Assembly (NCBI GenBank): GCA_026196275.1
Contig: JAPHTQ010000027.1
Coordinates: 1-38,085, forward strand
Source: Gammaproteobacteria bacterium
GTDB lineage: Bacteria > Pseudomonadota > Gammaproteobacteria > Thiohalomonadales > Thiohalomonadaceae
Reading direction: 5' to 3'
DNA: 38,085 nucleotides
Shown here: positions 1 to 38,085 of the stretch, piece after piece
Numbering within the stretch: position 1 is the stretch's first letter
Layout of the letters: each line of letters starts with the position of its first letter
Notes under the pieces: model-generated
Databases searched by the model: none
Told to the model about the DNA's origin: nothing
Seen by the model: only the letters and a program-made list of their open reading frames with translations
Translations under genes and position numbers: made by a program

Positions 1-1
1 C

Positions 2-262
2 GAAAGGCGCAACTACGATGTGGTCGGTCCGGTGTGCGAGACCGGTGATTTTCTCGGCAAGGAGCGTGAGCTGGCGATCCGCGAAGGGGATCTGCTGGCG
101 GTGCGTTCCGCCGGTGCCTACGGCTTTTCCATGAGTTCCAACTACAACAGCCGGCCGCGCGCGGTGGAGCTGATGGTCGACGGCGAGAAGGTCTACGTGG
201 TGCGTGAGCGCGAGACCCTCGTCCAGCTCTATCAGGGCGAACAGCTGCTGCCCGAGTCATGA
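2..262 (+). CDS. lysA: Diaminopimelate decarboxylase, C-terminal part (cut by window edge)
   Basis: This is the last 86 codons of a PLP-dependent meso-diaminopimelate decarboxylase, the final step of lysine synthesis in the cytoplasm. The frame is open from base 2, so the N-terminal barrel lies outside the window. Visible family hallmarks are the [11 protein letters not shown] segment, where the Cys-Glu of the C-terminal beta domain contributes to the neighbouring subunit's active site. The [16 protein letters not shown] segment carries the conserved Tyr near PLP. The stop overlaps the next start in an ATGA, so the methyltransferase is translationally coupled. In many gammaproteobacteria lysA is followed directly by dapF, but here dapF lies about 23 kb downstream. 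Identification is firm. Confidence 0.93.
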
Positions 263-924
263 TCGAACGTATCCCCGAACCGGAACTGATGGACGATTTC
301 GAACAGGCGCGGGCCTATGCCCTGGCCGATTTCGAGGAGCCGCACACGCAGTTCATCGAGCTGTTTCGCCAGCACTTCCCCGAAGAGGTGGTCAACGGGG
401 TGGTGCTCGATATCGGTTGCGGCACCGGCGATATCACCAAACGCTTCGCCTACGCCTATCCTGCCTGTCGCATTCACGCCGTGGACGGCGCCGAGCAGAT
501 GCTGATGTTCGCCCGCCAGACGGTCGACTTCGAGATGTTGCATGAGCGGGTACGGCTGTTTCAGCGTACCCTGCCCACCGACAGTCTGGCCAAGGAGAAG
601 TACGATGTGCTGATCTGCAACAGCCTGCTGCACCATCTGGCCGAGCCGCAGGTGCTGTGGGACACGGTCAAGCAGTTTGCCAAGGAGGGCGCAGCCGTGT
701 TCGTGATGGATCTGATGCGCTGCGAATCGACCAAACAGGCCGCGGCGATGGTGCGCGAGTATGCCGCCAATGAACCCGAGGTGCTGCAGCGTGACTTCTA
801 CAACTCTCTGCTGGCGGCCTTCACCCCCGCGGAGGTCGAGGCGCAGTTGGCCGAGGCGGGGCTGTCGCATCTCACGGTGGAGGTAGTGAGCGACCGCCAC
901 CTCATCGTCAGCGGGCGGTGCTAG
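259..924 (+). CDS. Class I SAM-dependent methyltransferase
   Basis: This 221-residue cytoplasmic protein has a Rossmann-like S-adenosylmethionine-binding core. Motif I is [15 protein letters not shown] near residue 50, followed by an acidic residue in [10 protein letters not shown] at the end of strand 2. A further conserved segment, [13 protein letters not shown], fits motif IV. The substrate cannot be read from the sequence. Similar proteins are annotated only as class I methyltransferases (Methyltransf_11/25/31 type). The ATG overlaps the lysA stop as ATGA, so it probably belongs to the lysA transcript. It sits where dapF would be expected next to lysA. No terminator is obvious in the 250 bases that follow. 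Confidence 0.82.
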
Positions 925-1072
925 CCGTCATCCCGCCCAGCCGCGGCAGGTGTGGTTTGTTGCCGGCCAGCAACGCTGTGCTAACCTGAAGGCTATTCTA
1001 CGTCGGCCGCTCTTAAAGGCCCGAGTTTCAACATATTTTCGCTATTTGCGAACAAATAAATGTACATAGCTT

Positions 1073-1152
1073 AATATGTCGAATATTTAGAGTTTTTTCG
1101 ACGTTTATTATTGATGTGTCGATGGGATCGACATAAGCTTGGAATATGTCGA
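1073..1152. promoter_or_regulatory. Cluster of TGTCGA operator-like repeats upstream of fic
   Basis: Five TCGA-centred copies occur in 80 bases. AATATGTCGA lies at 1073-1082 and at 1143-1152, TCGAC at 1098-1102, TGTGTCGA at 1115-1122, and the inverted copy TCGACATA at 1128-1135. The 1115-1135 pair forms an inverted repeat with a five-base spacer and one mismatch. The first copy lies within an AATAT/ATATT palindrome (1073-1087). The array ends 22 bases before the likely fic ATG. It is AT-rich, unlike its surroundings. The best reading is an operator for a repressor, possibly the winged-helix-like C-terminus of Fic itself, which is inference. Confidence 0.55.
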
Positions 1153-1174
1153 TAAATTAGAAAATAATAAACAT

Positions 1175-2284
1175 ATGACGCAATTTGACCCAGCCAAGCC
1201 ATATAACCAATTGCCGCAGCTTCCCCCGTCGGCGGACATAGAGAGCAAGGCCATTCTTAAGAAATGTGTCACGGCGCGTGCGGCGTTGGCTGCTTTAAAA
1301 CAGGCGGGCGGGCTGATTCCCAACCAGGCTGTCCTGATTAACACCATTCCATTGCTGGAAGCTCGAGACAGCTCGGAAATCGAGAACATCGTCACCACGA
1401 CGGATAAGCTTTTCCAGTATGCCGAACAACAGGAAAACCAGGCCGATCCGGCCACTAAAGAAGCCCTGCGCTATCGCACCGCCCTATATCAGGGCTACAG
1501 GGCGCTAAAGGATCGCCCCTTATGCACTGCCACAGCAGTGGAAGTTTGCACCACGATAAAAGGTGTGGACATGAATATTCGTCGTGTTCCCGGCACGACC
1601 CTGGCCAATGATGCCACCGGCGAAACCATCTATACACCACCCGAAGGGGAGGCCCTTTTACGGGAGCTCATGGCAAATTGGGAACAATTTGTCCATAACC
1701 ATCCACAGATCGAGCCCCTGGTACGCATGGCCGTTACCCATTACCAGTTCGAGGCTATCCACCCTTTCACAGATGGTAATGGGCGTACTGGCCGTGTACT
1801 CAATTTGTTATTCCTCATCGAACAGGATTTACTGGATACCCCTATCCTGTATCTCAGCCGTTACATCATCCAGCATAAAGCTGGCTATTATCAGTGTTTG
1901 CTGGACGTCACCACTAAGCAGCAATGGGAACAATGGATTCTTTATATATTGGATGCCGCGGAAGAAACAGCCAACTGGACACGGGAAAAGATTATCGCCA
2001 TCCGGGACCTGATGGACCACACAACTGACTTTGTACGCTATAAAGTTCCCTCTATTTATAGCCGTGAGCTGGTTGAGCAGACTTTTATGCAACCCTATTG
2101 CCGCATTGCCAATCTGGTCGATGCCAATATTGCCAAACGGCAAACCGCTTCAACTTACCTAAAACAATTATGCGGCATAGGCGTGTTGAAAGAGGTTAAG
2201 GTGGGTCGAGAAAAGCTGTTCAGTCATCCTAAACTGATGCGTTTATTAACCCAGGACAATAATGGGTTTGAACAATACAGATAA
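1175..2284 (+). CDS. Fic family protein (class II-like, putative AMP transferase)
   Basis: Fic enzymes transfer AMP or other phosphate-containing groups from a nucleotide to protein hydroxyls. The catalytic motif [12 protein letters not shown] is intact at about residues 196-207. An N-terminal inhibitory motif of the form [ST]xxxE[GN] is present as SSEIEN at about 66-71. That places it with class II Fics, in which the Glu obstructs ATP binding. The last roughly 80 residues look like a winged helix ([14 protein letters not shown]). The 369-residue length resembles known Fic-HTH proteins such as the Shewanella oneidensis one. I chose the ATG at 1175 over a TTG at 1139, because the TTG start would place an operator repeat inside the gene. 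Neither start has a good Shine-Dalgarno. The gene is more AT-rich than its neighbours and stands alone, which suggests horizontal acquisition. Confidence 0.9.
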
Positions 2285-2386
2285 TGAATGTTGCGACATT
2301 TGTCATTGCGCTGGTCACTCTGTTGCGGTGGCTAAATTGAACAGCCGTTCTATACTCTTTGGCAAACCAGCCAAGGAGTTTTTGTC

Positions 2387-2596
2387 ATGAAATCGAATAT
2401 GGGAACGGTCGATCGGGCCATTCGCCTGATCCTGGTTGCGATTATCGCGATCCTTTTTGCTACCGGTCAGCTCACGGGCCTGGCGGCCACCATCCTTGGT
2501 ATCGTCGCCGTGATTTTCCTGGTAACCGGCGTGATCGGCTGGTGCCCGGCCTATCTGCCCTTCGGCATCTCCACGCGCAAAGGCGGGCAGAAATAG
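2387..2596 (+). CDS. DUF2892 (YgaP-type transmembrane) inner-membrane protein
   Basis: This 69-residue protein matches the DUF2892 family. The N-terminus has the typical MGTVDRAIRLILV start, followed by two hydrophobic segments (about residues 11-30 and 33-52), then GWCPAYLPFGIST and a basic tail. Family members form membrane hairpins, sometimes fused to rhodanese domains as in YgaP. The stand-alone form has no assigned reaction. An AAGGAG ribosome site lies about eight bases before the ATG, and a TATACT hexamer at 2351-2356 could be a -10 element. It stands alone, between the AT-rich fic gene and the convergent cbpM. Confidence 0.85.
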   Translation: MKSNMGTVDRAIRLILVAIIAILFATGQLTGLAATILGIVAVIFLVTGVIGWCPAYLPFGISTRKGGQK

Positions 2597-2603
2597 CGTC
2601 CGC

Positions 2604-2927
2604 TCAGCCCGGAAAGTGGCGCTCCAGCGTGCGCAGACGGGCGCGCAGCTCCTCCAGCTCCTCCAGCAGTTCAAGCGCCAGCGCCACGCCGGGCAGATTG
2701 ACCTCCAGATCCTGCTGCAGTCGCAGCGCACGGCGCAGGCGGATCAGGTCCTGGCCGCCGAAGTGCCACTCCTCGGGTTGATCGCCCCGAGGCTCCAGTA
2801 CTCCCTCGTAAACCAGGGCGACGACAAATCCGGTTTCGACCGAACAGCGCTGTGCCATGTCGTGCAGCGTCAGTTCGATACGTTCATCGAGAATTTCGCC
2901 GATAGGAATCATCTGTTTTTCGCCCAT
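2604..2927 (-). CDS. cbpM: Chaperone modulator CbpM (MerR-like)
   Basis: This 107-residue protein inhibits the J-domain co-chaperone CbpA by binding its J domain. It shows the family's helix-turn-helix-like N-terminal half (LTLHDMAQRCSVETGFVVAL) followed by EGVLEPRGDQPEEWHF. A leucine- and glutamate-rich helical C-terminal half then fits the coiled-coil part. It starts two bases after the cbpA stop, and cbpA-cbpM is the standard gene order, so the two are co-transcribed. Identification rests on both sequence and context. Confidence 0.88.
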   Translation of the reverse strand: MGEKQMIPIGEILDERIELTLHDMAQRCSVETGFVVALVYEGVLEPRGDQPEEWHFGGQDLIRLRRALRLQQDLEVNLPGVALALELLEELEELRARLRTLERHFPG

Positions 2928-2929
2928 AC

Positions 2930-3868
2930 TCAGATGCCTCTCTTCTTGCGCGGGTTATAGGGCAGGGTGTCGGCCATCCGGCGGTAGAGTGCCCGGGCCT
3001 CTTCGCTGTCTGCCGGCGGGGTCTCGATGCGCAGCACCAGAAACTGATCGCCGGGCGGGTTGCCCGGCAGGCCGCGCCCCTTGAGACGCAGCTTGCGGCC
3101 GCTCTGGGAGCCGGGCGGGATATTCATCTCCACTCTCCCGCCGAGGGTGGGGATGTCGAGTCGGGTGCCCAGCGCTGCCTCCCAGGGGGTGATGGGTAGC
3201 TCAAGAAAGATGTCGCGACCATCGGCGTGAAACAGCGGGTGGGGGGCGAATTTGACCTCCAGGTAGAGATCCCCCGCCTGGCCACCGCCCAGCCCCGGCG
3301 CGCCCTGACCGCTGAGGCGGATCTGCTGTCCCTCACGTACCCCCTTGGGGATCTGCACATTGAGCTGGCGGGTGCGTTGTGTGACCCGGCCCTGTTCGTC
3401 GATATCGGGCGCCTGTAGCGAAAGGGTCCGGCTGCCGCCGTGAAAGGCGTCTTCCAGCGAGATCTCGATGGCGGCATGCAGGTCCTGGCCGCGCACGCGA
3501 AAATTGCGTTGTTCAAAGTGGAAGCCGCGCTCCGGGCTGCCACCGCCGAAGATCTCGGCAAAGAAGTCGCTGAAACCGTGCAGATCCTCGGGTCTGAAAC
3601 CACCGCCGGCAGCCTCCCAGTCAGGCGGTGGGTGGAACTCCTGGCCCTGTTTCCAGCGGGAGCCGAGCTCATCGTAGGCCTTGCGCTTCTGTGGATCCTT
3701 CAGTGCATGATAGGCTTCGTTGATCTCCTTGAAGCGGGTCTCTGCATCGGCCTCCTTGCTCACATCGGGGTGGTACTTGCGCGCCAGCTTTTTGTAGGCG
3801 CGCTTGATCTCCCCCTGGCTGGCGTTGCGATCAATGCCGAGAATTTTGTAGTAATCTTTATATTCCAT
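2930..3868 (-). CDS. cbpA: Curved DNA-binding protein CbpA, DnaJ-class co-chaperone
   Basis: This 312-residue protein is a type II J-domain protein that stimulates DnaK ATPase and can bind curved DNA. The J domain occupies residues 1-70, with the invariant HPD at residues 33-35. It is followed by a Gly/Phe-containing linker (FSDFFAEIFGGGSPERGF) and two beta-rich C-terminal substrate-binding domains. There are no CxxCxGxG zinc-finger repeats, which separates it from DnaJ proper. It precedes cbpM. The 121 bases between its start and the divergent flavodoxin gene must hold both promoters, and no convincing -35/-10 pair was recognised there. Confidence 0.92.
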   Translation of the reverse strand: MEYKDYYKILGIDRNASQGEIKRAYKKLARKYHPDVSKEADAETRFKEINEAYHALKDPQKRKAYDELGSRWKQGQEFHPPPDWEAAGGGFRPEDLHGFSDFFAEIFGGGSPERGFHFEQRNFRVRGQDLHAAIEISLEDAFHGGSRTLSLQAPDIDEQGRVTQRTRQLNVQIPKGVREGQQIRLSGQGAPGLGGGQAGDLYLEVKFAPHPLFHADGRDIFLELPITPWEAALGTRLDIPTLGGRVEMNIPPGSQSGRKLRLKGRGLPGNPPGDQFLVLRIETPPADSEEARALYRRMADTLPYNPRKKRGI

Positions 3869-3989
3869 CAGTGGCGTCGTCAGTCGGATTGGAGAGGGTT
3901 ATAATCTTCCGCAAAGCAGGTAACATGAGCGGCGGGCGTTAAAACAGCATAGGTGATGGGGTGTCTGGGCTCAATACAGGTCTGGTGGA

Positions 3990-4469
3990 ATGAGAATAGT
4001 TGTAATCTATGCCAGTGCTCAGGGTTGTCCCGGGAAGTCGGTAGCGCTTATCCGGCGTTTGCTGGGCGATAACTGCGAGACCTTCAATCTGGATAGCGGG
4101 GCCGATATCGACCTTAATGGCTATGAGACGGTGATCATCGGCGGCCCCATCCGTTTTGGCCGGATGCCGGCGTCGGTGCAGCGCTTTTGCCAGAATCACC
4201 TTGCAGCGCTGCTACAGCGACGGGTGGGGCTCTTTATCTGCTCGATGCAGGGTGGCGGGGCCGCTTTGCAGGAGCTGCAGCAGGCCTTCCCGAGCGAGCT
4301 GCTGGCACACGCCCGCGCCACCGGTATCTTCGGTGGTGAAATCCATCTGGAGCGGATCAGCTTTATTGAGCGGTTTATCGTGCGCGCGGTCGTGCGTACC
4401 GAGTACAGTGTCACTACCTTCTCCGAAGAACGCGTATCACGATTCCTGCGGCAACTACTGGCCGGATGA
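3990..4469 (+). CDS. Flavodoxin-fold protein, HemG-like (protoporphyrinogen IX dehydrogenase family)
   Basis: This 159-residue protein has the short flavodoxin fold of HemG. It opens with a strand and an FMN-phosphate-binding-like loop (IVVIYASAQGCPGKS). It also has YETVIIGGPIRFGRMPASVQ, the counterpart of the HemG segment DRVVIGASIRYGH. The C-terminal part holds ERISFIERFIVRAVVR, comparable to the basic, aromatic membrane-associated region of HemG. HemG oxidises protoporphyrinogen IX with quinone as acceptor in haem synthesis. No haem gene is adjacent, so a generic flavodoxin-domain oxidoreductase is equally possible. The gene is divergent from cbpA. Confidence 0.68.
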   Translation: MRIVVIYASAQGCPGKSVALIRRLLGDNCETFNLDSGADIDLNGYETVIIGGPIRFGRMPASVQRFCQNHLAALLQRRVGLFICSMQGGGAALQELQQAFPSELLAHARATGIFGGEIHLERISFIERFIVRAVVRTEYSVTTFSEERVSRFLRQLLAG

Positions 4470-4542
4470 TGCCACTGATTAACGCACCGCCAAGCGTACT
4501 CTGGCGGAACGAAACACAAACAATGGACACGAGGAGAGCATC

Positions 4543-4636
4543 TGGCAGCAGGCTGCCAAAGGTAAAAGGTAAAAAAATGGCCTGGAGTACCGGGCTGTAT
4601 ACATCGGTTACCTTTACCCGTTGCAACAGGCTGCCA
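4543..4636. repeat. Long imperfect inverted repeat in the mrp leader
   Basis: Outer arms are TGGCAGC (4543-4549) and GCTGCCA (4630-4636). Inner arms are GGTAAAAGGTAA (4561-4572) and TTACCTTTACC (4608-4618). Eleven-base spacers separate outer and inner arms on both sides. A CAGGCTGCCA sequence occurs twice (4549-4558, 4627-4636), so the left arm can also fold locally. The repeat ends 11 bases before the mrpA ATG, and no Shine-Dalgarno is visible between them. It may be a mobile or REP-like insertion or an RNA leader structure. Together with the adjoining unstructured sequence it fills the 178-base gap after the flavodoxin gene. Confidence 0.6.
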
Positions 4637-4647
4637 GTCCCCCCGGC

Positions 4648-7449
4648 ATGAATAACAGTTTACTGCTTCCGCTGATCCTCCTGCCGCTGTTCGGTGCGCT
4701 GCTACCACCGCTATTCCACCGGTTCGGTCGTACCGCCAGTGCCTGGGCGGCGGCGGTGGTCGTTGCCGCGGCGCTGCTGTTGTTGCTCTCGCTGCTCTCA
4801 CCGGTCTTCGGGGGCCAGACGCTGCTCTACCACGCTGACTGGCTGCCGGCCTACGGGCTTAATCTGTCGCTGCGGCTCGATGGCCTGAGCATGCTGTTCG
4901 CCCTGCTGATCCTGGGGATCGGTCTGTTGGTGATCCTCTACGCCCGTTACTACCTCTCGGAGCGCGATCCGATGGGGCGTTTTTATGGTTTTCTGCTGCT
5001 GTTCATGGCGGCGATGCTCGGCGTGGTGCTGTCCGAAAACCTGCTGCTGATGCTGGTCTTTTGGGAGATGACCAGTCTTAGTTCATTCTTGCTCATCGGT
5101 TACTGGAAATACCGGGCGGATGCCCGCCAGGGTGCACGCCTGGCGCTGACCATCACCGGCGCCGGCGGCCTGTCGCTGCTGGCAGGGATCCTGCTGCTGG
5201 GGCAGATCAGCGGCAGCTACGAGTTGTCGGTGGTGCTCGACTCGGCGGATATCATTCAGGCCCACCCGCTCTACCCGGTGACCCTGGTGCTGATCCTGCT
5301 CGGCGCCTTCACCAAGTCGGCGCAGTTCCCGTTCCACTTCTGGCTACCCCATGCGATGGCGGCCCCCACCCCGGTGAGCGCCTATCTGCACTCGGCGACT
5401 ATGGTCAAGGCAGGGGTATTCCTGCTGGCGCGGCTCTTCCCCGCACTGGCCGGCACCGAGCTGTGGTTCTATCTGGTGGCCTCCACCGGCATGATTACCC
5501 TGCTGCTGGGGGCCTATCACGCCCTCTTCAAGCATGATCTGAAGGGGCTGCTGGCCTACTCCACCATCAGTCATTTGGGGTTGATCACCCTGCTGTTCGG
5601 TCTGGGCACGCCGCTGGGTGCGGTGGCCGGGGTGTTCCACATCATCAACCATGCCATCTTCAAGGCCTCGCTGTTCATGGCCGCCGGGATCATCGACCAC
5701 GAGTCGGGTACTCGCGACATGCACAAGCTCAACGGGCTGTGGCGCTACATGCCGCACACCGCCACCCTGGCGATGGTGGCCGCCGCCTCGATGGCGGGGG
5801 TGCCGCTGTTCAATGGCTTCCTCAGCAAGGAGATGTTCTTCGCCGAGACCCTGCACCAGGGATGGCTTGGCGACTGGAGCTGGCTACTGCCGCTGGGGGC
5901 GACCCTGGCCGGGGTGTTTGCTGTGGCCTACTCGATCCGTTTCATTCACGATGTCTTTTTCAACGGTGAACCCATCGATCTGCCGCGCACGCCGCACGAG
6001 CCGCCGCGTTACATGAAGGTGCCGGTGGAGATCCTGGTGGCGCTCTGTCTGCTGGTGGGTGTTGTGCCGGCCTGGACCGTGGCGCCGCTGCTGGCCACTG
6101 CCGCAAGCAGTACTATCGGTGGTGAGCTGCCTCGCTATAGCCTGGCCATCTGGCACGGTATCAATACTCCGCTGTTGATGAGTCTCATTGCCATGCTCGG
6201 TGGTGCGTTGATGTATGCCCTGCGTCATCACCTGTTCGCCCTGCATGCGCGCTGTTTCCGTCCATTCGATGCCAAGCAGGTATTCGAGCGGCTACTGTAT
6301 AAACTTATCCTCCTGGCTCGTGGTCTCACCGAGGTGCTGGAAAACGGTTCGCTACAGCGCTATCTCGGCCTGCTGATTGGCAGTGTGGTGCTGGTGACAG
6401 GGGTGGCGTTATGGGATACCCCGCTCAGTGGGCCAGTGCCGAGCGCTGAGGTGGATGCGGTGACCCTGGTGGGGGCACTGGCGCTGGCAGCCAGTGCGTT
6501 GACCACGACGATCTGGCATCGACACCGTCTGGTGGCGCTGATCCAGCTCAGTGTGGTCGGACTGGTGGTGTCGGTGGCCTTCGTCCGCTTTGCCGCACCG
6601 GACCTGGCGTTGACCCAGCTGTCGGTGGAGATGGTGACCATCATCCTGCTGATGCTGGTCCTCTACTTCCTGCCGCAGCACACCCCGGCCGAGTCCTCGT
6701 CGCTGCGTAAGGGGCGTGACCTGTTGCTGGCGGGCGGTGCCGGTGCCAGCGTGGCGCTGCTCGCCTGGGGGGTGCTGACCCGCCCCTACCAGACCATCGG
6801 TGACTACTTCATGCAGCAGAGCCTGCCCGGCGGTGGCGGCCACAATGTGGTCAACGTGATCCTGGTCGATTTTCGCGGCTTCGACACCCTCGGCGAGGTG
6901 ACGGTGCTGGGTATCGCCGCCATCGGTATCCTGATGCTGCTGCGCGGCCTGCGGCTGAAGATGCCGGCCGCCGACGGGGAGGGCCGCCCCTGGGCCAGCG
7001 ATCGCTACCCGATGATCCTGGCGGTGATCTCCCGCCCGCTGCTGCCGCTGGCGCTGGTGGTGGCGATCTATCTGATGCTGCGCGGCCATAATATGCCCGG
7101 GGGCGGCTTTATTGCCGGTCTGGTGACGGCCATCGCGCTGATCCTGCAATATGTGGCCAGCGGGATCGCCTGGACCCGGGCACGGATGAATATCAACTAC
7201 ATCAAGCTGACCGCGACCGGGGTGCTGCTCTCGACCTTGACCGGCCTGGGCAGCTGGCTTTTCGGCTACCCCTTCCTCACCAGCGGCTTTGGTCACTTCC
7301 ATCTGCCGCTGGTCGGCGAGTTCGAGCTGGCTACGGCGATGCTGTTCGATCTCGGCGTCTACCTCGCCGTCATTGGCAGCACCCTGCTGGTATTGGCTAA
7401 CCTCGGCACGCTGACCCTGATCAACCGCGAAATGGCGGAGGAGAACTGA
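4648..7449 (+). CDS. mrpA: Mrp Na+/H+ antiporter subunit A fused to subunit B (MnhA-MnhB)
   Basis: This polytopic membrane protein of 933 residues is the largest subunit of the multi-subunit Mrp cation/proton antiporter, homologous to complex I NuoL. The central proton-channel domain has [16 protein letters not shown] around residue 221 and the [13 protein letters not shown] signature. E140 (in [10 protein letters not shown]) and K223 line up with residues known to be needed for antiport in Bacillus MrpA. A DUF4040/MbhE-like part follows from about residue 620 ([18 protein letters not shown]). A full MnhB domain runs from about residue 786 ([20 protein letters not shown]). This AB fusion is typical of proteobacterial Pha/Mrp systems, so no separate mrpB is expected. 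The ATG at 4648 is preferred over an upstream TTG that lies within the leader repeat. The stop overlaps mrpC. Confidence 0.94.
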
Positions 7450-7799
7450 TGGAGCTGCTGGTCTCGCTGTTGATCGGCCTGATGGTGGCCTGCGGTGTCT
7501 ACCTGCTGTTGCGGGCGCGCACCTTCCCGGTGGTGATGGGGCTGATCATGCTCTCCTATGCGGTCAACCTGTTTCTCTTCGCCATGGGCCGGTTGGGCGC
7601 CGAACTGCCGGCACTGGTGGGGCTGCAGGGGCAGACCTCCGACCCGGTGCCGCAGGCGCTGGTACTGACCGCCATCGTTATCGGCTTCGCCATGACCGCC
7701 TTTGCCGTCACCCTGGCGCTGCGCGCCAACTCCGAACTGGACAGCGACCACGTCGATGGCGTGGCCGACGGGGATGAGACGGGGGGAGGCGGGCAGTGA
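7449..7799 (+). CDS. mrpC: Mrp antiporter subunit C (NuoK-like)
   Basis: This 116-residue membrane protein with three hydrophobic helices is homologous to complex I NuoK. It contains the family segment VMGLIMLSYAVNLFLFAMGR and then SDPVPQALVLTAIVIGFA, a hallmark of MnhC. The hydrophilic, acidic tail (ELDSDHVDGVADGDE) is also typical. Its ATG overlaps the mrpA stop as TGATG and its stop overlaps the mrpD GTG, so translation is tightly coupled. It belongs to the antiporter's membrane core, next to MrpA and MrpD. Confidence 0.93.
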   Translation: MELLVSLLIGLMVACGVYLLLRARTFPVVMGLIMLSYAVNLFLFAMGRLGAELPALVGLQGQTSDPVPQALVLTAIVIGFAMTAFAVTLALRANSELDSDHVDGVADGDETGGGGQ

Positions 7800-9337
7800 G
7801 TCACTGGATCATCCTGCCCATCGTCCTGCCGCTGCTCAGTGGCCTGCTGTTGCTGATGGGCAGGTCGAGTGCGTTGTTGCGCAAACGCCTGCTGTCGTTG
7901 TTGTCGACGCTAATGTTGTTGCCGCTGGCGCTCTACCTGCTCTACCTGAGCAGTGACGGAGACTATCAGGTCTACGCCCTGGGCAACTGGGCCGCGCCCT
8001 ACGGCATCGTACTGGTGCTGGATCGGCTGGCGGCGCTGATGCTGGTGCTGACCGCGCTGCTGGCCCTGCCGGCGGTGTGGTACGCCAGCCGCGGCGACGA
8101 TGCCCGGGGGCGTCACTTCCACGCCCTGTTCCAGTTCCAGCTGATGGGGCTGAACGGTGCCTTCCTGACCGGTGATCTGTTCAACCTGTTTGTCTTCTTC
8201 GAGGTGTTGCTGATCGCCTCTTACGCCCTGCTGCTGTTCGGCGGCGGCCGGGCACGCAGCCGCGCCGGACTGCACTATGTGCTGCTCAACCTGGCAGGCT
8301 CGAGCCTCTTTCTCATTGCCCTGGGCGTGCTCTATGGTGTGACCGGGACCCTCAACATGGCCGACCTGGCCGGCAAGGTCGCCGCGGCGGAGGCCTCCGA
8401 GGCGGGACTGCTGCACGCCGCAGCACTGCTGTTGTTGCTGGTGTTTGCCCTTAAGGCGGCGCTGCTGCCGCTCTACTTCTGGCTGCCAACGGCCTACAGC
8501 GCCGCCAGTGCACCGGTGGCGGCGCTGTTTGCCATCATGACCAAGGTGGGGGTGTACGCCATCGTGCGGGTCTATACCCTGATCTTCGGTGCCCAGGCGG
8601 GATTGCTGGCCAATGTGGCCGATGGCTGGCTCTGGCCGCTGGCGCTGGCGACCCTGCTGCTGGGTGCCATTGGTGCGCTGGCGGCAGGCAAGCTGCGTAC
8701 CCTGGTGGCCTATCTGGTGATCGTCTCGGTGGGGATGCTGCTGGCGGCGGTGTCGCTGCATACGCCGGAGGCGCTGGCCGGCGCGCTCTACTATCTGTTG
8801 CATACCACACTGGTTAGCGGGGGGCTGTTCCTGCTGGCGGGACTTATCCGCCACCACCGCGGACCGGCCGGGGACCACTTCATCACCGCGGCGAGGATGC
8901 TGCAGCAGCCCCCACTTGGGATACTGTTTTTCATTGGTGCGGTAGCCGTGGCCGGACTGCCGCCGCTCTCCGGCTTTGTCGGCAAGCTGGTGCTGCTCAC
9001 GGCGGTGCCGGCAGGTGAGCAGCAGGCGTGGTTCTGGGCAGTGGTGCTGGGGAGCGGACTCATCACCATCGTGGCGCTCAGCCGCGCCGGCAGTCGCCTG
9101 TTCTGGAAGACCGATGAAAGCACGCCGGCGGGCCACCGGCTGGACCCCTGGCAGCTGGCGCCGACACTGCTGCTGGTCGCGGTGGCGCCGCTGCTGCTGA
9201 GTCTCTTTGCCAGGCCGGTGATGGAATATACCGGTGCCGCCGCCGCGCAGCTGCTTGTGCCTGAGGGGTATGTCGCCGCGGTGCTGGGTAGCGAGGCGCC
9301 GCTGCCGGCCACTATCTTGCAGGGAGGCGTGCAATGA
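7796..9337 (+). CDS. mrpD: Mrp antiporter subunit D (NuoN/NuoM-like)
   Basis: This polytopic protein of 513 residues is the second antiporter-like subunit, homologous to NuoM/NuoN. It contains FNLFVFFEVLLIASYALL, whose Glu (E136) corresponds to the conserved TM5 Glu (E137 in Bacillus). FALKAALLPLYFWLPTAY contains the conserved Lys (K220). The channel signature SAPVAALFAIMTKVGVYA is also present. Both ionisable residues expected for proton movement are therefore retained. The GTG start overlaps the mrpC stop (GTGA), and the stop overlaps the mrpE ATG (ATGA). The reverse strand carries a long shadow reading frame caused by GC-rich codons, which is not a gene. Confidence 0.94.
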   Translation: MSHWIILPIVLPLLSGLLLLMGRSSALLRKRLLSLLSTLMLLPLALYLLYLSSDGDYQVYALGNWAAPYGIVLVLDRLAALMLVLTALLALPAVWYASRGDDARGRHFHALFQFQLMGLNGAFLTGDLFNLFVFFEVLLIASYALLLFGGGRARSRAGLHYVLLNLAGSSLFLIALGVLYGVTGTLNMADLAGKVAAAEASEAGLLHAAALLLLLVFALKAALLPLYFWLPTAYSAASAPVAALFAIMTKVGVYAIVRVYTLIFGAQAGLLANVADGWLWPLALATLLLGAIGALAAGKLRTLVAYLVIVSVGMLLAAVSLHTPEALAGALYYLLHTTLVSGGLFLLAGLIRHHRGPAGDHFITAARMLQQPPLGILFFIGAVAVAGLPPLSGFVGKLVLLTAVPAGEQQAWFWAVVLGSGLITIVALSRAGSRLFWKTDESTPAGHRLDPWQLAPTLLLVAVAPLLLSLFARPVMEYTGAAAAQLLVPEGYVAAVLGSEAPLPATILQGGVQ

Positions 9338-9828
9338 AACATCAACGCTGGTTGCCCCATCCGCATCTGAGTATTTTGCTGCTCATCATCTGGCTGCTGC
9401 TGGTCAACTCGGTGGCGCCGGGACAGATCGTCCTCGGTGTAGTGATCGCCATCCTGGTGCCGATCTACACCAACGATTTCTGGACCGATCCACCTGCACG
9501 GCTTCGGCTGCTGCCGCTGCTGCGCTACGCCGGGGTGGTGCTCGGCGATATTGTGGTCGCCAACGTTCAGGTTGCGATACTGATCCTCGGGCCGGCGAAG
9601 CGGTTGCGGCCGGCCTTTATTCACTATCCGCTGGAGCTGGAGAGCGAGTTTGCCATCACCCTGCTGGCCAGCACCATTTCGCTGACGCCGGGTACCGTCT
9701 CCGCCGATGTGGATGCCGACGGTCGGGGGCTGCTGATCCACGCCCTGGATGTGGACGACGATGAGGCGCTGCTGCGCCATATCCGTGAGCGCTACGAAAG
9801 GCCGTTAAAGGAGATTTTCGAGTGTTAA
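9334..9828 (+). CDS. mrpE: Mrp antiporter subunit E
   Basis: This 164-residue protein has hydrophobic N-terminal helices (LSILLLIIWLLLVNSVAPGQ) and a small cytoplasmic C-terminal domain. Family features include the segment ESEFAITLLASTISLTPGT, diagnostic for MnhE, then VDADGRGLLIHALDVDD and a short amphipathic end (IRERYERPLKEIF). MrpE lies at the periphery of the complex and is needed for its assembly and activity in Bacillus. The ATG overlaps the mrpD stop (ATGA). A strong AAGGAG for mrpF lies within its 3' end. Confidence 0.92.
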   Translation: MKHQRWLPHPHLSILLLIIWLLLVNSVAPGQIVLGVVIAILVPIYTNDFWTDPPARLRLLPLLRYAGVVLGDIVVANVQVAILILGPAKRLRPAFIHYPLELESEFAITLLASTISLTPGTVSADVDADGRGLLIHALDVDDDEALLRHIRERYERPLKEIFEC

Positions 9829-10091
9829 GTCTGGCTATTGAGGCGGCGTTTGCCATGATGTCACTGGCGCTGCTGTTCAATCTCTGGCGTGTGGTGCGCG
9901 GCCCCGACCTGCCGGACCGTATCCTCGCGCTCGATACCATGTACATCAATACGATTGCGCTGATTGTGCTCTACGGGGTGCATGAGCAGAGCGGGTTCTA
10001 TTTCGAGGCGGCGCTGTTGATCGCGGTGATGGGTTTTGTCGGTACCGTGGCGGTGGTCAAGTACCTGCTGCGCGGTGATATTGTGGAGTAA
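9822..10091 (+). CDS. mrpF: Mrp antiporter subunit F
   Basis: This 89-residue protein has three membrane helices, and the RVVRGPDLPDRILALDT loop is characteristic of MnhF. It then has SGFYFEAALLIAVMGFVGTVAVVKYLLRG. It begins at GTG, preceded by AAGGAG at 9808-9813 with eight bases spacing, and overlaps the mrpE end by seven bases. MrpF helps form the cation path side of the complex next to MrpG and MrpE. The length is normal for the family. Confidence 0.92.
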   Translation: MLSLAIEAAFAMMSLALLFNLWRVVRGPDLPDRILALDTMYINTIALIVLYGVHEQSGFYFEAALLIAVMGFVGTVAVVKYLLRGDIVE

Positions 10092-10098
10092 CCGGAAA

Positions 10099-10446
10099 AT
10101 GCTGGTAGAGATAATCGTATCGCTGTTTCTGCTTATCGGTGCGGCTTTCGCGCTGATCGGCTCCTGGGGACTGGTGCACCTGCCTGACTTCTATATGCGC
10201 CTGCACGGCCCGACCAAGGCGACCACCCTCGGTGTGGGCGGGATGATCGTCGGCTCGGTGATCTTTTTCAGCACTCAAGGGGAGGGGATCAGTCTGCATG
10301 AATTGTTGATCACCCTGTTTCTCTTCATCACCGCCCCGGTCAGTGCTCACATGCTGGCCAAGGCGGCGCTGCACCTGCAGCTGGAGCGGGTGGAGAAAAC
10401 CCGTGACGTGGCGCGGAAAAACACTAGTGGGCCATGCGGGAAATAG
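10099..10446 (+). CDS. mrpG: Mrp antiporter subunit G
   Basis: This 115-residue protein has three helices and the MnhG signature LPDFYMRLHGPTKATTLG, followed by LHELLITLFLFITAPVSAHM. It is the last subunit of the operon. I use the ATG at 10099, seven bases after mrpF, instead of an upstream ATG at 10036 that lies within mrpF. The final eight codons (TSGPCGK plus stop) lie within the left arm of the inverted-repeat element at 10424-10577. The native C-terminus was therefore probably replaced when the element inserted. Confidence 0.9.
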   Translation: MLVEIIVSLFLLIGAAFALIGSWGLVHLPDFYMRLHGPTKATTLGVGGMIVGSVIFFSTQGEGISLHELLITLFLFITAPVSAHMLAKAALHLQLERVEKTRDVARKNTSGPCGK

Positions 10447-10577
10447 TGTAACTCTCAGCCGTTCCACAAAGCCCATAGGCAAGGCGCACGAGCGCAGGAC
10501 TAGCGGGCCTAATTCAAGCGAGTGCAACGCCGAGTATGGGCTCTGAGTATCACACTATTTCCCGCATGGCTCACTAG
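10424..10577. repeat. MITE-like inverted-repeat element at the mrpG 3' end
   Basis: Terminal arms of 26 bases at 10424-10449 and 10552-10577 pair with a single mismatch, and both begin or end with CTAG. Inside, CTCAG pairs with CTGAG and AGCCCATA with TATGGGCT, so almost the full 154 bases can fold back. It has no coding capacity and no poly-T end, which argues against a plain terminator. It carries the mrpG stop codon within the left arm. It is best read as a small non-autonomous mobile or REP-type element that may also act as an mRNA 3' stabiliser. Confidence 0.72.
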
Positions 10578-10593
10578 CTGACGGAATAACGCC

Positions 10594-10719
10594 ATGGCTT
10601 TCAGCAATCCACCACCGGATGAGGCTGCCGCTGAAAGGGCGCGGCAAGCCGGGGTGATGGTGGTGATGGATCGCTACATCTACCGGGGCTATCTTCAGCA
10701 CTGCAATCCGGTGAATTGA
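10594..10719 (+). pseudogene. Remnant resembling a CoA-binding (YccU-type) protein, internally deleted
   Basis: A 41-codon frame begins MAFSNPPPDE, like the start of YccU-type CoA-binding proteins. It continues directly with EAAAERARQAGVMVVMDR, which resembles their C-terminal segment, normally ending in MDRC. The intervening Rossmann fold of roughly 100 residues is absent, the usual Cys is Tyr, and the end diverges. The simplest reading is an in-frame internal deletion leaving a decayed gene between the mrp and nos clusters. The likeness is from memory of the family and the fragment is short, so a small unrelated ORF cannot be excluded. Confidence 0.45.
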
Positions 10720-10780
10720 CCCAGTTACTATGGCAAATGCCCTGCTAAAATGGATAAAAATAGGGGAAATGGCCTAATAT

Positions 10781-10822
10781 TTGACATATGTCCTTTGAAA
10801 TTATTATTCGTTAGTCTAAACT
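10781..10822 (+). promoter_or_regulatory. Putative FNR/DNR-type box and -10 element before nosR
   Basis: TTGACATATGTCCT (10781-10794) fits the Crp/Fnr-family pattern TTGAY-N4-RTCAA in the left half. The right half is weaker (GTCCT). TAAACT at 10817-10822 matches four of six -10 positions. A start near 10829 would put the box centre at -41.5, the class II activator position. The leader to the nosR start would be about 75 bases. The rest of the 10720-10900 gap shows nothing else. Anaerobic or NO-responsive control of nos genes by such regulators is well known. The assignment here is inference. Confidence 0.55.
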
Positions 10823-10903
10823 TCAAAGTGAAAGATTTCGGCATCAGGCCTGATGGTAAAAAGCACGCGTCAGCGCTGGCGCGGAACAATTGCAGGAGAG
10901 ATG

Positions 10904-13171
10904 ATGCACCCACATCAACCCCCCCCCGGGTACCTCAACACCATGCTTCGGCTGGTGATGTTAATGGCCACATTGTGGCTGGTTTCAGGCTTTGCAGCGG
11001 CCAATGCGGCAACCATCGATGAGCAGCATCCGCAGGTCAAGGCCTTCTTCCCCCAGGCAGACCGCTTTGGCACGATCGAAGGAGACCCTCCTGCCGCCCC
11101 CGTCTACAAGGGCGACGAGATCATCGGTTACGCCTTTGTGAGCGATGACATCGTCTCGATCCCGGCCTACTCCGGTAAACCCGTTAACATGCTAATGGGC
11201 ATCAGTACCGAGGGAAAGATCACCGGGGCCAAGGTGCTGGAGCACCATGAACCGATCCTGTTGGTGGGGATCCCTGAGCACAAGCTCTTTGACTTTGCTG
11301 ATACCTATGTTGGGCGCAAGGTCACCGAGCGGGTCAAGGTCGGTGCAGGAAAGCGCGAAGGCTTTTCCAATGTCGATGTGATTACCGGCGCGACCGTCAC
11401 CGTCATCGTCGTCAACCGCACCATCATGCGCGCGGCGCAGCGCGTGGCCGCATCGCGCGGGATTATCAAGCTTGGCAAGCGAACCCGCACCAGGGCACGC
11501 GCAGAGGTGCGGCTTGATCGCTTCAATCAGGCGGATTGGACCTTCCTCACCGGTGACGGCTCAATACGGCGCATGCTGATTACCCAGGATCAGATAGACG
11601 AGGCCTTCCGCGGTACCGAGGCAGAGACCCCTGAGGGTGCCGAGGAGGCCAACTCAATCTGTGCGCCGACGGCCGGCGGCGGAGAACGTTGTGACGTCTT
11701 CGTCGATCTCTACTATGCCTATCTTAACGCTCCGACTGTTGGCAGAAACCTACTGGGAGAGAAGGAGTACAACTGGTTGATGGCGGAGCTGAAGCCAGGT
11801 GAACATGCCATTGCCATCATGTCCAATGGTGTCTACTCGTTCAAGGGATCAGGTTATGTCCGCGGCGGGATCTTCGATCGCATACAGGTCGGTCAGGGTG
11901 ATGAGGTGATCAATTTCCGTGACCTCGACCACTACCGTCTCAGCGACGTCTATGCCGAGGGGATGCCTGACTTCCGGGAAATGGGGATCTTCGTTGTCCG
12001 CGAGAACTACGGTTTCGACCCGGGCTCGGAGTGGAGCATGTCCCTGCTGGTGCATCGCGCCACCGGCCCGCTCGACAGCGTATTTACCACCTTTAGCGGC
12101 AATTATGAGTTACCCGAAGCGTACCTGTCCCGGCCTGAGGCCCCGGCCGTGCCGGACATCTCCGAGAGCGATGACTGGCCGATGTGGGTGGCGGTATGGG
12201 AAGAACGCACCTTCCAGATCGTGGTGCTCGGTATCGGATTGAGCGTGCTGACGCTGATCCTGGTGCTTCAGGATTGGCTGGTTCGTTTTCCGCGTCTGAT
12301 CACCTATCTGCGAACCGGTTTCCTCTTCTACACCCTGTTTATTATCGGCTGGTATATGCTGGGCCAGTTGTCGGTGGTGAATGTACTGACCTTTGTCAAC
12401 GCGGTGATCAAGGACTTCAGTTGGGAGACCTTCCTTATTGATCCCGTTATGTTCATTCTGTGGAGTTTTGTCGCCGTAACCCTGCTGCTGTGGGGGCGTG
12501 GCGTCTACTGCGGCTGGTTGTGCCCCTATGGCGCGCTGCAGAAGCTGGTGAATATGGGCGCACGCAAGTTGAAAGTGCCGCAATGGAATGTCCCCACACT
12601 GGTACACGAGCGTCTGTGGGGGATCAAATATGTGATCCTGCTGGTGCTGTTTGGCATTGCACTCGGCTCCATGGGAACGGCGGAGCGCTATGCGGAGGTG
12701 GAGCCATTCAAGACAGCCATTACGCTGCGCTTTGACCGTGAGTGGCCGTTCATTTTGTATGCCGCGGGATTGGTTCTGATCTCGGCGTTTAACGCAAAAT
12801 TCTACTGTAAATACCTCTGTCCTCTGGGGGCAGCCCTGGCGGTGCCGGCGCGGCTGCGCCTGTTCAACTGGCTGCGCCGGCGCAAGGAGTGTGGCAAGCC
12901 TTGCCAGATCTGTTCGCACGAGTGCGACATTCAGGCGATTAACGACACCGGCGAGATCAATGCCAACGAGTGTCACTACTGCCTTGATTGTCAGGTTATC
13001 TACTGGGACGAAAAAACCTGTCCGCCTTTGATACAGCGGAGAAAGCGGCGGGAGAAAGCCGGTAGAGCCCGTGAGTCGGTTCGCTGGATGGAAAAAGAGT
13101 TGGGGGCTGAAGCCGGCCTTGAAGAGACAAAAAATAGACAACAACGAGATGAGAGCGGGGCTCGTGAATAA
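10904..13171 (+). CDS. nosR: NosR, FMN- and iron-sulfur membrane protein for N2O reduction
   Basis: NosR supplies electrons to NosZ and is needed for nosZ expression or maturation. The protein has a signal-like N-terminus (LWLVSGFAAANA), then a periplasmic FMN-binding domain with DVITGAT, whose Thr (T164) is the expected covalent flavin site. Membrane helices from about residue 430 follow, with two CxxxCP motifs (CGWLCPYGAL and CKYLCPLGAA). A C-terminal double 4Fe-4S region has CGKPCQICSHEC and CHYCLDC. A charged tail follows. The ATG at 10904 has AGGAG five bases upstream (10894-10898), and an adjacent ATG at 10901 is also possible. A run of nine C lies at codons 6-8. nosZ follows after 50 bases. 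Confidence 0.95.
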   Translation: MHPHQPPPGYLNTMLRLVMLMATLWLVSGFAAANAATIDEQHPQVKAFFPQADRFGTIEGDPPAAPVYKGDEIIGYAFVSDDIVSIPAYSGKPVNMLMGISTEGKITGAKVLEHHEPILLVGIPEHKLFDFADTYVGRKVTERVKVGAGKREGFSNVDVITGATVTVIVVNRTIMRAAQRVAASRGIIKLGKRTRTRARAEVRLDRFNQADWTFLTGDGSIRRMLITQDQIDEAFRGTEAETPEGAEEANSICAPTAGGGERCDVFVDLYYAYLNAPTVGRNLLGEKEYNWLMAELKPGEHAIAIMSNGVYSFKGSGYVRGGIFDRIQVGQGDEVINFRDLDHYRLSDVYAEGMPDFREMGIFVVRENYGFDPGSEWSMSLLVHRATGPLDSVFTTFSGNYELPEAYLSRPEAPAVPDISESDDWPMWVAVWEERTFQIVVLGIGLSVLTLILVLQDWLVRFPRLITYLRTGFLFYTLFIIGWYMLGQLSVVNVLTFVNAVIKDFSWETFLIDPVMFILWSFVAVTLLLWGRGVYCGWLCPYGALQKLVNMGARKLKVPQWNVPTLVHERLWGIKYVILLVLFGIALGSMGTAERYAEVEPFKTAITLRFDREWPFILYAAGLVLISAFNAKFYCKYLCPLGAALAVPARLRLFNWLRRRKECGKPCQICSHECDIQAINDTGEINANECHYCLDCQVIYWDEKTCPPLIQRRKRREKAGRARESVRWMEKELGAEAGLEETKNRQQRDESGARE

Positions 13172-13221
13172 TATATTCCCCGTGTTTTACATTTAAACCT
13201 TGGCAAAAGAGGAATCTGAAA

Positions 13222-15078
13222 ATGGCAAAGAAGAATGAAGTCGCGTCAATCTCGCGGAGGAACTTCCTGGCGGCAACGGGGGCTGCGACAGGCCTCGGTG
13301 TGGCAGCAGCAGTTGCTCCCTATCCGGTCTGGTCTGAAGCCCGTGAGGGCGGACTGAATATCCATGTCGGCCCCGGTGAACTGGATGAATACTACGGTTT
13401 CTGGAGTGGCGGTCAATCGGGTGAGGTGCGTGTTCTCGGCATCCCCTCGATGCGTGAACTGACACGGATCCCGGTATTCAACTACTGCGGTGCCACAGGC
13501 CATGGCCTGACCAACGAAACGAAGCGGATCCTGGGCCCCGATGCACCGCTCAACGGTGACACCCACCACCCGCATCCGAGCTTCACGGACGGCACTTTCG
13601 ACGGCAAGTATCTCTTTATCAACGACAAGGCTAATACACGTGTAGCGCGTATCCGCCTTGATGTGATGAAGACAGACAAAATTGTAAATGTCCCGAATGT
13701 GCAGGCCATCCACGGTATGCGTCCGCAGAAGGTGCCGTATACCAAATACATCTTCTGCAACGCAGAATTCCGCATGCCGCATCCCAATGACGGTAGCAAC
13801 ATGGATGACAACAGTCAGTACTACACCATGTTCAATGCCATCGATGCAGAAAGCATGGAAGTGGCCTTCCAGGTCATCGTCGACGGTAACCTCGATAACA
13901 CCGAGGCCGACTACTCCGGTAAGTATGCGATCTCCACCTGCTACAACTCCGAAGAGGGCTTTACGCTGGGCGAGACCATGCGCAATGAGCGTGACTGGAC
14001 GGTAATTTTCAATATTCCGCGCATCGAAGCGGCCGTCAAGGCCAAGAAGTTCACCACCCTGGGTGACTCCAAAGTGCCGGTGCTTGATGGACGCAAGGGC
14101 TCGAAGCTGACCATGTATGTGCCGGTGCCGAAAAGCCCGCACGGCATCAATTCCACTCCGGATGGCAAGTACGTCGTTGCCAACGGCAAACTGTCACCCA
14201 CCGTTACTGTGATCGAGTGGGCGAAGGTGGACCAGTGGTTTGCCGGTAAGCTGAAGAGTGAGCGGGATGTGGTCGTGGCTGAGCCAGAGCTGGGCCTTGG
14301 GCCGCTGCACACCGCCTATGATGGCCGTGGCAATGGTTATACGACTCTGTTCATCGACAGTCAGATCGCAAAATGGAATATCGCCGATGCGATCCGTTCC
14401 TACAATGGCGAAAAGGTTAACTACATTCGCCAGAAGTTGGATGTGCAATACCAGCCGGGTCATAACCACACCAGCATGGGTGAAACCAAGGAAGCCGATG
14501 GCAAATGGTTGATGGTGCTGTGCAAATTCTCCAAGGACCGGTTCCTGCCGTGCGGCCCGCTGCATGCAGAGAACGACCAGTTGATCGATATCTCAGGCGA
14601 TGAGATGAAGCTGGTGCATGACGGTCCTGCATTTGCCGAACCGCACGACTGTGAGATCGTTCGTCGCGATATCATCAAGACGAAGAAGATCTGGACACGG
14701 GATGACCCCTACTTCGCCGACACTGTTGCCATGGCCAAAAAAGATGGTGTTGTGCTTGAGAAGGACAACAAGATCATCCGTGATGGCAAAAAGGTGCGTG
14801 TCTATATGACCTCGGTGGCGCCGAACTTCGGCCTGAACGAGATCCGTGTCAAGAAGGGCGATGAGGTAACGGTTACCATCACCAACCTTGACCAGATCGA
14901 GGATGTTACCCACGGCTTCACCCTGGTCAATCACGGGATTGCCATGGAGATCAGTCCGCAGCAGACCTCGTCGGTCACCTTCACTGCAGACAAGCCCGGT
15001 GTGCACTGGTACTACTGCCAGTGGTTCTGCCATGCACTGCATATGGAGATGCGTGGTAGGTTGTTTGTTGAAGCCTAA
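13222..15078 (+). CDS. nosZ: Nitrous-oxide reductase, clade I (Tat-exported)
   Basis: This periplasmic multicopper enzyme of 618 residues reduces N2O to N2. A twin-arginine signal (SRRNFLAATG, residues about 11-20) marks clade I. The seven-bladed propeller carries the CuZ histidines in DTHHPHPS, RMPHPND, KSPHGIN, PLHTAYD, GHNHTSMGE and EPHDCE. The C-terminal cupredoxin domain holds the CuA ligands in CQWFCHALHMEM (C599, C603, H607, M610), with the further His in DVTHGFTLVNHG. All key residues look intact, so the enzyme should be functional. A GAGGA ribosome site precedes the ATG. A hairpin terminator follows within six bases of the stop. Confidence 0.97.
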   Translation: MAKKNEVASISRRNFLAATGAATGLGVAAAVAPYPVWSEAREGGLNIHVGPGELDEYYGFWSGGQSGEVRVLGIPSMRELTRIPVFNYCGATGHGLTNETKRILGPDAPLNGDTHHPHPSFTDGTFDGKYLFINDKANTRVARIRLDVMKTDKIVNVPNVQAIHGMRPQKVPYTKYIFCNAEFRMPHPNDGSNMDDNSQYYTMFNAIDAESMEVAFQVIVDGNLDNTEADYSGKYAISTCYNSEEGFTLGETMRNERDWTVIFNIPRIEAAVKAKKFTTLGDSKVPVLDGRKGSKLTMYVPVPKSPHGINSTPDGKYVVANGKLSPTVTVIEWAKVDQWFAGKLKSERDVVVAEPELGLGPLHTAYDGRGNGYTTLFIDSQIAKWNIADAIRSYNGEKVNYIRQKLDVQYQPGHNHTSMGETKEADGKWLMVLCKFSKDRFLPCGPLHAENDQLIDISGDEMKLVHDGPAFAEPHDCEIVRRDIIKTKKIWTRDDPYFADTVAMAKKDGVVLEKDNKIIRDGKKVRVYMTSVAPNFGLNEIRVKKGDEVTVTITNLDQIEDVTHGFTLVNHGIAMEISPQQTSSVTFTADKPGVHWYYCQWFCHALHMEMRGRLFVEA

Positions 15079-15083
15079 AGTGT

Positions 15084-15124
15084 AAAAAAACTGCCCGATT
15101 TGAATCGGGCAGTTTTGTTTTTCT
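15084..15124 (+). terminator. Rho-independent terminator between nosZ and nosD
   Basis: The stem ACTGCCCGATT / AATCGGGCAGT (15090-15112) has a one-base apparent loop, so the innermost pairs probably open. It is followed by TTTTGTTTTTCTT. The nosD ATG is only 12 bases downstream, so no independent promoter fits between them. nosDFYL therefore depends on read-through or on a promoter within nosZ. Confidence 0.9.
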
Positions 15125-15136
15125 TGCTGGAAAATA

Positions 15137-16438
15137 ATGATTAAAGACAAATTCTTTGTGGTGTGGCTGTTGTTGCTGACAGCGGCGCCAACACTTGCAG
15201 CGAGTGACTGGCCGGTAACTGCCGGCAGTACGCCGTTGCCAGAGGTTATCGCGCAGGCATCCCCGGGTGATCGCCTGCTGCTTTCGCCCGGTCGTTACCG
15301 GGTGAATCTGTTGCTGGACAAACCGCTGGTGATTGAGGGGCAGCCAGGTGCTGTGCTTGATGGCGGCGGTGAGGGTGACGTGATCCGCATTGTCGCGGAA
15401 GATGTCACACTCAAGGGGCTGGAGATCACCGGTTCAGGTCGTGATCTTACCGACATGAATGCGCTGATCTTTGTGGAACGAAGTGCGACTCGGACGCGTA
15501 TCGAGAACAACCGCCTGCAGGGCGATGTTTTCGGCGTCTGGGTGGATGGTGCCAGGGATGTGCACATCATTAATAACACTATTCAGGGTAATCCGGATAT
15601 CCGTTCACAAGACCGCGGTAACGGGGTGCATCTGTTTAGCGCTACCGGTGCGGTAGTGGATGGGAATGAGATAATGGGGACAAGGGATGGTATCTATATT
15701 GATACCAGTAACCACAACAGGCTTAGCAATAACTACATCCACCACCTGCGTTACGGTATCCACTATATGTACTCCTACCACAACGAGGTTGTGGGCAATA
15801 CAACGGATACTACCCGTACGGGCTACGCCCTGATGCAGTCAAAGTTTCTGACGGTTACCGGTAACCGCTCGAAAAACGACCAAAACTACGGCATTCTTCT
15901 CAATTTTATTGTTTCAAGCCATCTGCAAGGCAACACCGTCGAGGGTGTCCGCGCGGGCACAAGCCGTATCAATGGTGGATATGATGTCGGTGGTGCCGAG
16001 GGCAAGGCGATATTCATCTACAACTCGCAGTTCAACACGCTACAGGAAAACCAGTTCCTCAACAGTGATATCGGTATTCACATAACTGCCGGTTCGGAAG
16101 ATAACAAGATCTTCAACAATGCGTTTGTGCGTAACAAGACACAGGTGAAGTATGTGGCCACGCGTAAGCAGGAGTGGTCACATGAGGGCATGGGAAATTA
16201 CTGGAGTGACTACATCGGTTACGATATGAATAGCGATGGCCGGGGCGATACGGTGTATGAACCGAATGACGGTATCGACCGGGTGCTGTGGAAATATCCG
16301 ATAGCCAAACTGTTGTTGCACAGCCCTGCGGTAGAGACTCTGCACTGGGTGCAGCGGCAGTTTCCGGTGTTGCGTCCGCAAGGGGTCAAGGACAGTTATC
16401 CATTAATACGAATGCCTGACAGCGTTAGGGAGCTGTAA
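15137..16438 (+). CDS. nosD: NosD, periplasmic beta-helix protein for CuZ site assembly
   Basis: This 433-residue protein has a Sec-type signal (VVWLLLLTAAPTLA, cleavage near residue 21). A right-handed beta-helix made of PbH1/CASH repeats follows, visible as recurring N-x-I and G-N-x segments such as IENNRLQGDVFGVWVDGA and NTIQGNP. NosD works with the NosFY ABC transporter in building the copper-sulfide CuZ centre of NosZ. The conserved segment near the end (GNYWSDYIGYDMNSDG) is characteristic of the family. The stop overlaps the nosF ATG (TAATG). Only a weak ribosome site precedes its start. Confidence 0.94.
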   Translation: MIKDKFFVVWLLLLTAAPTLAASDWPVTAGSTPLPEVIAQASPGDRLLLSPGRYRVNLLLDKPLVIEGQPGAVLDGGGEGDVIRIVAEDVTLKGLEITGSGRDLTDMNALIFVERSATRTRIENNRLQGDVFGVWVDGARDVHIINNTIQGNPDIRSQDRGNGVHLFSATGAVVDGNEIMGTRDGIYIDTSNHNRLSNNYIHHLRYGIHYMYSYHNEVVGNTTDTTRTGYALMQSKFLTVTGNRSKNDQNYGILLNFIVSSHLQGNTVEGVRAGTSRINGGYDVGGAEGKAIFIYNSQFNTLQENQFLNSDIGIHITAGSEDNKIFNNAFVRNKTQVKYVATRKQEWSHEGMGNYWSDYIGYDMNSDGRGDTVYEPNDGIDRVLWKYPIAKLLLHSPAVETLHWVQRQFPVLRPQGVKDSYPLIRMPDSVREL

Positions 16439-17367
16439 TGTCTAATGTGATTGAATTGGAGGGGGTTAGCAAGCAGTATAAGGGGGTCGCCGCGCTACGG
16501 GATCTCAACCTGCATGTGCCCCGTGGCGAGGTCCTTGGTCTGTTGGGTCATAACGGGGCCGGCAAGACCACGACCATCAAGATTATTCTCGGAATTATCG
16601 AGCAGAGTGCCGGCCGTGTGGATGTGCTCGGCCACTCGCCATCCGGCCGAGACTCGCGGGCCCTGCGTATGCAGTGGGGCTATCTTCCGGAGAGCGTCAG
16701 TTTTTATGAGCAGCTCAGCGGCCGTGAAGTGCTGGACTACTTTGCGCGCCTGAAACGTGTCAATGCGCAGCAGCGTGATGCATTGCTTGAGCGCGTGGGG
16801 TTGGCCGCGGCAGCGGATCGCAAGGTCAAGACCTACTCCAAGGGGATGCGTCAGCGGCTCGGGCTGGCACAGGCACTGCTGGGTCAGCCCAAACTGTTGC
16901 TGCTTGATGAGCCTACTGTTGGCCTGGACCCGGTGGCGGTGCGTGATTTCTTCGCTACTCTGGATGAGCTGCGCAGTAAGGGCACAACTATCATTCTCTC
17001 CTCGCATGTGTTGCCCGGGATTGAACAGCATATCGATCGGGTGGCCATTCTGCGCGAAGGGAAATTGAGTGCTGTCGGAACATTGGATGAACTGCGCCGC
17101 GAGACGGGCATGCCTCTGCAGATACGTGCCCGGGGCGACTGGGCTGCCGGAGCATGGGAGAGTCGGTTTTCCGAGAACGGTATCCAGGGCTATCAGGTTA
17201 ATGGGCATCAGATCAGGGTGGAGAGCCCCGCAGATCAGAAGTTGGCAGTAATGCGATTGCTGCTGGATGACAGCAATACACATGATCTTGATATACAGCA
17301 GGCCTCGCTGGAGACGCTCTATCTCCACTACATGGGCACAGCAGGAAGAATACAGAACGATGCATGA
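16438..17367 (+). CDS. nosF: NosF, ABC transporter ATPase
   Basis: This cytoplasmic ATPase of 309 residues powers the NosDFY complex. It has Walker A GHNGAGKTT (37-45), the ABC signature YSKGMRQRLGLAQ, Walker B LLLLDEPTVGLD and a switch His in SSHVLPG. The last ~90 residues form a C-terminal accessory domain common to NosF and CcmA-like ATPases. The start overlaps the nosD stop and the 3' end overlaps nosY by eight bases, so all three are co-translated. Confidence 0.95.
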   Translation: MSNVIELEGVSKQYKGVAALRDLNLHVPRGEVLGLLGHNGAGKTTTIKIILGIIEQSAGRVDVLGHSPSGRDSRALRMQWGYLPESVSFYEQLSGREVLDYFARLKRVNAQQRDALLERVGLAAAADRKVKTYSKGMRQRLGLAQALLGQPKLLLLDEPTVGLDPVAVRDFFATLDELRSKGTTIILSSHVLPGIEQHIDRVAILREGKLSAVGTLDELRRETGMPLQIRARGDWAAGAWESRFSENGIQGYQVNGHQIRVESPADQKLAVMRLLLDDSNTHDLDIQQASLETLYLHYMGTAGRIQNDA

Positions 17368-18190
17368 GATCCTCACTGTCGCAAGAAAAGAGTTTCGGGA
17401 TGGCCTTCGAAATCGTTGGGTGCTGGCAATTACGGTGCTGTTTGCCCTGTTTGCACTGGGTCTGGCCTATTTTGGCGCCGCAGTCTCCGGGCAGGTGGGA
17501 TTCACCTCACTCGATACCACCATTGTCAGCCTTGCCAGTCTGGCGATCTTTGTGATCCCGTTGATCGCCCTGTTGCTGGCCTACGACAGCCTTGTCGGTG
17601 AGGCCGAAATGGGCACCCTGATGTTGCTGCTAAGTTACCCGCTGAGCCGGTTCCAGCTGCTGACAGGGAAGTTTATGGGTCACGCCATGGTGATGGCCTT
17701 CTCCTCGGTGCTCGGTTTCGGCCTGGCTGCGTTGACCATCGGGGTGTTAACCGGGGAGGCTGATTCGCTGGCGCTGTGGAAGGCCTTTGGACTGTTTATT
17801 CTGTCTGCGGTGTTGCTCGGCTGGGTGTTTGTTTCACTGGCCTACCTGGTAAGTGCCCTGAGTAGCGAAAAGTCGAGGGCCGCCGGACTGGCGTTGATTG
17901 TCTGGTTCATGTTTGTGCTGGTGTTCGATTTGGCGCTGTTGGGAGTTCTGGTAGCGACAGAGGGGGGGGTTAACGAGACCTTCTTCCCCTATCTCTTGAT
18001 GCTCAATCCTGCAGACGTCTTCAGGATGATTAACCTGGCGGGCTTCGAAGCGGCCGAGGTCTACACCGGCATGGCGGCCTTTACATCAGGGCAGTTGTCC
18101 AATATACCCCTATTGATAGTAGTATTGTTGCTGTGGAGCGTAGCTCCGCTGGCACTTGCATCATGGGTGTTTAACCGTCGCCTGAGCTAG
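17360..18190 (+). CDS. nosY: NosY, ABC-2 type membrane permease
   Basis: This 276-residue integral membrane protein has the same length as characterised NosY. It begins MHEILTVARKEFRDG, the typical amphipathic N-terminus, and has about six hydrophobic segments. The conserved segment EAEMGTLMLLLSYPLSR is typical of ABC-2 permeases. It pairs with NosF and contacts NosD to drive CuZ assembly. The ATG at 17360 is chosen because an in-frame upstream ATG at 17267 lies within nosF and adds unrelated sequence. A run of eight G occurs at 17962-17969 within the gene. Confidence 0.93.
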   Translation: MHEILTVARKEFRDGLRNRWVLAITVLFALFALGLAYFGAAVSGQVGFTSLDTTIVSLASLAIFVIPLIALLLAYDSLVGEAEMGTLMLLLSYPLSRFQLLTGKFMGHAMVMAFSSVLGFGLAALTIGVLTGEADSLALWKAFGLFILSAVLLGWVFVSLAYLVSALSSEKSRAAGLALIVWFMFVLVFDLALLGVLVATEGGVNETFFPYLLMLNPADVFRMINLAGFEAAEVYTGMAAFTSGQLSNIPLLIVVLLLWSVAPLALASWVFNRRLS

Positions 18191-18230
18191 GCGTATTGCT
18201 AATTAGACAAAATTGATGGAGATATGAACG

Positions 18231-18908
18231 ATGTTAGAAGTGAAAGCTGTATCAATGTTCAGTGCGGGGAGAGTCGGTCGTGTGTTGGGGCTCTCCATGG
18301 CCCTGTTGCTGCTGGCCACCACCGGCGCGGGTTGTAGCGAACAGTCCACTACGACGGAAAATCTGCCTCCGGTGGCAATCGATCAGGGTGACGAGTGTCA
18401 TGTCTGCGGTATGATCATCAAGCGTTTCCCCGGGCCCAAGGGCGAGGTCTTCAGCCGCCACCACGAAGAGGCGCTCAAGTTCTGCTCCACTACCGACATG
18501 TTCAGCTATCTGCTTCAGCCTGAAGCGAAGGCGGCGGTGCAGCAGGTTTATGTGCATGATATGGGGGCAACCGACTGGCAGCAGCCCGATGACAGCGCAC
18601 TTATCGACGCACAAAGTGCCTGGTATGTTGTCGGCCATTCGCTCCAGGGCGCCATGGGTGAAACACTGGCATCGTTTAAGACCGAGGCAAGCGCACAAAA
18701 ATTTGCCGAAGAGCACGGCGGCAGGGTTATTGCCTATACTGATGTTACGCTGGAATTGCTGGCAAACCTGAATAGTGGGGGCATGAAGATGGATTCTCAC
18801 AACGGTGACGGAATGAAAATGGACTCCGCCAGCGATGATGGGATGGAGATGGACTCCGACAGCGATGAGGGGATGAAGATGGACTCCCCCAGCGATCACA
18901 GCATGTAA
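18231..18908 (+). CDS. nosL: NosL, copper-binding outer-membrane lipoprotein with Met-rich tail
   Basis: NosL delivers Cu(I) to the NosZ maturation machinery. The 225-residue protein has a lipoprotein signal with Cys35 in TTGAGC. It has the family's copper-binding CHVCGMII motif (C56, C59, M61), and the usual KFCSTTDMFSYLL and GAMGETLASF parts. The C-terminus carries four perfectly phased 10-residue units based on GMKMDSxSDD, then SM. I know of no such tail as a family feature, and it adds about 45 residues beyond the typical core. GGAG lies ten bases before the ATG. It is 40 bases after nosY and likely co-transcribed. Confidence 0.92.
   Translation: MLEVKAVSMFSAGRVGRVLGLSMALLLLATTGAGCSEQSTTTENLPPVAIDQGDECHVCGMIIKRFPGPKGEVFSRHHEEALKFCSTTDMFSYLLQPEAKAAVQQVYVHDMGATDWQQPDDSALIDAQSAWYVVGHSLQGAMGETLASFKTEASAQKFAEEHGGRVIAYTDVTLELLANLNSGGMKMDSHNGDGMKMDSASDDGMEMDSDSDEGMKMDSPSDHSM
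18780..18899 (+). repeat. Four tandem 30-base repeats within nosL
   Basis: Units run 18780-18809, 18810-18839, 18840-18869 and 18870-18899. Each encodes a variant of G-M-(K/E)-M-D-S followed by four polar residues. The second to fourth units share ATGGACTCC and CAGCGAT, while the first is the most divergent. There are no unique spacers, so this is an expanded coding tandem repeat and not a CRISPR array. Confidence 0.95.
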
Positions 18909-18974
18909 TAACCGCGTTATTGGCTAAGTGTCAAAGGTGGCACGATGTGCAAAGACAGGTGAGGGAGCAGGTAT

Positions 18975-19343
18975 ATGGCTGAAAAGTTACTGATAATCAT
19001 GATGAATACAGATCCAGCCCACCCCGTTGCGGTGGCTACCCCCCTGTTCCAGGCCACCATCGCCGCCTCGATGGAGTTCGAGGTGGAGGTGGTGTTCACT
19101 GGGCGTTGTGGTGAGCTGGCGGCTAGTGGTCTGGCGAAGCGCTATAGCCTGCATGAGGGAGGCTCGCAAAGCGTCTATGACCTTATCCGTGAGGCGCATG
19201 AGGCCGGGGTAACGTTCAAGGTGTGTTCCAGCGCACTGGAACAGGAACAAGCCGATACTATCCCCGAGATTGCTGAGACGGTAGGCAGTGCCTATATTAT
19301 CGCCCAGGTGATGTCGGATGATGTAGTCAGCCTCACCTACTAG
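18975..19343 (+). CDS. DsrE family protein
   Basis: This 122-residue cytoplasmic protein has the DsrE/DsrF-like fold. It has an N-terminal strand (KLLIIMMNTDPAHP), the FEVEVVFTGRCGELA segment, and FKVCSSALE with Cys84 at the position often used to carry persulfide in this family. DsrE-like proteins act in sulfur relay (DsrEFH, TusBCD), but small single-domain members remain mostly uncharacterised. A GAGGGAG ribosome site lies about ten bases upstream. It follows nosL by 66 bases with no terminator seen and could be co-transcribed. No other sulfur gene is in the window. Nothing was recognised in the 110 bases after it. Confidence 0.78.
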   Translation: MAEKLLIIMMNTDPAHPVAVATPLFQATIAASMEFEVEVVFTGRCGELAASGLAKRYSLHEGGSQSVYDLIREAHEAGVTFKVCSSALEQEQADTIPEIAETVGSAYIIAQVMSDDVVSLTY

Positions 19344-19454
19344 CTCTCTCTTGGAGGCTCTGAGGGTATCCCCAGGGGCAAACGGCTCATGATCCGCTAC
19401 CGTAATGCGGCATGGGCCCTGTTGCCCCAATCTATGCGGGCGGACGGTGTCTGT

Positions 19455-19901
19455 TTAGCCAAACAGCTTCTTCACTACGCCACTGATCCATGACTGGCCG
19501 CCCTCCTTCTCAATAGTCTGACCGACCGCGTCGGCGTATTTCTGATCCTCCTGACGGATATGGATGTTGACCCAATCGCGCAGCATGCTGGTCAGCGCTT
19601 GGTGCACATCCTCACCAGCGCTATGGCGGCCGCGAAGATCGGCCAGCTTCTTGGCGAACATCTCGTGGATCGCCTCGTGCGAGGCGCGGTATTTGTAGTT
19701 AGCCTCCGCCATCAGGTGCTCTTCAAACAGGAAGTGGTTGACAGCGTAGTCGAGCAGATTATCGAGGGTGGTGCCGAGGACGGCGCTGTCGCCCGACTCA
19801 TGGGCATCGGAGAGGGCGTTGAGGTAGTGAACGATTTTTTGATTTTCGGCGTCAATTTCTGCGATGCCGGTATTCAGGTCGTCGCTCCAGATCATATGCA
19901 T
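19455..19901 (-). CDS. Bacteriohemerythrin with one iron-ligand His replaced by Asn
   Basis: This is a four-helix O2-binding or sensing protein of about 148 residues. Family ligands H56, E60, H75, H79, H114 and D119 are present in HFLFEE, ASHEAIHEMF and HIRQED. The first expected His, in the usual IDEQHKK motif, is Asn20 (IDAENQK), read directly from an AAT codon. I start at the ATG at 19901, in place of the upstream 19934 one, because MHMIWSDDLNTGI matches the family start. The next ATG (19895) is also possible. A diiron site lacking one His may be altered, so O2 binding is not assured. It lies downstream of the metallo-hydrolase on the same strand. Confidence 0.85.
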   Translation of the reverse strand: MHMIWSDDLNTGIAEIDAENQKIVHYLNALSDAHESGDSAVLGTTLDNLLDYAVNHFLFEEHLMAEANYKYRASHEAIHEMFAKKLADLRGRHSAGEDVHQALTSMLRDWVNIHIRQEDQKYADAVGQTIEKEGGQSWISGVVKKLFG

Positions 19902-19959
19902 AGTATGGCTTTCCCCTTGTTGTTCTGCACACACCGTGGCGTCGTTGCCAGTCGTATGC

Positions 19960-20023
19960 CACTATCAGAAAGCACTCCCTGCTGCACTATCAAAGATAGA
20001 TGGCACAAACTGTGTTTTGTGCC
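19960..20023. promoter_or_regulatory. Hairpins and direct repeats in the bacteriohemerythrin leader
   Basis: GGCACAAA and TTTGTGCC (20002-20023) form a perfect inverted repeat with a six-base spacer. CTATC/GATAG (19987-19999) forms a second one. CACTATCA occurs at 19960-19967 and 19986-19993. They lie 60-120 bases before the hemerythrin start, in the 278-base gap, next to an AT-rich stretch at 20030-20115 that may hold the promoter. An operator or RNA leader is possible. The protein recognising it is unknown. Confidence 0.45.
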
Positions 20024-20179
20024 TCATAGAGATAAAAAATATACGTTTTAAGCCGTCGTTACCAGCGTTTTTCTAAATAAGTAATTGATTAGTAAAGAAT
20101 AATATAATTATACGATACCCGGGTCGAGGTGGGGATGTTGAGGGGTGATCGGGGGACGCGTGCCTGTCCCCCGTGGGGT

Positions 20180-21250
20180 TCAGAACAGTTCGAGCTCCAT
20201 CTCGCGATAGACAAAGTTGGCGTTGGCGCGGTGGTTCAGCTGGTACAGCCGGGTGTCGTGCCAGTCGGGGTAATCCGAGCTCTCCACCGCCTGCTGCAGA
20301 GTGATCCCCGCTTCCACCGCCTCGCCCATCTCCTCGCGCAGCCGCTCCACGTAGCTGCGGGTTTTGCTGACCATGGTGAACGGCGCCCGTTGCGCACTGC
20401 CGTGGCCGGGGACCATCAGTTTCGCCTCGGCGAAATTGTCCAGTAACCACTGCTGGCCTTCGATGGCCTGACGGCTGCTGCCGTCCCCCATGAAGGTGGT
20501 GCGCTGGTTGAAGGCGAGATCGGAGATCCAGAGGATCTGCTGCGGCAGCTGCTGCATCACCAGGTCACCGTGTGAATGGTGCTTACCGCTGTTATAGACG
20601 ACGAATCGCTTATCTCCCAGAGTGAAGCATTTTTTGCTGAAGTGTTCGTCGTCGATCAGTACGTCCGGGGTAACGGCGGCGAAGTTCTGCATATCCTGTT
20701 CGATAAAGCCGCGGCGGTACTCCACCGAGCTGTCGATCTGCTGTGAGTGGATATAGTCGAGCGTCCCCTTGTGCGCGATCACCGTGGCATCGGTGTTGCG
20801 GCGAAAGGCGATGGCGCCGTAGGAGTGGTCGGGGTGGTTATGGGTCAGCAGCAGGTAGCGCACCGGCTGGTCGGTGACGCTGCGGATGGTGGCGAGAAAA
20901 CGGCGGCCCAGCTTCGGTGTACCCAGGGAATCGATGACGAAGACACCGTCTTCGGTGACGACGAAACCGGCGTTGCCGTTCCAGCCACGGTTCTTCTCAT
21001 CCACTTCGGCGATATTGCCGAACAGCATGTAAGTGTCGGCGGCGATGCGGTAGTAGGGCAGTGGTTCATCGTCGGGGGCGTCGGCGTCGATAACCATAGC
21101 GGGTATCGCGTCGGTGTTGATCGCCGTGGCGGGCAGGTCGTATTCGCCTGAAGGCTTATCCGGTACCCGGGCACCGCCGGCCAGAGAGGCGGTGCTGAAC
21201 AGGTAGAGAAGGATGCTGCCGATTGCTGTGCGGATTGCGGTACGTCCCAT
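20180..21250 (-). CDS. Periplasmic metallo-beta-lactamase-fold hydrolase (SoxH/quinoprotein-relay-like)
   Basis: This 356-residue protein has a Sec-type signal (IGSILLYLFSTASLAGGA). Its metallo-beta-lactamase domain retains the zinc ligands: HNHPDH (HxHxDH), HSHGD, the Asp of ISDLAFNQ and the His of VPGHG. Such proteins hydrolyse diverse esters or thioesters. The closest likeness I recall is to the SoxH and quinoprotein-relay zinc metallohydrolase groups, but no sox or PQQ gene lies here. The ATG at 21250 follows GGAGGTGG. A longer frame to 21448 reads through the repeat at 21316-21393 and is rejected. Confidence 0.78.
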   Translation of the reverse strand: MGRTAIRTAIGSILLYLFSTASLAGGARVPDKPSGEYDLPATAINTDAIPAMVIDADAPDDEPLPYYRIAADTYMLFGNIAEVDEKNRGWNGNAGFVVTEDGVFVIDSLGTPKLGRRFLATIRSVTDQPVRYLLLTHNHPDHSYGAIAFRRNTDATVIAHKGTLDYIHSQQIDSSVEYRRGFIEQDMQNFAAVTPDVLIDDEHFSKKCFTLGDKRFVVYNSGKHHSHGDLVMQQLPQQILWISDLAFNQRTTFMGDGSSRQAIEGQQWLLDNFAEAKLMVPGHGSAQRAPFTMVSKTRSYVERLREEMGEAVEAGITLQQAVESSDYPDWHDTRLYQLNHRANANFVYREMELELF

Positions 21251-21315
21251 GGGACCACCTCCGTCCGTTGTCAGAGTGAAATGATGAATTATTAGCAGTA
21301 TAGACCCTGACATTG

Positions 21316-21393
21316 TTTGCCACAGAGCCCACAGAGCCCACAGAGGGCACAGAGGCATCAGGCTCAGTGTTCTATCTGTCCTCTGTGGCAAAA
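21316..21393. repeat. GCCACAGAG-family inverted repeat, copy 1
   Basis: The left arm TTTGCCACAGAG (21316-21327) is followed by three more CACAGAG-like units. The right arm CTCTGTGGCAAA is at 21381-21392. It lies between the metallo-hydrolase start and the prx terminator. Related copies occur at 23292, 27301 and 31420. No coding capacity. Confidence 0.8.
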
Positions 21394-21448
21394 TTATGTG
21401 TGTCATTCCCTGCGCCTTGGCGAGAGTTTCATTACGTTGTGCAGACAT

Positions 21449-21478
21449 AAAAAAAGCGGGGCGTTGCCCCGCTTTTCA
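21449..21478 (-). terminator. Rho-independent terminator of the prx-grx gene
   Basis: AAAAGCGGGGC (21452-21462) and GCCCCGCTTTT (21466-21476) form an 11-base perfect stem with a three-base loop. On the minus strand it ends in a T-run and lies about 20 bases after the prx-grx stop. Confidence 0.92.
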
Positions 21479-21495
21479 TTCAGGCCCGGTATTGC

Positions 21496-22224
21496 TTAGG
21501 CCAGGTACTTCTCCAGATCATCGGAACCACCGATGTGCTTGCCGTCGATAAAGACTTGCGGCACGGTGTCGCGGCCGGTGATGGCGCGCAGTGAGCGCAG
21601 GGTGGCATCGTGGCCGAGGCTGATCTCTTCATAGCCCATGCCCTTGGCCTCCAGCATCTCCTTGGCCTTGGCGCAGAAGGGGCAGCCGGGCTTGGTGATG
21701 ATGCTCACCGGTACGGGCTTCTGCGCATTGGGGTTGATGTGGTTGAGCATGGTGTCGGCGTCGGAGACCTCGAAGGGGTCGCCCGGCTTCTCCGGCTCAA
21801 TGAACTGCTTCTCGACCACACCGTCCTTGACCAGCATGGAGTAGCGCCAGGAGCGCTTGCCGAAGCCGAGGTCGGACTTGTCGACCAGCATGCCCATGCC
21901 CTCGCTGAACTCGCCGTTGCCGTCGGGGATCAGGGTGACGTTCTCCGCCTCCTGGTCCTCTTTCCACGCGTTCATGACGAAGGCGTCGTTGACCGACATG
22001 CAGATGATGTCGTCCACGCCGTTCTCCTTGAAGGTGGCCGCCAGCTCGTTGTAGCGCGGCAGGTGGGTGGAGGAGCAGGTGGGGGTGAAGGCACCCGGCA
22101 GGGAGAAGACCACCACGGTCTTGCCCTTGAACAGCTCGTCGGTGCTGATATCGCGCCAGTCGTTGTTCTCGCGGGTGCGGAATACGACGTTCGGTACTTT
22201 CTGTCCTTCTTTGCTCTGCAACAT
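21496..22224 (-). CDS. Peroxiredoxin-glutaredoxin fusion (Prx5-Grx hybrid)
   Basis: This peroxidase of 242 residues reduces hydrogen peroxide and alkyl hydroperoxides with glutathione. The N-terminal Prx5 domain (about 1-165) has peroxidatic Cys50 in [12 protein letters not shown]. The C-terminal glutaredoxin domain has the C181-P-F-C184 active site and a [17 protein letters not shown] glutathione-binding part. The fusion is well known in gammaproteobacteria and cyanobacteria. AAGGAG precedes the ATG. It is divergent from oxyR, with an OxyR-like site between them, so it is probably part of the oxidative-stress regulon. Confidence 0.95.
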
Positions 22225-22328
22225 GTGATTGTCTCCTTATCGTCAGTTGAATCGGTTAACAGCAGTGCTGTTGTCTGAACACGTGGCAAGTATGGGGGAA
22301 TTCGTTAAATAGATAAAATCGTTTTTTT

Positions 22329-22343
22329 CTATTATATTGATAG
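22329..22343. promoter_or_regulatory. Putative OxyR binding site (central half)
   Basis: CTAT-N7-ATAG at 22329-22343 matches the centre of the OxyR consensus, in which ATAGnT elements are separated by seven bases. The outer quarter-sites (ATAG and CTAT at 8-base spacing) are not recognisable, so this may be a half operator. It lies 30 bases before oxyR in the gap to the divergent prx-grx, where it could serve both genes. Confidence 0.5.
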
Positions 22344-22373
22344 ATATTGAAAATCAAAAGAGAACTGTAGTCC

Positions 22374-23270
22374 ATGGCGATTAACCTGCGTGATCTGGAG
22401 TATCTGGTAGCAGTGGATGAGGAACACCATTTCCACCGTGCCGCCGAACGTTGCTATGTTAGTCAACCTACACTCAGTGGGCAATTAAAGAAACTGGAGG
22501 AGCGGCTGGGGGTGACGCTGGTGGAACGCAGTACACGCCAGGTAGTGATGACCGATGTGGGCCGGGCCGTGAGTGCCCAGGCGCGGAGGGTGCTGTCGGC
22601 GGCACGCGGCATCGAGGAGATCGCCCAGAGCTTCCATGATCCAATGGCCGGCGAACTGCAGGTGGGTCTGATCCCCACCCTTGCCCCCTACCTGTTGCCA
22701 CAGATTATGCCAGCGGTGAAAAAGCGTTTTCCCGATCTGAAGCTGTGGTTACATGAGCAGCAGACCGCTGTATTGCTGGAGCGGTTGCACAAGGCCGAGC
22801 TGGATCTTCTACTGCTCGCCCTGCCGGTGGCGAGCAATAAGTTTGTCGAGAGGGATCTGTTTTGTGAGCCGTTCTGGTTGGCACTGCCCAAGAGCGACCC
22901 GCTGGCCAGAAGCAGGCAGGCCAGACTCTCTGATCTCAACTCGCGGGAGCTGATGCTGCTTGAGGAGGGGCATTGCCTGCGTGAGCATGCACTGGATGTC
23001 TGTCTCACCGCCGGTGCCAGCGAGTATGCGTCGTTTCATGCCACCAGCCTGGAGACCCTGCGTCATATGGTGGGCGAGGGAATGGGGATCACCCTGATGC
23101 CGCAGCTCTCTCTGCCCAGGCGGCTGACCAAAAGCGATCCGGTGCAGTACCTTCCCTTCCCCGAGCCACAGCCGAGTCGACGCATCGGTATGCTCTATCG
23201 CAAGGGCAGCTATCGGGAGGAGGCCTTCCTCGCCCTTGCCGAGACCATCCGCGAAACGGTGCAACTGTGA
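22374..23270 (+). CDS. oxyR: Hydrogen-peroxide sensor OxyR (LysR family)
   Basis: This 298-residue transcriptional regulator forms a disulfide upon oxidation. The N-terminal helix-turn-helix (residues about 1-60, FHRAAERCYVSQPTLSGQLK) is typical of LysR proteins. In the sensor domain the redox pair is at C201 and C210 (GHCLREHALDVC), the C-x8-C spacing of the C199/C208 pair in E. coli. RBS is weak (AGAGAA). The position divergent from a Prx-Grx peroxidase supports the call. The 218 bases that follow contain only the repeat copy 2. Confidence 0.94.
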   Translation: MAINLRDLEYLVAVDEEHHFHRAAERCYVSQPTLSGQLKKLEERLGVTLVERSTRQVVMTDVGRAVSAQARRVLSAARGIEEIAQSFHDPMAGELQVGLIPTLAPYLLPQIMPAVKKRFPDLKLWLHEQQTAVLLERLHKAELDLLLLALPVASNKFVERDLFCEPFWLALPKSDPLARSRQARLSDLNSRELMLLEEGHCLREHALDVCLTAGASEYASFHATSLETLRHMVGEGMGITLMPQLSLPRRLTKSDPVQYLPFPEPQPSRRIGMLYRKGSYREEAFLALAETIRETVQL

Positions 23271-23291
23271 GGGGGTTGCACAAAGGAGTTC

Positions 23292-23439
23292 TTGCCACAG
23301 AGGCAAGATAGTGGTCACCAGTGCTCTCCATCCAAGCCCATGCTGCAGTCAACACACTCCACTCCAATACCGTGTTAAGTCTTACCAGGGCCAACCTTTC
23401 AGGCGTTTCTTCTCCGTGTACTCTGTGTCCTCTGTGGCT
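23292..23439. repeat. GCCACAGAG-family inverted repeat, copy 2
   Basis: The left arm TTGCCACAGAGG (23292-23303) and right arm CCTCTGTGGCTA (23429-23440) bracket about 125 bases of unrelated sequence. The right side also has CTCCGTG and CTCTGTG units. It separates oxyR from dapF. Confidence 0.75.
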
Positions 23440-23489
23440 AAATATCCTTTGTGCTTTTCAACCTTCTGGCTTCGCTGTAAGCTACTGAC

Positions 23490-24320
23490 ATGCCTTTGAA
23501 ATTCACCAAGATGCACGGCCTGGGCAACGATTTTGTGGTGTTCGACGCCATCAACCAGTCGGTATCGCTCTCCACGGAACAGGTTCGCTTTATCGCCAAC
23601 CGGCGCTTCGGGGTCGGTTGCGATCAGCTGTTACTGGTAGAGTCGGCGCAGCAGAGCGGTGTCGATTTTCGCTACCGTATCTATAATGCTGATGGTTCCG
23701 AGGTGCAGCAGTGCGGTAACGGTGCGCGCTGTTTCGCCCGCTTCGTGCGTGACAAGGGGCTGAGTGACAAGGATGCGATTGTGGTGGAGACTGCCTCGGG
23801 CATCATCACCCTCCATATCGAAGCGGACGGTCAGGTGCGGGTGAACATGGGCAAGCCAGACTTTAACCCTGCCGCGTTGCCGTTTCGCGCCGAGCGGGAG
23901 CAGCTGGTCTACGAAATACCTGTTGGTGATGAGCTACTGCGCATCGGTGCCGTTTCGATGGGCAATCCGCATGCGGTGTTGCAGGTGGAGGATGTGACGC
24001 TGGCGCCGGTGGAGCGGCTGGGACCGTTGCTGGAATCCCACCCGCTGTTTCCCGAGCGGGTCAATGTCGGTTTTATGCAGGTGGTGGACAAGTCACACAT
24101 CCGCCTGCGGGTCTACGAGCGTGGTGCGGCGGAGACCCTGGCCTGCGGCACCGGTGCCTGTGCGGCAGTAGCCGTCGGCCACCGTTGGGGTCTTCTGGCG
24201 GATGAGGTGAGGGTGAGCTTGCCGGGGGGTGAGTTGCTGATTCACTGGGCCGGCCAGGGGGGGGAGCTGTGGATGACGGGTCCGGCAATAACGGTATTTG
24301 AGGGGACAATCGTGTTATGA
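23490..24320 (+). CDS. dapF: Diaminopimelate epimerase
   Basis: This cytoplasmic PLP-independent racemase converts LL- to meso-diaminopimelate, for lysine and peptidoglycan. The 276-residue protein has the two catalytic cysteines in QQCGNGAR (C75) and ACGTGAC (C219). N-terminal [13 protein letters not shown] and the internal MGNPH motif complete the family pattern. It starts the dapF-DUF484-xerC operon and overlaps the DUF484 start (ATGA). A run of eight G occurs at 24257-24264. Its usual partner lysA is at the left edge of the window. Confidence 0.97.
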
Positions 24321-25018
24321 CAGATCAGAGTGGGGCGACAAGAAACGAAAAAGAGCTCAACGAACGCGAGGTGGCCGATTACCTGCATCGCCACCCCGAT
24401 TTCTTTTCCCGCCATGAATATCTGTTGCAGGAGATAACCATCCCCCACGCCGACACCGGTAAGGCGGTGTCGTTGATCGAGCGCCAGATAGGTGTGATGC
24501 GTGAGCAGAAACATCAGCTGCGACAGCAATTGCATCAGCTGACCCTTGCGGCAAAAAGCAATGAAACGCTACTGCAGCGGTTTCAGGTGTTGATCCTCAA
24601 CCTGATCGACAGCGGCAACCTGGATCAGGCCATCGCCTATATTCGTGATGCGCTACAGGAGGACTTTCATGCCGATGCGGTGGAACTGGTGCTGTTCGAT
24701 TGCCCCTCGCGCCCGGAGAGCATCCCGTGTGAGGATGATCGTTTGCAGCCCTTCCAGCGCATCATGCAGGCACGTTACCCGGTGTGTGGGCACTTCAAGC
24801 CGGAGCAGATGGCGCTGCTGTTCGGCAAACGTGGTGAAGAGATGGCCTCGGCGGTGGTGGTGCCACTGTGCGAGGATGGGGATAATGCGCCCTGCCTCGG
24901 TCTGCTGGGTATCGGCAGCATCGACCCCAAACGCTACCACCCGGATATGGGCACGGTCTTTGTCAGCCACCTCGGCGCGGTAATGAACCGTATCTTCGCT
25001 GCCCATCTGGAGCGCTAG
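24317..25018 (+). CDS. DUF484 family protein
   Basis: This 233-residue cytoplasmic protein opens with the family's [22 protein letters not shown], then a coiled-coil segment ([20 protein letters not shown]) and a GAF-like C-terminal domain ending [12 protein letters not shown]. The function of DUF484 is unknown, although it stands between dapF and xerC in many gammaproteobacteria. The ATG overlaps the dapF stop, and the xerC GTG begins two bases after its stop. Confidence 0.92.
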
Positions 25019-25019
25019 T

Positions 25020-25952
25020 GTGCAACAGCACACCAGCATGAGTCCCGAGGCGCTACAGTGGCTGCAGCGGTTTTTCACCTACCTGCAGCATGAGCGGCGC
25101 CTCTCCCCACACACCCTCAGCAACTACCGCCGCGATCTGACCCGACTGCAGGCGTATTGCGAGGCCATGGGTGTGGCTGACTGGCAGGCGCTGGACAGCC
25201 ATGGTGTGCGCAACTTTGTTGCCTGGCGCCACCGCCAGGGGATTGGCGGGCGCAGTTTGCAGCGCGAGCTCTCGGCCCTGCGCAGTCTCTATAATTTCCT
25301 GTTACGTGAACGGGTGGTGGGCAGCAATCCGGGGATCGACGTACCGGCTCCCAAAGGACAGAAACGCTTGCCGCGGGCCCTGGATGTGGACCAGGTCAGC
25401 CATCTATTGGCGATCCATGACGACTCGCCACTGGCTATCCGTGATCGCACGATCATGGAGCTCATCTACTCTTCGGGGCTGCGGCTGGCGGAGCTGATTT
25501 CGCTGGATCTGGAGAGCATCGACCGCAGCGATGCCACGGTACGCGTTACCGGCAAGGGCAGCAAGACGCGGTTGGTGCCGGTCGGCCGTCAGGCGCTGGC
25601 GGCGCTGGGAGAGTGGCTGCGGGTGCGCGGCCAGTTGGCGTCACCCGAACAGCGTGCGCTGTTTGTCAGCCGCGACGGCAAGCGACTCTCCCCACGCAGT
25701 GTTCAGCAGCGGCTGCGCCAATGGTCGATAGGACAGGGTCTGGGTAGCCCGGTACACCCTCACATGCTGCGCCACTCTTTCGCCAGCCACATTCTCGAGT
25801 CCAGCGGTGATCTGCGTGCGGTGCAGGAGCTGCTGGGTCACGCAGATATCGCCACCACCCAGGTCTACACCCATCTGGATTTTCAGCACTTGGCCAAGGT
25901 CTACGATCAGGCTCATCCTCGGGCCCGTAAGCGCAAGGACGAAGAGCAGTAA
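25020..25952 (+). CDS. xerC: Site-specific tyrosine recombinase XerC
   Basis: XerC, with XerD, resolves chromosome dimers at dif. The 310-residue protein has an N-terminal SAM-like domain (residues 11-95). The catalytic set is R154 (SGLRLAEL), K179 (GKGSK), H248 and R251 (HMLRHSF), H274 (LLGHADI) and Y283 (VYTHLD). The GTG start has GGAGCG six bases upstream. An ATG at 25038 is an alternative. The position after dapF-DUF484 fits XerC and not XerD. Confidence 0.95.
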   Translation: MQQHTSMSPEALQWLQRFFTYLQHERRLSPHTLSNYRRDLTRLQAYCEAMGVADWQALDSHGVRNFVAWRHRQGIGGRSLQRELSALRSLYNFLLRERVVGSNPGIDVPAPKGQKRLPRALDVDQVSHLLAIHDDSPLAIRDRTIMELIYSSGLRLAELISLDLESIDRSDATVRVTGKGSKTRLVPVGRQALAALGEWLRVRGQLASPEQRALFVSRDGKRLSPRSVQQRLRQWSIGQGLGSPVHPHMLRHSFASHILESSGDLRAVQELLGHADIATTQVYTHLDFQHLAKVYDQAHPRARKRKDEEQ

Positions 25953-26183
25953 AGCTGTTGCAGTCTGCGGTGCTTGAATTTTCCCGCCGATAACCACACG
26001 TCCACTGTGTGGAAGTATCAATCCCGTGCTGAACAGGTCCCTTGACCGGGGATCAACATATATGGCGCCACGGGCGCTAATATTGGCGATCGAGGAGAGC
26101 TTTCATTCCTCGCCGACTGCCCCCATATAAGGAACATTGGCGGCAGCAGGCTGTACCATTAACCCGATTTCTGGAGTTCCGCA
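25953..26183. other. Intergenic gap after xerC with two hairpins
   Basis: CCACAC/GTGTGG (25994-26012) and CGAGGA/TCCTCG (26091-26112) can form hairpins, but neither has a T-run. In relatives hslV and hslU often stand between xerC and a DUF971 gene. Nothing resembling them is left here. Confidence 0.5.
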
Positions 26184-26549
26184 ATGAGTTCCGAGCATCA
26201 TCTTCCTGTTGAGATAAAACTGCACAGCAAGCATCGCTTGCTGGAGATCCGTTATGAAGATGGCGCTTGTTTCGAGCTTCCCTGTGAGTACCTGCGCGTT
26301 TACTCCCCCTCCGCTGAGGTGCAGGGGCACCATAATGAAGGTGCGGTGCTGCAGGTGGGCAAGGAAGAGGTAAATATCACCGACATGCAGCAAATCGGAC
26401 AGTATGCGTTGAAGATATTTTTTGACGACAAGCACAAGAGCGGGCTCTTCACCTGGAACTATCTCTACGAGCTTGGGAAGGACTACGAGCCCAACTGGGC
26501 GGACTATCTTCGTCGCCTCGAGCAGGCCGGCCATAAGCGCAGCGCCTGA
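26184..26549 (+). CDS. DUF971 (gamma-butyrobetaine-hydroxylase N-terminal-like) protein
   Basis: This 121-residue protein is of the DUF971 type, a stand-alone version of the N-terminal domain of gamma-butyrobetaine dioxygenases. It has PVEIKLHSKHRLLEIRYEDG, then CEYLRVYSPSAEV. The strand-rich core ends with DDKHKSGLFTWNYLYELG. This last segment is diagnostic. No catalytic oxygenase domain follows, so any enzymatic role is unknown. A possible ribosome site is TTCTGGAG, seven bases before the ATG. Confidence 0.88.
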   Translation: MSSEHHLPVEIKLHSKHRLLEIRYEDGACFELPCEYLRVYSPSAEVQGHHNEGAVLQVGKEEVNITDMQQIGQYALKIFFDDKHKSGLFTWNYLYELGKDYEPNWADYLRRLEQAGHKRSA

Positions 26550-26578
26550 GACAGAGAAGCCATAGTATTTTGAACAAT

Positions 26579-27274
26579 ATGACAACCAACAGTAATCCGC
26601 ACACCAAAGAGCAGGCTCCGGCTTTCGGTATGCATGAACGCCATTTGCGGCGCAAGGACGGTAACCCTCTCTATGGCGTCCCTGCACCGCGCTACGGCAT
26701 CGCTGATTACCTGCAGGCACGGCGACTCGATTCCGAGGAGCTGAACGATTTTCAGGGTGAGATGCAGACGGTGATCCAGCAGGCGATCAACCTACCGCCC
26801 AATGCCGAGAGCGAGGTGGTGCTCGAACTGCGGGGCAAGCTGGATCAGCTGTATACCCGCTGTAGTGGTTTTGATGCCAGTTGCGGCAGTCACAAGCAGG
26901 CGATCCGCAAACTGATCGAAGTGGTGATGACCGCAGTCTGGCAGGCCTCAGCCGGGGATCCGATGGCACGCATGGAACTGGAGCAGGAGGAGGTGGCGCG
27001 GCAACAGCACTACTGCTTGCTTGAATATCCGCTGATCTCCGACCTGATGCGCCCCGACACACCGATCACACAGGCCGAGCTTATTCCCACCCTGCTGCAG
27101 GCGGAGGAGGATGAGCTGGAGGCAGTATTGTGGCTGTTCGAACCGGAGCAACTCGACGATATCCGTGCGCAGGCCAGCGAGCTGTTGTCGCGGCTGCAGG
27201 GGGAGGGTCACGACTTGCCCGAGGCGTGGGAGAACCTGCAGGCGATCATCGAACACATCGAAACCGAGTTGTAG
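26579..27274 (+). CDS. Conserved-type hypothetical protein
   Basis: This 231-residue protein is not recognised. It is soluble and predicted mostly helical, with no signal peptide and no membrane segment. Its N-terminal 60 residues contain FGMHERHLRRKDGNPLYGVP, and the rest is Glu-, Leu- and Gln-rich (EEDELEAVLWLFEPEQLDD). A helix pair with three cysteines lies in YTRCSGFDASCGSH and QQHYCLLEYP. I prefer the ATG at 26579 over a TTG at 26570. It lies 29 bases after the DUF971 gene and may share its transcript. The 266 bases following it contain only repeat copy 3. Confidence 0.7.
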   Translation: MTTNSNPHTKEQAPAFGMHERHLRRKDGNPLYGVPAPRYGIADYLQARRLDSEELNDFQGEMQTVIQQAINLPPNAESEVVLELRGKLDQLYTRCSGFDASCGSHKQAIRKLIEVVMTAVWQASAGDPMARMELEQEEVARQQHYCLLEYPLISDLMRPDTPITQAELIPTLLQAEEDELEAVLWLFEPEQLDDIRAQASELLSRLQGEGHDLPEAWENLQAIIEHIETEL

Positions 27275-27300
27275 TCTTAACGCAAAGGTCGCAGAGATTT

Positions 27301-27510
27301 TTTGCCACAGAGCACACAGAGGGCACTGAGAGCGGCGGTGGATTTGCCGGTGATCGTCGTGGCTGATATGAAATGCCTACCCTGTTGCCTCTGGAGCGTA
27401 AGTTCGCACACTGTCTCTACCTGTGTCGGAGGGTATCAACTATCCGTCCCGTGACTGTCACCACCGCAGCAACATGTTTTCACTGTGTTCTCTGTGAGCT
27501 CTGTGGCTAA
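27301..27510. repeat. GCCACAGAG-family inverted repeat, copy 3
   Basis: Arms are GCCACAGAG (27304-27312) with a nearby CACAGAG (27315-27321), and CTCTGTG (27490-27496) with CTCTGTGGC (27499-27507). About 170 bases of unrelated DNA lie between. It separates the hypothetical gene from the convergent mutM. It is preceded by CGCAAAGGTCGCAGAG, reminiscent of the separate GCAAAGG type. Confidence 0.78.
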
Positions 27511-27540
27511 TAGCTTTTACGAGTCCTGCACTGAAATATC

Positions 27541-28356
27541 TTACCGCTGGCAGTGGGGGCAATAGTAGGTGCTACGCTGGCCCAGCGTGATCTGTTTGAT
27601 GGGTCGGCCACAACCGGGGCAGGGCAGCCCCTCCCTGGCGTAGACATTCAGTTGCTGGGCGAAGTAGCCCGGCCTGCCGTCGCCACCGACGAAATCCCGC
27701 AGTGTGGTCCCGCCCTGTTCGATAGCGGCGGCCAGTACAGTCTTGATCGCGCCGACCAGCCTCTCCATCCGCTCACGACTGACCTTGCCGGCGGCCCGTT
27801 TGGGATTAATGCCGGCGAGGAACAACGACTCACTGGCGTAGATGTTGCCCACGCCGACCACAACCTTGCCCTCCATGATCAACTGCTTGACGCTGCCTTT
27901 GCGACCGCGCGAACGCCGGAACAGGTAGTCACCGCTGAAGGTGTCGCTCAGCGGCTCGGGGCCGAGGTGGGCGATGAGCGCATGCTGTTGTGGATCATCA
28001 CTGCTCCACAGTACTGCGCCGAAGCGACGCGGGTCGGTGAGACGCAGTGTCGTGTTGCTATCCAGCACGATATCTACATGATCGTGCTTACCGACCGGTG
28101 TGCCGCCGGCAACGATGCGCAGGCTGCCGGACATGCCCAGGTGCAGGATCAGGGTGCCGTTATCGAAGCCCAACAGCAGGTATTTGGCGCGGCGCTCTAC
28201 AGCACGGATTGTGCGTCCGGCAAGCTTTTGTTTGAGCCCGCGAGGCACCGGCCAGCGCAGTTTCGGCTGGCGTATGATGATATCGCGGATGGCACGTCCT
28301 TTAATGTGTGGCGCGATACCGCGGCAGGTGGTTTCGACCTCGGGAAGTTCGGGCAT
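27541..28356 (-). CDS. mutM: Formamidopyrimidine-DNA glycosylase
   Basis: MutM removes oxidised purines such as 8-oxoguanine from DNA with associated AP-lyase activity. The 271-residue protein begins [14 protein letters not shown], in which the processed Pro and Glu are catalytic. It ends with a zinc finger, CPGCGRPIK and YYCPHCQR. The middle [13 protein letters not shown] helix-two-turn-helix fits. It is the last gene of the ABC-GldG-DUF4340 operon on this strand, 27 bases after DUF4340. In E. coli mutM instead follows rpmBG. Confidence 0.97.
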
Positions 28357-28383
28357 GGTTCGGATTCTGCTGAAAGGGGATAC

Positions 28384-29268
28384 TCAGTTTACCCGATCAG
28401 GATCGACCAGGTCCCCGTCAGGCTCCGCTGCGGAAAATTGCAGCAGCTGCGCCGCGGCCTCGGCGGGAAAGTGGTACTGAATCCCCAGCTTCGGCCGGGC
28501 GAGGATAAGGTCTGGTTCGCGGGCGGTGAGCAGAAACTCAAACGGCTGCTCCCCTGCGTCGAGTTGGACGGTGATGGCCTCACCTGCATTGCCATCATAG
28601 GCCTTCACCTGATTGGCTGAGGCGTACTGCCAGGCATCGAGTAGCCGGCTTAGCCGGTCGGCCGAGTAATCCTCGGGCCGCGGCTCAACTTGCCAGCGTT
28701 CATCACGCCACTGCAGGTGAAGCTGTGGCAGCTGCAGCACGCTGATCGAGCTACTCTGTGGCAATGGTCGCCGGCTGACGAAGGTGGGGAAGGTGCCGAT
28801 GAGATGATAGTAGAGGGTGTCGCTGATCAGGTGCACCGTCTCATCCAGCAGCACATAGCGGCGGTGATCCAGCGGGGTATTGCTGCCGAAGGCGATTCGG
28901 GTGGTACCGTTGAGTACCAGCTCCACCTGCGGATGAGCAAGCTGGTAGTCGGACAGCGGCTTTTCCGCGGCAGCAAAACTGCCGAGGCTCTTGCTGGCGG
29001 TGACCCGCAACAATGCGTCGATGCGAAAATCACTGGCGGTAGCCTTGAGCGGTTGCAACAGCTGCCAGTGACCGGCATCGTCCCGCTCCAGTTCAATATT
29101 CGGCTGGTTGGCGCGGCGAATCAGGATATGCTCCACGGCCTCCCGCTTGAGCTGCACCAGTGAGGGCAGCTCGGTCGGTTTCTTGATGCCCGGCTCGTAG
29201 ATAGCCAGCAGAGCCAGCAGCAGCGCGACAAGCAACAGGGAGAGGTTGATGAGTCTATTTTTTTTCAT
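28384..29268 (-). CDS. DUF4340 domain membrane-anchored protein
   Basis: This 294-residue protein has a short cytoplasmic start, one transmembrane helix (LINLSLLLVALLLALLAIYE) and a large extracytoplasmic domain of the DUF4340 type. That domain has repeated beta-rich segments such as LVQLKREAVEHILIRR. Members nearly always lie beside GldG-like proteins and ABC permeases. The function is unknown. It starts 22 bases after the GldG-like gene stop. Confidence 0.85.
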   Translation of the reverse strand: MKKNRLINLSLLLVALLLALLAIYEPGIKKPTELPSLVQLKREAVEHILIRRANQPNIELERDDAGHWQLLQPLKATASDFRIDALLRVTASKSLGSFAAAEKPLSDYQLAHPQVELVLNGTTRIAFGSNTPLDHRRYVLLDETVHLISDTLYYHLIGTFPTFVSRRPLPQSSSISVLQLPQLHLQWRDERWQVEPRPEDYSADRLSRLLDAWQYASANQVKAYDGNAGEAITVQLDAGEQPFEFLLTAREPDLILARPKLGIQYHFPAEAAAQLLQFSAAEPDGDLVDPDRVN

Positions 29269-29290
29269 GTGTAGTGAGTCATCAGGGTAA

Positions 29291-30649
29291 TCACCTTTTT
29301 CTTCTTTTCCACCAGATAGTCAGGCCACTACCTAGAAGCACCCCGGGCAGGACGATCAGGAAACCGAAGCCAAGCACTATCGACAGGGTCGGGGTCAGCG
29401 CCAGGCGGGTGTCGGGGGAGGTGCGTGGCGGGATGCTGATGGCACTGTCGTCGTGGCTCAGCCAGTTGAGCAGGCGTGAACCGAGATCCTGATTGGCGCC
29501 GTTGCCAAGGTAGCTGTTGGCGAGGAAGTCGCCGTCGCCGATCACGGCGATGCGTTGTTCGTGCGTCTGCGCCTCTTTGCCTTGCCGGCGAGTGAGCAGC
29601 AGACCGATGGTCAGCGGGCCTGAGAGATCCTCCTTCTCGTCGAAGGCGATGTTACCCTCCATGGGTCCTGCCTCGGACCAGCTGCGCGGCAGACTGCGCA
29701 GCAATGGTGTGCTCTGCCACTCTCTGCCGGTAAGGTTCAGCGCCTGCGCCTCGGGGAACAGGGTCAGGGTGGTCAACGCCTCGCTGACCGGATGTTGCGG
29801 GTATTCGGCCACCACGATGAAGGCTGGATTGTCGATACCCAGCATCTGCCCGGTGGGATCGACCAGCGTGCCGGGCAGGAACTCCAGCCCGAGTTCGTCG
29901 GCGAGCGGCTGGAGCCCCGTGGGGCCGCCCGGTTCACTCAACCACAGCAGGTTGCCGCCGCGCTGCACATAGTCCTGAATCAGCACCACCTCGCCCGGCA
30001 GTAGCGCCACCTGCGGACTGGCGAGCACCAGTACTGCGGTATCTTCCGGGATCTCGGCGCTGAGGCTGAGGTTCAGGCTGTCGAGGCGGAAGCCCTTCTG
30101 CTGCATCAGTCGGCCCCACTCCCCCATGTCGTGATTGGCCTGGCCATCGTGGCGACGCTCACCGTGACCGCTGATGAACAGCACGCGTCGTTCGCCGCTG
30201 CGCATCAGCCGTTGCAGGGCGTTGGTCAGGGCCTGCTCACCGATACTCCTGAGATTTTCTGCCCGCCCGGCGTACTCTACCCGCAGTTCGCCATCGAGAG
30301 TAATACCCAGTTCACGCACCTGCTCCGGGTGCTGATCGGGGTCGATATAGTTGAGGGCGATATCGGGGTTGATGCGCTGGTATCGGCCAACCAGCTCGCG
30401 GGTGCGCTTGCGCAGGCCGGAGAGATCATCGCCGCGACTGAAGGAGGTGAGGGTGATCGGTCCCTGCAGCTTTTGCAGCAGCTCGGTGGTGGCGGCAGAG
30501 AGGCTGTGGCGGCCACTGGCGGTCCAGTCGGACTGAATGTGGTAGCGGGTGCTGAGAAAGGCCAGCAGGCCGATCACGGCGAGAAACAGGATGACGAAGA
30601 CCCAGGTCTGCAGGCGTTGCTGGCGATGGCTCTTTTTGCTGACTTGCAT
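29291..30649 (-). CDS. GldG-like ABC-associated substrate protein
   Basis: This 452-residue protein has an N-terminal membrane helix (WVFVILFLAVIGLLAFLSTR). The typical GldG/ABC-type uncharacterised domain follows, with RYHIQSDWTASGRHSLS. Then come GERRVLFISGHGER and LLWLSEPGGPTGLQPLADE. A second helix sits at the C-terminus (LSIVLGFGFLIVLPGVLLG) with a basic tail. In Flavobacterium GldG works with GldA and GldF in gliding. Here there is no gliding machinery, so a different role is likely. It is 9 bases from the permease stop. Confidence 0.87.
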   Translation of the reverse strand: MQVSKKSHRQQRLQTWVFVILFLAVIGLLAFLSTRYHIQSDWTASGRHSLSAATTELLQKLQGPITLTSFSRGDDLSGLRKRTRELVGRYQRINPDIALNYIDPDQHPEQVRELGITLDGELRVEYAGRAENLRSIGEQALTNALQRLMRSGERRVLFISGHGERRHDGQANHDMGEWGRLMQQKGFRLDSLNLSLSAEIPEDTAVLVLASPQVALLPGEVVLIQDYVQRGGNLLWLSEPGGPTGLQPLADELGLEFLPGTLVDPTGQMLGIDNPAFIVVAEYPQHPVSEALTTLTLFPEAQALNLTGREWQSTPLLRSLPRSWSEAGPMEGNIAFDEKEDLSGPLTIGLLLTRRQGKEAQTHEQRIAVIGDGDFLANSYLGNGANQDLGSRLLNWLSHDDSAISIPPRTSPDTRLALTPTLSIVLGFGFLIVLPGVLLGSGLTIWWKRRKR

Positions 30650-30658
30650 GGTGATTCC

Positions 30659-31405
30659 TTATAGCCGTTCGGCATCGAGGCGGCGGATGCTGAGGACCAG
30701 GAAGGTGGTGATAAACAGCAGGTAGTAGACGATATCGCTGCTGTCGAACAGCCCGCGCAGCAGCGCCTCATAATGGCTCTGCAGCGAGAGGTAGCTGATC
30801 ACCGTGGTGTTACCGCTGATTGATTGGCCGGTCCACTCAATGATCCATAACAACAGCAACAGGCCGAAGGTACTGATCGCCGCCACCACAGGCTGTGCTG
30901 TGAGGGTCGACATGAACAGCCCTGCTGCAGCAAAGGCGGCCACCATCAGCGCGACGCCAATCAGATTGGAGGCGAGCAGACCGAAGTCGAGGGTACCGAG
31001 ACTCAGCAGCGACAGCGGCATCAGCGTGACCAGCCCGAGCATGATGGCGAGAAAGCCGAGCAGGCCGAGGTATTTGCCGAGGACGATCTCGCCCATCGAC
31101 ACCGGTGCCGAGAGCAGCAGCGGCAGAGTGCCGGCGCGGCGCTCCTCGCTCACCAGACGCATGGTCAGGAGCGGGATCACCAGCAGCAGGATCAGGGTGG
31201 CGCTGGAGAAGAGCGGCGCGACGATAACCTCTGTGGCCCCCGGCGGATTCTCCATCATGGCGATCTGTGACTGATAGGCGATATAGGTATCGAGCTGGCC
31301 GAGGAACATCCAGGCAAGGATGAACTGCACCACGGCGAGGATGGTCCAGGCCAGCGGCGAAAGAAACAGGCTGCGCAGCTCGCGGGCGGCTATGTGGCTG
31401 ATCAT
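30659..31405 (-). CDS. ABC transporter permease (GldF-like)
   Basis: This 248-residue protein has six hydrophobic segments and starts MISHIAARELRSLFLSPLAW, a typical ABC-2 permease amphipathic start. The RLVSEERRAGTLPLLLSAPV motif marks the family. The start at 31405 follows AAGGG. An upstream start at 31444 would lie in repeat copy 4. It pairs with the ATPase gene upstream, separated by that repeat. Confidence 0.87.
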   Translation of the reverse strand: MISHIAARELRSLFLSPLAWTILAVVQFILAWMFLGQLDTYIAYQSQIAMMENPPGATEVIVAPLFSSATLILLLVIPLLTMRLVSEERRAGTLPLLLSAPVSMGEIVLGKYLGLLGFLAIMLGLVTLMPLSLLSLGTLDFGLLASNLIGVALMVAAFAAAGLFMSTLTAQPVVAAISTFGLLLLLWIIEWTGQSISGNTTVISYLSLQSHYEALLRGLFDSSDIVYYLLFITTFLVLSIRRLDAERL

Positions 31406-31419
31406 GATTGAAACCCTTT

Positions 31420-31547
31420 TAGCCACAGAGCGCACAGGGAACACGGAGAAGAATAGAGCGGACCTCCTCGCTGGGATGCACTAGCCGGCCAACAACAATC
31501 TGCCCAGGGAGCCCCACCTCGGTGCCCTCTGTGTGCTCTGTGGCTAA
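31420..31547. repeat. GCCACAGAG-family inverted repeat, copy 4, within an ABC operon
   Basis: The left arm TAGCCACAGAG (31420-31430) with CGCACAGGG and ACACGGAG, and the right arm CTCTGTGTGCTCTGTGGCTA (31527-31546), fill most of the 160-base gap between the ABC ATPase stop and the permease start. The flanking genes are clearly one unit, so the repeat was inserted within the operon. Confidence 0.8.
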
Positions 31548-31565
31548 AGCTTTGTTCTTGCAGGC

Positions 31566-32507
31566 TCATGCGGCGACCTCCTCTTCCTCGGTGGTAATGT
31601 CGACGAAGACATCCTCCAGCGAGAGCCGTTCGGGTACCAGCTCGAAAAGTCCCCAGCCCTCGGCCACGGCCCGCTTGGCCAGTGCCTCGGCCGGACTCTG
31701 CTCGGGGCGATGGGTGATCCGCAGTCGACCATCCTCCAATGCTTCGGCTTCGATCACGCCGGAAACATCGAGCAGAACTTCCGAAGCGGGCGGGCGGCGC
31801 AGTCCCAGCAGCAGACTGGAGCTTTGCATGCGCCGTCCCAGTCCCTCGATGGTGTCGCTCAACACCAGCCGCCCCTTGTTGATGATCTGCGCTCGATCGC
31901 AGGTGGCCTGGACCTCAGGCAGGATGTGGGTGGAGAGGATCACGCTATGCTCGCCGCCCAGTTCGCGGATGAGCTTGCGGATCTCGCGGATCTGGATCGG
32001 ATCCAGGCCCACGGTGGGCTCATCGAGGATCACCACCTCGGGTGAGTGGATGATCGCCTGAGCGATGCCGACCCGCTGCTGGTAGCCTTTGGAGAGGTTG
32101 TTGATCAGGCGCCTGCCCACCGCGGTGAGACCGCAGCGCTCCTTGGCATAATCAATCGCTGCAGCGGTCCTGTTTTTTGGAATGCGATTAAGCCGGGCGC
32201 AGAACAGCAGGAACTCATCCACGCTCAGCTCGCGGTAGAGCGGCGGCTGTTCCGGCAGGTAGCCCAATGCGCGCTTGGCTTCCCTGGGCTGTTCGAGGAT
32301 ATCGATACCGTTGATGCGGATGCTGCCGGTGGTGGGGGCGAGGTTGCCGGTGATCATCCGCATGGTGGTGGACTTGCCGGCCCCGTTGGGGCCGAGAAAG
32401 CCCAGCACCTCGCCGCGGCGGACCTCGAAACTGACGTTATCGACCGCCAGGTTGTCGCCGAAGCGGCGCGAGAGCTGTTCTACCTGAATCAGACTGTCCT
32501 GTTCCAT
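31566..32507 (-). CDS. ABC transporter ATP-binding protein (GldA-like)
   Basis: This 313-residue ATPase has Walker A (GPNGAGKSTTM), the signature NLSKGYQQRVGIAQ, Walker B VVILDEPTVGLD and the switch His in LSTHILPEV. A C-terminal accessory domain of about 90 residues follows. It heads the minus-strand operon of ATPase, permease, GldG-like, DUF4340 and mutM. The divergent gap to hyuA is 350 bases, with a repeat between 32640 and 32835. Confidence 0.92.
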   Translation of the reverse strand: MEQDSLIQVEQLSRRFGDNLAVDNVSFEVRRGEVLGFLGPNGAGKSTTMRMITGNLAPTTGSIRINGIDILEQPREAKRALGYLPEQPPLYRELSVDEFLLFCARLNRIPKNRTAAAIDYAKERCGLTAVGRRLINNLSKGYQQRVGIAQAIIHSPEVVILDEPTVGLDPIQIREIRKLIRELGGEHSVILSTHILPEVQATCDRAQIINKGRLVLSDTIEGLGRRMQSSSLLLGLRRPPASEVLLDVSGVIEAEALEDGRLRITHRPEQSPAEALAKRAVAEGWGLFELVPERLSLEDVFVDITTEEEEVAA

Positions 32508-32639
32508 GTCACCCCGAATCTGTTATTGGTTTGGCGACAGCGTGTCGCACGGGATTATCTCCGGTATGATAACGCGCTCCGCATGATAGCGGAAAACGCT
32601 TTCTATTGAGCGCGGCCAGGTGGCAAAAGTTCCCTGTGT

Positions 32640-32835
32640 CACCGCAAAGGCGCAAAGGGCGCAAAGCGGGTCACCAATTTGCATGCCAGGGCACCTGCCG
32701 TAGGGTGGGTATGCAATGCCGACCAGGGTTTGGAACACTTCATGCCGTTGAGGAAGCGCGGGTCGAGAATTGCTGTGCCACGGTAATCTGCGCGACTTGC
32801 AGATCACTCTTTGCGACCTTTGCGCCTTTGCGGTG
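32640..32835. repeat. GCAAAGG-type inverted repeat upstream of hyuA
   Basis: CACCGCAAAGGCGCAAAGG (32640-32658) and its near-complement CCTTTGCGCCTTTGCGGTG (32817-32835) bracket about 160 bases of unrelated DNA, with further TTTGCG and GCAAAG units inside. The right arm ends 22 bases before the hyuA ATG, so the promoter of hyuA may lie inside or upstream of the element. It fills most of the 350-base gap; the rest (32508-32639) shows nothing certain. Confidence 0.8.
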
Positions 32836-32857
32836 AGAACAGCTTTAGAGATCATGC

Positions 32858-34822
32858 ATGCTTTTAGGGGTAGACACCGGCGGGACATTTACCGACTTCG
32901 TTCTCTTCGACGGGGAGCGGCTGCGCGTGCACAAGGTGCTCTCCACGCCCGAGGCGCCGGAGCGGGCGATCCTGCAGGGGGTAAGTGAGCTGGGCCTCAC
33001 CGCAGCACAGCTGTCCGGGCTGCGCATGGTGCACGGCTCCACCGTGGCCACCAATGCGGTGCTGGAGGGCAAGGGGGTGCGTACTGCGTTTATCACCAAC
33101 CGGGGCATGAAAGATATGCTCACTCTGGGTCGCCAGGCGCGCGAGGAGCTCTACAACCTGCAGCCGGTGCCGGTGCCGCCGCCGGTACCGGCGGAGCTCT
33201 GTCTGGAGACCGGTGGGCGGCTCGGCGCCGATGGCAGCGTGGTCGAGCCGCTGGGTGAGGCCGAGCTGGAGGCATTGAGGCGGCAGATCATCAAGCTCAA
33301 CCCTGATGCGGTGGCGATTAACCTGCTCTTCTCCTTCCTTGATGAGCGCTTCGAGAAGACGATCGCGGCTGCTATCCCCGAGGGGATCTTCGTCTCCCGC
33401 TCCTCCGAGGTGCTGCCCGAGTACAGGGAGTACGAGCGCGGCATCACCACCTGGCTCAATGCCCGGGTCGGGCCGCTGGTTGAGGGCTATCTGGCTCGTC
33501 TGGTGGCGGGGCTGCCTGGCGCGGCAGTGTCGGTGATGCAGAGTTCGGGTAACACCATTGCAGCCTCGCTGGCCGGACGACAGGCGGTGCAGATGCTGCT
33601 CTCCGGCCCAGCCGGGGGACTGGCCGCGGCGCAGAGCGTCGGCGCTCTGGCCGGTCACGAACGGCTGCTGACCTTCGACATGGGCGGCACCTCCACCGAT
33701 GTGGCGCTGATCGACGGTGAACTGCAGCTGACCAGCGAGGGGCACATCGGCCGCTACCCGGTGTCGGTGCCGCAGGTGGATATGCACACCATTGGCGCCG
33801 GTGGCGGCTCCATTGCCCGGGTCGACGACGGTGGTCTGCTGCAGGTGGGTCCCGAGTCGGCCGGCGCCTCTCCCGGTCCGGCCTGTTACGGCAAAGGTGG
33901 CACAGAGGCGACCGTCACCGACGCCAATCTGCTGCTCGGACGGTTGCGCCCGGACGCCTTCCTCGGCGGCGGCATGTCGCTGGATCCGGCTGCCGCCGAG
34001 AAGACGGTGGGCAGGATTGCCCGGCAACTGCAGATTGGCCTGCACGAGGCAGCGGAGGGTATCGTCCGCCTCGCCAACGAGCACATGGCTCGCGCCTTGC
34101 GGGTAATGTCGGTGCAGCGCGGCCTCGATCCGCGACAGATGACCCTTACCTCCTTTGGCGGTGCCGGTGGGTTGCATGTTTGTGCCCTCGCTGACGCCCT
34201 TGGTATGCGCCAGGCGATGGTGCCGGTGCATGCCGGCGTCTTCTCGGCGCTGGGGATGCTGGCGGCGTCCCGTGGCCGGCAGCTGTCGCGCACCCATCGC
34301 GGTCTGCTGGCAGAGATCACCGCCGGGGAGCTCGAAGTGTTGTTTGATGAACTGCGTGATGAGGGTGAGCACTCACTGCGGGAGGAGCTGCCCGAAGGCG
34401 AGCTCCGTCTCAATGCCAGCCTGGATCTGCGCTATCGTGGCCAGTCATACACCCTCAACGTCCCCTGGCAGGGAAGCGTCGAAGGGAGTGCCTCGGCCTT
34501 TCACCAGGCTCACGAGGGCCGTTACGGCCACCGACTCGAGCTACCGCTGGAGCTGGTCAACCTGCGTCTGCAGCTGCGTGGTCCGCGCTCCGAACTTCCG
34601 CTCGGCCTGATCCGGGATGGCGCAGGTGATGCGTTCAGCGGGCGTGCCGTGTTGCACGGCATCGACGGGACGGTGGAGCTGTTGGCCAGAGAGCGGCTGC
34701 GAGGCGGTGACGAAATCATCGGTCCGGCGCTGATTACCGAACAGGTCTCCACCACCTTCCTTGCGCCGCAGTGGCGCGGCTATGTCGATCCTCACGGTAA
34801 CCTGATGCTGCAGCGGGATTGA
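32858..34822 (+). CDS. Hydantoinase/oxoprolinase family protein (HyuA type)
   Basis: This 654-residue protein resembles the HyuA (N-methylhydantoinase A) subunit, an ATP-dependent amidohydrolase of the ASKHA-like fold. It has LLGVDTGGTFTDFVLFD at the start, HGSTVATNAVLEGKG, and FDMGGTSTDVALIDG. The C-terminal part has SFGGAGGLHVCALADALGM. A HyuB partner is normally adjacent but none is present here. Its substrate is therefore uncertain. The Shine-Dalgarno is weak. A bidirectional terminator follows about 70 bases after the stop. Confidence 0.9.
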   Translation: MLLGVDTGGTFTDFVLFDGERLRVHKVLSTPEAPERAILQGVSELGLTAAQLSGLRMVHGSTVATNAVLEGKGVRTAFITNRGMKDMLTLGRQAREELYNLQPVPVPPPVPAELCLETGGRLGADGSVVEPLGEAELEALRRQIIKLNPDAVAINLLFSFLDERFEKTIAAAIPEGIFVSRSSEVLPEYREYERGITTWLNARVGPLVEGYLARLVAGLPGAAVSVMQSSGNTIAASLAGRQAVQMLLSGPAGGLAAAQSVGALAGHERLLTFDMGGTSTDVALIDGELQLTSEGHIGRYPVSVPQVDMHTIGAGGGSIARVDDGGLLQVGPESAGASPGPACYGKGGTEATVTDANLLLGRLRPDAFLGGGMSLDPAAAEKTVGRIARQLQIGLHEAAEGIVRLANEHMARALRVMSVQRGLDPRQMTLTSFGGAGGLHVCALADALGMRQAMVPVHAGVFSALGMLAASRGRQLSRTHRGLLAEITAGELEVLFDELRDEGEHSLREELPEGELRLNASLDLRYRGQSYTLNVPWQGSVEGSASAFHQAHEGRYGHRLELPLELVNLRLQLRGPRSELPLGLIRDGAGDAFSGRAVLHGIDGTVELLARERLRGGDEIIGPALITEQVSTTFLAPQWRGYVDPHGNLMLQRD

Positions 34823-34893
34823 GGCTGTCGGGCCTCGCGTTGACACCCCAGGCGTTGTTTTCCGGGGTGTGTGTTCGCTCCATACGGGCAATA

Positions 34894-34919
34894 AAAAACC
34901 CGGTAAAAACCGGGTTTTT
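34894..34919. terminator. Bidirectional terminator between hyuA and rpmG
   Basis: AAAAACCCGGT (34894-34904) and ACCGGGTTTTT (34909-34919) form an 11-base perfect stem with a four-base loop, with T-runs on both strands. It serves the convergent hyuA and rpmBG units. Confidence 0.93.
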
Positions 34920-34941
34920 GTGCACAATCGGGGGCGAAGGG

Positions 34942-35109
34942 TTACTTAATCTTCGCTTCCTTGTACATGACGTGCTTGCGAACGACGGGATCGAACTTCT
35001 TGATCTCCATCTTTTCGGGCATGTTGCGCTTGTTTTTGTCGGTGGTGTAGAAGTGGCCGGTACCGGCGCTGGACACCAGACGGATCTTATCGCGTGCAGA
35101 CTTAGCCAT
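34942..35109 (-). CDS. rpmG: Large ribosomal subunit protein bL33
   Basis: This small basic ribosomal protein has 55 residues, as in E. coli. It begins [20 protein letters not shown] and ends YKEAKIK. It has no CxxC zinc pairs, so it is the zinc-independent form. The gene follows rpmB after 11 bases and is read from the reverse complement. The bidirectional terminator is 22 bases downstream. Confidence 0.95.
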
Positions 35110-35120
35110 GATCTAGCTCC

Positions 35121-35357
35121 TTATACCTTCTCGCCACGGGCACGGATGTCAGCCAGTACGGCGTCGATGCCCTTTTTATCGATAATGCGCATACCTTTGG
35201 TGGTAAGGCGCAGTTTGACCCAGCGGTTCTCACTCTCCACCCAGAAGCGGTGGCTGTGCAAATTGGGCAGAAAACGGCGGCGCGTTTTGTTGTGGGCATG
35301 GGAAACGTTGTTACCGGTGATCGGTCGTTTGCCTGTGACCTGGCATACCTTGGACAT
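35121..35357 (-). CDS. rpmB: Large ribosomal subunit protein bL28
   Basis: This 78-residue protein of the 50S subunit begins [20 protein letters not shown], with [14 protein letters not shown] and [14 protein letters not shown], all highly conserved. The start at 35357 has GGAGTC upstream, so an in-frame ATG at 35405 is rejected. It forms the standard rpmB-rpmG unit. Its promoter should lie in 35358-35468, where I see no firm elements. Confidence 0.96.
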
Positions 35358-35468
35358 GATACTGGACTCCAAAAATCTCTGAATTCTGTTCGCCCCCTGG
35401 GGCACCCAGGGACAGGAAGCCGGATTTTATACCAAAACCCGCCCCCTTTCGCAAGGAAAAACTGGATT

Positions 35469-36143
35469 TCAAATGATCCCCCGCTCGGCCAGCGAGACGA
35501 TCTCCCCATCCCCGATCACCATGTGGTCCAATAGTCGGACATCCACCAGCGACAGGGCCTGCTTCAGCCGTTCGGTGATCTGCTCGTCGGCGCGGCTCGG
35601 CTCGGCCACCCCGGAGGGGTGGTTGTGGGCCAGGATCACCGCGGCGGCGTTGTGGGTGATACAGCGGCGTACCACCTCCCGCGGGTGGACGCTGGCGCCG
35701 TCGACGGTGCCGTGGAACAGCTCCTCGAATTCCAGCACCCGGTGGCGGTTGTCGAGAAAGAGGCAGGCGAACACCTCCTGGTGGCGGTCGCGCAGCTGGG
35801 CGGTGAGGTAGCGGCGGGTATGGTCCGGGCTGGTCAGCGCATCGCCGCGCTGCAGGGTGGTCAGCAGGTGGCGACGGGAGAGCTCCAGGGTCGCCTGCAG
35901 CTGGACAAACTTGGCGGTGCCCAGCCCTTTGGCCTGACAGAAGGCGTTACGATCTGCCTCCAGCAGCGGCCGCAGTCCACCGAAGTGCTGCAGCAGCTCG
36001 CGGGCCAGGTCGATAGCGCTCTTGCCGGTCACCCCGGTGCGCAGGAAGATCGCCAGCAGCTCGGCATCGGAGAGGGCACCGGCGCCCCGCTGCAGCAGTT
36101 TCTCCCGTGGCCGCTCCTCAGCCGGCCAGTCGCATATCGCCAT
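35469..36143 (-). CDS. radC: RadC family JAMM/MPN-domain protein
   Basis: This 224-residue protein has an N-terminal helix-hairpin-helix part ([15 protein letters not shown]). The C-terminal JAB-type metalloprotease-like domain has the metal-binding HNHPSG and a following SxxD (PSRAD). RadC was once linked to DNA repair in E. coli, but its biochemical role is unclear. AGGAG lies before the ATG. It is divergent from coaBC, as in E. coli. The 170-base gap contains no recognised feature. Confidence 0.94.
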
Positions 36144-36313
36144 GACAACCTCCTTGTCGTAGTTAACATTAATGAGTATTACGGCTTCGGCCCCTCTTCC
36201 CCTCTATTCCCAGAGAAGGAAGGAGTGCCTCCATTGATATAGGTACGTAAAGAGCTCTCCGGATAATAACCCGGGGGTGATGGATCGTGAAGGCTTTCTG
36301 GTAAACTCTATGC

Positions 36314-37561
36314 ATGATGAGTGAGTATTCACACCAGAACCTGGCCGGGCGGCACATTTTGCTCGGCGTCAGCGGCGGCATCGCGGCCTACAAGGCGGCG
36401 GAGCTGGTGCGCGGGCTGAAAAAGGGCGGCGCCGAGGTTCGCGTGGTGATGACCCGTGCCGCGAGTGAGTTTGTCACCCCCATGACCCTGCAGGCGCTCT
36501 CCGGCAACCCGGTGCGTCAGGCGCTGTTTGACCCGGCGCACGAGGCGGCGATGGGCCACATCGAGCTGGCGCGCTGGGCCGAGCTGGTGTTGGTGGCCCC
36601 CGCCAGCGCCGGTTTTATGGCGCGGCTGGCGGCGGGGATGGCCGATGACCTGCTGGCCACCCTCTGTCTGGCCACCGAGGCACCGATTATGCTGGCCCCG
36701 GCGATGAACCGGCAGATGTGGCAGGCACAGGCAACACAGGAGAACGCGGCGACGCTGCGTCGCCGCGAGGTGCAGTTAGTGGGACCGGCTGAGGGCGAGC
36801 AGGCCTGCGGTGAGAGCGGCCCAGGGCGAATGCTGGAGCCGTTGCAGCTGCTCGATGTCTGCAATACCCACTTCGCCGCCGGTCCGTTGGCCGGGGTGCG
36901 CCTGACGGTGACCGCCGGTCCCACCCGTGAGGCGCTCGACCCGGTGCGCTACATCAGCAACCACAGCTCGGGCCGGATGGGCTTTGCCATCGCTGCGGCT
37001 GCCGCCGCGATGGGTGCGCGGGTGCGGCTGGTGGTCGGGCCGGTTTCGTTGCCCACTCCGGCGGGGGTGGAGCGGATCGATGTGGAGAGTGCCGAGCAGA
37101 TGCTCAAGGCGGTGCTGGCCGACCCGGGGCAGATCTTTATCGCCTGCGCTGCGGTGGCCGACTATCGTCCGCGCGAGGTGGCAGAGGAGAAGATCAAGAA
37201 ACAGGCGCCGCAGCTGAGTGTCGCGTTACAGCGTACCCCGGACATCCTTGCTACCGTGGCGGCGCTGGAAAACAGGCCGTTCACTGTCGGCTTTGCCGCC
37301 GAAACCGAACAGCTGGAGCGGCACGCCAGGGCCAAGCTGGAGGCCAAGGGGCTGGATATGATCGCCGCCAACTGGGTCGGAGAGCGGGCCGGTGACGGCG
37401 GCTTCAACAGCGAGAACAATGCGCTGGAGCTCTATTGGCCGGGTGGTGGTGAAAGCCTGCCGAGCGGCGACAAGATGACCCTGGCCCGCACGCTGATGCG
37501 GCGGGTAGTGGAACGCTATAAAAAGACAAACGGAGCGGACAAATCCCATGCAGAAGATTGA
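36314..37561 (+). CDS. coaBC: Bifunctional phosphopantothenoylcysteine decarboxylase / synthase
   Basis: CoaBC makes 4'-phosphopantetheine from phosphopantothenate and cysteine in coenzyme A synthesis. In this 415-residue fusion, the N-terminal FMN-dependent CoaC domain (about 1-190) has [24 protein letters not shown] and the Cys of GEQACGESG. The C-terminal CoaB domain has [17 protein letters not shown] and SSGRMG for nucleotide binding, plus EEKIKKQ. The start is ATG 36314 (36317 is also possible). Its end overlaps dut by 14 bases. Confidence 0.96.
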
Positions 37562-38003
37562 GCTTAAGATCCTGGACCAGCGACTGGGCCACGAGTTTCC
37601 CCTGCCCCACTACGCGACCGACGGCTCGGCCGGTATGGATATGCGTGCCATGCTCGAGGAGCCGCTGGAGATCGCCCCTGGGCAGAGTCACCTCATCCCC
37701 ACCGGCGTGGCGATCCATATCGCCGATCCGTCGCTGGCGGCGGTGCTGCTGCCACGCTCGGGACTGGGACACAAGAAGGGGATCGTCCTGGGCAATCTGG
37801 TGGGGCTGATCGACTCCGATTACCAGGGACAGGTTTTTGTCTCCTGCTGGAACCGGGGAAGCGAGCGGTTTACCGTACAGGTGGGCGAACGCATCGCGCA
37901 GATGGTCTTCATCCCGGTGGTGCAGGCCGAGTTTGATATTGTCGATGAGTTTCACGGCAGCCAGCGCGGTGAGGGCGGCTTCGGCCATACCGGCAAGCAC
38001 TGA
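37548..38003 (+). CDS. dut: Deoxyuridine 5'-triphosphate nucleotidohydrolase
   Basis: This dUTPase of 151 residues hydrolyses dUTP to dUMP and pyrophosphate, which keeps uracil out of DNA and feeds thymidylate synthesis. It has the trimeric dUTPase motifs in order: [43 protein letters not shown] and the [10 protein letters not shown]-terminal motif that caps the active site. It overlaps coaBC. The 82 bases remaining in the window hold only a weak inverted repeat. Confidence 0.97.
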
Positions 38004-38047
38004 GACACAGCCTGGGAGAGATTGAATACAATCCCCCTATCCCTCCG

Positions 38048-38071
38048 CTCTCCCTGAAGGCGAGGGGAGAG
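38048..38071. repeat. Small inverted repeat at the right window edge
   Basis: CTCTCCCT (38048-38055) and AGGGGAGAG (38063-38071) pair with one extra G and a seven-base spacer. No T-run follows, so it is more likely a REP-like element than a terminator. The window ends 14 bases later. Confidence 0.4.
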
Positions 38072-38085
38072 AGTAGTGCGCAAAA

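Follow-up and report, generated by a model that had tools for sequence, protein, structure and literature searches.

A four-unit Met/Asp decapeptide array at the C-terminus of a gammaproteobacterial NosL

Biological removal of the greenhouse gas N2O depends mainly on N2O reductase, an enzyme whose maturation is limited by copper supply. The NosL of P. denitrificans has attomolar affinity for a single Cu(I) and does not bind Cu(II), and the CuZ centre needs it mainly at copper shortage (PMC6530538). The same study defined the CXM copper motif of NosL and regarded the CXXCXM form as that of clade II, naming P. stutzeri as an exception. The known systems that most resemble the one described here are S. 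stutzeri NosL (7osf/7znq) and the Marinobacter NosL, which share with it the core fold, the CxxCGM motif, the operon and a Met/His-rich tail. Unlike the tail studied here, theirs are mixtures of Met and His, with repeats of 9-12 bp at most and no 30-bp array.

Tails of similar composition occur on other copper proteins. PCuAC/AccA, likewise a Cu(I) chaperone of the periplasm, combines a high-affinity site in its core with a disordered, His/Met-rich C-terminal tail, but its cupredoxin-like fold is unrelated to that of NosL (PMC13006917). The AccA tail binds Cu(II) at the picomolar level, yet it is dispensable in N. gonorrhoeae (PMC13006917). The Met-rich domain of CueO and the 'molecular sponge' SilE, both proteins of other pathways, are flexible or disordered stretches proposed to retain Cu(I) or Ag(I) for short times at numerous weak sites (PMC11840665, PMC5008109). 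Met-rich stretches in general are proposed to act as a sponge, in which the binding of Cu(I) is statistical and dynamic (PMC11840665).

The window analyzed here is a stretch of 38,085 nucleotides from a gammaproteobacterium of the Thiohalomonadaceae (GCA_026196275.1, contig JAPHTQ010000027.1).

The nos operon and its NosL

The window contained a complete nosRZDFYL operon on the + strand, with nosL as the last gene. The nosR (10853-13171; NF046105, 1085.7 bits), nosZ (13222-15078; TIGR04244, 1042 bits) and nosD (15137-16438; TIGR04247, 487.6 bits) genes all scored over the NCBIfam cut-offs. The ABC ATPase gene nosF (16438-17367) and the ABC-2 permease gene nosY (17360-18190; PF12679, E 1.9e-41) were assigned from their position and from general ABC profiles, the ABC-ATPase matches of NosF being below every specific-family cut-off. 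The longest ORF of nosY starts at 17267, and a start at about 17360 is likelier.

Directly 3' of nosL, on the same strand, was a gene for a small DsrE/DsrF-like protein (18975-19343; PF02635, E 8.7e-7). A bacteriohemerythrin gene (19455-19934, - strand; NF002007, over cut-off) was convergent with the operon. A 9-bp tandem repeat, CCACAGAGC, was present in 3.9 copies at 21320-21354, within a frame on the - strand (20180-21448).

The nosL gene (18231-18908) encodes a NosL copper-chaperone lipoprotein of 225 aa, the only NosL detected by a Pfam profile search of the whole genome. Profile PF05573 matched residues 47-176 over positions 1-130 of 131 (E 2.3e-52), placing the core domain at 18369-18758. 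The best solved-structure matches by sequence were the NosL chains of 7osf and 7znq, from the S. stutzeri NosDFYL complex (E ~3e-46). The predicted model had the NosL fold; the closest structures in Foldseek were S. denitrificans NosL (7og7; E 4.4e-17, rmsd 1.4, TM-score of 0.93 when scaled to the target length) and the NosDFYL chains.

A signal peptide and lipobox (GAG-C35) were predicted at 18231-18335 from a model helix at residues 14-33 and from the lipoprotein Cys, C35, which was invariant in 41 aligned NosL sequences; the Gly at -3 is atypical for a lipobox. Residues C56, C59, G60 and M61 of the copper motif CHVCGM (residues 56-61; 18396-18413), a CXXCXM form of the CXM motif, were invariant in the same 41 sequences. 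By family match, motif and predicted fold, the gene is a true, ordinary NosL, in agreement with the original prediction of a normal core with CxxCGM. High-affinity Cu(I) binding and a role in CuZ assembly, known for P. denitrificans NosL (PMC6530538), are by analogy putative for this protein.

The neighboring NosZ is Tat-dependent and thereby of the clade I type, whereas the motif in NosL has the CXXCXM form assigned to clade II. This looks like a general pattern of the gammaproteobacterial group, as judged from the invariance of CXXCXM in the 41 aligned relatives.

The repeat array

The C-terminal 42 residues (184-225) made up a Met-rich, His-poor tail with 9 Met, 10 Asp, 2 His, 2 Glu and 3 Lys. 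Four 30-base units encoding GMxMDS decapeptides had been predicted in it, exactly in phase, and they were found at 18780-18899 (TRF period 30, 3.9 copies, 79% matches, score 138). The units read GMKMDSHNGD (18780-18809), GMKMDSASDD (18810-18839), GMEMDSDSDE (18840-18869) and GMKMDSPSDH (18870-18899), followed by a terminal SM and the stop codon (18900-18908). An antisense ORF (18252-18899) was rejected as a gene and judged to be a mechanical by-product of the repeat. In the AlphaFold model the tail had no secondary structure and a pLDDT of 52-60, against 92-98 over most of the core, and it is thus predicted to be disordered.

The units were identical to one another at 21-25 of 30 bases (70-83%; mean 23.5/30). 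Units 2-4 were 25/30 alike, and unit 1 was the most diverged. Shuffling the codons of the tail gave a pairwise identity of 9.5 +/- 1.1, with a maximum of 14.7 in 20,000 trials. Redrawing synonymous codons for the same peptide gave 19.9 +/- 0.84, still below the observed 23.5 (P 2e-4). This indicated that the DNA itself had been duplicated in tandem, and not the peptide alone. On the other hand, each pair of units differed at 5-9 bases, several of the differences being synonymous, which argued that the expansion was not very recent. Of the earlier suggestion of a recent expansion, the tandem duplication stood, and the young age was not well supported.

Five residue positions varied among the units, all at the K/E position or in the last four residues. 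The motif GM.MDS was constant in all four units, although its codons varied (columns 3, 15 and 18). The original prediction had named this motif beforehand. In a post hoc simulation of random changes to the consensus, on a star tree of four short units, such invariance had a P of 2.3e-4, and that of the two Met alone a P of 0.028. This moderate evidence suggests that GMxMDS was retained by selection at the protein level.

No second copy of the repeat was found elsewhere in the searched genome of the organism. The search of relatives that had been proposed, run with GMxMD-x5-GMxMD on 369 genomes of the class, returned the genome of the window and no other. Three matches came from viral contigs. 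Two of them, repeat proteins rich in Gly, Met and Pro, showed no evident likeness to NosL and were rejected as kin; the third looked like a low-complexity translation. The viral-contig proteins L220 and L221 carried Gly/Met/Pro-rich, GMPMDPxAMGG-like repeats and were by eye unrelated to NosL.

Met/His-rich tails in the NosL family

The C-termini of 187 distinct NosL cores were compared. Tails of at least 10 residues contained 10.9% Met and 9.4% His, against 3.6% and 3.8% in the cores. The last 25 residues held at least 25% Met plus His in 44 of the 187 NosL ends, compared with 0 of 374 ends of other ORFs at the same loci. The spacing M-x2-M was enriched in the tails (96 observed, 44.5 expected); M-x-M was not generally enriched (48 observed, 46 expected).

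Among the 78 nearest distinct NosL, a sample biased toward Marinobacter, 53 had a whole tail rich in Met or in Met and His, mostly those of Marinobacter and Stutzerimonas. Even sampling gave 4 of 39 in the class and 6 of 59 in the phylum, or about 10%. From these sequences, such tails appear to be common near the NosL of the window and a minority trait overall. By the yardstick of the original prediction, commonness in NosL, Met/His-rich tails as a kind are not special to this protein; the decapeptide array is. A search of the open-access literature, with the supplementary alignment of PMC6530538 and the subscription NosDFYL papers outside its scope, found no description of NosL tails of this type.

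Met-containing tandem repeats of 9-15 bp were also present in other NosL tails, with MDG or MGE units in Marinobacter and MPD and KPRMD units in alphaproteobacteria. The TRF score of 138 in the window was followed by 55 as the next highest. An apparent parallel was an alphaproteobacterial NosL (L178), whose long tail was rich in Met and Asp, lacked His and contained a repeat of 15 bp, RMDKPRMDMGADNMAGAPMKM. It belonged to another lineage and had another unit, in two copies.

On the best tree of the cores, the tail changed state 17 times at the 25% Met/His cut and 20 times at a 20% cut; at least seven of the changes at 25% fell on well-supported branches. The tail of the window was just under the 25% cut, because residues of the core junction were counted along with it, and was included at 20%. 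The tree was poorly resolved and placed the window NosL, without firm support, near Thiohalomonas- and Thiogranum-like sequences. The nearest NosL by core, e.g., that of Thiohalomonas, and many others had no Met-rich tail. Met- or His-rich tails thus appear to have evolved repeatedly in NosL, with differing sequences.

A GMxM at the core junction was found in 23 of the 78 nearest tails, nearly all from Marinobacter and mostly as N-x-G-M-x-M, which the window sequence NSGGMKM nearly matches. This start required four changes on the tree, and a single origin with Marinobacter gave an AU p of 0.22. As the sequences stand, convergence and common descent would account for it equally well.

These comparisons bear on the possibility that the tail does nothing specific. 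Replication slippage may have lengthened an unconstrained C-terminus with a unit that happens to encode Met and Asp, giving a nearly neutral, disordered extension. The length and sequence of the tails varied wildly between relatives, and many relatives lacked one; short tandem repeats recurred in them; and AccA can do without its tail in vivo (PMC13006917), all as such slippage would have it. It does not readily explain why strong Met/His enrichment was peculiar to NosL ends, why GMxMDS was kept when residues in the remaining half of every unit changed, or why the tails converged repeatedly on a Met- or His-rich composition. We consider neutral slippage an unlikely explanation, but the strongest of the alternatives.

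Possible function of the tail

Like the AccA tail, the tail of the window NosL was predicted to be disordered; it was rich in Met and poor in His (9 Met and 2 His of 42 residues). By this composition and analogy, it is a putative copper-binding tail. Model sites of three or two Met bind Cu(I) with a log beta of about 7.4-8, and Asp and Ser contribute little (PMC11840665). With such weak Met sites and little help from Asp, the tail would be unable to compete at equilibrium with the attomolar site of NosL. With two His, it should also be a poor Cu(II) ligand. The original prediction of a copper-binding tail that holds Cu(I) or Cu(II) was therefore partly supported: a Met-rich tail with GMxMDS retained was indeed present on a copper chaperone, but the tail is unlikely to store Cu(I) and Cu(II) and would at most be a transient sponge for Cu(I).

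The explanation we prefer starts from NosL as a lipoprotein that chaperones Cu(I) and, together with NosDFY, builds the CuZ centre of N2O reductase. Tandem duplication of one 30-bp unit, with the frame kept, produced an acidic tail that is rich in Met and predicted to be disordered. Its GMxM pairs, with eight Met in all, would offer numerous weak sites at which Cu(I) exchanges quickly, and its solubility and extended shape would be due to Gly, Ser and Asp. Such an antenna or sponge might raise the local Cu(I) near the CxxCGM site, or near NosD or NosZ, under copper limitation. From composition and analogy, a weak, fast Cu(I) antenna beside the tight site is the best-supported function. For the explanation as a whole, a normal NosL with a duplicated, disordered tail that serves as a weak Cu(I) sponge, we put the chances at about even.

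The enrichment of Met and His at NosL ends, the invariance of GM.MDS, the repeated gains of tails and the 9-15 bp repeats in other NosL were counted in favor of the sponge. Counted against it were the dispensable AccA tail, the many NosL without a Met-rich tail, the restriction of the array to one genome, and the GMxMD repeats of viral-contig proteins without evident copper role. Elsewhere, the genome encoded a PCuAC chaperone (L219, 146-697, - strand) whose tail is short and rich in His, ELMDGDHSHKGHGY, and the idea that the NosL tail is there because the other chaperone is missing was rejected on this account.

The tail might instead be an arm that contacts NosD, NosZ or the membrane, with Met making flexible hydrophobic contacts and Asp providing charge. 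NosL does act within the NosDFYL complex (7osf, 7znq), and the length and strong acidity of the tail would suit such a role. However, the tailed S. stutzeri NosL comprises 145 residues in the 7znq chain against 198 in the construct, which is consistent with an unordered signal peptide and tail, and tail sequences were not conserved between relatives except in Met/His content. Such an arm is in our judgment improbable. Still less credible, to the point of being very improbable, is an oxidant scavenger whose surface Met are sacrificially oxidized and then repaired by a periplasmic Msr, shielding the Cys/Met copper site: surface Met are oxidation-prone, and in another copper chaperone, CusF, Met has been documented to be oxidized and repaired in the periplasm (PMC9302797), but N2O respiration is mostly anaerobic, and the enrichment of His alongside Met in the relatives' tails fits metal binding better.

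Extended to the family, the sponge reading would be that NosL repeatedly gained disordered, Met/His-rich tails, often by repeat expansion, which feed the chaperone site with Cu(I) under copper limitation, the window NosL being the most regular and a nearly His-free example. We propose this tentatively, at somewhat less than even chances.

Judged from sequence comparison, this type of tail is already widespread in NosL, and the four-unit 30-bp array is the most regular case known here. Should NosL tails tune copper capture, this could be why denitrifiers differ in the N2O that they emit at low copper, and the array of four units would be a clean natural construct for testing such tuning. If they do not, the array would be a tidy case of repeat growth at a disordered protein end.
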